This document shows, in pieces, positions 1 to 64,000 of a DNA stretch of 64,000 nt. Both the position numbers and the translations under genes were made by a program. The notes beneath the pieces are model-generated. The model was not told the DNA's origin and made no database searches. It worked only from the letters and a program-made list of their open reading frames with translations. Position 1 is the stretch's first letter. Each line of letters begins with the position of its first letter. The stretch is from Alphaproteobacteria bacterium. Its GTDB lineage: Bacteria; Pseudomonadota; Alphaproteobacteria; UBA9219. The stretch covers positions 213,915 to 277,914 of the forward strand of contig JAMFSS010000002.1 in assembly GCA_026225415.1 (NCBI GenBank). Direction: 5' to 3'.

Positions 1-561
1 GTGCCGACGCATTTCATGAAGCGTTTGAATATGCGCGAACAGCTTATCCGCAAGGTCGATATCATCCCCATCGAAGTCGTTGTGCGCAATATCGTCGCCG
101 GTTCTTTGGCCAAACGTTTAGGTATTCCCGAAGGCACCGTGTTACCGCGTTCGATCGTCGAGTTTTATTACAAGAAGGATGAGTTGGGCGATCCGATGGT
201 ATCGGACGAACATATCACCGCCTTTGGTTGGGCCAACCCGCATGAGCTGGACGAGATTATGTCTTTGTCCTTGCGTATCAATGATTATCTGTCGGGCTTG
301 TTCCTTGGCATCGGATTAAAACTGGTGGATTTCAAATTGGAATTTGGCCGGTTGTGGGATAATGACGAGCTGCACATTATTCTGGCCGACGAAATCAGCC
401 CCGATAATTGCCGTTTGTGGGATGTAAAAACCAATGACAAGATGGACAAAGACCGTTTCCGTCAGGATCTGGGCAAGGTTGAAGAAGCCTATCAGGAAGT
501 CGCGAAACGTCTGGGTATTATGCCCGAAAATGTAACCGCCGAAGCGAATGAGAAAGCCTAA
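1..561 (+). CDS. purC: phosphoribosylaminoimidazole-succinocarboxamide synthase, 5' end truncated by window edge
   Basis: SAICAR synthetase signatures ([41 protein letters not shown]); stop overlaps purS start. Confidence 0.96.
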
Positions 562-800
562 TGAAAATACGCGTTGATGTGATGTTGAAGAATGGCGTTC
601 TGGATCCACAAGGCAAAGCGATTGGCCATGCGCTCGGCAATCTGGGTTTTGGCGGCGTTGGCGATGTGCGTCAGGGTAAAGTAATTGAATTGGAACTGGC
701 CGAAAGCGACAAGGACAAGGCTGTTGCGTTGGCAAAGCAGATGGCCGAAAAACTATTGGCCAATCTGGTTATCGAGGATTTTAAAATCAGCGTTATTTAA
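561..800 (+). CDS. purS: phosphoribosylformylglycinamidine synthase subunit PurS
   Basis: 79 aa; PurS pattern (VMLKNGVLDPQGKAIGHALGNLGF..VRQGKVIEL). Confidence 0.94.
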   Translation: MKIRVDVMLKNGVLDPQGKAIGHALGNLGFGGVGDVRQGKVIELELAESDKDKAVALAKQMAEKLLANLVIEDFKISVI

Positions 801-813
801 GGTATCTTTTCTC

Positions 814-1143
814 ATGAATAAAAAAACTTTCGCACGCCTTTGTTTGATGCTTGCGCTTATCGCCGCCCTTCCTTTATTTGCGGCCTGTAGCAGCGAAAAT
901 CAGGAACCTATGGTATCGGTTGATCCACCGCCGCCCGCGCCATTGCAAGTGGAAGCCATTCCGTTTATGTCGAATCCGCAAACAGAAATCTGGCGCCCCG
1001 GCTATTGGGTTCTGTCGGGTCACGATTTTGCATGGGTGCCGGGTAAAACAATTCCACGCCCGTCGCCCACCGCCGTTTGGTCGTCTGCCCATTGGATGCA
1101 GCATAATTATGGCTGGTCATTTGAACAGGGTCATTGGGAATAA
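814..1143 (+). CDS. small lipoprotein with YxWxxGxW-like aromatic motifs
   Basis: Signal peptide and lipobox LFAAC; WRPGYWVLSGHDFAWVPGK; ATG at 814 preferred to the long ORF start at 685. Confidence 0.7.
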   Translation: MNKKTFARLCLMLALIAALPLFAACSSENQEPMVSVDPPPPAPLQVEAIPFMSNPQTEIWRPGYWVLSGHDFAWVPGKTIPRPSPTAVWSSAHWMQHNYGWSFEQGHWE

Positions 1144-1170
1144 TTTCTCTAGCCCCGCGCGTGCCCGCTT

Positions 1171-1986
1171 GTGACTGACATCACCTTCACCATCGACCTT
1201 GAAGACCCGACCGGCGTTTATGCGCCGGATGGTCGTTATATTCTCATGACACGACGCATTTTGGATTTGTGCGACACGGTGGGATGCAAGGCGACCTTTT
1301 TCACCATTGGCCGCGTTGCGCAATCCGCGCCCGATCTTGTGCGCAACATCGCCGCGCGCGGACATGAAATTGCCTATCATTCCCATAATCATGTTTCGCT
1401 AACCGCGGAAGAACCGGCGCGTTTCCGCCGTGAAAGCGCCGAAGACAAAGACCAGCTGGAACAAGTGTCGGGACAGCGTGTGATTGGTTTTCGCGCCCCG
1501 CGTTTTTCGCTCACCCCGCAAAGCCTGTGGTGTTTGGATGTTCTGGCCGAGTTGGGTTTCCGTTATTCTTCCAGCATTATGCCGACCGAATTTTCTTTGT
1601 TTGGTTTTCCGAATGCATCGCGCACGCCTTTTGTATGGCCGAACGGTATGATGGAGTTTCCTTTGCCCGTGGTGCAAATGGGCAAATACCGTGTGCCTTA
1701 TCTGGGGGGGATTTATTTGTACACGATGCCAATGTTTATCGTGCGCCAGTTTTTGGCCAAGGCCGACCCGCATGAAGTGTTGTGGACCTACACGCATCCT
1801 TATGATTTCGACGCAGAAGAAAAATTCGCATCGATGCCCGATGCGCCTTTATGGGTCAGTTTGATTCTGTGGATGGCGCGGCGCGTGGCGGCAAAAAAAA
1901 TCGGCAAATTAATAGTTTCAACGGGCGGAAAAACGCTCGGTGAACGTCATTTTATCCTTTCGCAATTGCACACAAACACCTTGTAA
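1171..1986 (+). CDS. polysaccharide deacetylase family protein
   Basis: NodB-type pattern TFTIDLEDPTG...ATFFTIGRVAQSAPDLVRNIAARGHEIAYHSHNH. Confidence 0.9.
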   Translation: MTDITFTIDLEDPTGVYAPDGRYILMTRRILDLCDTVGCKATFFTIGRVAQSAPDLVRNIAARGHEIAYHSHNHVSLTAEEPARFRRESAEDKDQLEQVSGQRVIGFRAPRFSLTPQSLWCLDVLAELGFRYSSSIMPTEFSLFGFPNASRTPFVWPNGMMEFPLPVVQMGKYRVPYLGGIYLYTMPMFIVRQFLAKADPHEVLWTYTHPYDFDAEEKFASMPDAPLWVSLILWMARRVAAKKIGKLIVSTGGKTLGERHFILSQLHTNTL

Positions 1987-2135
1987 ATTAAGCATAATGT
2001 GCCGTTAACACCTTAGATTAATTCAATTTTTCTATACAATTTGAGACAATTTAACTATACTCCCTTATCAAATTTTTAAACGATGACGCGTACATTCAAT
2101 TTATTCGATCAGATTTTTTTGTAAGGAGTTTTATT

Positions 2136-2459
2136 ATGAGCAGAGCCCCGGCATTCACGACATCCGGCGAACAGGTACAAATTGTACGCCTGTCCCGCGC
2201 CAAGGATTTAAACCATTTGCCCCCGACCAGCACCAAACGTTGGGTCACGCGCCGCAAGGCACAAGTTGTCGCGGCAGTGCGCAACGGCCTTCTGACATTC
2301 AACGAAGCGTGCGAACGGTATCGTTTGTCGGAAGAAGAATTCCATTCATGGATGAATTTGCTGGATCATCACGGCGTGATGGGTCTGCGCGCCACGCGTA
2401 TGCAGGAATATCGTCCTGCGGATGCGCGCCATCCGCATGAGGGCGCGGCGGCAGAATAA
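2136..2459 (+). CDS. sciP: DUF1153 protein, CtrA inhibitor SciP-like
   Basis: RWVTRRKAQVVAAVRNGLLTFNEACERYRLSEEEFHSW is the SciP/DUF1153 core. Confidence 0.88.
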   Translation: MSRAPAFTTSGEQVQIVRLSRAKDLNHLPPTSTKRWVTRRKAQVVAAVRNGLLTFNEACERYRLSEEEFHSWMNLLDHHGVMGLRATRMQEYRPADARHPHEGAAAE

Positions 2460-2486
2460 AATGGAGTAATGCTGGAGTTAGAATTA

Positions 2487-2516
2487 AGGGCTGGGGATGT
2501 TTCCCCAGCCTTTTTT
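2487..2516 (+). terminator. intrinsic terminator downstream of sciP
   Basis: ggctgggg-atgttt-ccccagcc followed by tttttt. Confidence 0.85.
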
Positions 2517-4203
2517 ATACACGCACCACATGCACATCCATCATCGGTTTTTTGCCGTGATGGGCGTTGATGTGTTTGCGAACCGCCAGCGAAACCGCGT
2601 GACGCACGGCGGCATCATCGATGCGGGTTGATTTGGGCATATTTTCAACCGCGTCATGCGCGATGGCCGATAAATCTTCCTGCAAGCCATTCTCGTTGCC
2701 TTCGTCGATCACGCCCATCAAGGATACTTGCGGGTCGTGAATAACCTTGCCGCGGCTATCCATCACCAACGTCACGACCGCCGCGCCACTGTAAGCCATT
2801 TTCTTGCGGTCTTTGGCAATGCTGCTGTCCAGACGGCGTAGATTTTTACCATCCAGCCCCCAGCGGCCATTGACGACTTCATTGACAACTTCGTGGCTGT
2901 CGGGGCCAAGACGGATAATCTGCCCATTGGCCGGAATCATCGTGTGTTTCACCTGACATTCTTTGGCGATACGGGCATGTTCCGCCTGATGCCGTGCTTC
3001 GCCATGCACCGGCAAAACCAGATGCGGGCGCACCCATTGATAGAGTTTGGTGAGTTCGTCTTGCGCCGGATGGCCGGACACATGCACAGGCAAATCATGC
3101 GCGGTGATAATCTTTAACCCCTTGGCGATGAGGTTATTCTGCAAACGTGCAATGGCTTTTTCATTGCCCGGAATATCGCGCGACGAGAAAATAACCGTGT
3201 CGCCCGCATCCAACGCGACTTCGGGATGGTCTTCAACCGCAATGCGGCACAAAGCGGCGCGGGGTTCGCCCTGGCAACCGGTTGAGATAATGACAATCTT
3301 GTTGCGCGGCGAATTCATCGCCTCGTCTTCGGATAGGAAGTTATTGAACTCTGGCAGATAGCCACATTCTTCAGCTACTTCGGCATTGCGCCATAAAGAG
3401 CGCCCCACCAAACTTACATAGCGTCCGGCTTTGGCAGCGGCCACGGCAATAGATTTTACACGCGCGATATTGCTGGAAAAACAGGTGACGACAATGCGTT
3501 GGTCGATGGTGCCGAACAAACGCAGGAATTCGTCCTGCACTTCGCGTTCCGACCCCGAATGGCCGGGAATTAACGCATTGGTGCTGTCGCCAATCACCGC
3601 CAACACGCCTTCGGCACCTAATTCCTTTAATCGCTTCTCGTCGCTGACGAGGCCGACGATGGGATCCGGATCGATCTTCCAATCGCCGGTATGCAACACG
3701 CGGCCATGCTTGGTTTCAATCACCAGCATTTGCGATTCAGGAATGGAATGGGTGATGGGGATAAATTCGCATTTAAAATCTTCAACATCGAAACGCCCGC
3801 CCGGCAAGATTTCGATAATCTGCACATGGCGTTGTAGATTGCCATAGCTGAGTTTATTGCGGATAAGTTCCGCCGTGAATTTGGTAGCATAGACGGGACA
3901 TTTCAATCGCGACCAGAGATGCTCAATCGCGCCGATATGGTCTTCATGCCCATGGGTCACAACAAGCCCAACCAGATCATCGACATGGTCTTCCATAAAC
4001 GTAATATCGGGCATGATGATATCGACGCCCGGCGTCGTGTCATCGCCAAATGTCACGCCGCAATCGACCATCAGCCATTTACCGGCGGTGCCATAGAGGC
4101 TGAGATTCATGCCGATTTCGCCGGCGCCGCCAAGCGATAAAAACCATAAGGCATCTTCGGGGGGACGATTGGTGGGGTGGGAAACTTTACGTATGCTGTT
4201 CAT
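2515..4203 (-). CDS. rnj: ribonuclease J
   Basis: Metallo-beta-lactamase/beta-CASP: LVVTHGHEDHIGAIEHLW, HTGDWKIDPDP, LPVHGEARHQ. Confidence 0.95.
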   Translation of the reverse strand: MNSIRKVSHPTNRPPEDALWFLSLGGAGEIGMNLSLYGTAGKWLMVDCGVTFGDDTTPGVDIIMPDITFMEDHVDDLVGLVVTHGHEDHIGAIEHLWSRLKCPVYATKFTAELIRNKLSYGNLQRHVQIIEILPGGRFDVEDFKCEFIPITHSIPESQMLVIETKHGRVLHTGDWKIDPDPIVGLVSDEKRLKELGAEGVLAVIGDSTNALIPGHSGSEREVQDEFLRLFGTIDQRIVVTCFSSNIARVKSIAVAAAKAGRYVSLVGRSLWRNAEVAEECGYLPEFNNFLSEDEAMNSPRNKIVIISTGCQGEPRAALCRIAVEDHPEVALDAGDTVIFSSRDIPGNEKAIARLQNNLIAKGLKIITAHDLPVHVSGHPAQDELTKLYQWVRPHLVLPVHGEARHQAEHARIAKECQVKHTMIPANGQIIRLGPDSHEVVNEVVNGRWGLDGKNLRRLDSSIAKDRKKMAYSGAAVVTLVMDSRGKVIHDPQVSLMGVIDEGNENGLQEDLSAIAHDAVENMPKSTRIDDAAVRHAVSLAVRKHINAHHGKKPMMDVHVVRV

Positions 4204-4286
4204 TAACTTAAATGCCTTACTTCGCTATTGGCTTCAAAGGCGATAGCTATAGGCTGTTTTGGGGTGCGGCGCAAATATAGCGAAAA

Positions 4287-5366
4287 TCAGGCCACAGAGG
4301 CTGTTGCGTAAGCATTTGCTTTACGGCTGTGGTCAAAATCATTCAAAGCGCCGAGGGGCGAATGGACATTAGCCCCCATATTCTGCAATTGCCCCAGAAC
4401 CATTGTGTTGAACAAGGTCGATGAGCTGGCCAGCGCGGCGCGGGTCGTGCTGTCTGTCGCCTTGGTTGCTGTGCTTATATTAATACCTGAATTCGCGGCC
4501 AAAACAGGGCTCGATTGCAGCGATGATACAGGCGTGAAATTGGCAATAGAAGTCGGCAATGACGATGCCATCGTATAAGATGCCGCCGTTGAAGCGGCTT
4601 GTGTCGCCTCTGCCTCTGCCGCAACCGCCGCGGCGCGTGCCGCATAATGCGGCGCATGCGTTGAAGTTGATGTGGCGCTGGCAACTTGCGTAGTTGCTGT
4701 CGCGCTCGGGTTTTTACTATCGAATTTCTGGGCGAAATGTTGATAGATTTCGGCGACGCTGCGTGGTTGACCGGATTTACTGTAGAAAATCGATTGGTTG
4801 GCCGCCGCCGCATCGGGCAACACCGATGCCGCCGTAGTCGTGGGACTGCTATGCAGGGTGCTGAGAAAATCGCTGGCACCGCCTGCGCCCAGAAAATGCG
4901 CCAAGTATAATTCGGTGCCGCCAATTTTGCCGCCAACATTTTGCTTCAACACGGCGGCATTTTGTTTATCCAGCTCGCCCGCCATTTCAGCCGAGGTTTG
5001 CGGATCGTTGCGCAAAGCCAGAATAGCATGGCGCGCAACGGGGTCGGCCACATGCAGGCGGCCTGTGCTGTCTGCGGTGATTTGCGAAGCCTGTGATGAC
5101 AGGCCATATTGCGCGCCATGGTCTTTGACCATTTGCAACCAGGTCTGGCTGGTGAATTGGAAAAGCCCTGCCGCGCTGCTGCTGCCGGATTTGGCCGTGG
5201 AGTCCATGCCGCTTTCTTGTGACGCTTTTTGCATCAGATAGGAAAAACTGACCCCTGTCTGGCTGGCAGCATTACGGATCGCGTTAATGACGTTCGAGGC
5301 CGCGCTTGCGCCATCCTGTTGATTTACAACAGGATTAACTGAATTTATGGCATCGATGGACGGCAT
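4287..5366 (-). CDS. transglycosylase SLT-domain protein, possibly flagellum-associated
   Basis: SFSYLMQKASQESGMDSTAKSGSSSAAGLFQFTSQTW is an SLT catalytic motif; sigma54-type promoter upstream; near fliE/flgBC. Confidence 0.83.
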   Translation of the reverse strand: MPSIDAINSVNPVVNQQDGASAASNVINAIRNAASQTGVSFSYLMQKASQESGMDSTAKSGSSSAAGLFQFTSQTWLQMVKDHGAQYGLSSQASQITADSTGRLHVADPVARHAILALRNDPQTSAEMAGELDKQNAAVLKQNVGGKIGGTELYLAHFLGAGGASDFLSTLHSSPTTTAASVLPDAAAANQSIFYSKSGQPRSVAEIYQHFAQKFDSKNPSATATTQVASATSTSTHAPHYAARAAAVAAEAEATQAASTAASYTMASSLPTSIANFTPVSSLQSSPVLAANSGINISTATKATDSTTRAALASSSTLFNTMVLGQLQNMGANVHSPLGALNDFDHSRKANAYATASVA

Positions 5367-5402
5367 TGCAGGAGCTCTCCTTTCCTAATCTAACCCCATA
5401 GT

Positions 5403-5420
5403 TGCAACCGCTGTGCCAAA
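5403..5420 (-). promoter_or_regulatory. sigma54 (-24/-12) promoter for the SLT-domain gene
   Basis: Minus strand TTGGCACAGCGGTTGCAAC matches TGGCAC-N5-TTGCA with 10 nt between GG and GC; ~36 nt upstream of the start codon. Confidence 0.75.
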
Positions 5421-5486
5421 CTTACGGTTAGGGTGTGTTAACGATTTAGGCCTAGGGTGAAGACAGTCCCCTCTCAGCGAGTTCCC

Positions 5487-7232
5487 ATGCCCATCCCCTT
5501 TACCCCGCCGCTTGCCGATATTCGTTTTGTCCTCAGCCGTTTGATCGGCTTTGCCGATATGGACATGGCCGATGCCGTACTGGATGAGGCAGGCAAAATC
5601 GCTGCGGAGAAATTCGCGCCGTTGAATGAGATTGGCGACAGGCAGGGTTTAAAATTCACTGACGGCAAAATAACTATGCCCCCCGGTTTCCGCGAAGCCT
5701 ATCAGGCCTATGTTGATGGCGGATGGAACGGCTTGCCGGTGGAAGAAGAATTTGGCGGCCAGAATTTGCCGTGGCTGTTGGCGATGTCGGTTAATGAAAT
5801 GATGCAGGCGGCCAATATCGGTTTGGCGCTGTGCGGATTGTTGAATCAGGGCGCGATTGAATTGCTGTCGGTGCATGGCGACGAAGCCATCAAAACAAAA
5901 TATCTGCCGCGTATGGTCAGCGGCGAATGGGCCGCGACGATGAATTTGACGGAACCGCAAGCCGGTTCGGATGTCGGTGCTGTTAAAACCAAAGCGATCA
6001 AGGCTGATAATCATTACCGCATTTCGGGACAGAAAATTTTTATCAGCTATGGCGATCACGACCTAACCACCAACATTATGCATTTGGTGTTGGCGCGGTT
6101 GCCCGATGCGCCGGAAGGCACGCGCGGATTAAGCCTGTTTCTGGTGCCCAAAATTTTAGTGAATGAAGATGGCAGCCTCGGCACATTGAACGATGTGCGC
6201 GTTGTCTCTATCGAACATAAATTGGGACAACATAGCAGCCCGACTTGCGTGATGGCTTACGGTGACAACGAAGGCGCCATTGGTTATCTGGTGGGCAGCG
6301 AAGGCGGCGGTATCGCCGCCATGTTCACCATGATGAATAATGCGCGTATCAGCGTGGGCGTGCAAGGGTTAGGCGTGATGGAACGCGCCTATCAACAAGC
6401 GCGCGATTTCGCCAAGACGCGCATCCAAAGCCGCCCGATTGAAAATAACAAAGCTCATCCGGTGACAATCATCAATCACCCGGATGTGCGGCGCATGTTG
6501 ATGGTGATGAAATCATCGATCGAGGCTTCGCGGGCTTTGGCTTATAGCTGTGGCCATGCGGTTGATGTTGCGAAATTACACGAAGATGAATCGCAGCGTA
6601 AGGCGGCGGCTGCGCGTGTTGATGTATTGACCCCCATTGTCAAAGCATGGCTGACGGATCTGGCCAACGAAGTCACATCGACAGGCGTGCAAATTTTCGG
6701 CGGCATGGGTTACATCGAGGAAACCGGCGCGGCGCAACATATGCGTGATGCGCGTATTCTGGCGATATACGAAGGCACCAACGGTATTCAGGCCAATGAT
6801 CTGGTGTTCCGTAAATTGTTGCGCGATGGCGGGCTGTCTTTTGCCCTGATGGTGGCAGAAGTCGATAATTTTCTGCGCACCCTGCCGCAAAATGCGCAAT
6901 ACGCCCAAATGCGCAATGCGTTGGATGCCATGAAAATTTCGACCGAATGGTTTTTGAAAAATGCGAAAGAAAACCCCGTTATTGCCGCCGCATCGGCCAC
7001 GCCGTTCTTGCGGTTGTGTGGCAATGTATTGGGCGGTTATTATCTGATGCGTATGGCCGTGTTGGCACAGGAAGATTTAGACGCGGGAACCGGCGATGCG
7101 GATTTTCTGGCTGGCAAAATCGCTTCGGCAAAATTCTTTGCGGCGCACACCCTGCCCCAATGCGCGGGTCTGGCGGTCACCATTACGCAAGGCTTTGCGC
7201 CCACTTTGTCGATACTTGAAAGCCAGTTCTAA
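5487..7232 (+). CDS. acyl-CoA dehydrogenase family protein
   Basis: MNLTEPQAGSDVGAVKTKA, GTRGLSLFLVPK, QIFGGMGYIEETGAAQHMRDARI..YEGTNGIQ; start at MPIPF preferred. Confidence 0.95.
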   Translation: MPIPFTPPLADIRFVLSRLIGFADMDMADAVLDEAGKIAAEKFAPLNEIGDRQGLKFTDGKITMPPGFREAYQAYVDGGWNGLPVEEEFGGQNLPWLLAMSVNEMMQAANIGLALCGLLNQGAIELLSVHGDEAIKTKYLPRMVSGEWAATMNLTEPQAGSDVGAVKTKAIKADNHYRISGQKIFISYGDHDLTTNIMHLVLARLPDAPEGTRGLSLFLVPKILVNEDGSLGTLNDVRVVSIEHKLGQHSSPTCVMAYGDNEGAIGYLVGSEGGGIAAMFTMMNNARISVGVQGLGVMERAYQQARDFAKTRIQSRPIENNKAHPVTIINHPDVRRMLMVMKSSIEASRALAYSCGHAVDVAKLHEDESQRKAAAARVDVLTPIVKAWLTDLANEVTSTGVQIFGGMGYIEETGAAQHMRDARILAIYEGTNGIQANDLVFRKLLRDGGLSFALMVAEVDNFLRTLPQNAQYAQMRNALDAMKISTEWFLKNAKENPVIAAASATPFLRLCGNVLGGYYLMRMAVLAQEDLDAGTGDADFLAGKIASAKFFAAHTLPQCAGLAVTITQGFAPTLSILESQF

Positions 7233-7272
7233 CCGGCCTAGAATGGGTCAAAATCAACCACGGAGACTCGTT

Positions 7273-7335
7273 ATGGATTATCTGGTTATCGCCGCAATCG
7301 GTGTGTTTTTCTTCTGGCAGACGAAACAAACCTAA
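7273..7335 (+). CDS. candidate 20-aa single-span membrane peptide MDYLVIAAIGVFFFWQTKQT
   Basis: ATG preceded by a purine-rich RBS-like cggaga; hydrophobic core; charged C-terminus. Confidence 0.35.
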   Translation: MDYLVIAAIGVFFFWQTKQT

Positions 7336-7472
7336 GAATTATATATTAATATCAATAACTTGCACTGTCGACGCGAGCTTTACTATTCGTTAGGCACTTT
7401 ATGGTAGAGTGCGAATCATAAAGCAAACTCATATTTTGGGGCGGCCTGAGAGGGTCGTTTGAAAGTGTCGTT

Positions 7473-7715
7473 ATGACAGCCACGAATATCAGCGCCGTAC
7501 TTTCTGCCTATACACCGCGCCGGGTGACACCATCCCCTGCGCCGACGCCAGACACGACGGCAGATACCAGCGTCACCGCATCTTCGGGTTCGGACTCGTC
7601 CTCATCGGATTCCGATCAAACGGATGCTTCCAGCGCCGCCTCGCCTGTTTATAACGCCTTGGCCAGTGCCAATGCGTCGACCATTCGGGGCACCGCGATT
7701 GATATCGCGACATAA
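7473..7715 (+). CDS. hypothetical Ser/Thr/Asp-rich low-complexity protein
   Basis: 80-aa ORF followed by a strong terminator. Confidence 0.5.
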   Translation: MTATNISAVLSAYTPRRVTPSPAPTPDTTADTSVTASSGSDSSSSDSDQTDASSAASPVYNALASANASTIRGTAIDIAT

Positions 7716-7742
7716 GTTCCATTGCTTAAATTCACAAGAGAT

Positions 7743-7783
7743 AAAAAAAGGGGATATCCACTTTTGCGGAGATCCCCTTTTTC
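7743..7783. terminator. bidirectional intrinsic terminator between convergent genes
   Basis: aaaaaggggat...atccccttttt inverted repeat. Confidence 0.85.
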
Positions 7784-7795
7784 AATTTAATCCGC

Positions 7796-8119
7796 TTAAA
7801 TCGCCGAGCTGGTGATCGTCTGATAGGCCGATATCGCCTTATCACGGATGGTTGTGATTTCTGTCAACAACACTTCGGCATTATCGATTGCCGTAGCGAT
7901 GCTGGCCAAATCGGCCTTGCCGGTTACCGAGCTGGCGGCAGCATTTTCGCCCGCCTTCAATCCCGCAACGCCATCACCCAAAAACGATTTGACGAAACTA
8001 CCAAAGCTTTGACCGCCGGCCAGGCTGGTGGCGTCAGAACCCGAACCTGCATCGGCACTATCGATAACGCCGCCGGTTTTTTTATAGGCCGATAAAACGC
8101 TGGATGGATCGACAATCAT
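7796..8119 (-). CDS. fliE: flagellar hook-basal body complex protein FliE
   Basis: C-terminal pattern ADLASIATAIDNAEVLLTEITTIRDKAISAYQTI; downstream of flgBC. Confidence 0.9.
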   Translation of the reverse strand: MIVDPSSVLSAYKKTGGVIDSADAGSGSDATSLAGGQSFGSFVKSFLGDGVAGLKAGENAAASSVTGKADLASIATAIDNAEVLLTEITTIRDKAISAYQTITSSAI

Positions 8120-8131
8120 AAAAAACCCCCG

Positions 8132-8551
8132 TTATTGCAGCAGAGAAATTGTTTTCATCAACATTGTCCGCGACGCGGCAATGACATCAAGATTGGCTTG
8201 ATAGGCGCGACCGGCTTCACTCATATCCATGGTTTCGACCAGCGGATTGACATTCGGCGTCAACACATAGCCTTGGGCATCGGCGGCGGGGTGCGTCGGG
8301 TCATATTTCTTGATAAAATCGGATTTGTCCGCTTGAACCCCGACAACCTTGACCTTGTACGCGCCCAACGCCTTGTCGAATTCGTTTTTAAACGTGATGG
8401 TTTGGCGTTGATAGGGTTTGCCGCCCGGTGTCGTGCCTGTGTTACCGGCGTTCGCGATGTTTTCGGCGATCACCTTCATCCGTTGATCCTGCGCCTTGAG
8501 CGCAGAGCCGGAGATGGCGAACACATCGGTCATATCGGATGTAGAAGACAT
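8132..8551 (-). CDS. flgC: flagellar basal-body rod protein FlgC
   Basis: FAISGSALKAQDQRMKVIAENIANAGNTGTTPGGKPYQRQ; EAGRAYQANLDVIAASRTMLMKTISLL. Confidence 0.95.
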   Translation of the reverse strand: MSSTSDMTDVFAISGSALKAQDQRMKVIAENIANAGNTGTTPGGKPYQRQTITFKNEFDKALGAYKVKVVGVQADKSDFIKKYDPTHPAADAQGYVLTPNVNPLVETMDMSEAGRAYQANLDVIAASRTMLMKTISLLQ

Positions 8552-8949
8552 CAGGTGCTGCTTCCTTTGATAGCAATTTTAAGAAGGCCGGTCATTTTGT
8601 GGTACACCGCGACAACCGTTTGATAGTCGGCGGATGTTTTCGAAATTTCCATCATCTGGCCTTCCATATCGACCGAATTGCCATTGGCGGTCACATCGAC
8701 ATCTTTGCTTTTCACGGTTTGCGCGTTGGTGCCCGCCATGGATGCCGGCGTGATATGGCGCGGGTCGGTAACGCTCATCCCCATATTGGCTTGCTTCATG
8801 GCATCGCCAAAACTGAAGGGCTTTAACTCCAATTGTTTGTAGCCGGGCGTATCGGTGTTGGCGATATTTTCCGACAGAACGCCCTGCTTCTGATTCAGGT
8901 ACGACAATTTCTGTGTCAGAATGTCGAGAATGCCAAGGGAAGAACTCAT
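8551..8949 (-). CDS. flgB: flagellar basal-body rod protein FlgB
   Basis: LSYLNQKQGVLSENIANTDTPGYKQLELKPF; VDMEGQMMEISKTSADYQTVVAVYHKMTGLLKIAI. Confidence 0.93.
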   Translation of the reverse strand: MSSSLGILDILTQKLSYLNQKQGVLSENIANTDTPGYKQLELKPFSFGDAMKQANMGMSVTDPRHITPASMAGTNAQTVKSKDVDVTANGNSVDMEGQMMEISKTSADYQTVVAVYHKMTGLLKIAIKGSST

Positions 8950-9056
8950 GATAGCCCCATACGAAAGATGGCCGTTACACCACCGTAACATTGTGTGCCC
9001 AGACCGTTAAGAACAGGTTAATTGCCTTTATTCCGGCATGGTGTAGAATACAGCCC

Positions 9057-9407
9057 ATGGACGAAAACAAGGATTTTCAACCCAATATCCAACCTGTCAA
9101 AACCGCAGAAAAGCGGCAAATTGCCGTTGCCCTGCAAGGAAACATTGGCGGCAAAGAAGGTGGCCGCCCTGATTCCCTGCCCAAGGTTATCGCATCCGGT
9201 TATGGAAGACTAGCGGAACAAATTCTGGAAATGGCCTTCACCAAGGGAATCAAGGTTCGCGCCGATGCCGATCTGGCACAATTATTGGCGACGCTCGATC
9301 TCGACACCCCCATCCCCAGCGAGGCCATTGTGCCGGTGGCCGAAATTCTGGCGCGGGTTTATGAAGCGAATGCGCGTATCGGTATAGACGAGGATAAGAA
9401 GGTATGA
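9057..9407 (+). CDS. stand-alone FlhB C-terminal-domain-like protein (FlhX/FhlB type)
   Basis: PKVIASGYGRLAEQILEMAFTKGIKVRADADLAQLLATLDLDTPIPSEAIVPVAEILARVY resembles the FlhB cytoplasmic domain; no transmembrane part. Confidence 0.85.
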   Translation: MDENKDFQPNIQPVKTAEKRQIAVALQGNIGGKEGGRPDSLPKVIASGYGRLAEQILEMAFTKGIKVRADADLAQLLATLDLDTPIPSEAIVPVAEILARVYEANARIGIDEDKKV

Positions 9408-9673
9408 GCACCATCGTACAAAATCTGGCACGCGAATTTGACGGCATTGACGAATATATGAAAGCCGTCGGCGCGATTTTGCGCGACGGGTTTATGCCCG
9501 ACCTCACAGGGCTGGATGAACGCGTGTCGGAAGTATGTATATCGATGCAAAATGCCGAGCCGGAGATTCAGCAACAGTTTTTTGAGCGTATGGAGCAGCT
9601 GTTGAAAAGGCTGGATGTTATCGAAGCCGAAATTCGCGCGTTTCACGAAGCACAGGTTAAAAACCATGCATGA
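9404..9673 (+). CDS. hypothetical protein in flagellar cluster
   Basis: Overlaps the upstream stop and the fliO start; translationally coupled. Confidence 0.7.
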   Translation: MSTIVQNLAREFDGIDEYMKAVGAILRDGFMPDLTGLDERVSEVCISMQNAEPEIQQQFFERMEQLLKRLDVIEAEIRAFHEAQVKNHA

Positions 9674-9968
9674 GGTTGTTGATTTTTCGTGGTTGCGGTT
9701 GGTGTTTGCCTGTTCGGTTGTGGCGTTATTGTTGGCGGGGCTGGCCTTTATTTTGAAATATGTCAGCACGCAAGGGTTGTTGATACCCTATGGCAAAAAA
9801 CAGGCGCGACGATTGAAAATTATTGAAAATCTGGCGTTGGACAGCAAAAGACGCGTGGTTATCGTGCGTTGCGACGGGCGCGAACATTTGCTTCTCTTGA
9901 ACGCCAGTCAGGATATAGTTGTCGAGGCGAATCTGCCCGCACCCCCTGCCCCCGATAAAATATCATGA
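9666..9968 (+). CDS. fliO: flagellar biosynthetic protein FliO-like
   Basis: One TM segment plus KIIENLALDSKRRVVIVRCDGREHLLLL; precedes fliP. Confidence 0.82.
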   Translation: MHEVVDFSWLRLVFACSVVALLLAGLAFILKYVSTQGLLIPYGKKQARRLKIIENLALDSKRRVVIVRCDGREHLLLLNASQDIVVEANLPAPPAPDKIS

Positions 9969-10789
9969 TGCGCTTTTTCAAATTTCTTTTGCCGTTAATG
10001 GTCGGTTTTGTGCCGCAGATGGCGTTGGCGCAATCGATTAATTTCGATATGGGGCAAAGCCCGACCGCGACCGCCCATATCATCCAGATTGTTATGCTGG
10101 TCACGGTTCTGTCGCTGGCGCCATCCATCCTTGTGATGGTGACAAGCTTTACGCGTATTATCGTGGTGTTGTCTTTCTTGCGTACGGCGCTCGGCACGCA
10201 AACGACGCCGCCGAATATCGTATTGATCAGCCTCGCGATGTTTTTGACGATGTTCATCATGCAACCGACATTCGATATGGCATGGGAAAATGGCGTAAAG
10301 CCGTTGATGAATAATCAACTGGACGAAGAAACCGCGTTTCAACGAACCTTTGAACCATTTCAAAATTTTATGTTGAAGCACACACGGCCAAAGGATTTGG
10401 CTTTGTTCACCGAAATCGGCAAGGCGAATGATGAGGTCATCGCCACCAATGCCAACAAGGGTGCTCCCGCCGCGCAAAATCCCGCCACGCCTTCCAAGAC
10501 AGCAGAAGGCGCGAAGAAAGTGGATGGCGCGCAAAGCGATGTTTCGATCCGCGCCCTTATCCCCGCTTTTATGATATCGGAACTGCGCCGCGCGTTTGAA
10601 ATTGGCTTTCTGTTATTCTTACCCTTTCTGATTATCGATATGGTTGTGGCGTCTATTTTGATGGCGATGGGGATGATGATGTTGCCGCCCTCGCTTATCT
10701 CCCTTCCCTTCAAAATCGTGTTTTTCGTGCTTGTGGATGGCTGGTATCTGGTTTCGGGCAGCCTTGTGCAGTCTTATGGCGGCGGATAA
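9965..10789 (+). CDS. fliP: flagellar type III secretion protein FliP
   Basis: LAPSILVMVTSFTRIIVVLSFLRTALGTQTTPPN; GFLLFLPFLIIDMVVASILMAMGMMMLPP. Confidence 0.97.
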   Translation: MMRFFKFLLPLMVGFVPQMALAQSINFDMGQSPTATAHIIQIVMLVTVLSLAPSILVMVTSFTRIIVVLSFLRTALGTQTTPPNIVLISLAMFLTMFIMQPTFDMAWENGVKPLMNNQLDEETAFQRTFEPFQNFMLKHTRPKDLALFTEIGKANDEVIATNANKGAPAAQNPATPSKTAEGAKKVDGAQSDVSIRALIPAFMISELRRAFEIGFLLFLPFLIIDMVVASILMAMGMMMLPPSLISLPFKIVFFVLVDGWYLVSGSLVQSYGGG

Positions 10790-10878
10790 CGCATTGATTT
10801 GAATATAATTTTCGTATTTTAGAAAGAAAGTAATTTTTTCGGGGTATAGTCTTTCTGTATTCAACGGGAAGATTGCTC

Positions 10879-11649
10879 ATGGGAACGAAAATTCCTTCAT
10901 CAAAAGCTCCTCCGCTGCGGACGAAGAACCCGCATGCTATCGTCAATCGTGTTCGTTCTGAAAATGAAGCGGTCAATATCATCATGACGAAAATGGAATC
11001 GGATTACGCCACCCTGTTCACAAAATATGCCGAACTTCTGACGCTTAATATGAGTGATGATCTTACCAAACTTCTGAACCGCGAAGGCTTCCAGCAAACT
11101 GTCGCGCTCGCTGAAACGCAAAATATCAGCCTTTTGCAAAGTGGCAATTTACCTGCACGCGCCATTGCCGTTCTGTTTATCGATCTCGATAATTTCAAAG
11201 AGGCTAATGATACATTTGGGCATGAAGCCGGCGACGATATTTTAAAAGCCGCAGCCACGGCGATGAAACGCGCGAAATTCCCCAATATGAAATTTATATG
11301 CGGGCGGCAAGGCGGCGACGAAATGGTTATTGCCATTTCTGGTGATAAACAAGCCCTGCAAGAGAATTTGGAGGTGATCGCCAATGGCGTTCGCGAGTCG
11401 ATCAAGCAGGGATGCCGCATTACGCCAGGCGGTAAATTATCTGACAAAGGCAATACCCTTATTACTGCCAGTATTGGCGCCAGCCTGTCGGATAACGATG
11501 TTACACATGCGATGACCGAAGCCGACAGCGCCATGTATATGTCCAAAAGAGCAGGCCGCGACCGCGTGACGCTTTATGTGCCGGAACATGCTGACGTGCA
11601 AAGACGCGCCATGCCTCGGGGCGTGACCACACCACAACCTACCGCTTAG
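10879..11649 (+). CDS. diguanylate-cyclase (GGDEF) domain protein, GGDEM variant
   Basis: DDLTKLLNREGF, VLFIDLDNFKEANDTFGHEAGDDILKA, GRQGGDEMVI, ADSAMYMSKRAGRDRV. Confidence 0.9.
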   Translation: MGTKIPSSKAPPLRTKNPHAIVNRVRSENEAVNIIMTKMESDYATLFTKYAELLTLNMSDDLTKLLNREGFQQTVALAETQNISLLQSGNLPARAIAVLFIDLDNFKEANDTFGHEAGDDILKAAATAMKRAKFPNMKFICGRQGGDEMVIAISGDKQALQENLEVIANGVRESIKQGCRITPGGKLSDKGNTLITASIGASLSDNDVTHAMTEADSAMYMSKRAGRDRVTLYVPEHADVQRRAMPRGVTTPQPTA

Positions 11650-12172
11650 CCGATTTAAACCCCGTCAACACGCGATAATCAGGGCCACCCAGCTGCGCGT
11701 TGTCCGGCAGCGGGATAAATACATGCAACGCTTCGTCATCCGTCGCGGTTTTGGAACCGGCAAAGTTGAATTGCGCGGTGACGGTTTGGCGGCTGATGAT
11801 ATTTTCCGATGGATCCACAATCGCGATAAAGAACGGCATGCCGACTTTGTCCCCGCCCAAACGCGGCCCACGTGATGCCGCGATATGCAGTGTGAAATTG
11901 ATATCAATGCCCTTAGGCTGATAACCGCAATCGCCTTCGATACTTTGCATTTTGGCGCGCGCCACCAATTGCGCGGGATCGGGGTTCTCGCCACCGTAAT
12001 CCAATGTTTCCTGCGCGGGTTGCAAAATGGCGACCTGCGGACAGATCAGCTCATTGGTTTTGTTTTCAACCTTCGCCGCTTTGTCGGGTTTGTCTTCTGT
12101 TTTCTTGGGCTTGTCGTCGCTGGCACAGGCCGTGACCGCCAGCAGTGCAAACAGGATGATGCGTTTTTTCAT
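11639..12172 (-). CDS. lipoprotein, function unknown
   Basis: MKKRIILFALLAVTACAS lipobox; start overlaps the argD stop. Confidence 0.75.
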   Translation of the reverse strand: MKKRIILFALLAVTACASDDKPKKTEDKPDKAAKVENKTNELICPQVAILQPAQETLDYGGENPDPAQLVARAKMQSIEGDCGYQPKGIDINFTLHIAASRGPRLGGDKVGMPFFIAIVDPSENIISRQTVTAQFNFAGSKTATDDEALHVFIPLPDNAQLGGPDYRVLTGFKSAKR

Positions 12173-13368
12173 GAAGCTTTCTCCATTTTCTGGGCAACAT
12201 ATTTTTCAGCTACAAGGTGCAGGATAGCGATGGCTTCGTCAATCTGCGCCTCTGTCGCAATAAGCGGCGGCAACAAACGCACAACATTGCCCGATGCCGC
12301 CACGGTCAGGAGTTTTTCGTTCTGCAATGCCGCAACGATATCCGTATTCGGCACTATGCACACCAATCCACGTATCAACCCGCGCCCGCGCAGTTCGGAA
12401 AATATTTGGGGATGCTTGGCGATAACATCCAATAATACGTGTTCAAAATAATCACCCAAACGCGTGACATGGGGCAGAAAATCCGGCTGTGTCATCACAT
12501 CCAAAACGGCGTTACCCACAGCCATTGCCAGCGGGTTGCCGCCATAGGTCGAACCATGCGTTCCTGCGGTCATGCCTTGCGCCGCATGAGCCGTGGCGAG
12601 ACAGGCGCCGATGGGAAAGCCATTGCCCAACGCCTTGGCAATGCACATCACATCGGGCATTACCCCCGCATATTCATGCGCGAAAAATTTGCCGGTGCGC
12701 CCCATGCCGCATTGAATTTCATCAAAATACAGCAACAAGCCTTGTTCATCACACAATGTCCGTAACACCTGCAAAAACTCTGTCGACGCAACCTTCATGC
12801 CGCCTTCGCCCAAGATCGGCTCCACCATTATCGCGGCGGTATCGGGCGTTATGGCGGCGCGTACGGCATCGATGTCGCCATAGGAAACCTGATCAAAACA
12901 ATCGACCAACGGGCCAAACCCGCCAACCATTTTTTCGGTCTTCGATGCCGCAATTGCCGTCATGCTGCGGCCATGAAAACAGCCTTGAAAAGATATGATG
13001 CGCGTACGGTTGGGTTGGCCTTTGTGTGAGAAATATTTGCGGATAATTTTAATGCCGGTATCCCACGCCTCGACACCGGAATTTTGGAAAAACACAGTAT
13101 CGGCAAAGGTCAGTGCCACCAACCGTTCGGCCAGCCTTTGCCCGCCATGCGATTTATAAAGGTTGGATGTCGCCCATAATGTCTCGGTCTGCTTCTTTAA
13201 CGCCTCGACCAGCACCGGATGACAATGCCCCAAGGATGCAACCGCGATACCCATGACGAAATCCAGATAGCGCTGGCCTTTATCATCATACAAATACGCA
13301 CCCTCACCCCGTTCAAAATGAATATCGGCGCGGGCATAGACAGGTAGCAGGGCGGGAAAGTCGCTCAT
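12169..13368 (-). CDS. argD: acetylornithine/class III aminotransferase
   Basis: YLDFVMGIAVASLGHCHP, LYFDEIQCGMGRTGKFFAHE, GTHGSTYGGNPLA. Confidence 0.93.
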   Translation of the reverse strand: MSDFPALLPVYARADIHFERGEGAYLYDDKGQRYLDFVMGIAVASLGHCHPVLVEALKKQTETLWATSNLYKSHGGQRLAERLVALTFADTVFFQNSGVEAWDTGIKIIRKYFSHKGQPNRTRIISFQGCFHGRSMTAIAASKTEKMVGGFGPLVDCFDQVSYGDIDAVRAAITPDTAAIMVEPILGEGGMKVASTEFLQVLRTLCDEQGLLLYFDEIQCGMGRTGKFFAHEYAGVMPDVMCIAKALGNGFPIGACLATAHAAQGMTAGTHGSTYGGNPLAMAVGNAVLDVMTQPDFLPHVTRLGDYFEHVLLDVIAKHPQIFSELRGRGLIRGLVCIVPNTDIVAALQNEKLLTVAASGNVVRLLPPLIATEAQIDEAIAILHLVAEKYVAQKMEKAS

Positions 13369-14165
13369 GATTTTAACTTGTATCCTTTGGCTATCAGCCC
13401 ATAAGCAGCAAGCAACAAAACGGCATTAACAATAAGCATAACAACCAAGCCGATATGCAACGTGCCGTCAGACACACCAATAAAGCCATAACGAAAACCG
13501 TCGATCATGTAAAAAAATGGATTGAGGTGGCATAGAAAGCGCCAGCCTTCCGGCAAGCGGTCGGCGGTGTAAAAAGTGCCCGACAAAAACGTGGCGGGCA
13601 TAACAATGAAATTCTGCACCGCCGCCATCTGGTCAAATTTTTCTGCCCATAACCCGCCCAAAACACCGATAAGCGCCATCATCATCGAACCCATCAAGGC
13701 GTGATAGACCAGATAAAAGCCGTTGCTGATTGGCAAATGAGCCACAAGCGCGATGCAGGTTATGGAAACCGCGCCAACGGCCAACCCGCGCGCGATACCG
13801 CCGATAACATAACCGGCGGTCAGTTCAAAAGCCGACAAAGGCGGCATCAACACATCGACAATATTGCCCTGAATTTTCGAAATAACGATCGAGCTGGAGG
13901 TATTGGCGAAAGCATTTTGCGCCATCGACATCATAACCAAACCAGGTGCCAGAAAATCGATATAGGGCACATCGCCGATAGTTTTTTGTGAGCCACCAAG
14001 CGCAAAGGTGAACACGATATAATACAACATCGTCGTCATGACAGGCGCCACAATCGTTTGGGCATAAACTTTCAGAAAACGGCCAATTTCCTTGCCAATC
14101 AGAACGCGCATGCCAAGCCAGTTGACGCGGCCTATCTCGCGGGGGTGCAATGTGTTGTCTGTCAT
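13365..14165 (-). CDS. ABC-2 type transporter permease
   Basis: Multi-TM; YIDFLAPGLVMMSMAQNAFANTSSSIVISKIQGNIVDVLMPPLS. Confidence 0.92.
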   Translation of the reverse strand: MTDNTLHPREIGRVNWLGMRVLIGKEIGRFLKVYAQTIVAPVMTTMLYYIVFTFALGGSQKTIGDVPYIDFLAPGLVMMSMAQNAFANTSSSIVISKIQGNIVDVLMPPLSAFELTAGYVIGGIARGLAVGAVSITCIALVAHLPISNGFYLVYHALMGSMMMALIGVLGGLWAEKFDQMAAVQNFIVMPATFLSGTFYTADRLPEGWRFLCHLNPFFYMIDGFRYGFIGVSDGTLHIGLVVMLIVNAVLLLAAYGLIAKGYKLKS

Positions 14166-14166
14166 A

Positions 14167-14736
14167 TCAGTTACTTTCTTTTCTATATTCTTCTGCTAAT
14201 CGCGCATATTGGCCGCTGCGCAATGGGAATTGCGCCAGATCATCCGGCGTTAGTTTGCGCCAGAATTTCGCCGGGCTGCCTGCCCATAATTCGCCTTGGC
14301 CAACAATTTTACCAGGCGTTAACATGGCACCCGTTGCCAACATGCCGTTGGTGGAAATTTTTGCGCCATCCATCACAATGCTTTTCATGCCGACAAAGCC
14401 GTTGCTCTCAACAATGCAGGCATGCAGCAACGCCATATGGCCGACGGTGACATCATCACCAATTAATGTGGGGTAACCGTCGGTGGGGATTTTGGAGTGG
14501 GCGCTTACGGGTTGTTCGCCCGATGCTACATGAATAACGGTGCCATCCTGAATATTGGTTCGCGCGCCGATGCGCACACGGTTAACATCACCACGAATGA
14601 CGCAGCCAAACCAAACGGAACTTTCCGCGCCAATTTCCACATCGCCAATGACAACCGCGCCCGGCGCGATGAACGCAGTCGGATGGATTTTGGGTATGAT
14701 GCCGCGGTAGGCAAGGATGAGGGGGCTGGCTGTCAT
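14167..14736 (-). CDS. gamma-carbonic anhydrase family protein (left-handed beta-helix)
   Basis: Hexapeptide repeats IGDVEIGAESSVWFGCVIRGDVNRVRIGARTNIQDGTVIHV. Confidence 0.93.
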   Translation of the reverse strand: MTASPLILAYRGIIPKIHPTAFIAPGAVVIGDVEIGAESSVWFGCVIRGDVNRVRIGARTNIQDGTVIHVASGEQPVSAHSKIPTDGYPTLIGDDVTVGHMALLHACIVESNGFVGMKSIVMDGAKISTNGMLATGAMLTPGKIVGQGELWAGSPAKFWRKLTPDDLAQFPLRSGQYARLAEEYRKESN

Positions 14737-14797
14737 AATCGAAACTCCAAGGGAGCCGCGATTATAACCAATCCCGCCGCATTACAAAGGGCGATTA

Positions 14798-15262
14798 TTA
14801 ATAGCCGCTTCCGAATCCAAGGCCTGCCGCTATGCCTAAAACTGCACGCCTGACCGCCTGATCGCGGGCAGCGGGCTTAACAGGCTCTGCCACAGTTTTT
14901 ACAGAAGGCAGAACAAATGTTTGCAGGTTATTGCCCGCCGCATAAGCCAACGCCACGCGCAGCCTGTCTTCAATGCGTTCTGCTGTCAGCGTTTCACGGC
15001 GCGAAACATAGGGAATGATCTGCATGTTGTGAATGCCTTCGCGGCACGCGTTTTCGGCCTCCACAATATCAAAAGAGTCGATTGCCAAGGCGCGATCACG
15101 CAACCATTTTGTATCTGCGGTATGCTGAAGCGAGTTCGCGCCAAAATTATGGCCATTCCTTGTTTCGCCATTTTCCGACCCTGGCGCGACGTTTTTCTGG
15201 GGGCCGTATTTTCTGATGTAATCCGTGATTTCATCGACCAAATCAATATAGGCGCTGTTCAT
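14798..15262 (-). CDS. hypothetical protein
   Basis: 154-aa ORF with coherent composition. Confidence 0.6.
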   Translation of the reverse strand: MNSAYIDLVDEITDYIRKYGPQKNVAPGSENGETRNGHNFGANSLQHTADTKWLRDRALAIDSFDIVEAENACREGIHNMQIIPYVSRRETLTAERIEDRLRVALAYAAGNNLQTFVLPSVKTVAEPVKPAARDQAVRRAVLGIAAGLGFGSGY

Positions 15263-15380
15263 AAATTTTTCCTGTGAGACAGTTAAGGGTGGGAAGGGCT
15301 AACATTCTTGCCTTGAAAACAAAAAAATAAAAGGCGAATTTTTTTGTCGGGTGCGCCGCAATTACGGTGTTGCGGTATTG

Positions 15381-15815
15381 TTACATCGCCAATGCCGCAA
15401 GGGCGGGTTGTTGATGGAAATCGGGAGTTGGGGGCGTTTCGGTTTTGCTTTGCGGCACCACATATCTGCGCCATGGGTTATTGACGCGCTCTATCTGTTC
15501 ATCGATTTTTTGAGGGTCAATGTTAATAGCACCCCGAAACGCTTGCCTTAAATAGGTTTCAATTTTGTTTTTCGCAAGAATGTTGGGCAACGCTTCGGTT
15601 TGGTAAATTTCATCGCGACAATGAGACAGAGCTATTTCGCCGTTAAAGTTTTTAATGTTGTCGGCGTAAAGTTTGATAACAGCAAGTTGCGAGCGAAGGA
15701 TAGGTGGTTGGCGGCGGCCATTGTTTCTGGCGCATTCATTATACTCTGCCAGAACGCCCTGCATTTTTATACATTCGACAACTACCCGCGCGAAATCCCT
15801 GTAACCGACATTCAT
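15381..15815 (-). CDS. hypothetical protein
   Basis: ORF using internal ATG at 15815 (MNVGYRDFARVV...). Confidence 0.6.
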   Translation of the reverse strand: MNVGYRDFARVVVECIKMQGVLAEYNECARNNGRRQPPILRSQLAVIKLYADNIKNFNGEIALSHCRDEIYQTEALPNILAKNKIETYLRQAFRGAINIDPQKIDEQIERVNNPWRRYVVPQSKTETPPTPDFHQQPALAALAM

Positions 15816-15942
15816 GCGTGTGCCCTTTGCAAAAGAATCATGTGTAATGGTAACGCGCAAGCCGGAAGACCGAAGCGGAGATAAAGAAACCGCAAAAAGA
15901 ATCGTAGGGCAATTATTGCGCCGCACAAAGGACGCAAAGAAA

Positions 15943-15970
15943 AACGGGGGAAACTTTCGTTTCCCCCGTT
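15943..15970 (-). terminator. intrinsic terminator of rplM-rpsI
   Basis: aacgggggaaac-tttc-gtttcccccgtt, perfect 12-bp stem. Confidence 0.85.
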
Positions 15971-15992
15971 ATATCGAAAAGCCAGCTGGCGA

Positions 15993-16526
15993 TTAACGCT
16001 TGCTGAACTGGAAGCGTTTACGAGCCTTGGCGCGGCCATATTTCTTACGTTCGACAACACGAGCGTCACGACGCAGGAACTTGGCGGTCTTGAGAGGTGC
16101 GCGAAGTTCGGGTTCGAAATAAGTCAAAGCGCGGGAAATGCCGTGTTTAACGGCACCAGCCTGACCGGACAAACCGCCGCCATTGACCAAGACATCGACA
16201 TCGAACTGGCCATTACGGTCGGCGACGGCGAAAGGTTGGTTAACGATCATTTGCAAAACAGGACGGGCGAAATAAACTTCGACCGAGCGACCATTGACGG
16301 TGATCTTGCCTTTGCCGGGCTTGATCCATACACGGGCGATGGCGTTCTTACGCTTGCCGGTCGCATAAGCGCGGCCTTGGGCATCGACCTTCTTCACATG
16401 CTTGGGTGCTTCGTCTGCTGCAACAACGGCTACGCCTGTTGCTGCGGCTTCGGTTGCGGCTGCTTTTTCTTTGACAGCGGATTTGATGCTGGTGAGGCTG
16501 CCTGTTGTTTTACGGGTTGTTGCCAT
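15993..16526 (-). CDS. rpsI: 30S ribosomal protein S9 with Ala/Val-rich N-terminal extension
   Basis: [29 protein letters not shown]...[18 protein letters not shown]. Confidence 0.98.
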
Positions 16527-16531
16527 AATAC

Positions 16532-17032
16532 TTAGCCTCTCTTCTTGTTCTTGTTGTTACGGCCGGCGAAATCAAAGGTCGCAGGATTTTGCGCGGCGTG
16601 CGGATGTTCGGTGCCGGCATAGACTTTCAGATTGCCCAATTGACGACGACCGAGCGGGCCGCGTGGCAACATACGTTCCACTGCCTTTTCGATAACGCGT
16701 TCAGGGTGTGCACCGGCCAGAATTTGGGCGCGTGTACGTGTCTTGATACCGCCGACATGGCCGGTGTGGTAATGGAATTCTTTTTCATCCATCTTGCGAC
16801 CGGTCATTTTGACCTTGTCGGCATTGATAACGATGACATTGTCGCCGCAATCAACCGATGGGGTGAAGGTCGGCAAATGCTTGCCGCGCAACAAGGTTGC
16901 GATCGAGGCCGCCAAACGACCCAAAATGGCACCGTCGGCATCGACGATAACCCATTTCTTCTTAACATCCTGGTGCCGTAAGCTGAAGCTTATGGTTTGC
17001 ACGCTTTTCGCAACGCGAATTCTGCCTGACAT
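16532..17032 (-). CDS. rplM: 50S ribosomal protein L13
   Basis: [52 protein letters not shown]. Confidence 0.98.
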
Positions 17033-17256
17033 TGGTATCTCCTTAAGTTAGGTGCGCTTTGTAGCTATTCCCTACCCTATGAGTCAATCAAATAAAGCAA
17101 AAACGTGTGTTTTTTGTGTATGGTAATATGATACCTCATTTACTATCAAGCAAACAAAAAATTAACAAGGGCAATTAACACCTTATCAACTTGCCCTGTG
17201 TAAAATCACACAAACAGCTTTGTGAAAATAATTATTTTTGCCAAAAAGGCCATAAA

Positions 17257-17511
17257 ATGCTAAAGAAGTTTCCGTTAGATTTACCGGCAGGCGCGATCCC
17301 TGCCCAAAACGGAGAGGCTAGGGTTACGATGACCAAAGGCAATCCAACAGGCACTCACACAGATAAGGCCGTCGAGGAAATTTGCGCGCTGCTTGATGAA
17401 GCAGATAATCGCGCCTTTTTGCTTATTGAGCAAGATATGCCAGACATTCTAAAAGCGGCACGAGAACGTTATGCCGAGCGCACAAAACACCAGCAATTAA
17501 ACAATCATTAA
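17257..17511 (+). CDS. hypothetical protein
   Basis: 84-aa ORF from ATG 17257 in an AT-rich segment. Confidence 0.5.
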   Translation: MLKKFPLDLPAGAIPAQNGEARVTMTKGNPTGTHTDKAVEEICALLDEADNRAFLLIEQDMPDILKAARERYAERTKHQQLNNH

Positions 17512-17552
17512 GTGATATTGCATACAATGGTCTCATTCATTTTGAGGTCATT

Positions 17553-18389
17553 ATGCCAGAAGGAATTAGCTGGGAATTTATAATTAGAGAGACTGGGCGC
17601 ATATTTACAAATGCAGTTCCCAAAAACCGGATTGTAGCATCAGCTTCGGCATACTTCTCGCTTCGAGCAAACCTAGAAAATGGGGTGCAACCTCATGAAA
17701 TTGCGAATCTTCTTCAGGATGAGAAATACGTACAGCAAATTGTAAAATCTGTTGGCAAGAGAAGACGCACAGAGCAAATGAGTGTTCTGTCAAATATTGA
17801 AGAAAGTAATGGACGTCTTGAAATAGGTATTGTTGAACTTCAAGCCGCAACTTTGGAAATTAGAGAAGCCGCAAAAGCGATTACAGCACGCACGGAATCT
17901 ATCGAAAATGCAACAATAGTTAGTCAAGAAGTCGCACAACAGAACGCGAGAACAGCCAGAACTTTGACACATCAAATCGCGAACTTGCGGAGGCACGCAA
18001 GAACGACAAATGAGACCCTTGCTCATGTCATCAGAGGGCAAGGCAAAAAAATAGGCATAACAGTCGGCGTTATAACTGGCACTGCCGTGGCTTTCTTTCC
18101 CGGAATGCCCCTCAATATGGCAAGCAGCTATTTTTATGAACGTTATTGGAGTAAAGATGCGCGAGGCGAAACAAAGCCTCAAACAATCATATTAAAACTT
18201 GTTTCATATAATGCAAATGGATGCTTGCCAGCCGATAATTTTAAAAAATTATCAGAAGGCAGAAGCATAACTCTGGCTGCAGGATCGACAAATATTTGTA
18301 TCACGCTACCCAAAATACCCACCCAACCTGCGCATCACCATCATCACACCAATAAAAACCGGCACAGGGCAAAGCATAACTGCCCTTAA
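17553..18389 (+). CDS. hypothetical protein with coiled-coil region and possible TM segment
   Basis: 278-aa ORF; heptad-like ...ELQAATLEIREAAKAITARTESIENATIV...; His-rich C-terminus. Confidence 0.65.
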   Translation: MPEGISWEFIIRETGRIFTNAVPKNRIVASASAYFSLRANLENGVQPHEIANLLQDEKYVQQIVKSVGKRRRTEQMSVLSNIEESNGRLEIGIVELQAATLEIREAAKAITARTESIENATIVSQEVAQQNARTARTLTHQIANLRRHARTTNETLAHVIRGQGKKIGITVGVITGTAVAFFPGMPLNMASSYFYERYWSKDARGETKPQTIILKLVSYNANGCLPADNFKKLSEGRSITLAAGSTNICITLPKIPTQPAHHHHHTNKNRHRAKHNCP

Positions 18390-19360
18390 TCCACAAAAGG
18401 CTTCCGGTTGAAATTATGATGCGCCTCTATCGTGCGGACAGTGCCGGATTTGGAACGCATTACGACCGAATGGGTTATCGCACCACCGGCGAAACGACGC
18501 ACGCCGCGCAGCATCGCGCCACTGGTCACGCCCGTTGCCGAAAACATCACATCGCCATGCGCCAGATCGTTCAAACCATAAACGCGGCTTAGATCGGTAA
18601 TGCCTGCCTTGGCCGCGCGTCCACGTTCATCATCATTGCGGAACAATAAACGCCCCTGCATTTGCCCGCCAATACATTGCAATGCCGCAGCGGCCAAAAC
18701 GCCTTCCGGCGCGCCGCCCGCGCCCATATACATATCGACGCCGGTGTCTTCTTGCGCCGTTGCGATAATGCCCGAAACATCGCCGTCGCCAATCAACATA
18801 ATACGGGCGCCTGTCTCGCGCACTTTGGCGATGAGTTCGGCATGACGATCACGCAGCAAAATGCAAACTTGTAAGTCAGAAATTTCGGCCTTCTTGGCCC
18901 TGGCCAGATTGCGGATATTTTCGGCGGGCGAAGCATTAATATCAATCAAATTATCAGGTAACCCACCGCCCACCGCGATTTTGTCCATATACACATCGGG
19001 TGCGTGCAAAAATCCGCCTTCCTGCGCCATCGCGATAACGGCCAGTGCATTGGCGCCGCCTGTCGCCGTAATCGCTGTGCCTTCCAACGGATCGAGGGCG
19101 ATATCAACCTTGGGCCCTTTGCCGGTGCCGACTTTTTCGCCGATATAGAGCATCGGCGCTTCGTCGCGTTCGCCTTCACCAATCACCACAGTGCCGGTAA
19201 TGTCCAACACATTCAATGAACGTCGCATGGCATTAACAGCCACCTGATCTGCCGCTTTTTCATCGCCGCGCCCAACAAGCAAGGATGCCGACAAAGCCGC
19301 GGCTTCGCTGACGCGGACGATTTCCATAGCCAGATTGCGGTCGGTGTAATTATCGGACAT
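18386..19360 (-). CDS. glpX: class II fructose-1,6-bisphosphatase
   Basis: GTVVIGEGERDEAPMLYIGEKVGTGKGPKVDIALDPLEGT; GGAPEGVLAAAALQCIGGQMQGRL. Confidence 0.97.
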   Translation of the reverse strand: MSDNYTDRNLAMEIVRVSEAAALSASLLVGRGDEKAADQVAVNAMRRSLNVLDITGTVVIGEGERDEAPMLYIGEKVGTGKGPKVDIALDPLEGTAITATGGANALAVIAMAQEGGFLHAPDVYMDKIAVGGGLPDNLIDINASPAENIRNLARAKKAEISDLQVCILLRDRHAELIAKVRETGARIMLIGDGDVSGIIATAQEDTGVDMYMGAGGAPEGVLAAAALQCIGGQMQGRLLFRNDDERGRAAKAGITDLSRVYGLNDLAHGDVMFSATGVTSGAMLRGVRRFAGGAITHSVVMRSKSGTVRTIEAHHNFNRKPFVD

Positions 19361-19369
19361 AGAATTTCC

Positions 19370-19858
19370 TTATGGAGTGAGCGCGGGGGAAGTTATTTTA
19401 TCGCCAACTTTTATACCATCTTTGGCGGCCAAACCACCGCCAATTTCGATGACGGCCACAACGGGTATTTGTGAATCTATCGGTGTTATATCCTGTGGCC
19501 GCGCATTTTCCGTTATGGCGCCTATCGCGCCATTGCTGCCCACAAACAGCATATCAAGCGGAATAAGCGTGTTTTTCATCCAGAAAGCCACCTCACGGGC
19601 GGGGCTGTATGGGAAAATCATCGCCTGATCTTCGGGCAAGGAGGTGATGAACATCAAGCCATATGCCTGTTCGGCGGGCGTTATAGCCACTTCCGCTTTA
19701 AAGGCGATTTGGTTGCCATCAGAATGGGTTATTGTAACATTTGAAAGCGCATAGTGAGGACGGTTATCGGGCATCTGCGACCGCCCCGTCCACTCCAGAT
19801 AAAGTGTAATCACCACCGCAAGAATAGCCGCGATTGCCAGAAAGTGTTTTTTGAGCAT
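19370..19858 (-). CDS. DUF192 family protein
   Basis: TPAEQAYGLMFITSLPEDQAMIFPYSPAREVAFWMKNTLIPLDMLFV. Confidence 0.92.
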   Translation of the reverse strand: MLKKHFLAIAAILAVVITLYLEWTGRSQMPDNRPHYALSNVTITHSDGNQIAFKAEVAITPAEQAYGLMFITSLPEDQAMIFPYSPAREVAFWMKNTLIPLDMLFVGSNGAIGAITENARPQDITPIDSQIPVVAVIEIGGGLAAKDGIKVGDKITSPALTP

Positions 19859-19942
19859 GAAAACCTGCCAAAAGAGAATTATCCATTCCTTAACAAGATT
19901 CCGCGAATCTTGATAGAGTATCTTTCTAGCTGGAGAGACTTC

Positions 19943-20737
19943 ATGCGCCCCCTGCCCCTTATCACCGCCGCTTTCTGCGCCGCCCTTTTTACTGCAAACG
20001 CCGCACAGGCAACGGGGAATGTGTTGCTGCCATCATCGGGCAATGATACTTCATCGGCACCTAATCTGGGTATTGCCCCACCGCCTGCACCCTCCACACC
20101 GCAAACTGTGACTTCGCCACCCGCCGCCGCAACGACACAAGCTCCGGCCTATACGCCCACACCCGCGATAATGGCTGCGCCGCAAACATCCGAGTCTGCC
20201 GTTAATCTCAATGAGATTCTGTCGCCTATTGATGACCAAAGCGCAAAGAACCTGCCCGCGGGTGCTTCCCCCACACGCATTCTCCACCAAACCGATAATG
20301 CCAGCGCTTTGTCACAGGCGACCGCGAATTTGCCCTATGCGTTGAATATTTCCATCAACGGTCGTTCGGTTTTCGGCTCTGACGATGTTGCACAGATTTC
20401 CGACAAGCTTGGCCTGAGCCGCGATCAAATCGGTGCCGCTTGCTATTTGTCGGTCAGTGGCCTTATCCAAACCGATAGAGGCGGCGGCATCGTCGATGGC
20501 GGCCTGTCCCCACAAATCACCGTTCGTTATGATGGCATTATTCAGGGTTCCATGCTGGCCGCCGAAGCGCTCTGCACCGCCAATAAATTGCCGCCGGGCA
20601 GCGGTTTTATCAATCAACTGGGCAACCGATATGTTATCACGCTGCAACCTATCAGCTGTGCCGCGCCGACAAGGCAGGTGACGCAAATGGTCATTACCTA
20701 TGACGGTACCGAAAAATCAAGCTGCGCCTATCAATAA
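19943..20737 (+). CDS. secreted hypothetical protein with Pro/Ala/Thr-rich linker
   Basis: Signal peptide MRPLPLITAAFCAALFTANAAQA; ATG 19943. Confidence 0.65.
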   Translation: MRPLPLITAAFCAALFTANAAQATGNVLLPSSGNDTSSAPNLGIAPPPAPSTPQTVTSPPAAATTQAPAYTPTPAIMAAPQTSESAVNLNEILSPIDDQSAKNLPAGASPTRILHQTDNASALSQATANLPYALNISINGRSVFGSDDVAQISDKLGLSRDQIGAACYLSVSGLIQTDRGGGIVDGGLSPQITVRYDGIIQGSMLAAEALCTANKLPPGSGFINQLGNRYVITLQPISCAAPTRQVTQMVITYDGTEKSSCAYQ

Positions 20738-21595
20738 TCAGTTGGGTTTGTTCAACAAAGCATCCGTTGGCAATTTGCCGATAAAGTTCAAAACGATCTG
20801 TTGAACTTTCAGATTATAGACATTGTTGTGTCCGGCTTCGGGCACATAAACCGCCTGTTTCGGTTCATTGGCGGCATCAAACAAACGCTTGCCGAATTTA
20901 ATCGGCACGACCTGATCCATCTCGCCATGCAATAACAAGAATGGCATGTGCACATCCTTGATCTTGCCGATGGAATCAAACTGATCGCGCAACAACAAAC
21001 GCACAGGAACCAAAGGATAACGATCCGCGCCGACATCCGGCACAGAGGTGTAGGGCGATTCAAGGATAAGAGCGGCTGCGTTATATTCGGTGGCCATTTG
21101 CGTCGCAACGCCTGTGCCCATCGATTCGCCATAAAACACCAACCCGCCATCAGGCACGCCTTTGGCACGAACGGCATCGATGGATGCCTGCGCATCCATA
21201 TATAAACCTTCTTCGGACGGCGAACCGGGGTTACCGAAGCCCCGATAACCGACCATCAACACGCCATAGCCAGCATCCAACCAAGGGCGCACTTTGTAAT
21301 TGCGATATCCCAAATGGCCGGCATTGCCCTGAAAGAAAACAATGGTCATCTTGTCGCGCGACAACGCAGGACGGTACCAGCTGGTAATTGGCGTGCCGTC
21401 TTCGCTGACAACGTCCAACGGTTCAAGTTCTTTCAACGCCCATTCTTGTGGATTGAACCGCGTGGGGTCGGGGAAATACATCAAATGCCTTTGCATGACA
21501 AAGAGCGACCCCGTGAAAACGCAATAAACCAGCGCAAGGGTCACAATCCACCCGCCCGCGCGGCGATAAAAATGCTTGCGCGTTATATTTTTCAT
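20738..21595 (-). CDS. alpha/beta hydrolase, membrane-anchored (BEM46-like)
   Basis: FFQGNAGHLGYRNYKVRPWLDAGYGVLMVGYRGFGNPGSPSEEGLYMDAQA; LVFYGESMGTGVA. Confidence 0.92.
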   Translation of the reverse strand: MKNITRKHFYRRAGGWIVTLALVYCVFTGSLFVMQRHLMYFPDPTRFNPQEWALKELEPLDVVSEDGTPITSWYRPALSRDKMTIVFFQGNAGHLGYRNYKVRPWLDAGYGVLMVGYRGFGNPGSPSEEGLYMDAQASIDAVRAKGVPDGGLVFYGESMGTGVATQMATEYNAAALILESPYTSVPDVGADRYPLVPVRLLLRDQFDSIGKIKDVHMPFLLLHGEMDQVVPIKFGKRLFDAANEPKQAVYVPEAGHNNVYNLKVQQIVLNFIGKLPTDALLNKPN

Positions 21596-23397
21596 GCCGC
21601 TACCCCTGTTGATTGCATTCCATAGAGCCGCGCATAAATACCGGCCTTGGCCAGTAATTCATTGTGCGCGCCTTGTTCGACTACCTGCCCGCGCTCCAGC
21701 ACCACAATCATATCCGCATCGACAATGGTGGACAGGCGGTGCGCCACGATAATGGTGGTACGTCCTTGCTGCAGCTGTTTCAAGGCGGCCTGTACCGCGC
21801 GTTCCGATTCATTGTCCAGCGCGGATGTAGCCTCATCCAGCAACAACACGGGCGCATTGCGCAACATCGCACGGGCGATTGCGATACGTTGGCGCTGGCC
21901 GCCCGATAATTTCACGCCATGCTCGCCCACTTGGGTGTCATAGCCATTGGGAAGCTCGCGAATAAAACTGTCGGCAAATGCCGCCTGAGCAGCCTGCTCA
22001 ATCTCTTGTGGCGACGCGCCCAATTTACCATAGGAAATATTGGCCCGGATTGTGTCATCAAACAAAGCCGTTTCCTGACTGACCAACCCTATTTTGGCAC
22101 GCAGGCTCTTAATCGTCGCATCGCGCAGATCGACGCCGCCAATCGTAATGCGCCCCATCTTCACTTCATAAAAACGTGGGATAAGGTTGATAATGGTCGA
22201 TTTGCCCGCGCCGGAGGAACCGACAATCGCCACCGTTTTTCCATGGGGCACATGAATAGTAAGTTTTTCTAACGCCTGCGTGCCATCGGCATAGGCAAAA
22301 CCGACATTTTCCAATGCAATGGAATAATCGGATACCGCCAGTGGTTGCGCATTGGCCCTGTCGATAATTTCCGGTTTAACGTCCAGCAAGGTAAACACGC
22401 GGTCCGCTGCCGACAGCCCCGCCTGAAATTGGGCATTAACGCGCCCCATACGTTTCATGGGGTCATAGGCCAATAAAAATGATGTAATGAAGGCAATCAA
22501 ATCGCCTGCACTGGCCTGCTCTGCCGCCACTTGCGTGTAGCCATACAGCAAAAGCGCCACGACCGCGAACGCGCTGAGAAACTCCATCGGCGGCCCCGTC
22601 AATGCGCCGATGCGCACGCTCTTCAACGATAGTTTGAAAATAGTTTCGGTCATGCCGCGCACGCGCTCAATTTCCAACGGCTCATTGCCATAGGCTTTGA
22701 CATGGCGGATGCCTTGAAAAATCTGGTTCAGCCGCGCCGATAAATCGCCGGTGGCATTTTGCGTGTTCGATGAAATGTTGCGTATCCGTTTGCCCATACG
22801 CGCGACATACGCACCTGACAAAGGAAACACCACGAACACGACGCAGGACAAGCGCCAATCCTGATAAAACATCACGCCGATCAGCGACAGTAATTCCAAC
22901 CCGCCGCGAAAGGAATTAAGCAGGCATTCATTAACAGCAGACCGCATAATAGTGACATCATTGGTAACGCGCGACACCAACGTGCCCGACGCGTTGGCAT
23001 GGAAAAACGCCAAATCGGCATCCAGCAAATGCGCGCACATATCCTGCTGCACTGTCGCCACGATACGTTGCCCGACGCGATTCATAAAAATAGTATGGAT
23101 ATAAACCGATATGCCGCGCACCAGAAAAATGCCCAGCACGATACCCGAAAGTTCCATCATATAAGGCAACCCGCGACGGCCATTGATGCCATCGGTGATA
23201 GGTTGCAACATGTGCGCGAACGCGCCGCGCATGACAGCAGCCACGGTCATGAATATCATCGCCGCGATAAAAGCATAGCGGTGGGGCTTCAAATAATTTT
23301 TAACAAGACGGCGCAACAGATCGCCCGTACCGCGCGTTATACCGCGCTGCAGCACAGAAAGATTGGCAGATTGTGGGGTTTGGTCGGGCACAGGCAC
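21592..23397 (-). CDS. ABC transporter, MsbA-type exporter (TMD-NBD)
   Basis: Walker A GSSGAGKST; signature LSGGQRQRIAIARAMLRNAPVLLLDEATSALD. Confidence 0.96.
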   Translation of the reverse strand: MPVPDQTPQSANLSVLQRGITRGTGDLLRRLVKNYLKPHRYAFIAAMIFMTVAAVMRGAFAHMLQPITDGINGRRGLPYMMELSGIVLGIFLVRGISVYIHTIFMNRVGQRIVATVQQDMCAHLLDADLAFFHANASGTLVSRVTNDVTIMRSAVNECLLNSFRGGLELLSLIGVMFYQDWRLSCVVFVVFPLSGAYVARMGKRIRNISSNTQNATGDLSARLNQIFQGIRHVKAYGNEPLEIERVRGMTETIFKLSLKSVRIGALTGPPMEFLSAFAVVALLLYGYTQVAAEQASAGDLIAFITSFLLAYDPMKRMGRVNAQFQAGLSAADRVFTLLDVKPEIIDRANAQPLAVSDYSIALENVGFAYADGTQALEKLTIHVPHGKTVAIVGSSGAGKSTIINLIPRFYEVKMGRITIGGVDLRDATIKSLRAKIGLVSQETALFDDTIRANISYGKLGASPQEIEQAAQAAFADSFIRELPNGYDTQVGEHGVKLSGGQRQRIAIARAMLRNAPVLLLDEATSALDNESERAVQAALKQLQQGRTTIIVAHRLSTIVDADMIVVLERGQVVEQGAHNELLAKAGIYARLYGMQSTGVAA

Positions 23398-23453
23398 AAT
23401 TTTCTAAAGGGTTGTTAAACAGTTTCGGCTATCATAGTGATTAAGATACACCA

Positions 23454-23546
23454 ATCGCAGTTCAAGAATTGGCAAGGGAAGTCCCAAAAGTAAAGCAGAG
23501 AAAGATACTTTGCCAGTAAATAGCTTGCCAATTCTTGAGTTGCGAT
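23454..23546 (+). ncRNA. candidate structured RNA / 23-bp stem-loop upstream of patatin-like gene
   Basis: atcgcagttcaagaattggcaag (23454-23476) pairs with cttgccaattcttgagttgcgat (23524-23546); the two non-Watson-Crick positions are G:U/U:G on the + strand. Confidence 0.45.
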
Positions 23547-23585
23547 GATTATACAATTTTAAAAGCCTGTCTTTGGAGCCTGTTT

Positions 23586-24569
23586 ATGGACGCCACCAAT
23601 ACCCAACCCAGACCCCGCCGCCGCAAAATCGGCCTTGCGCTTAGCAGCGGTATGGCAAGGGGTTGGGCGCATATCGGTGCCATCCGCGCCCTGAAAAAAC
23701 TGGGTTTTGAATTCGACGTTATCACGGGTTGCTCAGTCGGTGCTTTGGCGGGCGGATGCTATCTGGCGGGCAAACTCGATTCTCTCGAAGAATGGTCGCT
23801 GTCGCTGAACAAACGCAAAATTCTTAGCTATCTGGATATGCGCCTGCGCAGCGGCGGCTTGATCGGCGGCGAAAAGCTGATGGATGAAATGCGCAAATAT
23901 ATGGGGCATGCGCGTATCGAAGATTTTTCGGTGCCCTATGCCGCCATGACGACCGACCTTGTTACTGGTCACGAAATCTGGCTGCAAAAGGGCGAGTTGA
24001 TTGAAGCGATGCGCGCATCATTTTCATTACCCGGCATTTTTCCGCCCGCAAAAATCAATAACCGCTGGCTGGCTGATGGCGCGCTGGTCTGCCCCCTGCC
24101 AGTTGCCGCTTGTCGCGCTTTGGGTGCCGACATGGTTATCGCCATAAATTTAAACGCCGATATGATCGGTAAATCACGCAGTAAGGATGCAAGTTATTCA
24201 ACTGCCGCTGGTTTCGATATGCTGCAAGCGCTAGAAGAAGAAGGCCATCATGAAAAATTATCATTGATGGGCAGCATCACGCGCAAAATTTTCCGGCGCG
24301 ATTATGATGGCCCCAGCGTTTTCGGCGTGATGACATCATCCTTGAACATCATGCAAGATCGCATCACCCGTTCGCGTTTGGCGGGTGACCCACCCGACGT
24401 GCATATAGCGCCGCGCCTTGGCCATTTTGGTTTGTTGGAGTTCGACCGCGCCGAAGAAGCCATCCGCGAAGGCGAAGCCGCAGTGATGCGCAAACAGCCG
24501 GAACTAGCCGACGCGATGGATATTTTGACCAGCACCAACCGCGGTGTGGGCGAGAACGAGCCGATATAA
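23586..24569 (+). CDS. patatin-like phospholipase (RssA/NTE family)
   Basis: IGLALSSGMARGWAHIGAIRAL; VITGCSVGALAGGCYLAG; WLADGALVCPLP. Confidence 0.92.
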   Translation: MDATNTQPRPRRRKIGLALSSGMARGWAHIGAIRALKKLGFEFDVITGCSVGALAGGCYLAGKLDSLEEWSLSLNKRKILSYLDMRLRSGGLIGGEKLMDEMRKYMGHARIEDFSVPYAAMTTDLVTGHEIWLQKGELIEAMRASFSLPGIFPPAKINNRWLADGALVCPLPVAACRALGADMVIAINLNADMIGKSRSKDASYSTAAGFDMLQALEEEGHHEKLSLMGSITRKIFRRDYDGPSVFGVMTSSLNIMQDRITRSRLAGDPPDVHIAPRLGHFGLLEFDRAEEAIREGEAAVMRKQPELADAMDILTSTNRGVGENEPI

Positions 24570-24654
24570 CGGCTTAAAAACGCAATTCATCCCTTTGAAT
24601 TTAAAGAAAAACCGTAAATCCCACTTTTTCTTAACACCACCTATGCTATATATA

Positions 24655-25035
24655 GGCCGTCGGCTTGCCGACTATGGTGATAAACGCTTTGTGGAATAGA
24701 CACTACGGACCCGGGGGCGGTACCCGGCGCCTCCACCCTACTACGCCCCCCTTCGGGGAGCTTCGAAGGGCACGCCCGACAAAGGCATGCCTCGCGAAAC
24801 GTGCAGCGTGCAGTAAGGCGGGGGCGAAACAGGATCGACGTGTGTAGTAAAGACCGAGTTTTTGCCCGGCATGATTCCGCCGTTATCGGGTCAATTTGAT
24901 AAATGCCAACGACAATGTTGACATGAGCAATGTTGCTATCGCTGCTTAATTTCGCCTAGCGAAATTGAGTTGATAGTTACTTGATCGCGGTCCGGGGGGC
25001 ACCGGGCAACAGAAGCCCCCCAATCTTTAAAAAAG
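24655..25035 (+). ncRNA. ssrA: tmRNA, circularly permuted two-piece alphaproteobacterial type (outer boundaries approximate)
   Basis: Acceptor piece ends ggacccgggggcggtacccggcgcctccacc (to ~24737); coding piece starts gggggcgaaacaggatcgacg (24820); acceptor stem GGGGGCG pairs CGCCTCC; tag ORF 24905-24949 = ANDNVDMSNVAIAA*; stop-codon hairpin atttcgcctagcgaaat. Confidence 0.93.
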
Positions 25036-25178
25036 GGATCAGAGATAAAAAAGGGGTTAGAGAAAATAGCCCGCTTTTTGCACTTGGCTTTTCTTGATGC
25101 GCCCTTTAGTTTGAACAAGAATTCATTAAGAGATTATCTCTCTTTTTTCCCCTAAACTCTGACCCCTAGCTTCTTTAA

Positions 25179-25643
25179 ATGTCCGAAGATCTTCTACGAT
25201 ACGACCTTATGATCGAAGCCGCGTTGCGCGATGTCGTGCGCGAAACCATTGAAAGCGTGGGGCGTGAAGGCCTGCCGGGCGAGCATCATTTCTATATCAC
25301 CTTCCTGACCAAATTTCCGGGCGTGAAGGTGCCCGATTATTTGCGCAAGCAATATCCCGATGAAATGACCATCGTGTTGCAGTACCAGTTTTTCGGCTTG
25401 AAACTGGAAGATGATGCGATCTATGTCACGCTCAGTTTCAACAACATCAAAGAAAATCTGGTCGTGCCGATTGAATCCATCACCACATTTGCCGATCCTT
25501 CGGTGAATTTCGCCCTGCAATTTCAGAACAGCGGCGATGACGGCGACGATGAAGGCGAAGACGCGCCAACACCCGAAGGCGCAGAAAAACCCGAAGAAAA
25601 ACGCGGCGAAATCATCAGCCTCGATATGTTCCGCAAAAAGTAA
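25179..25643 (+). CDS. sspB: alpha-type SspB, ClpXP adaptor for ssrA-tagged proteins
   Basis: GLPGEHHFYITFLTKFPGVKVPDYLRKQYPDEMTIVLQYQFF; acidic linker and C-terminal GEIISLDMFRKK tail. Confidence 0.93.
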   Translation: MSEDLLRYDLMIEAALRDVVRETIESVGREGLPGEHHFYITFLTKFPGVKVPDYLRKQYPDEMTIVLQYQFFGLKLEDDAIYVTLSFNNIKENLVVPIESITTFADPSVNFALQFQNSGDDGDDEGEDAPTPEGAEKPEEKRGEIISLDMFRKK

Positions 25644-25652
25644 GGCTTACCC

Positions 25653-26531
25653 ATGCGTTCTGCGCAATTGCTTATGGGCGGAATGTTGGTGTTTTTGCTT
25701 GTCTCTGCGGCACATGCCGATGATGCGCCTGATGCCGATACGCCGGACAAATCGGGCTACACTTTGTTCAATCCGACGACCGATGACCAGATGCGGGATT
25801 TCAGCACCGACCGTCCGGGCAAAACGCACAGCGCGAACACGGTGGATGCCGGACATTTCCAGTTGGAATCCGATATCGCCACGCACACATTCGATCACTT
25901 CTCATCCAATGCTCAAACCAGCAATGGCTACAGCGTCATCGCACCGACATTAAAAATCGGTTTGACTAATTGGGCGGATCTTGAAACCTCTATGGCGTTG
26001 TTCAATTTCGCCAGCCAGAAAGACCGCACAACGGACACAACCACAAACGGCCATGGCTTTGGCGATTTCACCTTCGGCAGTAAAATAAATTTGTTCGGCA
26101 ATGATGGCGGTGATACGGCGCTGGCGCTTATCCCCGTCGTGAAATTTCCAACCGCATGCAACACTATCGGCAATGGAGTCGCGGAATATACACTCAACGC
26201 GCCCTATGATATCAACCTGCCCGATAAATGGGCGGTGACGCTGGAACCCGCACTCGGCATGTTGAAAAATAATGCCGATAATAATTTACATGGCGATTAT
26301 CAAATGCTCGGCACGCTCGGCCATCCTGTTTTTACCGACAGCATCACCGGCTCGGTCACGCTCAGCAGCGAATATGCAGATGGCGGCCAATTAACGCCGA
26401 ACTATACCGTTGGCCCTGCCTTGCAATGGCTTGCGATGCCCGCTTTGCAATTCGATGTCGGCACCAATATCGGGTTGAACCGCGCCAGCCCGGATTATAA
26501 TCTCTATACTGGCGTCTCCTTTCGCCTTTAA
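25653..26531 (+). CDS. outer-membrane transporter-like beta-barrel protein
   Basis: Signal peptide; DRPGKTHSANTVDAGHFQLESD; C-terminal YNLYTGVSFRL. Confidence 0.8.
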   Translation: MRSAQLLMGGMLVFLLVSAAHADDAPDADTPDKSGYTLFNPTTDDQMRDFSTDRPGKTHSANTVDAGHFQLESDIATHTFDHFSSNAQTSNGYSVIAPTLKIGLTNWADLETSMALFNFASQKDRTTDTTTNGHGFGDFTFGSKINLFGNDGGDTALALIPVVKFPTACNTIGNGVAEYTLNAPYDINLPDKWAVTLEPALGMLKNNADNNLHGDYQMLGTLGHPVFTDSITGSVTLSSEYADGGQLTPNYTVGPALQWLAMPALQFDVGTNIGLNRASPDYNLYTGVSFRL

Positions 26532-26616
26532 AACATTGATTTTATGGCCTTTACAAGAAATTCATCTTCCTGTGTTTGAATAGGGTCACTTTTTCACAAC
26601 CACGGTTTCGCATCCG

Positions 26617-27927
26617 ATGCCCGTCGTCCTGCAAAGCGAAATGGCCGAATTGTTGGCGCAGCATCAACGCTATATCCGTGGCATTCAGGGCGGCAAGCGG
26701 CTCGATTTAACGATGCGCACCGGCCATGAAATCGATTTCTCGAAAAAGAATTTGCGCTCGGCAGAATTTGTCGGCGCGTTTCTTAATCACGCGAATTTCT
26801 CTTATTGCAAATTGCAACAAACGAATTTTTTCGGCTCGACCCTCAATAACAGTTCGTTTCTGGAAGCCGACCTGAGCCAGGCCGATATGCGCGGCGCGCA
26901 GATGCAAAGCGTAAATTTCACTAATGCCACACTTGATGACGCCAATATGTCCGATGGGCTTTTGCTGCAACATAAGAGCGGCGGCGAAATCATGCCCGTC
27001 CATATCGGCGAGGACAAATTCCGCCTCAGCCAAGCCGTGTTCCGCAATGCCACCGCGCAACGCGCCAAATTTTCCAGCGCGATTGAACTTTCAACCAATC
27101 TCAGCCTCGCAAATTTCAAAGGCGCAAAACTGGTCGGCGTGAATTTCGCCGGAAGTAATCTTCAAGGTGTAACATTTGAAAGCGCCGATTTACGCGGCTG
27201 CAATTTCACCAACGCCAATATGAACTCGGCCATTTTGCTGCACGCTAATCTGGATGGCGCGACCTTTGACGGCGCGGATTTAACCGCCAGCCTTGTGCAT
27301 GTCGAAGAATTTAAGGCCGAGACATTCACCAAAGCCAAGATGTCACGCACCTTGGAAAGCCTTGAATACAGCATCAAGGAAATCATCGCCAATCACCGCG
27401 TATGGGTCAACACCTTGGGACGCGACGGCGTTCGCGCCGATTTGGTCGGCATTAATTTATCGAATGTTATTCTGGATGGCGTTCAGATGCAGGCCGCGAG
27501 TTTGCAGAAATCGCTTCTGACCGGCGCATCGTTCCGCAGCGCGATTTTCACAATGTCGGACATGTCGTGCTGTAACGCGGCGGATTCCAATTTCAGCAAG
27601 GCCGATTGCCGCGGCATCAATTTTTCCATGTCGCGCCTTGACCGCGCCGATCTGCAAAATACCGATTTTTCGCCGATGCAGATCACGGCGACGCTTAAAC
27701 CGACCTTCTGGCCCGCCAATTTCACCGGCGCGCATTTGCAGGATGCGCGCTTGCGCGGCGCCGATTTACGCGGTGCGCATTTCGACCGCGCGATGTTGGC
27801 CGGTGCCGATCTGCGCGACACCGATTTGGAAGGCGCTGTGTTTCTGGATGCTAACCTAACCGGTGCTGACTTGCGCGGCGCGAAGCTTGAGAAAGCTGAT
27901 CTGCGCGGTGCAGTTGGCGTTAAATAA
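26617..27927 (+). CDS. pentapeptide-repeat protein, two beta-helix blocks with cap motifs
   Basis: Many A(D/N)Lxx repeats; caps ELLAQHQRYIRGIQGGKRLDL and EIIANHRVWVNTLGRDGVRADL. Confidence 0.92.
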   Translation: MPVVLQSEMAELLAQHQRYIRGIQGGKRLDLTMRTGHEIDFSKKNLRSAEFVGAFLNHANFSYCKLQQTNFFGSTLNNSSFLEADLSQADMRGAQMQSVNFTNATLDDANMSDGLLLQHKSGGEIMPVHIGEDKFRLSQAVFRNATAQRAKFSSAIELSTNLSLANFKGAKLVGVNFAGSNLQGVTFESADLRGCNFTNANMNSAILLHANLDGATFDGADLTASLVHVEEFKAETFTKAKMSRTLESLEYSIKEIIANHRVWVNTLGRDGVRADLVGINLSNVILDGVQMQAASLQKSLLTGASFRSAIFTMSDMSCCNAADSNFSKADCRGINFSMSRLDRADLQNTDFSPMQITATLKPTFWPANFTGAHLQDARLRGADLRGAHFDRAMLAGADLRDTDLEGAVFLDANLTGADLRGAKLEKADLRGAVGVK

Positions 27928-28049
27928 GGTCATAAACTGGCCACAACCCATTGAAATTGCACAATCACCTAGGTTGAAAGTATTTCTTGCTGTATATTCT
28001 GCATGTTCATTACGGCGTTTATAAAAAAACATTTTAGAGGACTTTATAT

Positions 28050-30074
28050 ATGACAGACATGAGCTCGCATCCCTACGCAGGCCGCCCGCTCGATGTATCG
28101 GGTGAAGGTTACTATGTCCTGCAACGCGGCAAGAGCCATTCGTTTCGTCAGTCCTTAAAACACCGCAAGAAAACGGCCACTCTTAATTCAGTGAGCACTG
28201 GCCTGCAAAATGGCGCGGCCAAACATCCCCTTCTCGCGGTTGCGGGTTCGGTGGCTTTGGGCGTTCTTGCTGCCCCCTATCTTTTTCAACCGACGCATAC
28301 CGTTTCTCAATCCCCCGCGCCCACCAAACCAAAATTAAAACCACAGGCCAAAGCCGCAGCCGTCAAACCGGTTGTTAAAATTGCCTATCACAGTGTTTCC
28401 ATTTCTGCCCAACCGACCACGGCCGATAAACGAAATTTCCTGAACAGCATCGACAGGATCATGAGCAACAAGGAATTGATGCAGGATATTTTAAATATCA
28501 GCGCCGTGAACGGCTCCGATCCGATGGATATCATGTTGACGATCGCATTTGAAACAAATGGTGACGCCAAGCATTTTAATCATACCGTCTATCACCAAAA
28601 CGGCAAAAAAGTTCAGCATAGCGCACGCGGTCCGTTTCAGGATATGCCCGATCAGTTTGTTTCTCTGGTGCATAATGACGGCTTCGCCTATGCCAAAAAA
28701 TTACGCGTTTACGCCGCGACCCTTTCCGACCAGAACAGCCAAATCTTCATGATGGAACGGGCGCAAGATCTGGAAACGCTTTCTGCCTATTTGCGAAATA
28801 AACATTATAATCATTATAAAGATCTGGTCGCGCATGATCCGATTGCCAAGCGCATGCTTAACAAAACCAATTTTTCGTTCAGCGGCAATATATTGGTTGA
28901 TATGTTGTTACAAGACGCCAGCAATGTAAAAGACGTTCGCGATTTAAATGCGCATACCGAAGCCAAATTCAATATGACGCTTGAGCAGGCGCAAACACTT
29001 ATTGGCAAACATATTGAAGAGCATTTGGTCAATTTCCTTGGACCCCACATGGCCGCGAAAATCACTGATTTGCGCGCCGAAGGCAAAGGCAACCTGCCTA
29101 TGTTCCCGTTCGTGTTCCCCAAAAAATATATGGCCGAACAAAACGGCGCCTATTGCGAACGTACGAAGACCACAACCGTCCGTATAACGAAAATGGTGGC
29201 GGTTCATGTTTTGCCCGCCCATGCGACAACCGCCAAACACGCGCACGCAATCCACAAGGCAACACACGTTGTTGGTGGCACACATCACGCCAAAGCGACC
29301 CCCAAGCATATCTCACACAAACCTGTAGCCAAAGGCGCGCATTTACACAAGACGCCGGTTGCGCATGCCCATACCGTTCATGCCAAACCACACACAACTG
29401 CAACACACAAACATGCGGCAGCACACCCCAAACATGTTGTCGCGGTGCATCACACACATCATACAGCACCCACGCACACTACGCATAAGACACACGCCAA
29501 GCCTACTCATGCGTCGCATGCAAAAATATCCCATGCGCATCAGGTGGCTGTCCCTACCAGCCATTCGGCGCATCATGCACACGCGGTTACATCTCGCGCC
29601 GCCCATCAACCGGCAAAAACTGTGGCCGCGCATAAAAAATCCGCAACCAAACCGCAATTCAGATCAGTGACCAAAACCCATATCGAAAAATCTTGCGCCG
29701 TACAAATGTCGATACAGGATTATTACAACAAGCAAATGACCCGATATGAAAATATGTTTCCCGACCTGAATCATAAAGTTCAGGCCGATGTCGCGCTCGA
29801 CCCAACGCTTGCGGGGCAATTTGCGGCAGCCCGCGAGCATCGCGCTTTGTTCCTTGCCGCCCTTGATGGCCGCATAACCTTGCCCAAACTTGCCCTGCCC
29901 ACGCAAGCTTTGGCACATGCGCAACCTGCTACGCCCCACGCCAATCCATCTGTAAGCACCGGCTGGTACCAAGCTGCCACGCAAGTCGCCTATAACTGGT
30001 TTAATATTAAACCGGCGCAACCTTCAGGCAAAAATGACAAGAGCTTTTTTGCCTCGTTTTTACCAGCGGGTTGA
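28050..30074 (+). CDS. envelope/secreted protein with possible lysozyme-like domain and long His-rich low-complexity region
   Basis: N-terminal hydrophobic segment; DPMDIMLTIAFETNGDAKHFNHTVYHQNGKKVQHSARGPFQ; ~150-aa His/Ala/Thr/Lys stretch. Confidence 0.8.
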   Translation: MTDMSSHPYAGRPLDVSGEGYYVLQRGKSHSFRQSLKHRKKTATLNSVSTGLQNGAAKHPLLAVAGSVALGVLAAPYLFQPTHTVSQSPAPTKPKLKPQAKAAAVKPVVKIAYHSVSISAQPTTADKRNFLNSIDRIMSNKELMQDILNISAVNGSDPMDIMLTIAFETNGDAKHFNHTVYHQNGKKVQHSARGPFQDMPDQFVSLVHNDGFAYAKKLRVYAATLSDQNSQIFMMERAQDLETLSAYLRNKHYNHYKDLVAHDPIAKRMLNKTNFSFSGNILVDMLLQDASNVKDVRDLNAHTEAKFNMTLEQAQTLIGKHIEEHLVNFLGPHMAAKITDLRAEGKGNLPMFPFVFPKKYMAEQNGAYCERTKTTTVRITKMVAVHVLPAHATTAKHAHAIHKATHVVGGTHHAKATPKHISHKPVAKGAHLHKTPVAHAHTVHAKPHTTATHKHAAAHPKHVVAVHHTHHTAPTHTTHKTHAKPTHASHAKISHAHQVAVPTSHSAHHAHAVTSRAAHQPAKTVAAHKKSATKPQFRSVTKTHIEKSCAVQMSIQDYYNKQMTRYENMFPDLNHKVQADVALDPTLAGQFAAAREHRALFLAALDGRITLPKLALPTQALAHAQPATPHANPSVSTGWYQAATQVAYNWFNIKPAQPSGKNDKSFFASFLPAG

Positions 30075-30099
30075 TAAACCAACCATTACCACCTATCTT

Positions 30100-30124
30100 G
30101 GGCGGGACTTGTTCCCGCCCTTTC
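30100..30124 (+). terminator. intrinsic terminator
   Basis: gggcggga-cttgt-tcccgccc-tttct. Confidence 0.75.
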
Positions 30125-30136
30125 TGTTTGTGCTCC

Positions 30137-32221
30137 ATGCCCCTCCGCCGGTCGCGCTTTATTCATCAACTGCCTGTCGGCGATGGTCGCATCCTTATTG
30201 TGCATGCCGCCAACGCGATGCGTTTGCCCGCTGACAAAGAAGTCAATGCGTTGCTGGATTATTTTGCTGTGCCGCATGAACTGAATGAAGCCTGCCGCGG
30301 TCTGGCATCCCTGATCCCCTACACCCCCGATGCCATCCAACGCGCCATTGCAGGGTTGGTCGAACGCGGCATTTTAACCGACCAAACGCCGGAACAGGAA
30401 TTAGCGACAATCTCGGCTCAACTTGCCCCCACCCACGGGCGCGATCCAAGCGAGATGCTGGAACAATACCGCCGCGTCCATAAAACCGGCGTGGGCGATT
30501 ATTGGTCTGTCGGTGCATCGCAAACTATTGATGAATTGGGCGCGAACGCCAAACGCGTCGATGCGTTGCTGTTCGGCGATTGCGACATACAAATGGAAAG
30601 CGATTTTCTGCGCCGCGAAGCCGCCAAACACGGCATTGATCTGCGCATCGCCGCGACTTTCCCCGACGATGTGCGTTTTGCCAGCGACCATAAACATGAT
30701 GTTATCTTTATCGGGGCGTTGCGCGCGCGACATCATGTGATGGACACGCCGCAACCGGGGCAAACACCGCATGCGGTTTATATCATGCAGGCGCATCGCT
30801 TGCTTACCCAATTACGCGAACAATCACAAGCGCCTATTCTTATCGATAATCTGCCCGAACCGACCGTTCAACCTTTGGGCTTTGCCGAACAGGGCTTAAC
30901 GGGGCACCGTACGCGGTTTCGTATGGCCAATGTGTCGCTGGCCGAATTGGCCGCGACGATGCCGGGCGTTTATGTGGTCGATATCGCGGCGGCCATGGCG
31001 GCATGCGGCAATGAAAATTTGCTGGATGACGGGTTGGTTGATTTCACGCATTTCGGTTCGCCCGGCTGGTTATTGCAAAGACCGGAACGCGAACGCGCCG
31101 CCGTTCATAACATTTTCCCCGACACCACGCCCTTGGCACAATCGGTCGGCGGCAATCCTTATTTACGCGAGGCTTCGTTGGCCGCAACGCATATCGATGC
31201 AATGACTGTCGCGTTGGGCATAGGCCGTAAAAAATGCGTTATCCTTGATCTCGATGGTACTTTATGGCCGGGCGTACTTGCGGAAACCGGCGCGCCATTT
31301 GCGTGGACGCCCGAAATAAGCGGGCCTTTTTCCCATATCGGTTTGTATTTCGGGCTGCATGAAGCTTTGTTATGTTTGAAAAAACGCGGCATTGTTTTGG
31401 TATGTGTCAGCAAAAATGACGAAGCCACAGTGCGTGAATTATGGAAATATCCGGCGCATTATCCGCAGCAACGCTTGCTAACGCCTGATGATTTTGTGAC
31501 ATGGCGAGTCAATTGGAATGACAAGGTTGATAACATAAAATCCATCGCCCACGAACTCGGCTTTGCGCTCGACAGTTTTCTGTTCATTGACGACCATCCG
31601 GTTGAACGCGACCGCGTGCAGCAATTTTTACCCGAAGTCGAAGTGTGGGGCGAAGACCCGTTTGTTTTGCGTCGCCGCCTGCTTAATGACCCGCGCTTGC
31701 AATTACCAATTATCACTGATGAAGCCGCGCAACGCAGCACATTGGTGAAGTCACAATTGGAACGGCAACATTTACGCGCCGACATTAAGGATGAGGCGGA
31801 TTATATCACCTCACTCAACATCCAATGCCGTATGGAAAAACTGTCGGACGATGCCGTGCGGTTCTCGCGTGTCGAAGAAATCTTCCAACGCACTACCCAA
31901 TTCAACACAACCGGTCGCAAATTTACGGCCACAGAATTGGCCGCGATGAATGTTTACACGCTGGATGTCACCGATCGTTTCGGCGCACATGGCTTGGTGG
32001 GCGCGGCTGTTATTTCAAACAACAAAATTTTGGGTTTGGCGATCAGTTGCCGCGTGTTGGGCATGGGTGTCGAACATCAATTCATGCGCTATATTCTAAC
32101 CCAAGCCAAAAAACTTTCCGGCCGCATTATTGAAACTAACCGCAATATGCCAGTACGTAACATCTACCGCGATAACGGATTCACCGAACAGGAAGTTGGG
32201 TTTTGGGTTTACGGCTTTTAA
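30137..32221 (+). CDS. FkbH-like HAD-IIIC family protein with extra N-terminal domain
   Basis: CVILDLDGTLWPGVLAE, VCVSKNDEATVRELW, FLFIDDHPVERDRVQQFLPEVEVWGED, QRTTQFNTTGRKF; ATG 30137 after the terminator. Confidence 0.9.
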   Translation: MPLRRSRFIHQLPVGDGRILIVHAANAMRLPADKEVNALLDYFAVPHELNEACRGLASLIPYTPDAIQRAIAGLVERGILTDQTPEQELATISAQLAPTHGRDPSEMLEQYRRVHKTGVGDYWSVGASQTIDELGANAKRVDALLFGDCDIQMESDFLRREAAKHGIDLRIAATFPDDVRFASDHKHDVIFIGALRARHHVMDTPQPGQTPHAVYIMQAHRLLTQLREQSQAPILIDNLPEPTVQPLGFAEQGLTGHRTRFRMANVSLAELAATMPGVYVVDIAAAMAACGNENLLDDGLVDFTHFGSPGWLLQRPERERAAVHNIFPDTTPLAQSVGGNPYLREASLAATHIDAMTVALGIGRKKCVILDLDGTLWPGVLAETGAPFAWTPEISGPFSHIGLYFGLHEALLCLKKRGIVLVCVSKNDEATVRELWKYPAHYPQQRLLTPDDFVTWRVNWNDKVDNIKSIAHELGFALDSFLFIDDHPVERDRVQQFLPEVEVWGEDPFVLRRRLLNDPRLQLPIITDEAAQRSTLVKSQLERQHLRADIKDEADYITSLNIQCRMEKLSDDAVRFSRVEEIFQRTTQFNTTGRKFTATELAAMNVYTLDVTDRFGAHGLVGAAVISNNKILGLAISCRVLGMGVEHQFMRYILTQAKKLSGRIIETNRNMPVRNIYRDNGFTEQEVGFWVYGF

Positions 32222-33321
32222 TCGGTGAGCCGGTCGTCTTCGTTCGTATAACGCCCCTCATCATCATGCAGATGCGCGTTGTTTTGCAAGCGCAATGCTG
32301 CTTCTGCCTCGCCATAGAAAAACGGCACAAAGGCGTATCGTTTGCCCTTGGTTACGGGTGTTACCTGATGCAACGCGCCGGTTGAAAAAACCACCGCGCC
32401 GCCATGGGGCGCTGCATATTGTTTTTGCCCGAATTCGGGAAAGAAAATTTTGCATCCTTCATAATCGGCATTCAAATTAAACGAAGCAGCAAAAACCCGA
32501 TGCCTCGCACCGACATTCACATTATCGCGGTGGCGCGAAAAATGGCCGCCCGTTTCCGAATCGTAACAGGAAACCAGATACCGATCCATGCGCGTCGGGC
32601 GATATTGAAAAAACCGCTCCATCATCGGCACAACACGGCGCGTGATGCGTTTGCGAATTTCGGAACGAATAACAGGATCATATAACACAAAATCCTGCCG
32701 TTGCTTCATGCTGTGGTCGATCACGGTCATCGTCTTGCCGTCTTTATCCAGCATGAAACCGGAATCTTTGCCGCCATTTTCTTGATATAGCTTTATTAAT
32801 TCCTCACAAAATTCCGGCTCGAACACGTGGGGTATAACCAGAACCGGCGCAACCAAAGGCACGCCGGCAAAATCATCGGTTTTCGGCAATTTGGCCAGAT
32901 AGCCACAAATTTCCGGCGCCCCCGCGCCCTGCCCGCCTAGTGCAAAAACTCTTTCCACGCGCAGCATTGGGTCGATGACCATAAGTTTTGGCGCGGCATC
33001 GGCACCGCACTGACGCGTGATCGCGCCATCATAATCCTTGATGAAACCTAACCCGCGATGGCTCGCCGCGGCCAACTGCGCATCCATCGGCGTGGGCGCG
33101 GTCAAAACCGCGTAACAAACCATGTGATCGTCGGTAAAGGCGCGCCCCAAAGTGACGATAATATCCGCAAGGGTACGCGTCACGGTTTCATCGGCCAAAT
33201 CATGTGCAAAGAACAACACAACCCAACGCCCCGCCATAACGCTTAGATTATGCGTGGTGTTGGCCAATGTCTGCGCATCAAACCAGGGGACAAGATCGCC
33301 GGTTGTAAGGGTCTTGGTCAT
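32218..33321 (-). CDS. thioredoxin/peroxiredoxin-like domain fused to 2OG-Fe(II) prolyl-4-hydroxylase-type oxygenase
   Basis: LTTGDLVPWFDAQTLA..GRWVVLFFAHD; HFSRHRDNVNVGARHRVFAASFNLN..GGAVVFSTGALHQVTPVTKGKRYAFVPFF (HxD...H...R). Confidence 0.88.
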   Translation of the reverse strand: MTKTLTTGDLVPWFDAQTLANTTHNLSVMAGRWVVLFFAHDLADETVTRTLADIIVTLGRAFTDDHMVCYAVLTAPTPMDAQLAAASHRGLGFIKDYDGAITRQCGADAAPKLMVIDPMLRVERVFALGGQGAGAPEICGYLAKLPKTDDFAGVPLVAPVLVIPHVFEPEFCEELIKLYQENGGKDSGFMLDKDGKTMTVIDHSMKQRQDFVLYDPVIRSEIRKRITRRVVPMMERFFQYRPTRMDRYLVSCYDSETGGHFSRHRDNVNVGARHRVFAASFNLNADYEGCKIFFPEFGQKQYAAPHGGAVVFSTGALHQVTPVTKGKRYAFVPFFYGEAEAALRLQNNAHLHDDEGRYTNEDDRLTD

Positions 33322-33474
33322 GCTTGCCTCAATAAGGAACGGCTCATATTAACCATAGGAAGCAAGGTTGGCGAGTGCCATCCGCCGGTTTTGACAAGAA
33401 TCCTGTTGTCAAGAAAGAGAGACTCATTTTAGCATGTCATCATTAATTAGTGGCAATGTTACAGAGGAGATTTG

Positions 33475-34119
33475 ATGTTAACTCCAACCGTACCGAATAA
33501 AACACCTTGGGCAGACCCTTTTGGTTCAGATACGGCTCGCAAACCTTTTGAAGTCGAAACCATTAACGGGGTCGCTTACCTCAGACGAAAAATTATCACA
33601 GACGGCAAAGACCATATTTTAGAAGAGCAAAGAAAATTAATCCCTATACTTGATCAAATTCATGACGCGGCTGACGAAGCCCTATTGGCTGTAACAGAAG
33701 AAAAAAGAAAACAAACTGAAGTCGGCATTCAATGGAGAGCCTTTCATTACACCTCTAACAAGGGCTTTGAAATTGTTTGCATTGCCAGCCAAAAAACGGA
33801 AACAGATCATGTTGTTTTGCTGGCGGAGAAAGGTTGCGAGTGGCCTTCTATCCTTGACGGTTATTTCCCAACCCTTCCTGTTTTAACAACACCCCATGAA
33901 AAGCAAGCCGGAACAACCGTCATTTCTCTTGATGGCTATCGCCATAAACTCAATGATTACGACATGCCCGACGCGGTTCGCATTGTTTATCCGGGCGCTA
34001 TTGCAACGCTTAAGCGCTGCATAGAAAACGACGAAGGCCCCTTATATGCTTTTGATTTCAAACCCCACCTTCCACGCAGGGGGCAAGGAAGCTTTCAAGC
34101 TATTCTCAGACTGCACTAG
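33475..34119 (+). CDS. hypothetical protein, 3' end overlaps recJ 3' end
   Basis: ~214-aa ORF; convergent 14-bp overlap with recJ. Confidence 0.65.
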   Translation: MLTPTVPNKTPWADPFGSDTARKPFEVETINGVAYLRRKIITDGKDHILEEQRKLIPILDQIHDAADEALLAVTEEKRKQTEVGIQWRAFHYTSNKGFEIVCIASQKTETDHVVLLAEKGCEWPSILDGYFPTLPVLTTPHEKQAGTTVISLDGYRHKLNDYDMPDAVRIVYPGAIATLKRCIENDEGPLYAFDFKPHLPRRGQGSFQAILRLH

Positions 34120-35857
34120 CCGCATCACTGATATGCAACTGTACCCGCTCAACGCCCTGCCATTCATCGATGCGCAAATGGCCGGCCAGATGTATGCGGC
34201 CACGCGCCAGCAAGACCTGCCCCAGTTCGTTTTCCATCGCGCGGAACGCGATGCCGCGCAACCGCTGGCCTGATTGCATAAACACAACGCTTACATGCTT
34301 TTCACCCACCACATCGGCGCGGATAATATTGCAATCGGGCAAAGCAAAACGCGGTTCGGAATTGCCGGTGCCAAACGGGCCCAGTTTTTCTATCTGCCGC
34401 ACGAATTCCGGTTGCAACGCCACGCCCGCCACAAGACCATCCAAAGTCAAAGTCGGAACCAAAGGCTCAGCCAAAATTTGTTTGCCAATCCGTTCCGCCA
34501 GAAAATCACACAACGCGTCAATTTTGTCCCGCGCCACGGTAAAACCCGCCGCCATTTTATGGCCACCGCCATTAATCAACAATCCCGCCTGCCGCGCCGC
34601 GATAATATGCGCGCCCAAATCAATATTGCCGATGGAACGGCCAGACCCTTTGCCAATACCACCTTCCAACGCCACCACCAAAGCCGGATGACGGTATTTA
34701 TCCTTCAACCGCGACGCGACGATACCAATCACACCCGGATGCCAATTTTCAGACGCCACAAACGCCATCGGCAAATCTTTGGCCAGCGTTAAATTTTCTG
34801 CCTCAAACAATACCCGCGCTTCAATCTCGCGCCGTTCGGCGTTCAACGCATGCAAATGATTGGCAAGCGATTGCGCCACAGATTCATCATCCGTAGACAG
34901 TAATTTTGCGCCCATCGACGCCTCGCCCACGCGCCCGCCCGCATTGACACGCGGACCCAACAAAAACCCCGCCGCATAGGTATCCATATTTTTTGCAGCT
35001 GATGCCTGCGCCAATGCCGCGATACCGGCATTGCGTTTTTGCGCGGCGATTTTTAAACCCTGCGCCACCAACCCGCGGTTAAGCCCGTTTAATTTCACAA
35101 CATCGCAAACGGTGCCAAGCGCGACCAGATCAAGCCATTGCAACAAATCCGGTTGCGGGCGTTCGTCATTGTAATACCCCGCATCACGCAAGGCGCGATT
35201 GGCGGCAATCACAAACAGATAAGTGACGCCAACGGCGGCCAGATATCCATATTCGCCATTTTCATCCAAACGATTGGGATTCACCACCGCAACCGCTGGC
35301 GGCAAAATCGGTTCCGACGCATGGTGGTCGAGGATGATAACATCCATTCCCGCATCCCGCGCGGCGGCCAAGGGTATATGCGCCGTGGTGCCACAATCCA
35401 CGCAGATGGTCAACCCAACGCCTTCGCCCGCCAACAATCGCATGGCATTTTCATTGGGGCCATAACCTTCACGCATCCTATCCGGCACATAAAGCCGCAA
35501 CGGCACGCCCAGCGATGCCGCAAAGCGCATCAACAACGCCGATGATGTCGCGCCATCGACATCGTAATCACCGAACACGGCTATGCTTTCGCCCTTTTGT
35601 ACCGCATCGACAAATCGCGCGGCGGCTTTATCCATATCTTTGAAAATGCGCGGGTCGGGTAAAAGATCGCGCAATTTGGGGTCGAGGAAACCACCGGCAT
35701 CCTTCAACCCAATGCCGCGTGACGATAAACACCGCGCCACAATATCCGACACGCCAAAACGTTGTGCCAACGCTTGTGCTGTGCGTTCGTCATATTCCCG
35801 CGCCACCCAACGGCGGCCTGTGGCGGAATTTTCGATATTGAGAAATGCTTGGGTCAT
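34106..35857 (-). CDS. recJ: single-stranded-DNA-specific exonuclease RecJ
   Basis: IAVFGDYDVDGATSSALLMRF; VDCGTTAHIPL; DVIILDHHASE; INGGGHKMAAGFTV. Confidence 0.97.
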   Translation of the reverse strand: MTQAFLNIENSATGRRWVAREYDERTAQALAQRFGVSDIVARCLSSRGIGLKDAGGFLDPKLRDLLPDPRIFKDMDKAAARFVDAVQKGESIAVFGDYDVDGATSSALLMRFAASLGVPLRLYVPDRMREGYGPNENAMRLLAGEGVGLTICVDCGTTAHIPLAAARDAGMDVIILDHHASEPILPPAVAVVNPNRLDENGEYGYLAAVGVTYLFVIAANRALRDAGYYNDERPQPDLLQWLDLVALGTVCDVVKLNGLNRGLVAQGLKIAAQKRNAGIAALAQASAAKNMDTYAAGFLLGPRVNAGGRVGEASMGAKLLSTDDESVAQSLANHLHALNAERREIEARVLFEAENLTLAKDLPMAFVASENWHPGVIGIVASRLKDKYRHPALVVALEGGIGKGSGRSIGNIDLGAHIIAARQAGLLINGGGHKMAAGFTVARDKIDALCDFLAERIGKQILAEPLVPTLTLDGLVAGVALQPEFVRQIEKLGPFGTGNSEPRFALPDCNIIRADVVGEKHVSVVFMQSGQRLRGIAFRAMENELGQVLLARGRIHLAGHLRIDEWQGVERVQLHISDAASAV

Positions 35858-35889
35858 GCCTCATTCTTACGGCATCCGCAGGCAAAAAA

Positions 35890-35925
35890 GAACCCCTTCC
35901 CGCTTGCACAGGAAGGGGCTGGGAG
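35890..35925 (-). terminator. terminator hairpin downstream of DUF1465 gene
   Basis: Minus strand ccccttcc-tgtgcaagcg-ggaagggg-ttctttttt. Confidence 0.75.
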
Positions 35926-35936
35926 GAAACGGGTAA

Positions 35937-36404
35937 TTAGTGAATTGACGTAACGTTAGGCGCGGCTGACAGCATGCCGAAATTCGGTACTTCGCCCGCA
36001 TCCAGTTTGGTGCGAACCATGTTATCCAAACGCTTGATCCGGTCATACAAAGCATGGCTGCGGGTTAATAAATCACGCAAACCTGCGGGCACATTTTCAT
36101 CGCCCTCGCCTTTGTCGCTCGAACATTCATCGCTGTCGGTCAAAGCATATTGGGGCGCCGTAAATTGTTCGGGCGAAATTTCACCGGACAACAACGCCTT
36201 CATGGCCAATAACCAGGTCATAACCTGAATCAGACGCGCCGAAACGCGGGTATGTTGATAACCAAGATGCAAACATTGCGAAAGCTCGAACTCGCGGCGA
36301 TCCGCCTGTTCATGATAGGCGATATAGTTGCGAACCTCCTGGGTCAACGCAACGCCTTCATCAAAAGTGCGGTCTAAAAGATTGGTGGGTTTGGGTGCGG
36401 GCAT
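35937..36404 (-). CDS. DUF1465 family protein
   Basis: LLDRTFDEGVALTQEVRNYI..SRLIQVMTWLLAMKALLSGEIS; LYDRIKRLDNMV. Confidence 0.85.
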   Translation of the reverse strand: MPAPKPTNLLDRTFDEGVALTQEVRNYIAYHEQADRREFELSQCLHLGYQHTRVSARLIQVMTWLLAMKALLSGEISPEQFTAPQYALTDSDECSSDKGEGDENVPAGLRDLLTRSHALYDRIKRLDNMVRTKLDAGEVPNFGMLSAAPNVTSIH

Positions 36405-36560
36405 GGGGAACTTCCTTTCCTGTATTCTCTATCCGTAACGCCTTATCCTTAAAAAGAAGTGTAAAAGCCCTTAACGGGGTATTAATATGGGGTTGCAGAG
36501 AAAGAAATTGGCGGCTATACCCCTGTTCCACCCTTTAAACGGGATTCTTAAAGGGCTTAT

Positions 36561-36635
36561 TGGGGCGTCGCCAAGCGGTAAGGCAACGGATTTTGATTCC
36601 GTCATTCGGAGGTTCGATCCCTCCCGCCCCAACCA
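36561..36635 (+). tRNA. tRNA-Gln (anticodon TTG), CCA encoded
   Basis: tggggcgtcgccaagcggtaaggcaacggattttgattccgtcattcggaggttcgatccctcccgccccaacca folds as cloverleaf. Confidence 0.97.
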
Positions 36636-36660
36636 TTTTTTGCGCAAAGCGCAAAAAATG
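36636..36660 (+). terminator. hairpin after tRNA-Gln
   Basis: ttttttgcgc-aaa-gcgcaaaaaa. Confidence 0.65.
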
Positions 36661-36725
36661 CCCTCCGTAGCCTCTTGGCGTAGGCGGGCTATGACCCATT
36701 GCCTACTTATTGGACAAAGGGCAAA

Positions 36726-37274
36726 ATGTTTCTCATGAAAAACATCTTTCGCCTCCTTCTTGTAATCACTCTTCTGGGAACAGCCTCCGCATTCGCCGCA
36801 GAATCCCTGCCCCACGCGGTACAAACCCTAACCGCCAAGCCTCTTATCCCCATGGGCACTGCGACCTATCGCAAATACGGTTTCAGCGTTTATCGTATCA
36901 CCCTCTGGACAACAGACGGCACATTTAACGACCAAAAACCCTACGCCCTTGAAATGCATTATCTGCGCGATCTTTCCAAAGACACTTTGGTCGATGCCGT
37001 CACCGACAATTTGCGGGATGAAAATACCGCCAGCGATGAAATAATAAATCAATGGCACCAGACATTGGACGGAGCTCTTGCGGATATAAAAGAAGGCGAT
37101 GTCATCGTTAGCCTCAATTTGCCCCATAAAAATAAATCGCCGCTTTTCTTTAATGACAAAATTATTTTATGGTCGGACGACAAAGCCTTTATCAAAGCTT
37201 TCTCCGATATATGGCTGGGCCCCGATGCCGATGAAGACATGCGCAACAAACTGTTGATGAGCGAGAAAAAATAA
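36726..37274 (+). CDS. chalcone isomerase-like periplasmic protein
   Basis: Signal peptide; GTATYRKYGFSVYRITLWT..YALEMHYLRDLSKDTLVDAV. Confidence 0.83.
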   Translation: MFLMKNIFRLLLVITLLGTASAFAAESLPHAVQTLTAKPLIPMGTATYRKYGFSVYRITLWTTDGTFNDQKPYALEMHYLRDLSKDTLVDAVTDNLRDENTASDEIINQWHQTLDGALADIKEGDVIVSLNLPHKNKSPLFFNDKIILWSDDKAFIKAFSDIWLGPDADEDMRNKLLMSEKK

Positions 37275-37277
37275 CCG

Positions 37278-37862
37278 ATGACCGTTGCCACGCCCGCCCT
37301 TCAAGAAAACGAACAGCTGCATATGTCGTTCTTGCTGCAACAATTGATAGCAGAAGCCCCGCGTGACAGCTTTACCCTCGGTTGGCTGGTCACAAAATTA
37401 CCGAAACATTCTTTCGGTTTTATTCTGTTGTTCCTCGCGCTCATCGCATTGCTGCCCGTCATTTCGATCGTTGCGCAAATCCTTATGATTATCCTGACCG
37501 GGCAAATCATCCTGGGCTACCCCAGCCCCGTTCTGCCGCAACGCTATATGACACGCCCCTTGCCCACCAAATATCTGGTCAGGTTGGAACGGCATGTGGT
37601 TCCAGCCTTGCGACAGCTGGAAAGTCTGGTCAGGCCGCGCTGGCCGATTATGCTCATACACACCCGCCGCCCCGTGGCGTTTCTGGCGATGATGATGTCA
37701 GTCTTTTCATTGCTGGTGCCCCTTCCGCTTATCAATGTGCCGCCTGCGATTATCGCTGCCCTGATCGCCCTCTCTTATATCGAACATGATGGATTTATGC
37801 TTTTCATCGCCCTTGCGAGTGTTTTTCTGTTCGGGACGCTCTTTTTTCTTAAGGTCGCCTAG
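37278..37862 (+). CDS. exopolysaccharide synthesis protein ExoD family
   Basis: FTLGWLVTKLPKHSFGFILLFLALIALLPVIS; RPRWPIMLIHTRRPVAFLAMMMSVFSLLVPLPLINVPPA. Confidence 0.87.
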   Translation: MTVATPALQENEQLHMSFLLQQLIAEAPRDSFTLGWLVTKLPKHSFGFILLFLALIALLPVISIVAQILMIILTGQIILGYPSPVLPQRYMTRPLPTKYLVRLERHVVPALRQLESLVRPRWPIMLIHTRRPVAFLAMMMSVFSLLVPLPLINVPPAIIAALIALSYIEHDGFMLFIALASVFLFGTLFFLKVA

Positions 37863-38003
37863 CCCCCAAATCCTCATCAGTTCTTTATAAAAAATTTGCC
37901 AAAAGCCTCTGTTTTGGTCTTTTCATGTCCCACAATTTGGTAAATCCTTAAGCATTCCATGGCATATTTACAGCTCACTTAAAATTATCCCAGTTATTGC
38001 ACC

Positions 38004-39269
38004 ATGCAGGATACACCTGAAGACATACAGCCCCCGCGCCTGACACAGGCGCAGCTTGACGTTATCATCAAAAAGCATGAGAAATTCGTTTCAGGCCGCA
38101 TGGGCGGCGTGCGCGCCAATTTATCCAACCATGACCTCAGCGGGCTTTCGTTTGCAAAAAAAAACATGTCGGATGCCAATTTTACCGGCGCAACCCTGAC
38201 CGATGTGAATTTTGGCGAAACCAAACTTGACCGCGCCACTCTGTTTTGCGCCGATTTGCGTAATGCCAATTTACACGGCGCCAGTTTGATAAGCGCGGAT
38301 TTTCGCGGTGCGTCCCTGCGCGGCGCCAATCTGGTCAGCGCCAATATGACCGGCATCGATTTGCGCGAAGGGTCATTAGCCAATGCCAGCGTATCGGGTG
38401 AATTGAAAGAAGCGCATGAAAACTTGACCATCGCCGATAAAGGCGGCGCGAATTTAAGTGGTGCCAATCTAAGCAACGCGAAAATGTCGGGCGCCGTCGC
38501 CACCGCCAGCAATTTCAGCGACGCGACGATGAAAAGCGTCAAGATGCAAAAATCGGTTATGCGGGGCGCCAATTTCAAAGACGCCAATCTGGAAAACGCC
38601 GATTTCAGTGATTGCGATATGGTCGATGTCAATCTGCGCGGCGCGTTGCTTGTCGGCACAGCCATTAATCTCAGCGAAGTTTCGGCGGAAAACAAAGCGG
38701 GCATCCTGACGGAAATGTCTGCGGGGTTGACAGTCAAAGAACTACCCTACCCGATCGATGTCCTTTTAACGATGCATAAGAACTGGGTGGCCAGCAACGG
38801 CGCGCAAGATTCCCAAATGGATATCAGCGGCTATGATTTACGCGGCAGCAAAAATTTTACCCGCGCCATTCTGACAATGATGCGGGCCATTGGCGCCACG
38901 CTTTATGGTGTCGATTTTTCGTATTCCCATCTTCAAATGTTGGATTTTCATGAATCCGATTTGCGTTACGCGCTTTTCAATTTTTGCGATATGCGCAGTG
39001 CAAATTTCGTCAATGCCCGTTTAAACAATGCGAGTTTTGAGAAAGCGAAATTGCAACCCCTCGCTTTGCCACAAAACCGCCTTATGGCCACGAATTTTTC
39101 GGGCGCCATCTTGCGTTATGTCAATTTTTCGGGCGCCAATTTGCAGAAAGCCAATTTCCGAAACGCGGATTTGTCCGACGCCAATTTTACGGATGCCGAT
39201 CTGACAGGCGTCGATTTTCAGGGTGCCATTCTTGAAGGCGCGCGCCTGCCCCCCGGCTATCCAAAATAA
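38004..39269 (+). CDS. pentapeptide-repeat protein, paralogous architecture to 26617-27927
   Basis: Caps QLDVIIKKHEKFVSGRMGGVRANL and IDVLLTMHKNWVASNGAQDSQMDI, each followed by ADLxx repeats. Confidence 0.92.
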   Translation: MQDTPEDIQPPRLTQAQLDVIIKKHEKFVSGRMGGVRANLSNHDLSGLSFAKKNMSDANFTGATLTDVNFGETKLDRATLFCADLRNANLHGASLISADFRGASLRGANLVSANMTGIDLREGSLANASVSGELKEAHENLTIADKGGANLSGANLSNAKMSGAVATASNFSDATMKSVKMQKSVMRGANFKDANLENADFSDCDMVDVNLRGALLVGTAINLSEVSAENKAGILTEMSAGLTVKELPYPIDVLLTMHKNWVASNGAQDSQMDISGYDLRGSKNFTRAILTMMRAIGATLYGVDFSYSHLQMLDFHESDLRYALFNFCDMRSANFVNARLNNASFEKAKLQPLALPQNRLMATNFSGAILRYVNFSGANLQKANFRNADLSDANFTDADLTGVDFQGAILEGARLPPGYPK

Positions 39270-39292
39270 CAACACGCTTTATTGCGCGACGG

Positions 39293-39802
39293 CTATTGCG
39301 CAACAACTGGCGGCGCGGCTATCGCCGGCGCAGTCGTTACCGCAGCTTTTTTATGTTTCTTTTTGTGCTTCTTCTTGGCAACGGGTTTAACCACAGGTTG
39401 CGGCGCAGGCACGATAACCGGTTGCAGTTTTTGCTGCACAACTTCATTGGCGGCGGCGGGCGACTGGCTTATCAACACAGGCGGCTCACTGGCATAATGT
39501 GTGGCGGCCGGATGCAAACGTTCCTCATAACTCGGCAAATCGATGGGGTAATGGCTGGGCGGATCAACCATAACCAGCCGCGACGGCGGCACATCTTGCG
39601 GTTTGGAATAACATTCGGTATCGCCCATCGTGCTGTAGCACCAACTTTCATGCGGCGGAACTTGCAAATTGGGGTCGGCGGGCGGCGGTTCATTGGGCTT
39701 GGTGGTGTAAATAATGGCTGCATCCGTCCCCATAATGATGGGGCCCGTACAGGCCGACAAGGCCATTGCCGCAAGCGTTAAGGATAAAAACCGATATTTC
39801 AT
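39293..39802 (-). CDS. lipoprotein, function unknown
   Basis: MKYRFLSLTLAAMALSACTG lipobox; Lys/Pro-rich C-terminus. Confidence 0.72.
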   Translation of the reverse strand: MKYRFLSLTLAAMALSACTGPIIMGTDAAIIYTTKPNEPPPADPNLQVPPHESWCYSTMGDTECYSKPQDVPPSRLVMVDPPSHYPIDLPSYEERLHPAATHYASEPPVLISQSPAAANEVVQQKLQPVIVPAPQPVVKPVAKKKHKKKHKKAAVTTAPAIAAPPVVAQ

Positions 39803-39937
39803 AGCAAAAACCTTTCGCGATTCTCTTTTACCCCTCGTCAGGGGTAAACAGACCCAAAATCAACCATAAATAGCAATGCAAGAAAGAGGCCAAGCCATTT
39901 TGTTTATTTTTTTCAACGGTGGGGCTAGACTAGACCC

Positions 39938-40771
39938 ATGATCTTACCCTTCGCAACCAGACTATCAAACCGCAGCCTTATCCGCATAGGCGGCGCGGAC
40001 AGGCTCGGCTTTTTACAAAATATCGTCAGCAATGATGTGGCGCAGGCAAAGGTGGCAAAGGCCGTTTATGCCGCCCTGCTCACGCCCCAGGGTAAATTTC
40101 TGCATGATATGTTTATTGTGGATGGGGGCGATGCGTTTTTGGTCGATTGCGAGAGCGCCCGCGCCGAAGATTTGCTGCGCCGCCTCAACGCTTATAAATT
40201 ACGGTCAAAAGTTACTTTTGAAAATCTGGCCGATGCGTTTGATATGTGGGCGGTATGGAATGGTATCCTTCCGGGCGCGTTATCCGACCCGCGCCTGCCG
40301 GAATTGGGTTCGCGGTTATTTATCGCCAAAGGCCAAACGCCAGACGGCGTTGCCGTTTCTGATTTCGCCACCTATGACACGCTCAGGATAGGGTTAGGCG
40401 TGGCCGATGGCAGCCGCGATTTGGAGGTGGAGAAATCCACCCTCGCCGAAGGCAATTTCGATTTCCTGAACGGGGTCGATTGGAAAAAAGGCTGTTATAT
40501 CGGACAGGAACTCACCGCACGCATGCATTATCGCGGGCTGGCCAAAAAACGATTCTTTCCCGTAAGAATCGAGGGAGAATCGCCTCTTTTGGGTGCGAAT
40601 CTGGATAAAGAATCGGGTGAAATACGCTCTATTGCGGGGGATCAGGGCTTGGCCTTGCTACGCATCGAAGCGGTGCAAAAATCTTTGGATGAAAAAATGC
40701 CCCTAACTTGCGGAAATGCCAAGCTTTGGCCGCAGATTCCGGCATGGATGAAATTGACGCAAGCCCCCTAA
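39938..40771 (+). CDS. ygfZ: folate-binding protein YgfZ/GcvT-like
   Basis: FLQNIVSNDVAQAK..LLTPQGKFLHDMFIV; DWKKGCYIGQELTARMHYRG. Confidence 0.92.
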   Translation: MILPFATRLSNRSLIRIGGADRLGFLQNIVSNDVAQAKVAKAVYAALLTPQGKFLHDMFIVDGGDAFLVDCESARAEDLLRRLNAYKLRSKVTFENLADAFDMWAVWNGILPGALSDPRLPELGSRLFIAKGQTPDGVAVSDFATYDTLRIGLGVADGSRDLEVEKSTLAEGNFDFLNGVDWKKGCYIGQELTARMHYRGLAKKRFFPVRIEGESPLLGANLDKESGEIRSIAGDQGLALLRIEAVQKSLDEKMPLTCGNAKLWPQIPAWMKLTQAP

Positions 40772-40820
40772 ATCGCTAGTGTCCCCCGTTACTTAAACCC
40801 AAACTTAGAGCCTTTATTTC

Positions 40821-42632
40821 ATGCACCCCTATCGCACCCACACCTGCGGCCAGTTACGCTTGGCAGACAAAGACCAAACCGTCCGTATCTCCGGTTGGGT
40901 GCATCGTAAACGCGATCATGGAAGCCTGCTGTTCATCGATTTGCGCGACCATTACGGCATGACGCAATGCGTGATCGATACCTCTAGCCCATTGCTGGGT
41001 TCGGTCGAAAATATCAAAAACGAAAGCGTGGTGACGGTAACGGGCAAAGTCGTCCAGCGCCCCGATGAAACAGCCAACAAGAAATTGCCCACGGGCGAAA
41101 TCGAATTGGACATTTCCGAATTCACGGTACAAAGCGCGGCGGAACCCTTGCCGTTGCAGGTCAATGCCGAACATGACACCGAAACCGGCGAGGCCACGCG
41201 TCTGCAATATCGTTTCCTTGATCTGCGCCGCGACCAGATGCAACGTAACTTGCGTTTGCGCTCGGATGTTATCGCGTCTGCCCGCCGCCGCATGTGGGAT
41301 CAGGGTTTCAAAGAATATCAAACACCGATTTTAACATCATCATCACCCGAAGGCGCGCGCGATTTTCTGGTGCCATCGCGCATCCATCCGGGCAAATTCT
41401 ATGCGTTGCCGCAAGCGCCACAGCAGTTCAAACAGCTTCTCATGATCGCTGGCTATGACCGTTACTTCCAAATCGCGCCTTGTTTCCGCGATGAAGACGC
41501 CCGCGCCGACCGCAGCCCCGGCGAGTTTTATCAGCTCGATTTTGAAATGAGCTATGTGACGCAGGAAGACGTATTCGCCGCTATCGGCCCCGTGTTGCAT
41601 GGGCTATTCGAGGAATTTGCAGGATTTAATAAAGAAAAACCATGGTCGGTTTCGCCTTACCCGTTCGTGCAAATCCCGTACGATGAAGCGATGTTGAAAT
41701 ATGGCTCCGATAAGCCGGATTTGCGTAATCCGTTATTGGTCACCGATGTAACTTCGGTATTCACCCGCGCTGAGGTTGAATTCCGCGCCTTCCGCGGCAC
41801 CATCGACAAAGGCGGCGTTGTCCGCGCCATCCGCGCACCCAAAGTTTCCGAACGTCCACGCAGCTTCTTTGACAAGCTGAATGATTGGGCAAAAGAAATC
41901 GGCGCCCCCGGTTTGGGCTATATCACATTCGAAGCCGGTGCTGGCAAAGGCCCCATCTCGCGTTTCGTGGGTGAGGAAGCACAAAAAGAGCTTCGCGCCC
42001 TTACCGGCTGCGAAGATGGCGACGCCGTATTCTTTGTCTGCGATGAAAAGCTCAAAGCCGCGAAAATGGCCGGTGCCGCCCGCACCAAAATCGCGCAGGA
42101 TATGGACATCATCGAAAAAGACTGTTTTAAATTCTGCTGGATTGTCGATTTCCCGATGTTCGAATATGACGAAGAACGCAAGAAGGTCGATTTCTGCCAC
42201 AACCCGTTCAGCATGCCGCAAGGCGGTTTGGACGCGTTGAAGAACCAAGATCCGCTGACGATCAAAGCCTACCAATATGACATTGTTTGCAACGGCATCG
42301 AACTTTCATCCGGCGCTATCCGTAACCATCTGCCCGAGGTGATGTATAAGGCGTTTGAAATCGCCGGTTACAGCGCGGCAGACCTCGAAGCACGTTTCGG
42401 CGGCATGTTGTCGGCCTTGAAATTGGGTGCGCCGCCGCATGGTGGCTCGGCACCTGGCATCGACCGCATCGTTATGTTGCTGGCGGATGAACCGAATATC
42501 CGCGAAATCATCGCCTTCCCGCTCAACCAATCGGCGGAAGATTTGATGATGCAAGCACCGAATATCGTCGATGAAGCGCGTTTGCGCGAATTGCATATTC
42601 GCCTCGCCTTGCCGGTGAAGAAAGCAAGTTAA
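40821..42632 (+). CDS. aspS: aspartyl-tRNA synthetase
   Basis: [78 protein letters not shown]. Confidence 0.98.
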
Positions 42633-42636
42633 CCGC

Positions 42637-43225
42637 ATGGCCCCCTATTCAACCCGAATATTGGGGGTACCTTTCTCTTCTTCTTGCTGTGTTCAGCTAT
42701 GTTCCCTATTTTGCCGGTATTATTTCCGGCAAAGTAAAACCTCATGCGTTCAGCTGGACGATATGGGGCATTTTGGCCGCCATTGCCTTTATTGCGCAGC
42801 GCCAGGCGGGCGCCGGTTCAGGTTCATGGATAAATGGCCTGATAACATTTGTTTGTGCTGCGATTGCCATTATCGCCGCCATTAAAAACGAACAAAAAAT
42901 TACCAAGTCGGATTTAATCAGCTTTGTGGCGGCACTTCTGATTATTCCTGTCTGGCTGATGACCAAAAATATTTTCTGTGCGCTTATTATGGTGGCTACA
43001 ATTGATACGCTGGGCTTCTATCCAACCCTCAGAAAATCATGGCTTCATCCTTTTGAAGAAAACATGCTTACTTTCGCCTTAAATGCTTCACAATACCTAA
43101 CATCTGTTTTCGCCATGAACATAGTAAGCTGGACAACAACATTTTATCCATCTTGGATTTTTATGGTAAATGCGTCTTTTGTTATTATGGTTTTGTGGCG
43201 AAGAAAGAAATTGAGGATGGCATGA
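42637..43225 (+). CDS. polytopic membrane protein; reading frame apparently shifted at a C5 tract after the ATG (open part 42689-43225)
   Basis: ATGGCCCCC: deleting one C gives MAPIQPEYWGYLSLLLAVFSYVPYFAGII continuous with the main ORF. Confidence 0.6.
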
Positions 43226-44154
43226 CAAAACTTGCTTTAACAATCGGCGACCCCACCGGCATCGGCGCGGAAATCACCGCCAAAGCTTTAGCGCGTATCG
43301 GCGCATTTCCCGATACAACATTCGCCGTGATTGGCGCACTGGACGGCTTGATGAAAACAGCCGCTGACTTGAAGATCACCCTGCCCCAAGCCAATGTGAC
43401 ATATCACGATATCCTGGCCGATAAACCGGGTGCGGTCGCGTATCAGGCATTAGTGCATGCCGCCACAATGTTGGCGGCGGGCGAGGCCGATGCGTTGGTC
43501 ACAGGCCCCATTTCCAAGAAAAATCTGGCAGATGCAGGCCACGCCTATCCCGGCCATACGGAAATATTGGAAAATCTGGCGCAACGTTTTTTCAACGTGC
43601 CGGATGCCCGCGCCGAAATGCTGTTCATCTATAAAAAATTCCGCCTGCTACTTCTCACGCGCCATATTGCGCTCGCCGATATTCCGGCGGCGCTTGCCAA
43701 ACCCAGCGCAGTTTCCCGCCCGCTTAAGACCCTTATCCGCTTTTTCCGCGACCACGCCAAAATTGATGAACCACGCATCGCCATCCTCGCCCCCAATCCG
43801 CATGGCGGCGAAGTGGGCGGCGAAGAAGAAAAGAAATATATCATGCCGGTTATCCATGCCGTGAATGGCGTGGGCGCGTCACGGCTTGAGGGATGTTTTG
43901 CGGCGGACGCGTTTTTCCGCGACTTCGATGCCAGCACCACCCCCTATGATGCGGTTGTCGCCACCTATCACGACCAGGGGCTTATCCCTTTTAAATTACT
44001 GGCGGGGTATGAGGCCGTAAACGTCACTATCGGTCTTCCCTTTATCCGCACCTCCGTCAGCCACGGCACCGCGGAAGACATTGTTGGCAAAGGTATTGCG
44101 CGGGAGGATAGTTTGGTGGCGGCGATACAAGCAGCTACGGAATTAGTGAAGTAA
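43222..44154 (+). CDS. pdxA: 4-hydroxythreonine-4-phosphate dehydrogenase
   Basis: LALTIGDPTGIGAEITAKAL; HAYPGHTEILE; ATYHDQGLIPFKLL; RTSVSHGTAEDIVGKG. Confidence 0.97.
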   Translation: MTKLALTIGDPTGIGAEITAKALARIGAFPDTTFAVIGALDGLMKTAADLKITLPQANVTYHDILADKPGAVAYQALVHAATMLAAGEADALVTGPISKKNLADAGHAYPGHTEILENLAQRFFNVPDARAEMLFIYKKFRLLLLTRHIALADIPAALAKPSAVSRPLKTLIRFFRDHAKIDEPRIAILAPNPHGGEVGGEEEKKYIMPVIHAVNGVGASRLEGCFAADAFFRDFDASTTPYDAVVATYHDQGLIPFKLLAGYEAVNVTIGLPFIRTSVSHGTAEDIVGKGIAREDSLVAAIQAATELVK

Positions 44155-44162
44155 CTTTCAAC

Positions 44163-44214
44163 AAGAACTGCACGAATTCCCCTCCCCTTGCGGGAGGGGT
44201 TAGGGGCGGGGTCA
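44163..44214. repeat. left inverted repeat flanking DUF559 gene
   Basis: ctgcacgaattcccctccccttgcgggaggggttaggggcggggtca (44168-44214) is a perfect 47-nt reverse complement of 44618-44664; extends to 52 nt with one mismatch. Confidence 0.95.
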
Positions 44215-44604
44215 CAGGTTACCAGCTAGAATTTCATTTGCACGATTAAGAATGGCAGAAACAACATTCCCCCTATTCTGCACAACATCAGAATTCACAA
44301 ACCTCATAACTGTATAGCCCATACCTAATAAATGTTTGTCTCGCTCTTTGTCTTTTTCAAGCCGTAGATCATGCGAAACACCATCAACTTCAACCACCAA
44401 CCTAAGCTTCAAGCATACAAAATCTGCAATGTAGGGATGAAGAGGATATTGACGACGAAACTTTATGGGCAAGCCTTTTGTAGCAACACGAAGCTCATAC
44501 CACAAAATATCTTCACCATTTGTTGGTTCACGACGCATCTGTTTGGCGCGGCGATAATCTGCTGGTTTGTTTTTATGCGTGGCAAAATTTGATGGATCGA
44601 TCAT
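44212..44604 (-). CDS. DUF559 (Vsr/endonuclease-like) protein
   Basis: LWYELRVATKGLPIKFRRQYPLHPYIADFVCLKLRLVVEVDGVSHDLR..GYTVMRFVNSDVVQN. Confidence 0.92.
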   Translation of the reverse strand: MIDPSNFATHKNKPADYRRAKQMRREPTNGEDILWYELRVATKGLPIKFRRQYPLHPYIADFVCLKLRLVVEVDGVSHDLRLEKDKERDKHLLGMGYTVMRFVNSDVVQNRGNVVSAILNRANEILAGNL

Positions 44605-44617
44605 TTTTCTGACCTAT

Positions 44618-44669
44618 TGACCCCGCCCCTAACCCCTCCCGCAAGGGGAGGGGAATTCGTGCAGCTCTT
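44618..44669. repeat. right inverted repeat flanking DUF559 gene
   Basis: tgaccccgcccctaacccctcccgcaaggggaggggaattcgtgcag; internal hairpin cccctccc-gcaag-gggagggg. Confidence 0.95.
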
Positions 44670-44684
44670 ACCGCACGATACTTC

Positions 44685-45088
44685 CTAAACCGCAACCGCC
44701 AGCTTGGCTGTGACGATTTCCTGCAACGCTAATAACGCATCGCGGTCGGCCTCGGGCGTTGCAGCGATTTTGCCTTCCAAAGCCTTGGCTTCGGTTTCCA
44801 AAGCTACGCGGTTGAGTTGTTTGACGGGAATGGCTTCATCGGCCAAAACGGTGCAACGTGTCTGCGTGGTTTCGGCAAAGCCGCCCGCCACAAAAATACG
44901 TTCCGACAAAACTTCCATATCATCGGCATAAATGCCGATCACACCCGCCTTGACGGTGGTGATAAGCGGCGAATGTCCCGCCAGCACGCCATATTCGCCC
45001 TCGCCGCCCGGTACGGTGACCATGGCGACCGGCTTGCTGATCAACAGCTTCTCCGGCGAAACGAGTTCAAACAGGATACTGTCGGACA

Positions 45089-45089
<1 letters not shown>
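44685..45089 (-). CDS. atpC: F0F1 ATP synthase subunit epsilon
   Basis: LFELVSPEKLLISKPVAMVTVPGGEGEYGVLAGHSPLITTVKAGV. Confidence 0.96.
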
Positions 45090-47412
<2,323 letters not shown>

Positions 47413-47443
47413 GCCCGCTTTTTGAAGGATTCTGGCCGCTGGG

Positions 47444-47653
47444 TCAAGGGAAATTAAGAGCGGCTACAGCCTTGTTATGCTTTCTTAAAAAGCCATATTC
47501 TTCGGGCGACAGGCTTTCACCTTCAGCCCATCTGGCTAAAGCCTTCTGCTGGGCAGACTCCAGCGGACGCATGGCATCGATGTGGGCTTCAACGGCTTCT
47601 GCATATAGCTTTGCTTCGGAGCAAATTCTTTTACCGCTAACGATTTTCTTCAT
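47444..47653 (-). CDS. hypothetical small protein
   Basis: 69-aa ORF just upstream of atpG. Confidence 0.55.
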
Positions 47654-47748
47654 AATAACCTCAATATATTATTCTTCTTTGCAATAATTTGACGCCCTAG
47701 TAACAAAACCTACCCGCGCAAGCAACAGGATTCCGGGGACGCCAGAGC

Positions 47749-48636
47749 TTAAGTTCTTTTGCCCAATAAAGCCGCGCCGCGTAATCCGGCCATCGAACCA
47801 AACGCCGAAGGCACCAATTGAGTAACCGGATTTTTATTCACCGCAAACCGTCCCCACCGTTTGGGCACTTCGTCATACAACCCGGGCAAACTGCTCAACC
47901 CGCCGCTGACGGTAACAATTTCGGGATCAAAACTGTGCAAAATGGCGACCATCGCTTTGGCCACCGTCGTGTAATAGGCATCCAGCGTTTCCAAAACATC
48001 TTTGTTGCCCTTGGCGGCCAACACGCCCATCTGCTTGGCGCTTACATCATTTTCGGTGCGTTGATGATGCAACCGCGCCAACGCCGACCCGCTAATCAAT
48101 TTTTCAATACACCCCGTCTGCCCACATCCGCATAGAACACGGCTGCCATCAATCGGCTCATAATGCGGCAAAGGTAAATGGCCAATTTCCGCCGCCATGC
48201 CATTGGCACCCGCCATAATCTTGCCATTCAAAATAAAACCGCCACCCACGCCTGTGCCAAGGATAAGGCCGAACATGGACGCATAGCCCCTGCCCGCGCC
48301 CTCGGTCGCTTCGGCCAAAGCCGCGCAATTGGCATCATTGGCAAAAGGAATTATATGACCGAAAATTTTTTCTAAATCGCCGGACAGATTTTTGCCGATC
48401 AATGCAGGCACATTGGCGTTTGTGGTTTCGTCGGCATAGGGCGCGCACACGCCAATGCTGGTGGCTCTGCCGCTTTTTTCTTCCAACACCGCGACCAGTT
48501 TGCGGCATGTATCAAGAAACGCGTCATAACTCGCGGGCGTCGGCAAAACCTCCTGTGCCAATTCGCGCCCGTCTTTATCATAGGCTGCGGCCGCGATTTT
48601 GGTGCCGCCAATATCAATGCCAATTTCAATTGCCAT
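47749..48636 (-). CDS. ROK family sugar kinase
   Basis: IGIDIGGTKIAAAAYDKDGRE; GLILGTGVGGGFILNGKIMAGANGMAAEIGHLPL; CGCGQTGCIE. Confidence 0.94.
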   Translation of the reverse strand: MAIEIGIDIGGTKIAAAAYDKDGRELAQEVLPTPASYDAFLDTCRKLVAVLEEKSGRATSIGVCAPYADETTNANVPALIGKNLSGDLEKIFGHIIPFANDANCAALAEATEGAGRGYASMFGLILGTGVGGGFILNGKIMAGANGMAAEIGHLPLPHYEPIDGSRVLCGCGQTGCIEKLISGSALARLHHQRTENDVSAKQMGVLAAKGNKDVLETLDAYYTTVAKAMVAILHSFDPEIVTVSGGLSSLPGLYDEVPKRWGRFAVNKNPVTQLVPSAFGSMAGLRGAALLGKRT

Positions 48637-48832
48637 GTTGCGCCTTCAGATTTTTCAACACATGCAACCGCAAAGCGCTCGACAAATTCCCCTTACGCCC
48701 TGTGTCGATAGTTGCCACCAATTGATTGAGCGAAATTTTATCCCGCCCCGCAATCGCCTTCAGCTCATCCCAAAATTCGGGCTCCAACGATATGCTGGTG
48801 CTGTGCTGTGCAATGCGGATCGAGCGTTTCAT
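48626..48832 (-). CDS. ribbon-helix-helix domain protein
   Basis: STSISLEPEFWDELKAIAGRDKISLNQLVATID. Confidence 0.8.
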   Translation of the reverse strand: MKRSIRIAQHSTSISLEPEFWDELKAIAGRDKISLNQLVATIDTGRKGNLSSALRLHVLKNLKAQHGN

Positions 48833-48837
48833 ATAAG

Positions 48838-49443
48838 TTACTTCTTATAATTTCCAAAATAGACATAAGATTTAAAGTGATTTGGCAGATCATTGCTTAT
48901 GCTAATAATGTCCAAAAGTGCATCAGAGGTAAGTTTAGCAAATTTTTGCCCCTCCTCGTCATTACTGGATCCATCACCATATGCGATCAAGGCAGCATAG
49001 CTATCGTTTAATTTATCAAATAAATCCCAAATTTCATTGCCAAACAAAGCACGAGTTTTGTGATAACCAATACCTCTAAAACTTTCATGTGCCGCCTTAA
49101 TCGCTCTCTCAATATTTTTTTGATTATTCAGCCTAACTTGTAAAGTTCCCCCAGCGGCCACACGGCTACAAAATTCTAATGTCTTGGTGTAAATCTCAAA
49201 TCTTTTATCGAGCAAATCTAATCGAAATTTTTCTTTGCTATAAATACACGCCCAGTACGTCAGCCCAAGCGCAATAACGCTTACACAGAACCCTGGAATT
49301 AGCTCGCTCTTATTAATCTGCACAAACCATGCAGTTGATATTACGAGCAACGAAAGAATGAAAAAGAAAAAAAGAAAAAAATGCACATTACGCCAGATAG
49401 AAACAAGCGCATTAGAACAGAATTTTTTAGCAGTACTTGACAT
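48838..49443 (-). CDS. hypothetical membrane protein, AT-rich
   Basis: Two adjacent hydrophobic segments then a soluble domain. Confidence 0.65.
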   Translation of the reverse strand: MSSTAKKFCSNALVSIWRNVHFFLFFFFILSLLVISTAWFVQINKSELIPGFCVSVIALGLTYWACIYSKEKFRLDLLDKRFEIYTKTLEFCSRVAAGGTLQVRLNNQKNIERAIKAAHESFRGIGYHKTRALFGNEIWDLFDKLNDSYAALIAYGDGSSNDEEGQKFAKLTSDALLDIISISNDLPNHFKSYVYFGNYKK

Positions 49444-49450
49444 TTTTACC

Positions 49451-50845
49451 TTACAACGGATGCACCATTTCTTCCGGCTTAATCAACCGGTCGAAGTCTT
49501 CAGGCGTCAACAATCCCAACGCCACCGCCGCTTCCTTTAATGTCGTACCTTCGTGATGAGCCTTCTTGGCAATCTTGGCGGCATTGTCATAACCCACATG
49601 CGGGTTTAATGCCGTAACCAACATCAAAGACTCGCCAACCAGTTTTTTAATCCGCGCCAAGTTCGGCTCAATCCCCACCACGCAATTATCGGTGAAACTG
49701 CGCGCGGCATCGCCCAACAAACGAACCGATTGCAAGACGTTGTGAATAATCACCGGCTTGAACACATTCAATTCAAAATGCCCGTTGGAACCGGCAATCG
49801 TCACCGCCATATGGTTGCCCATCACCTGTGCCGCGACCATGGTCATCGCTTCGGATTGCGTGGGGTTAACCTTGCCCGGCATGATCGACGAACCCGGTTC
49901 ATTTTCCGGCAGATTAATTTCGCCAATCCCGCAACGCGGGCCCGAACCCAGCAAACGAATATCATTGGCAATCTTCATGAAAGAAACCGCCAGCGTGTTC
50001 AACATGCCCGACGCTTCCACCAACGCATCATGCGAAGCCAGCGCTTCAAATTTATTCGCCGCAGTGATGAAAGGCTTGCCGGTCATTGTCGCAACTTGCG
50101 CAGCAAACGCTTCGGCAAACCCTTTTTTCGCATTCAATCCGGTGCCGACCGCCGTGCCGCCCTGCGCCAACGGGTACAAGCGCGGCAAGGCTTCCTTGGC
50201 GCGTTGAATACTTAAACGCAATTGTTCGGCATAGCCTGAAAATTCCTGCCCCAAAGTTAAAGGCACGGCGTCCTGCAAATGGGTGCGGCCAATTTTGACG
50301 ATATCCTTAAACGCTATGGCTTTGGCATCCATCGCGCTGTGAAAATGCTCCAATGCCGGAATCAGAAAATCGGAAATCTGCAACACGGCGGCAATATGCA
50401 TCGCAGTCGGGAATGAATCGTTCGAACTTTGCCCCATATTCACATGATCATTGGGATGAACGGGTTTTTTGCTGCCCTTCTCGCCGCCCAGAATTTCAAT
50501 GGCGCGGTTCGAAATAACTTCATTGGCATTCATATTGGTTTGCGTGCCTGACCCTGTTTGCCACACGACCAACGGAAATTCATTATCCCATTTGCCGCCC
50601 GCCACTTCATCGGCAGCCTGCGCAATCGCGGTGCCCAGTTTCGCATCCATCACGCCCAGTTTGACATTCACCTGCGCCGCCGCGCTTTTTAAAACACCCA
50701 AAGCGCGGATCAACGGCACCGGCATCGTCTGCCCGCCGATTTTAAAATTTTGCAGGCTGCGCGCCGTCTGCGCGCCCCAATAATGTTCAGCAGGAACATC
50801 GATAGGGCCAAAGGAGTCGGTTTCGGTGCGGGTGCTTTGGGTCAT
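49451..50845 (-). CDS. fumC: class II fumarate hydratase
   Basis: [48 protein letters not shown]; start at MTQSTR preferred. Confidence 0.97.
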
Positions 50846-51060
50846 GAGGTCACATATATAAAAGGAGGGAGGAAGTCGGAACGAAAACACAAGCTACAGC
50901 TTGCAACCGAAACCGCAACTTCAAAAAACGAGTCGAAAGCACAAGCAGAGTTTCGAAACGCCACTCTTTTAAGAGAGCGCAGTTCCTTGTTTTAAAAAAA
51001 CGACCTGATTTAACTTTTGGATATTTAGCGAAACCGCAGTTTCGATTTTGAAGGGTTAAC

Positions 51061-51085
51061 AAAAAGCGGATGGCCGCGCCATCCG
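51061..51085 (-). terminator. terminator of tRNA-His
   Basis: Minus strand cggatgg-cgcgg-ccatccg-cttttt. Confidence 0.75.
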
Positions 51086-51110
51086 AAGCTTGCGCAGCCA
51101 GCGAAGGATG

Positions 51111-51185
51111 GGGCGATCGACGGGGCTCGAACCCGCGACAACCGGAATCACAATCCGGGGCTCTACCAACTGAGCTACGACCGCC
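51111..51185 (-). tRNA. tRNA-His (anticodon GTG)
   Basis: Minus strand ggcggtcgtagctcagttggtagagccccggattgtgattccggttgtcgcgggttcgagccccgtcgatcgccc; C73 discriminator. Confidence 0.96.
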
Positions 51186-51458
51186 ATATTTTTGGTCTGC
51201 AAGAAAACAAAACCGCCAGCCCTATACAATAATAGGCAGGCGGCACGCAACCCTCGCATATCTATTTTATCAACCCGTCCTGCTACCTCTTTGATTCTAA
51301 AGGGCACAGGCAACACGGCATGGGGTGCAATAAACAGAAATCCGGCAAATTTGTCAAGCGCCCAGAGTTGTGTAAGGATTTCGCTGCGGCGCAACATTTG
51401 CCCGAATCTTGCTTTGTTTTCAAACCCTCCTGCCCCACCCGTAAAGGACATTAACCCA

Positions 51459-52868
51459 ATGGCTAAATCGAATCTTCTGTTTGACCTTATCAAGAAACAC
51501 GGTGCGCAATATGTCGATCTGCGCTTTACCGATCCGCGCGGCAAGCTGCAGCATGTCACGCAACATGTCGACACGATTGACGAAGCGGCAGTGAACGAAG
51601 GCTTGATGTTCGATGGTTCTTCCATCTCGGGCTGGAAAGCCATCAATGAATCCGACATGACACTAAAACTGGATGTCAGCACGACCGTGATGGATCCGTT
51701 TTATGCCGAACCGACATTGGCCGTGTTCTGCGATATTTACGACCCCAACACCAACAAGCCTTATGAACGTTGTCCGCGTTCGATCGCAAAGAAAGCCGAA
51801 CAATATCTGGTTTCCTCCGGCACAGGCTCGCAGGCTTTCTTTGGCCCCGAAGCCGAATTTTTTGTCTTTGACGATGTGCGTTTTTCAACCGACCCGCACA
51901 ATACTTTTTTTGCGCTCGACTCGACCGAAGTTCCGGGCAACAGCGGCAAAGCCTATCCCGAAGGCAATCTGGGCCATCGTCCACGCACCAAGGGCGGTTA
52001 TTTCCCCGTCAATCCGGTCGACAGCGGCCAGGATCTGCGTACCGAAATGGTTTCGGTCATCAAGCAGATGGGCGTGGAAGTTGAAAAGCATCACCACGAA
52101 GTCGCGGCGGCACAGCATGAACTTGGTATCAAGTTCTCCACGCTTCTGAAATGCGGCGATAATATGCAGATCTATAAATATGTCGTGCATAACGTCGCGG
52201 CGATGTATGGCAAGACCGCGACCTTTATGCCAAAGCCCGTCTTTGGCGATAATGGCTCGGGCATGCATGTGCATCAATCCATCTGGAAAGGCAGCACGCC
52301 TTTGTTCGCGGGCAAGGAATATGCGGGCCTGTCGAAAACCGCGCTCTATTACATCGGCGGCATCATCAAACATGCCAAGGCATTGAACGCGATCACCAAC
52401 CCTTCGACCAACAGCTACAAGCGTCTGGTGCCGGGTTACGAAGCGCCGGTGTTGCTGGCTTATTCCTCGCGCAACCGTTCGGCGTCTTGCCGTATTCCGC
52501 ATGTGGAAAACCCCAAGGGCAAGCGCGTGGAAGTTCGTTTCCCCGATGCGATGGCCAACCCATACCTGGCCTACGCAGCAATGCTTATGGCCGGTCTGGA
52601 CGGCATCAAGAACAAGATCGATCCAGGAGCCCCATCCGACAAGGATTTATACCATCTTCCGCCTAAGGAATTGGCCAAAATCCCGACCGTTTGCGGATCG
52701 CTGCAAGAAGCCATTAATGCATTGGACAAAGATCGCGACTTCCTGCTTGCAGGCGGCGTGTTCACGAATGACTTCATCGACAGCTATCTGGACCTGAAAC
52801 GCGAAGAATGGGACCGTTTCCGTATGGCGCCCCATCCTGTCGAATTCGATATGTATTATTCGGCTTAA
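51459..52868 (+). CDS. glnA: type I glutamine synthetase
   Basis: [63 protein letters not shown] 51459 preferred. Confidence 0.98.
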
Positions 52869-52888
52869 TTTCCGTCGGATAAAAAGAC

Positions 52889-52920
52889 AAACGCGGGGGT
52901 GGCAACACCCCCGCGTTTTT
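52889..52920 (+). terminator. intrinsic terminator of glnA
   Basis: cgcgggggtg-gcaa-cacccccgcg-tttttt. Confidence 0.9.
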
Positions 52921-52944
52921 TATTTATGACAATATCCTGCGGGC

Positions 52945-53310
52945 TTATTTCAGCGCAGGAACATCCGACATACTACGAATAGGCGACAAGAGATTTCCCC
53001 TCGGGACACATATCTTGTCGAGTTTATAAGGCCCGTGTTTATCGGGCGCAGGAAGCGTAACAGAAGAATTGGCACAAACTTCATTGACTGACATAAACAA
53101 ACTATCAATTTTGATTTGCGCCTTGCCTCCATCCAACGTAGGGACTTCGTAAACAGCGCCGACAAAGGCCTGTTTATGCATAATAGCATCTTCAACTGGG
53201 TCAACAGCCTGGCTGGCATCCACACCAGTAACTTGAAACGGTTTAACGCATCCCGCCAATAAAAGTGGCGACAAGAGCGACAAAGATGCCCTCTTCATTT
53301 GTTTCATCAT
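52945..53310 (-). CDS. small lipoprotein, function unknown
   Basis: MKQMKRASLSLLSPLLLAGCVKPF lipobox. Confidence 0.65.
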   Translation of the reverse strand: MMKQMKRASLSLLSPLLLAGCVKPFQVTGVDASQAVDPVEDAIMHKQAFVGAVYEVPTLDGGKAQIKIDSLFMSVNEVCANSSVTLPAPDKHGPYKLDKICVPRGNLLSPIRSMSDVPALK

Positions 53311-53490
53311 AAAACTCTCCATGAATATGTGTTCGCTGCGGAGAACCTATGTGCAATTCCTTGTTGTCGCAACACAAGAATCATCCTAAATATGGTTAAC
53401 GGCTTACGGAAAAATTATTCCGCTTTCGCAATATGTTATCGGTTTATTGGCCAAAAACTGTTGCGGGATAAGCACAAATTCGGGGTTAGT

Positions 53491-53582
53491 CGGCAATATT
53501 TGCCGGTTTAATTAATCAAGTTTTCATAAAATTGGGACTATCCTTTAACCAATTGAGGGGTTGAGTAGGCAATAATTGCCTA
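53491..53582. promoter_or_regulatory. paired dyad-symmetric sites upstream of fliF operon
   Basis: GGCAATATTTGCC (53492-53504) and GGCAATAATTGCC (53568-53580), 12/13 identical palindromes 76 bp apart. Confidence 0.5.
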
Positions 53583-53661
53583 GCAATGATTAAGGCGAGT
53601 GGTTTCTACGACATCCAAAACTTCATCCGAAGTTTCGTCATCTTAAGTGCAGGAGATACAC

Positions 53662-55338
53662 GTGAACGCTTTTTTGCAAACCTTGCGTAATCTTGGCCCC
53701 CTGCGCCTCGCCGCTATCGCTATTGTGGGTCTCAGCCTGCTTGGCATGTTGGGCTTTATCACCACACGTATTTCAACGGCACCCTACGCGTTGCTCTATA
53801 CCGAACTCGACACGCATGACAGCGGCGCGATTGCATCGAAACTCGACTCGATGAAAATTCCTTATCAGGTCGATGATAACGGTACCCTTATCCGCGTACC
53901 GGCCGATCAGGTCGGCAAGGTGCGCATGATGATGGCGTCCGACGGGTTGCCCAAAGGCGGTTCGATCGGTTATGAAATTTTCGACCAAAAAGAAGGCTTT
54001 GGCACCACAAGCTTCGTGCAGAATATCAACCACCTACGCGCCCTTGAAGGCGAACTTGCCCGTACCATTGGCTCATTAGATTCCATCCAAAGCGCCCAAG
54101 TGCATTTGGTGTTGCCACAGCGCGAACTCTTCAGCCACGCCGCACAAACCGCAACCGCGAGCATTTTCCTGAAAACGCGCAATGGTGCCGTGTTATCCCG
54201 CGAGCAAATCGCAGCCATTCAACATTTAATTGCGGCGGCTGTGCCGCAACTGCAACCCAATCAGGTTTCCATCGTCGATGAACGCGGCAATTTGCTGGCG
54301 CGCCCAACCGGTGACGGCGTTGCGGGCGGTGGTGGTGGCGATAATGACGATATGCGCATCCAATATGAACAGGCACAGGTTCGCAAAGTCGAAGATTTAC
54401 TGAACCAGACTTTGGGTTATGGCAAAGTGCGCGCGCAAGTTTCCGCCGAAATGGATTTCGACCGCATCACGACCAGTTCGGAAATTTATGACCCCGAAAG
54501 CCAGGTTATCCGTTCGACGCAAAGCACCACGGAAGAATCCACCGACAACAGCAATAGCGGCTCCTCGGGCGGCGGCGTTTCGGTCGCCAACAGCTTACCG
54601 ACCAACCCGCAACAAATCGCATCGGGTACACCCGCGACCAGCGGCAACAAAAACAATCACGCCGAAGAAACCACCAATTACGAAATCAACAAGACGGTTC
54701 GCAATCAGGTTCGCGAAGGCGGTCAGGTGCGTCATCTATCTGTCGCGGTTGTTGTCGATGGTTCTTATAAAACCGAAGGCGAAGGCAAAGATGCGAAGCA
54801 GGTTTACACGCCGCGCACAGACGAAGAAATGGCCAAGCTTAAAGACCTTGTGCGCTCTGCGGTTAATTTCGATGCCAACCGTGGCGACACGATTGACGTC
54901 ACCAATATGCAATTCGCGCAAACCGACGCCACCAAGGACGCGGGCAGCCCGACTGATTTGATGGGCGTGCCGCGCGCCGAACTTCTGCATGTCGCCGAAA
55001 CGCTTGTGCTGGCCATCATCGGATTATTGGTTGTGCTGTTGGTGGTGCGCCCTATCTTGCGCAAAATTCTGGAAAGCGCGGGCTCTGTCTCCTCTGACCA
55101 GCAAGCCTTGTTGTCGGGTGGCAGTTACGGCGGCGGGGTTGCGCAATTATCGGCACCCGGCGGCGTAAGCGCGGGCGAGCCTGAAGGCGAATCCGAAATC
55201 GAACGCATGATCGATATTTCCCGTGTCGAAGGACGGGTCAAGGCATCGTCGTTGCGTAAGGTCGGCGAAATTGTAGACAAGCACCCCGATGAAGCAATCG
55301 CTATCCTGCGCAACTGGATGTATCAGGAGAACCGCTAA
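53662..55338 (+). CDS. fliF: flagellar MS-ring protein FliF
   Basis: [49 protein letters not shown]-terminal FliG-binding region; GTG start 53662. Confidence 0.97.
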
Positions 55339-56363
55339 TGGCCGCACCCCGCCTCCGTGAAGATGTAAAATCCCTATCCGGGCTGGAAAAATCAGCACTG
55401 TTCATTTTGTCGTTGGGCGAAGAGCACGCAGCGCGTATTTTCGGTCATCTGAACGATGATGAAATCAAGGATCTGTCACAGGTAATGTCCAATCTGGGCA
55501 ATGTCAGCTCCAACCTTGTCGAAAAACTGTTTATGGAGTTTGCGGAATCCATGTCGGCATCGGGCGGCACCGTCGGCACATTGGAATCCACCGAACGTTT
55601 GTTGATGAAGGTTTTGGACAAAAATCGCGTCGGCAATATTATGGAAGATATCCGCGGCCCCGCCGGCCGCACGATGTGGGACAAGCTGGCCAACGTCAAT
55701 GAAGCGGTTTTGGCCGCCTATCTGAAAAACGAATATCCGCAAACGGTCGCCGTGGTCGTTTCCAAAATCAAGCCCGATCACGCCGCCCGCGTTCTGTCGC
55801 AGCTGCCCGAAAGCTTTGCGATGGAAGTTATCACCCGCATGCTGCGCATGGAATCGGTGCAAAAAGACGTTATCGACGATATCGAACGCACCTTGCGCAA
55901 CGAGTTCATGAGCAATCTGGCGCGCACCAACCGCCGCGACAGCCACGAAATGATGGCCGAAATTTTCAATAATCTTGACCGCGCCAACGAAGCGAAATTT
56001 ATGACCGCGCTGGAAGAACGCAACCGCGATGCCGCAGATAAAATCAAAGGCCTGATGTTCACCTTTGAAGATCTGCAAAAACTGGATGGCGGCGCTATAC
56101 AGGCGATTTTGCGTGTGGCCGACAAAGGCAAATTGCCAACCGCCCTCAAAGGCGCATCGGATGCGATCAAGGATTTGTTCTTTGGCAATATGTCGGAACG
56201 TGCCGGTAAATTGCTTAAGGAAGATATCGCTGCCATGGGCCCTGTGCGTTTGAAGGATGTCGAGGAATCGCAGACCCATTTGATCGCCGTCGCCAAGGAT
56301 CTGGCGGCCAAGGGCGAAATTGTCATAGCAAAGGATAGCGCAGAAGATGAACTTGTCTATTGA
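55338..56363 (+). CDS. fliG: flagellar motor switch protein FliG
   Basis: [75 protein letters not shown]. Confidence 0.98.
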
Positions 56364-56988
56364 TCCCAAAGAAGCGGCGGATACCCAACCCCGCAAATTT
56401 ATGTTCGACCGCTCGTTCGACGACGCCGCCATTGTGCATCGCGCACAGGAACGCAAACCCGTTATCTTAAAACCCGAACAATATGACGCGCTGAAAAAAG
56501 AATCTTTCGATGCTGGGTTTGTCGAAGGAGAAAAAGCCGGCAAGGACGCGCAGACCGCGCATCTGGATGCGACGGTCGCCAAAATCGACGCCAGCATGGG
56601 TCTATTGATCAAAAGCATGGCGGCATTGGCCGAAGAACAACAAATCGATACGCGCAAGCTGGCTTTGTCGATTGCCAAAAAAATCCTGCCTCAATTTGCG
56701 GCGCGTAACGGCATGGCGGAAATCGAAGCCCTGCTCAATGACAGCATCCGCGAAATGGCGCGCGAACCACGTTTGGTCGTGCGTGTGCAGGAAAGCGAAT
56801 TTGACGCGGTCAATGAACGGGTTCAGGCGATTGCGACGCAACGCGCCTATTCCGGTAAGGTGATCGTGTTGGCCGATGCCGAAATTCAGGCGGGCGATTG
56901 CCGGATTGAATGGGCCGATGGCGGCGTTGAACGCAATAGTGATTCCACGATGCAAAGCATCGAACAAACCCTGCTTCCAACCAATTAA
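56347..56988 (+). CDS. fliH: FliH-like (FlbE) protein
   Basis: [16 protein letters not shown]...[42 protein letters not shown]; position between fliG and fliN. Confidence 0.88.
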
Positions 56989-57000
56989 AAGGAGACCGCT

Positions 57001-57333
57001 ATGGCTGATGAAAAAGAAGGTTTTACGCTGAACGAATTGGAACCCAATGCCGGTGAAAACACGCGCGACGGGCAACCGATTACCTCCAGCGATCTGGACG
57101 CCGTTTACGGCATCCCGGTCGAAGTCGCCGCCGTTCTTGGCAAAGCCGAAATGCAGGTCAGCCATTTGCTGAAGCTGGGTCGCGGCGCTGTTATCGAACT
57201 CGACCGCAAAGTGGGCGAAGCGATTGATATTTATGTCAACAACCGTTTGGTGGCGCGTGGCGAAGTCGTGGTGGTCGAAGACCGCCTGGGCATCACCATG
57301 ACCGAAATCATCAAATCGGACAGGATCGGATAA
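57001..57333 (+). CDS. fliN: flagellar motor switch protein FliN
   Basis: VYGIPVEVAAVLGKAEMQVSHLLKLGRGAVIELDRKVGEAIDIYVNNRLVARGEVVVVEDRLGITMTEII. Confidence 0.97.
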   Translation: MADEKEGFTLNELEPNAGENTRDGQPITSSDLDAVYGIPVEVAAVLGKAEMQVSHLLKLGRGAVIELDRKVGEAIDIYVNNRLVARGEVVVVEDRLGITMTEIIKSDRIG

Positions 57334-57459
57334 GGAAGAAGAGGATAAGGAGAAAAAAGAACGAGCAAAAACGAGGGTCGACCTCACCGATAACACTCAT
57401 CTTTGCTCACCCTTTTCCCTAACCCCTTCTGCAACAACAGGATACAAGGACAAAACACT

Positions 57460-58821
57460 ATGCGTCTTCTTATCGTCGGACAACTTGAAGGCCCCCTTGG
57501 CACCGCAGGGCGCATAGCGACCCAACGCGGCGCCAAAGTCGCCCATATCGACAGCGTGCAAGGCGCGTTAAACGCCTTGCGGAATGGCCAGGGCGCCGAT
57601 CTGGTCATGTGCGATGTTGTGCTGGATATTGCGCAACTGATCGACAGTTTGAAATCCGAACGCATTACGGTTCCGGTTATCGCCTGCGGCGTGACCAATG
57701 ACGCATCCGCCGCCGTTCGCGCCATTCGCGCGGGCGCCAAGGAATATGTGCCTTTGCCGCCCGATGCCGAATTGATTGCCGCCGTTTTGCAAGCGGTTGC
57801 CGAAGAAGATTCGACCTTTATCGCCAAAGACGCATCGATGCAGCCCTTGCTGCAAATGGTTGACCGCGTGGGCGGCAGCGATGCCTCGATCCTCATCACC
57901 GGCGAAAGCGGCACCGGCAAGGAAGTGATGGCGCGTTATATCCATCGCAAGAGCCGCCGCGCCGCAGGCAATTTCGTTTCCGTCAATTGCGCGGCCATTC
58001 CCGACAATTTGCTGGAGTCGGAATTGTTCGGCCATGAAAAAGGCGCGTTCACGGGTGCCGTCGCCCGCCGTATCGGTAAATTTGAAGAAGCCAATGGCGG
58101 CACCTTATTGCTGGATGAAATCAGCGAAATGGATATCCGTTTGCAGGCCAAATTATTGCGCGCGATTCAGGAACGCGAAATCGACCGCGTAGGCGGCACG
58201 CAACCGATTAAAATCGATATCCGCCTTATCGCGACATCCAACCGCGATCTGGAAGAAGAAGTGAAAGCCAAACGCTTCCGTGAAGATTTGTATTTCCGTT
58301 TGAATGTCGTCAATTTGCATTTACCGCCCTTGCGCCAACGCATTGCCGATATCGTGGCGCTGGCAACATACTTTGCCAATAAATATGCCAAAGCTAACGG
58401 TCTGCCGGAAAAAGTGATTTCGTCTGCATCCTCCGCCGCGTTGCAAGCCCATCATTGGCGCGGCAATGTGCGCGAATTGGAAAACACCATGCACCGCGCC
58501 ATTCTTCTGTCGCAAACGCCGCAGATTGAACCTGAATCCATCATGTTGTCGGGTCAGGGTTTTGCCCCCGCCGTGTCACCAGCCGAATTGGTTGTTAAGG
58601 CCGCATCAGGCATTAACAGCAATGGCGGTTTGGTTGGCCGCACCGTGGCCGATGTCGAACGCGATCTGATCATCGACACGCTCAGCCATTGTTTGGGCAA
58701 CCGCACGCATGCCGCCAATATTCTGGGTATTTCCATCCGCACCTTGCGCAACAAGCTCAAGCAATATGGTGATGAAGGCGTGCCTGTGCCGGGCGGAAAC
58801 GAAGAACGCGCTGTTTCTTAA
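57460..58821 (+). CDS. flbD: sigma54-dependent flagellar regulator FlbD
   Basis: AAA+ GESGTGKEV, ELFGHEKGAFTGA, GGTLLLDEISEM, C-terminal HTH; last gene of fliF operon as in Caulobacter. Confidence 0.95.
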   Translation: MRLLIVGQLEGPLGTAGRIATQRGAKVAHIDSVQGALNALRNGQGADLVMCDVVLDIAQLIDSLKSERITVPVIACGVTNDASAAVRAIRAGAKEYVPLPPDAELIAAVLQAVAEEDSTFIAKDASMQPLLQMVDRVGGSDASILITGESGTGKEVMARYIHRKSRRAAGNFVSVNCAAIPDNLLESELFGHEKGAFTGAVARRIGKFEEANGGTLLLDEISEMDIRLQAKLLRAIQEREIDRVGGTQPIKIDIRLIATSNRDLEEEVKAKRFREDLYFRLNVVNLHLPPLRQRIADIVALATYFANKYAKANGLPEKVISSASSAALQAHHWRGNVRELENTMHRAILLSQTPQIEPESIMLSGQGFAPAVSPAELVVKAASGINSNGGLVGRTVADVERDLIIDTLSHCLGNRTHAANILGISIRTLRNKLKQYGDEGVPVPGGNEERAVS

Positions 58822-58832
58822 ATCAGTTGGAT

Positions 58833-59102
58833 TTAGGGTCTAGGCCTATAAATAACGTGAGGTTCTGTTTGAATAGGAAAACGAAATGCAAGGCGACAAA
58901 CGATGCCGTACTTAATGTACGGCGAGTGCAGTCAACGCTGCAGTTCGCTTTCCTATTCAAACCCGTAGGGCGCGACGAAAATGCCGCCCGGACGTCACCA
59001 AAAAGCTTGTCCGTATCACGCGATACGCTCTGCGCTTTTTGGCTAGCCGGACAACATTTTCGACCGCGCAGAACCCACGTTATTTATAGGCCTAGACCCT
59101 AA
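58833..59102. repeat. ~270 bp nested palindromic element between flbD and flhA
   Basis: Outer arms 58833-58867 and 59069-59102 (34 bp, one bulge); internal arm 1 58868-58961 closed by tttgaataggaaa/tttcctattcaaa; internal arm 2 ~58963-59068. Confidence 0.9.
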
Positions 59103-61186
59103 TGACCGATCAATCCACAACAGCATCCGACCCGTTTAGCGGCTTCTTCAAACGTGGCGAAGTATGGTTTGGTATCGGCCTGTTGATGATTTTAACGGGC
59201 TTGATATTCCCGTTGCCGCCGTTTCTGGTTGATATCGGCCTGGCGATTTCCATCACCTTCGCGGTTCTGATTTTGATGACCGTGTTGTTCATCGGGAAAC
59301 CGTTGGAATTCAGCTCGTTCCCGACCGTCCTTCTTATCGCAACCCTTATCCGCCTTACGCTTAACCTTGGCACCTCGCGTCTTGTTTTGACCTACGGTAA
59401 CGAAGGCACCGCAGCGGCGGGGCATGTGGTTGAATCTTTCGCCTCTCTGGTCATGGGCGGCGATTTCATCATCGGCGTGATTGTTTTTGCCATTCTTACG
59501 CTTGTCAATTTCGTGGTCATCACCAAAGGTTCGGGCCGTATCGCCGAAGTCGCGGCGCGCTTTACGTTGGATGCGATGCCCGGCAAGCAAATGGCTATCG
59601 ACGCCGATCTGTCATCCGGCCTTATCAACGAAGATCAGGCGCGCAAACGCCGCAAAGAACTAGAAGACGAAAGCAGCTTTTTCGGTTCGATGGATGGTTC
59701 TGCCAAATTCGTGCGCGGTGATGCCGTTGCCGGTCTGGTCATCACTTTTGTTAATGCCATCGGTGGCATCGTCCTTGGCACCTTCCGTCACAACATGCCT
59801 ATTTTGCAGGCGGCGGACACCTATGTTCGTCTGACGGTCGGCGATGGTCTTGTCACGCAAATCCCTGCCCTGCTGGTTTCCGTCGCCGCCGGTTTGCTGG
59901 TCACAAAAACCAATGTGCAAGGCTCAACCGACAAAGCCCTGTTCAACCAGCTGGCGGGATATCCGATGGCGCTGGGCATGAGTTCCGGCATGTTGTGCGT
60001 GTTGGCGTTACTGCCCGGTATGCCCTTCATCCCCTTTGCGTTGCTCAGCGCTCTATCCGGTTTCACTTGCTATATGGTCATTCAACAAGCCAAAAACCGT
60101 GTCAGTGACCAACTCACCACGGACAATAAAAACAAACCGGCGACTGTTGCCGAAGAACCGATTGCTAAATCCTTGTCCATCGACATGATCCGTTTGGAAT
60201 TGGGCTATGCCTTGCTCAGCCTTATCAACAGCGAGGCAGGCCAACGTTTAACCGATCAGATTAAGGGTCTGCGTAAACAATTGGCGGGTGATATGGGTTT
60301 CATCATGCCTGCGGTGCGCATACAGGATAATTTGCAATTGCCTCCTAATTCTTATGTGTTGCGCGTCAAGGAAATTGAAGCCGGTCGTGGTGATTTGCGT
60401 CCCGGCATGTTGCTGGTTATGGACCCGCGCGGGCAAACCATCACTTTGCCCGGCGAAGCGACACAGGAACCAACCTTTGGTCTGGCCGCCACATGGATCG
60501 ACCCGACCTACCGTGAAGAAGCATTGTTCAAAGGTTACACCGTTGTCGACCCACCAACCGTCATCACCACCCATCTGACCGAACTGGTCAAAGATAATAT
60601 GTCGGAATTGCTGTCCTATTCCGAAACGCAAAAACTGCTGGATGAATTGGGTCGCGAGCAACAAAAACTGGTCGCCGATGTTATTCCGGGGCAAATCACC
60701 ATCAGCGGTTTGCAACGCGTTTTACAAAATTTGCTGGCAGAACGTATTTCGGTGCGTGATTTGCCAACCATATTGGAAGGCATTTCCGAAGCAACCGCCG
60801 TTACGCGTAACCTGACCAATATTTCGGAACATGTGCGCACGCGTCTGGCGCGGCAAATTTCAGATGCCAACACCAATGATGTGGGCTATATTCCGATGGT
60901 GACATTATCTCCGGAATGGGAACAGGCCTTCGCCGAATATGTTATTGGTGAAGGCGACAATCGCCAATTGGCGATGCCACCCAGCAAGTTGCAACAATTC
61001 ATCACATCCATCCGCCAAAGCTATGACCGCTTCGCCGCCATGGGTGAATCCCCTGTGCTGCTGACCAGTGGCCCCATTCGTGGTTATGTGCGTTCCGTGG
61101 TCGAACGGTTCCGGCCTTCGACAACGGTGTTATCGCAAAATGAAATTCATCCAAAAGCAAAAATTAAAACTTTGGGACAGATATGA
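59102..61186 (+). CDS. flhA: flagellar biosynthesis protein FlhA
   Basis: LIRLTLNLGTSRLVLTYG; DAMPGKQMAIDADLSSGLINEDQARKRRKELEDESSFFGSMDGSAKFVRGDAVAG. Confidence 0.98.
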   Translation: MTDQSTTASDPFSGFFKRGEVWFGIGLLMILTGLIFPLPPFLVDIGLAISITFAVLILMTVLFIGKPLEFSSFPTVLLIATLIRLTLNLGTSRLVLTYGNEGTAAAGHVVESFASLVMGGDFIIGVIVFAILTLVNFVVITKGSGRIAEVAARFTLDAMPGKQMAIDADLSSGLINEDQARKRRKELEDESSFFGSMDGSAKFVRGDAVAGLVITFVNAIGGIVLGTFRHNMPILQAADTYVRLTVGDGLVTQIPALLVSVAAGLLVTKTNVQGSTDKALFNQLAGYPMALGMSSGMLCVLALLPGMPFIPFALLSALSGFTCYMVIQQAKNRVSDQLTTDNKNKPATVAEEPIAKSLSIDMIRLELGYALLSLINSEAGQRLTDQIKGLRKQLAGDMGFIMPAVRIQDNLQLPPNSYVLRVKEIEAGRGDLRPGMLLVMDPRGQTITLPGEATQEPTFGLAATWIDPTYREEALFKGYTVVDPPTVITTHLTELVKDNMSELLSYSETQKLLDELGREQQKLVADVIPGQITISGLQRVLQNLLAERISVRDLPTILEGISEATAVTRNLTNISEHVRTRLARQISDANTNDVGYIPMVTLSPEWEQAFAEYVIGEGDNRQLAMPPSKLQQFITSIRQSYDRFAAMGESPVLLTSGPIRGYVRSVVERFRPSTTVLSQNEIHPKAKIKTLGQI

Positions 61187-61202
61187 AAATTGAGGCATTC
61201 GC

Positions 61203-61757
61203 ATGCTAACCACTCTTGTCATCTGGAAGATTGCGCTAGCATCCGTAGGCATTGCGCTTATCTACTTTGAATGTTCCAAACAAGATTTCAGTTGGGCTGA
61301 AGATTTTTTTGCCAAGCGTTTATGGGATTATACATGGATTGGCTTGGGCATTGCCCTCATTGGCGAATCTTTGGGCTACTCCGAGATTTATTATTCACGC
61401 CGTTTATTTTTTCTATTCACTGATCAAGATTTTAATTCGCTACCAGATCCCGATTTTTTTGCTGGCGCCCTTCTTCTGATAGCTGTTCTGCGAATATTAT
61501 TTGTAAAAATGTCCAACACATATTTAGATGAACAAAAGACCCCAGGGGATATTAATCTTAGGGAACTTGTTGGCAGCGAAGGGCATTTGTTAAAAGATTT
61601 ACATGTGGGACAAACAGCCTTAATAAAAATAGAAAAACCATCTATCGTTGCCATACCTTTTGAATGTTTTTCTGACTCGGTACTTAAAGCTGGGTCTTAT
61701 GTAAAAGTTATCGAAGTTGACTTTAATCTCCTAAAAGTTACAGGGGCCACAGCATGA
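61203..61757 (+). CDS. membrane protein with NfeD-like C-terminal OB domain
   Basis: N-terminal TM helices; NLRELVGSEGHLLKDLHVGQTALIKIEKPSIVAIPFECFSDSVLKAGSYVKVIEVDFNLLKVTGA. Confidence 0.7.
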   Translation: MLTTLVIWKIALASVGIALIYFECSKQDFSWAEDFFAKRLWDYTWIGLGIALIGESLGYSEIYYSRRLFFLFTDQDFNSLPDPDFFAGALLLIAVLRILFVKMSNTYLDEQKTPGDINLRELVGSEGHLLKDLHVGQTALIKIEKPSIVAIPFECFSDSVLKAGSYVKVIEVDFNLLKVTGATA

Positions 61758-62749
61758 GGCTTAAATCATTCCATGGTGCGACACTTACCGAGGCGATGCG
61801 GGCGGTTCGCGAAGCATTGGGCGAAAACGCGATTATCGTGGCAACCCGCGAAGATGAAACCGGGGGTGTACGCGTTACGGCGGCGATTGACGAAGTTCCC
61901 GTATCGTCGCCCGCCGCTACCAGACAATCCCTGCCTGTCGAAGATTCTTCTGAATCGCTGGAAATTATCGCCGAAGCCCTGACCCGCCATCATGTACCGA
62001 CAAATCTGGCAGAAAAACTGATGGCGACATCGACCCAATTCGCCAATGATGATGCTTTGCTTGCGCTCAGCGCCGCGATTGACATGCATTTTAAATTCAC
62101 GCCGGTCAACGAAGACAAACCATTGATGCTGGTGGGGCCACCGGGCGCAGGCAAAACCCTCTGTATCGCCAAATTTGCCACCAAATCGATTATGACCAAA
62201 AAGACACCGACTGTCATCAGCACCGATCTGGAACGTGCCGGCGGGATGGAGCAACTCGCCGCCTTCACGCGCTTGCTTAAACTCAATCTGGTAGAAATCG
62301 AAGATTGGCATTCCTTACGCGACATTATTTCGATGCAAAAGGGCAACCCGATTTTCATCGACACCGCTGGCCGCAATCCGTTCGATGCGGCAGAGCGCGA
62401 AATTTCGCGTGAATATATTTCGGCTGTTGGCGATGCGGCGCTTGTGTTGCCAGCGGGCTTGGATGCGGTTGAAGCAATCGAACTGGCGCATGAGTTTAAA
62501 CATTTGGGCGCATCGCGCCTGATCATCACGCGTATAGACAGCATGCGCCGCATGGGCAGCCTGTTGCGCCTTGCCCATGATGCGCGTTTGCCTCTGGCGA
62601 ATTTCAGCGCGAGCCACAAAGTGACCGAAGCGCTTGCGCCGCTCAACCCCGTGATACTTGCGCGCATGATATTGAAAAAACCCGGCGAGAAAAACGCCGC
62701 AGAACAACCCGCAGAAAAATCCAAATCCGTTTATGGAGGCGCCCAATGA
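61754..62749 (+). CDS. flhF: flagellar biosynthesis GTPase FlhF-like
   Basis: MRLKSFHGATLTEAMRAVREALGENAIIVATRE; SRP-GTPase MLVGPPGAGKTLCIAKFATKS; IDTAGRNPFD. Confidence 0.93.
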   Translation: MRLKSFHGATLTEAMRAVREALGENAIIVATREDETGGVRVTAAIDEVPVSSPAATRQSLPVEDSSESLEIIAEALTRHHVPTNLAEKLMATSTQFANDDALLALSAAIDMHFKFTPVNEDKPLMLVGPPGAGKTLCIAKFATKSIMTKKTPTVISTDLERAGGMEQLAAFTRLLKLNLVEIEDWHSLRDIISMQKGNPIFIDTAGRNPFDAAEREISREYISAVGDAALVLPAGLDAVEAIELAHEFKHLGASRLIITRIDSMRRMGSLLRLAHDARLPLANFSASHKVTEALAPLNPVILARMILKKPGEKNAAEQPAEKSKSVYGGAQ

Positions 62750-63543
62750 CCGACCCCATCCCCCTGAAAACCGACAAGCAAGCAACACCGATATCGTCGT
62801 TGCAATGCCCGAATATGATAGCGGTCGCCAGCGGCAAAGGTGGCGTGGGCAAAACATGGTTTTCCATCACTTTGTGCCATGCGCTGGCGAAAATGGGCAA
62901 AAAAGCCTTGTTATTCGATGGTGATTTAGGTTTGGCCAATGTCGATATTCAATTGGGCATAACACCCGATAAGGATTTGGGCGCGGTTGTGGAAGGTTCG
63001 TCATCATTGGCATCTGCTGTCACCAAATATCCCGAAGGGGGTTTTGATATTCTGGCCGGACGTTCGGGCTCCGGCTCGCTTGCCACGCTCGCGTCGCAAA
63101 AACTTTCCGAAGTACGCAACGACCTGATTAATTTGGCGAAAAATTACGATGTGCTGGTAGTCGATTTAGGCGCAGGTGTCGAACGGCCCGTTCGGCAAAT
63201 GGCCGGCCCCGCCGCCTATACGCTTGTGATGGTGACGGATGAACCGACATCGCTGACAGATGCCTATGCCTTTATCAAGCTTGGGCGCGCCGCAAATCCG
63301 TTGGCCGAAATGCGTATCGTCGTGAATATGGCGGCCACACCGAACGAAGGGCAAAAGACGTTTGAAACCATCCGCAAGGCATGCGAAAATTTCCTGCATT
63401 ACACGCCGGAACTGGCGGGCGTTATCCGCCGCGATACTAAAGTGCGCGAAGCGATCCGCGCCCAGACGCCCTTGCTGACCCGCTCGCCCGCTTCCGATGC
63501 CGCTTCGGATGTCGAAGCGATAGCGGCGCAGTTGCGGTTGTAG
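62746..63543 (+). CDS. flhG: MinD/ParA-family ATPase, FlhG/FleN-like
   Basis: MIAVASGKGGVGKTWFSITLCHALAKMGKKALLFDGDLGLANVDIQLG; follows flhF. Confidence 0.94.
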   Translation: MTDPIPLKTDKQATPISSLQCPNMIAVASGKGGVGKTWFSITLCHALAKMGKKALLFDGDLGLANVDIQLGITPDKDLGAVVEGSSSLASAVTKYPEGGFDILAGRSGSGSLATLASQKLSEVRNDLINLAKNYDVLVVDLGAGVERPVRQMAGPAAYTLVMVTDEPTSLTDAYAFIKLGRAANPLAEMRIVVNMAATPNEGQKTFETIRKACENFLHYTPELAGVIRRDTKVREAIRAQTPLLTRSPASDAASDVEAIAAQLRL

Positions 63544-63559
63544 CCATTACTTTTTAAGC

Positions 63560-63985
63560 TTAAGCCCTAGTAGCGGCAGGGAAACCTTGCTTGCTTCTTG
63601 CAAGACGCGCTTCCATCTCTGCGGCTCTTTCTATTACCTTGTGCACTAACGATAGTTCATTAGCCACGGCTAGAACATCATTGAGGATTCGAGCAGTATC
63701 CTTTAATTCCACAGCGGCTTGTTGCGCCAACAATTCTACTCCTGCAGCATAAGATGCAACCTCAGCATCATGTCCAAGCAAACGCCAAGATTTCAAAGAC
63801 CATGTAGGAAGTTTTATTTTTATACTGGTATCAGGCGTTCCATTCACATAAGGAGTAGCCTGCACAACCTCTACAAGGTACGGTGTTTCCCCGCAATCGC
63901 GAGGCCCCGCTTCACGCCCCATACGAGTCACAACATATTGCTGGCGTGGGGGCGCAAACCAGCTATCCATAACCGCAGCATCCAC
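63560..63985 (-). CDS. hypothetical protein
   Basis: 141-aa ORF near window edge. Confidence 0.5.
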   Translation of the reverse strand: MDAAVMDSWFAPPRQQYVVTRMGREAGPRDCGETPYLVEVVQATPYVNGTPDTSIKIKLPTWSLKSWRLLGHDAEVASYAAGVELLAQQAAVELKDTARILNDVLAVANELSLVHKVIERAAEMEARLARSKQGFPAATRA

Positions 63986-64000
63986 AAACCGAGTGCACTG

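Follow-up and report, generated by a model that had tools for sequence, protein, structure and literature searches.

Repeats of the triplex-motif type (TM/PIT) are built from a C-arm, a loop, a G-arm, a linker and a mirror tail, and were described as multi-copy, intergenic and in some cases arranged as inverted pairs (Holder et al. 2015, PMC4666352); PIT elements were also treated by Hoyne and Maher, as cited in PMC4666352. That study reported the motif from more than 260 genomes, gonococci having about 100 G/C-rich TMs, and found no link to mobile elements or to what the neighbouring genes do. The E. coli motif formed a triplex in vitro, while an in vivo footprint gave no sign of it, and earlier work, as cited in the same paper, had detected neither promoter nor terminator activity of these motifs. 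The REP/RAYT arrangement (REPtrons, REPINs; PMC3733652) comprises dispersed palindromic repeats with a gene between inverted copies, gene-less inverted pairs, a low gene copy number and an extragenic bias. DUF559 is a large protein family of unknown function, one member of which, NGO0050 from Neisseria gonorrhoeae, has a solved structure (3hrl) entered in the PDB under the name “putative endonuclease-like protein”. In PMC12907096, the Caulobacter DUF559 protein VsrA caused an SOS response in methyltransferase-lacking cells, a sign that at least one DUF559 protein is able to damage DNA in vivo. A link between DUF559 and repeats was not found in the portion of the open PMC literature on DUF559 that was covered.

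The unit described here lies within a DNA stretch of 64,000 nucleotides (the window), in the gap between the convergent genes pdxA (plus strand, ending at 44154) and atpC (minus strand, 44685–45089), and its features are listed in Table 1. An earlier note had reported exact 47-nt inverted repeats around a lone 130-aa DUF559 gene, a stop codon in the left repeat, a start codon 13 bp from the right repeat, one hairpin per arm and the convergent pdxA/atpC gap; direct reading, the ORF list and Pfam bore out the repeats and the lone gene, and the remaining points were confirmed as well. The two arms are exact reverse complements as read from the sequence, the repeat search extended the pair to 44148–44214 and 44618–44684 (67 nt, 90%), and a single ORF is found between the arms, its TGA occupying 44212–44214. 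As in a REPtron, the window gene sits between inverted copies of a palindromic repeat that is dispersed in the genome. The analogy to REP elements drawn in the earlier note held for a minimal, REP/RAYT-like unit carried by its repeats but not for the repeats themselves, which by their sequence are of a different family, TM/PIT; the note was correct but understated; it had overlooked the third arm (TTA plus GGGGCGGGG), further repeat copies elsewhere in the genome and three additional DUF559 units.

Table 1. Coordinates of the DUF559 unit in the window and the basis of each feature
Feature	Position	Strand	Basis or remark
Left arm, 47 nt	44168..44214	+	TM-type; perfect inverted repeat of right arm; tail gene-ward
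Left hairpin, CCCCTCCC-CTTGC-GGGAGGGG	44179..44199	+	Sequence reading; DNA fold
Linker TTA and G-rich tail GGGGCGGGG (third arm)	44200..44211	+	Sequence; mirror test on relatives
DUF559 gene, 130 aa, predicted Vsr/EDxHD-fold nuclease	44212..44604	-	ORF, profile match, structure model
Right arm, 47 nt	44618..44664	-	Perfect inverted repeat of left arm
Right hairpin	44633..44653	-	Tail gene-ward at 44621–44629, CCCCGCCCC on +
Outer extension of left arm, weaker	44148..44167	.	Pairs with 44665–44684; overlaps pdxA end

Each arm consists of a C-arm (CCCCTCCC), the short loop, a complementary G-arm (GGGAGGGG), the short linker and a third, G-rich arm pointing towards the gene, i.e., the TM/PIT layout at 44179–44211 and again in the inverted copy. 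A direct repeat suggestive of target-site duplication, as in classical insertion sequences, was not found beside the arms (44160–44167 compared with 44665–44672), in agreement with the earlier note. GTAG, the mark of REP ends, was absent from the window arms, neither an intrinsic terminator nor a T-tract was called at either hairpin, and the Rfam search returned one weak match only, far under its gathering score.

The relation of the tail to the G-arm was determined for asymmetric purine arms by a mirror test in which A was allowed to become T and linkers were limited to 1–6 nt. For 127 tails the better fit was the mirror of the G-arm, for 2 it was a direct copy, and 38 were ties; a variant of the test with long linkers was noisy (97 vs 32) and was superseded by this version. 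A mirrored tail puts the arms in register for a purine-motif intrastrand triplex, and the TM/PIT layout (Holder 2015) is the same. The window copy is near-symmetric, with one mismatched triplet where a tail C stands opposite an arm A. The G-strand is a G-quadruplex motif too, and GGGGCGGGG completes its four tracts; the triplex reading was preferred because a G-quadruplex fold does not need the mirror rule. The unit repeats are assigned to the TM/PIT type and, judged from their sequence, should be triplex-capable. The window arms resemble the published elements in arm order, multi-copy and intergenic occurrence and occasional inverted pairing, whereas the published elements were described without a gene or mobile element and those analysed here are linked to DUF559. 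The subtypes are also wider here, with other arms and an extra linker hairpin. At five loci (L010, L011, L016, L099, L102), a TM variant carries such an extra hairpin (GCAAAAACTTAGGCTTACGC...) between G-arm and tail, and this variant also occurs without a gene.

The window protein matched DUF559 (PF04480) at 111.2 bits (gathering cut-off 20.6, E = 2.9e-32). The active site is conserved, E31, D61, D74 and H78 being among ten invariant columns in 85 proteins. The AlphaFold model (pLDDT 90.7) matched 3hrl, 3r3p (I-Bth0305I) and, more weakly, Vsr; profile matches had E-values of 1.4e-39 for 3hrl and 1.1e-4 for 3r3p, the latter with a structural TM-score of 0.73 on the target. On the strength of profile and model, the protein is predicted to be a single-domain nuclease of the Vsr/EDxHD fold. 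Values of dN/dS between close pairs were low (0.07–0.26), indicating that DUF559 genes are kept functional by purifying selection. The predicted enzyme shares the catalytic fold and E-D-H-D type residues with EDxHD homing endonucleases (I-Bth0305I, 3r3p; PMC3943268), and some units likewise lie in frame within conserved genes, whereas the window protein is a repeat-bracketed single domain of 130 aa with no appended DNA-binding region; an intron or intein was not seen. Fold and active-site layout are also those of Vsr and VsrA (PMC12907096), yet Vsr shows no overall co-occurrence with TM (see below). With REP/RAYT systems, the units have in common the dispersed palindromic repeats, the gene between inverted copies, gene-less inverted pairs, few gene copies and an extragenic bias. 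RAYT, in turn, is a HUH (Y1) enzyme acting with GTAG-bearing REPs, whereas a PD-(D/E)XK/Vsr-fold nuclease is predicted here together with TM; Y1_Tnp had no match in the window protein and none at E ≤ 1e-10 in the window genome. The window protein had no match in an anti-phage defence library.

A scan of the genome collection supplied 80 DUF559 loci from many phyla, and further loci came from the family of the window genome and from even draws over the class and the phylum; the scan is biased towards relatives of the query, and the class and phylum draws agree with it in result. DUF559 genes are paired with the repeats in many phyla. A C-rich/G-rich TM-like hairpin was found within 300 bp of 157 of 161 DUF559 genes (on both sides in 106), compared with 5.9% (one side) and 0.25% (both sides) of 792 control ORFs from the same loci, and hairpin density dropped with distance from the domain, being 7.6 per kb in the first 100 bp and about 0.1 per kb past 500 bp. 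Flanking inverted repeats scored at least 41 at 115 of 208 DUF559 units; the same was true of 2 among 925 control ORFs and of none among 1089 random places, so that chance does not account for them. In the class and phylum draws, this strict score was passed by about half of the units (13/29 and 12/26, respectively); those failing it have diverged or one-sided repeats. In a set of 40 loci from Bacteroidota and other phyla, the hairpin was present on at least one side in 35 and on both sides in 16. The typical unit length was 503 bp, and the window unit is one among hundreds of units of about 500 bp spread through bacteria.

Arms are matched within, and peculiar to, each unit, and each paralogue has its own TM subtype. 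For 47 of 51 units in multi-unit genomes, the left arm matched the right arm of the same unit best (median score 72, vs 23 for other units). Among paralogues of one genome, TM similarity climbed with protein identity (rho 0.35, p 0.003), reaching 0.93 for paralogues more than 80% identical (two pairs only); between genomes, it followed protein identity weakly. One genome (G033) holds eight DUF559 units (L250–L257), mostly with their own matched TM subtype. A locus labelled Micavibrio (L020) has the same arms as L108, a locus of the window's family.

At the level of whole genomes, DUF559 and TM co-occur. Among 144 alphaproteobacterial genomes, an independent class sample scored with a strict TM pattern, 29 carried both, 11 DUF559 only, 9 TM only and 95 neither (odds ratio 28, p 7e-14). 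In 249 Pseudomonadota genomes, these four classes numbered 57, 19, 20 and 153, giving an odds ratio of 23 (p 7e-23), and the link persisted within families with an odds ratio of 13 (p 4e-7). The DUF559-only class is overcounted because the TM counting pattern spans two subtypes, and some of its 19 genomes probably carry others. A reversed-pattern control was near zero. Of 12 TM-rich genomes (50 copies or more), 10 carried DUF559. In the same 249 genomes, no significant overall link to TM was found for Vsr (PF03852; odds ratio 1.9, p 0.06), and none for the RAYT-type Y1_Tnp (PF01797; odds ratio 0.66, p 0.16).

The 2.02-Mb window genome contains strong copies of the window arm type in about nine places (9 copies; 6 of the strict pattern type) and four DUF559 genes, all of them between inverted hairpin repeats. 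The nearest paralogue, on C6, is about 60% identical and its repeat is almost the same as that of the window unit, and the two remoter paralogues (33–37% identical) have different repeat subtypes. Some gene-less copies have a longer architecture in common, with an extra hairpin. Three loci of this genome (L005, L007, L009) are solo repeats followed by a common TGCATAAAATATCTTTAGATATTTTATGC and a GTGCC/GGCAC double hairpin, which together form a longer composite repeat. At L015 (C5:97266-97577), a DUF559 unit is in frame with a downstream FolC-like gene, giving an open frame of 581 codons.

The units are insertions. In two congeners of the window genome (G008 and G010; L130, L131), pdxA adjoins atpC and the unit is absent, i.e., it varies by presence and absence at an otherwise conserved site. 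The earlier note had named two outcomes that would speak against its proposal, namely that the repeat is absent elsewhere and DUF559 homologues lack such repeats, or that strain comparison shows the gene to be ancestral with repeats acting only as terminators; neither was borne out, given the roughly nine places in the genome, the 157 repeat-bearing genes and the two empty gaps. In a third congener (G009, L129), directly after atpC, two inverted TMs stand about 100 bp from each other with no gene between them, a candidate non-autonomous form. In the Bacteroidota draw, DUF559 was found in 49 of 118 genomes, with many copies in frame within larger genes. Hosts of in-frame units include LeuRS, which is entered at the same site in five loci and at a second site in others (loci noted: L300, L302, L324, L022, L044), as well as MetH (three loci; L311, L317, L289), HsdR (L303), DNA methylases and M14 peptidase (L083, L092). 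In LeuRS, about 160 residues stand in place of three native ones before the editing domain, and in MetH the linker that joins the cobalamin domains has about 152 residues in place of eight. At the DNA level, both inserts have TM-like hairpins at both junctions, which are translated.

The unit is probably best read as a REP/RAYT-like or homing-like mobile module of about 500 bp, in which a DUF559 nuclease is bracketed by inverted TM/PIT repeats. The nuclease would recognise its own TM subtype, either as hairpin or triplex in single-stranded DNA or as duplex, and would nick or cut there; host recombination or repair may then copy the unit or the repeat ends to a new place. Gene-less TMs, single or in inverted pairs, would relate to the unit as REPs do to RAYT units, being its non-autonomous derivatives. 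Enzymes of the Vsr/EDxHD fold hydrolyse DNA without a covalent intermediate, and break-and-copy in a homing-like manner is therefore likelier than cut-and-paste. Against a mobile module stand that no movement was seen, that target-site duplication was not found, that the inspected E. coli sites vary by deletion, and that 20 genomes hold TM without DUF559 and 19 the reverse (strict pattern, 249 genomes); gene conversion could be another source of arm identity. The mismatched triplet of the window copy and the weak agreement of TM similarity with protein identity between genomes also count against it.

In the main rival account, TMs spread by another route, and inverted TM pairs are colonised by DUF559 acting as a free-standing homing endonuclease gene, with TM homology used for repair. 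It would fit the commonness of gene-less inverted TM pairs, including the one after atpC in G009, the fold shared with the EDxHD homing endonuclease I-Bth0305I, and the common sites that LeuRS and MetH copies occupy in different genomes. However, the near-constant presence of DUF559 in genomes with at least 50 TMs is unexpected under independent TM spread, and the private TM subtype of each paralogue also argues against this account, which is judged rather unlikely. Less probable still is a house-keeping role, either of DUF559 as a repair or structure-removing nuclease near structure-prone repeats or of the repeats as terminators or regulators of its gene. Hairpins do adjoin the gene ends, and VsrA was proposed in PMC12907096 to act in very-short-patch repair, but the hairpins lack a T-tract or terminator call, the earlier work cited in PMC4666352 gave these motifs no promoter or terminator activity, and such a role is at odds with the patchy presence of the units, with the empty site and with units found in frame inside genes unrelated to each other. 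Chance or a base-composition artefact, to which short, C/G-rich repeats might lend themselves, was already refuted by the reversed-pattern, random-place and ORF controls, and its probability is negligible.

Evenly poised between acceptance and doubt is the wider proposal that the mobile modules form a separate class of mobile element, ranging from Proteobacteria to Bacteroidota, Chloroflexota and candidate phyla, in which a lone restriction-fold nuclease recognises triplex-capable repeats, copies itself with them, seeds TM/PIT and enters essential proteins in frame. The REP/RAYT arrangement would then have a counterpart that works by different chemistry, and the marking of genome instability by TM/PIT repeats would be accounted for. 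TM/PIT repeats, known from hundreds of bacterial genomes, have until now had neither a spreading mechanism nor a partner gene, and their pairing with DUF559 would explain both repeat and protein family and offers a direct test, including in E. coli K-12.

In E. coli, TM_ECO no. 9 (Holder Table 1) lies 167 bp from ycjD, the K-12 DUF559 gene, whose locus (L126:8204-8420) is nearly whole in 3334 of 5395 E. coli genomes. As a plain case of presence and absence, ycjD was rejected, ycjD-less strains (O157 and others) holding the eefRABC efflux operon between fabI and sapF. E. coli TM sites were also rejected as clean insertions or duplications, with only deletion-type variation at yjdP-phnP, tauD-hemB and zntA-tusA. 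Three E. coli TM sites (L236, L237, L238) all lie between convergent genes, like the window unit.

Follow-up and report, generated by a model that had tools for sequence, protein, structure and literature searches.

A probable IS5-type MITE-like palindrome, with pairing kept at the DNA level, directly before flhA in an alphaproteobacterium

Introduction

In the usual view, MITEs derive from a single insertion sequence, are homogeneous and do not last long. Those of the IS5 family (IS427-like) are short and non-coding, with terminal inverted repeats, a TA duplication and YTAR or CTAG targets. Bacterial MITEs, like the stable folds of their transcripts, are familiar from earlier work (PMC10969869, PMC2229807). 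The Correia or NEMIS elements of Neisseria, 107 or 155 bp long, are MITEs with TA ends whose transcripts form a long stem-loop beside genes (PMC2229807); the NEMIS transcript is reported to be cut by RNase III (cited in PMC2229807). The CIR repeats of Caulobacter and Brucella, found between genes in these Alphaproteobacteria, have two hairpin arms (PMC2229807). They are about 110 bp long, with linker-joined arms, no 5ʹ-3ʹ closing stem and an exposed GANTC motif. REP and BIME sequences of the GTAG and CGTC families are inverted hairpin pairs in intergenic DNA, and the CGTC families are common in Alphaproteobacteria (PMC3733652). Individual REP units are 20–40 bp long, with short stems and without TA-flanked terminal repeats.

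Here we describe a 270-bp palindrome between flbD and flhA on contig JAMFSS010000002.1 of an alphaproteobacterial genome (GenBank assembly GCA_026225415.1); the whole stretch of 64,000 nucleotides that was analysed is referred to below as the window. The palindrome has 34-bp ends and no gene of its own. It shares with IS5-family MITEs the features listed above, and its terminal repeat is held in common with an IS5-family element of a relative. Unlike those MITEs, it has a two-armed core that is conserved across Alphaproteobacteria and some other proteobacterial classes, and its terminal repeats and stem sequences turn over beneath that constant core. It resembles Correia elements in its ends and its long stem, but is much larger and has two inner arms. 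Identity with CIR repeats was rejected on length and on the 34-bp closing stem. In contrast to REP units, it is a fixed unit of ~270 bp. We found no description of this element family in Rfam or in the open-licence PMC literature, where an earlier account may have been missed.

Results

A two-armed palindrome between flbD and flhA

Both neighbouring genes are on the + strand: flbD at 57403..58821 and flhA at 59102..61186. Matches above cut-off to NF050807 and TIGR01398, respectively, bear out the names that a preliminary description had given them. The element (58833..59102, no strand assigned) begins 11 nt after the flbD stop codon (TAA, 58819-58821) and directly abuts the flhA start codon. 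This IS5-type MITE-like palindrome, copy 1 of the genome, scores 268 bits against the covariance model of its family (model positions 1-272), and is in the canonical orientation on the + strand, so that arm A comes first. The left half of its closing stem, or terminal inverted repeat (58833..58867, + strand), pairs with the right half (59069..59102, + strand) over 34 bp with one bulged A, at 58860. The outermost pair is U58833-A59102, and its A is that of the flhA ATG. Sequence and fold agree with the preliminary description on this stem and on its final base, and the fold also bears out the two inner arms.

Arm A (58868..58961, + strand; arm 1 of the preliminary description) consists of a variable proximal stem, a conserved internal loop, and middle and apical stems. 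The family consensus of the loop is nAGGA / TGACG, for which the window copy has AAGGC (58890-58894) and TCAACG (58932-58937). Arm B (58971..59068, + strand; previously arm 2) is a reverse-complement design of arm A, with loop consensus CGTCA / TCCT, CGTCA at 58993-58997, and an apical hairpin CCGTA...TACG. Between the arms lies a CCC-GTA-GGG mini-hairpin (58962..58970, + strand) that is conserved across the element family. The mini-hairpin, the TA target duplication and the second genomic copy described below were absent from the preliminary description. RNA folding, which had been proposed there, upheld the structure: the single strand has a minimum free energy of -149.8 kcal/mol, compared with -78.3 ± 5.4 kcal/mol for 200 dinucleotide shuffles (z -13.3). 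One + strand frame is open across the whole element (58827-59102, a 91-aa ORF ending at 59102), with no gene-like sign.

Alignments of the FlhA proteins of relatives begin at residue 1, at a start of the ATGACC type. Judging from these alignments, the ATG at 59102 is the genuine, ancestral start, and not a downstream codon of the kind that the preliminary description had proposed to look for. In family genomes, no flbD-flhA junction that is readable contains the element, so among readable relatives the site is occupied in one genome only. The gap between the flbD stop codon and the flhA ATG is short in relatives (3 nt in L240, 13 nt in L223 and 28 nt in L224), and the reconstructed empty site here has a 14-nt gap with the sequence GGATT-TA-ATG. 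A scan of 58600-59250, covering sigma-70-like sites only, found no sigma-70-like promoter; an outward promoter of this type, which would make a leaderless flhA mRNA, was rejected on this result.

Copies in this genome and across Proteobacteria

A DNA search of the genome for the 270-bp unit, as the preliminary description had suggested, found a second, full-length copy that is 83% identical and ends one base before the start codon of coxB, a gene with a COX2 domain. Many copies, at 68–75% identity, are present in other families of the order. We built a covariance model from ten full copies. It matched 11 of 33 genomes of the order and 27 of 385 genomes of the class, the latter in 24 genera, and a phylum-wide sample contained the element in 18 of 399 genomes, seven of them outside the class; copy numbers from the class- and phylum-level searches, which scored few candidates per genome, are lower bounds. 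Scanning GTDB genomes for a short motif of arm B gave matches in Thalassospira, Rhizobium, Aurantimonas, Roseitalea, Paramagnetospirillum, Kiloniellaceae, a Rickettsiales MAG and others. At the 24 arm-B-motif loci that were checked, the covariance model matched all but one (L304, from a Planctomycetota MAG), and most matches were full-length. Distant copies that were folded directly display the two arms and the mini-hairpin; some distant model matches (L261, L268) fold differently, and caution is warranted for these.

Copies in genome G026 are 95–97% identical to one another and those in G325 are 91–94% identical, values that indicate recent amplification and spread. Single-arm variants of 166–180 nt with the same kind of ends occur in G030, G016 and G004 (L086, L097, L098, L099 and L100). 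A tiny derivative in G017 (L219, about 591-631) combines terminal-repeat sequence with a ~40-nt hairpin, TAGGGTCTGCACTCATAATTAACGTGGGTTCTGGCCCTA, and lacks the arms. Genome G029, which belongs to another family of the order, has an isolated sequence like the terminal repeat immediately before coxB (L212, about 2119-2138; G029:C1:904617-904637); this is either an old shared insertion or a chance resemblance.

The window copy has no match in Rfam up to E 1. For the loci of ten relatives, Rfam matches up to E 0.1 were limited to tRNAs, a plastid model on a tRNA and a sub-threshold microRNA model, the last on the single-arm copy L098 at 35 bits against a cut-off of 100. Membership of an Rfam family was rejected, there being no match to a curated covariance model above cut-off. 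Known plasmids gave no match for the window copy and one partial match, from Thalassospira, for another copy.

Ends, target sites and the link to IS5

Copies end in (C/T)TAG...CTA(A/G) and are flanked by a TA duplication. In the window copy, the two TA sequences are at 58834..58835 and 59100..59101 (neither assigned to a strand), and the empty site reconstructs to TTAA. A clear TA at both ends is missing in 31 of 94 copies. When flanks were rejoined at the TA repeats, the target was CTAG at 30 of 63 sites and YTAR at 53 of 63; IS427-like elements prefer YTAR/CTAG targets. Insertion had occurred inside a stop codon at 17 of the 63 sites, compared with 58 of 846 background YTAR sites. Such an insertion rebuilds TAG because the duplicated TA precedes the G of the element, and copies often supply the stop codon of their neighbour. 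We used only these stop-codon and target-sequence results, and discarded an “inside CDS” class of sites: ORF starts had been extended too far, to the point that even the flhA site was called CDS.

In the same-genus genome G005, the sequence TAGGGTTTGGACTCATAAAT (longer form TTTATGAGTCCAAACCCTA) lies directly after the C-terminus of a transposase that belongs to the IS5 family by NF033580 (E 2e-10). The terminal repeat of the copies in G026 is TAGGGTCTGGACTCATAAAT. Comparison of the two gives one mismatch in 20 core bases and two in 21, with 18/20 as the conservative figure. The family has terminal inverted repeats, is non-coding, duplicates TA, occupies dispersed, unrelated sites, and has ends that match this insertion sequence, as expected for IS5-type MITEs. 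No DDE_Tnp_1 (PF01609) gene was found in the window's genome, and an autonomous partner there was rejected for that reason. In class-level hosts (e.g. G733), resident IS5 elements have terminal repeats unlike the ends of the local copies. Hence, the IS5 link is firm in one order-level case, and beyond that we infer it from this example together with the target-site pattern. Readings as a retron or an integron attC-like site were set aside on the symmetric ends and the TA duplication.

Pairing is kept at the DNA level

Between the copies before flhA and coxB, 12 pairs are compensated and 5 are broken in one copy, with no single-sided change to a G-U pair. Across 90 copies, standard Watson-Crick pairs make up 92.9% of cells in the 100 model pairs, compared with 56% after shuffling; the alignment was fitted to the covariance model and favours pairing, and the folds are also seen independently of the model. 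Nearly all four Watson-Crick types occur per model pair. Thus, the stems turn over almost completely in sequence yet stay 93% paired.

Real RNA selection tolerates G-U pairs and does not tolerate A-C. The stems of the element do covary, a property that the preliminary description had put forward for checking, but the RNA-type signature of G-U over A-C is absent, with 153 G-U cells versus 144 A-C cells. Where copies lie between co-directional genes, the mRNA strand has 73 G-U and 85 A-C cells (p 0.38). A control with 30 RNase P RNAs of Alphaproteobacteria gave a G-U:A-C ratio of 286:20, and the element gave 182:146 by the same procedure (MAFFT plus RNAalifold in each case; Fisher p 6e-30). Since G-U equals A-C, on the mRNA strand too and unlike in RNase P, pairing is kept on the DNA, strand-symmetrically, and not by selection on an RNA.

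At class level, loop columns are more conserved than stem columns (0.81 versus 0.55 bit, p 3e-5). The conserved unpaired loops are AGGA, TGACG and their complements in arm B. Among within-genome copies that are <6% diverged, 38 pairs are broken versus 7 compensated, whereas copies that are 20–30% diverged have 919 compensated versus 590 broken pairs; these counts are pairwise and not independent. Such a trend would be expected from decay of settled copies alongside retention of the fold in the propagating lineage. Because loops are conserved more than stems, young copies are broken and old ones compensated, we infer from these statistics that it is as DNA that the fold serves the element, in its propagation or survival, and not host genes. 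The window copy has just two or three imperfect pairs out of 100, and so its insertion is probably fairly young.

Position relative to neighbouring genes

The orientation of copies relative to genes is variable: stop-start in 30 copies, start-stop in 22, start-start in 22 and stop-stop in 17. Close to an element end, from -4 to +8 nt, 24 of the 94 copies have the start codon of an ORF that encodes 80 aa or more (25 such codons in all). Named by eye from sequence, the abutting genes presumably include nuoG, plsX, fabH, hisI and carA. Genes such as these are for the most part essential or important; evidently, then, neighbours are not silenced by the element.

Discussion

The feature before flhA is, with high probability, a non-autonomous IS5-type MITE-like element that was mobilised in trans into a TTAA site, with a DNA-structured core that serves propagation or survival, any effect on flhA being incidental. 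In such a scheme, an IS5-family transposase, not found in the genome now, would have acted in trans on the terminal repeats, and the element would have inserted just before the flhA start codon, duplicating TA. The two inverted hairpin arms, with their conserved internal loops and the mini-hairpin on the closing stem, may act as extruded or single-stranded DNA, and selection on the mobile lineage would maintain their pairing while settled copies decay. RNase III cutting and partial uncoupling of flhA from flbD would then be side effects of the insertion rather than its function. It is probably a passenger that inserted before flhA rather than a regulator of that gene. The MITE-like palindromic insertion that formed one reading in the preliminary description is borne out by what was observed directly: a dispersed family, TA duplication, YTAR/CTAG targets, a terminal repeat in common with an IS5-family element, and occupancy of the site in a single genome among readable relatives. 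That description had named a downstream flhA start together with many unconserved, dispersed copies as grounds against its inference. The many dispersed copies are there; the start is at 59102, and across the family the structure of the copies is conserved.

Why would the fold be kept in DNA? A tentative proposal, which we regard as possible rather than likely, is that the core is a hairpin device: folded single-stranded or cruciform DNA whose loop motifs (AGGA/TGACG) would be recognised by a host factor conserved across Proteobacteria. IS5-type non-autonomous elements would need this device to transpose or persist, and the core would outlive changes of terminal repeat and transposase. The predicted reader of the loops is more likely a host factor than a transposase, because the loops are constant from host to host, unlike the terminal repeats. 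An alternative, which we regard as possible but unlikely, is that the element is the same MITE and that its pairing is maintained solely by template switching (quasipalindrome correction) in replication, the fold itself having no function. Template switching can create and repair stems and yield apparent compensatory changes that mimic covariation (PMC8794818), and the equality of G-U and A-C, like the strand symmetry, fits a DNA-level process. However, correction should erase non-pairing internal loops, and these are the most conserved columns at class level. Recently split copies, moreover, carry mostly uncorrected single changes, contrary to fast correction in place. We argue that template switching is not the whole story of how pairing is maintained.

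What, then, of the fold at the flhA start codon? The other reading in the preliminary description was a three-way-junction RNA that acts in cis in the flbD-flhA transcript and gates flhA translation, with the fold kept for that RNA function. The very stable fold touches the flhA ATG, start codons lie close to the ends of a quarter or so of the copies, including those of nuoG-, plsX- and fabH-like genes, and the two genomic copies differ by compensated pairs. Nonetheless, the junction is empty in readable relatives, copies adjoin unrelated neighbours in any orientation, G-U equals A-C on the mRNA strand as it does not in RNase P, recent sister copies mostly have broken pairs, and there is no Rfam match. 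A cis-regulatory RNA of flhA, which we consider very improbable, was rejected on site occupancy, orientation, G-U/A-C symmetry and the decay of recent copies. A hairpin can bridge a Shine-Dalgarno site and a start codon, as in phage T4 gene 38, and the inserted hairpin might by analogy be tolerated because its fold brings the old upstream Shine-Dalgarno site next to the start codon. The geometry of the fold and the frequent abutment of start codons agree with this idea. However, mean anti-Shine-Dalgarno pairing is -3.4 kcal/mol for reconstructed empty sites, compared with -3.9 kcal/mol for intact sites and -3.5 kcal/mol for other genes (Wilcoxon p 0.77). Reconstructed empty sites thus pair no more strongly than the others, and bridging was rejected as scarcely credible. 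Cutting of the element's transcript by RNase III is plausible, given the long perfect duplex inside the likely flbD-flhA transcript and the NEMIS precedent in Neisseria (PMC2229807). That such cutting would, as a side effect, produce a separate, nearly leaderless flhA mRNA is conceivable by analogy with NEMIS, though on balance unlikely.

We propose that the element represents an IS5-type MITE family with a broadly distributed core that is structured at the DNA level, a kind of MITE that we did not find described in open-licence PMC papers or Rfam. It departs from the usual view of MITEs in its fixed two-armed plan, the near-complete turnover of its stems, its changing terminal repeats and its DNA-level pairing. 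These properties make it possible to test directly whether DNA hairpins play a role for an element that a transposase drives. Comparing G-U with A-C is a cheap test of whether covariation in a palindrome reflects real selection on RNA or only resembles it, and the striking fold at the flhA start codon needs no regulatory story.

The window contains other repeats. At 44148-44684, 67-nt inverted repeats that are 90% complementary enclose a 130-aa ORF on the minus strand (44212-44604), whose product we take by eye to resemble a DUF559-type endonuclease-like protein. This unit has a 71% identical partner stretch at G000:C6:3745-4230, and its repeat units occur without the gene at several other places in the genome. 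Periodic repeats of a 15-nt type at 26907-27842 and 38261-39217 (repeat family D1) resemble pentapeptide-repeat coding sequence.
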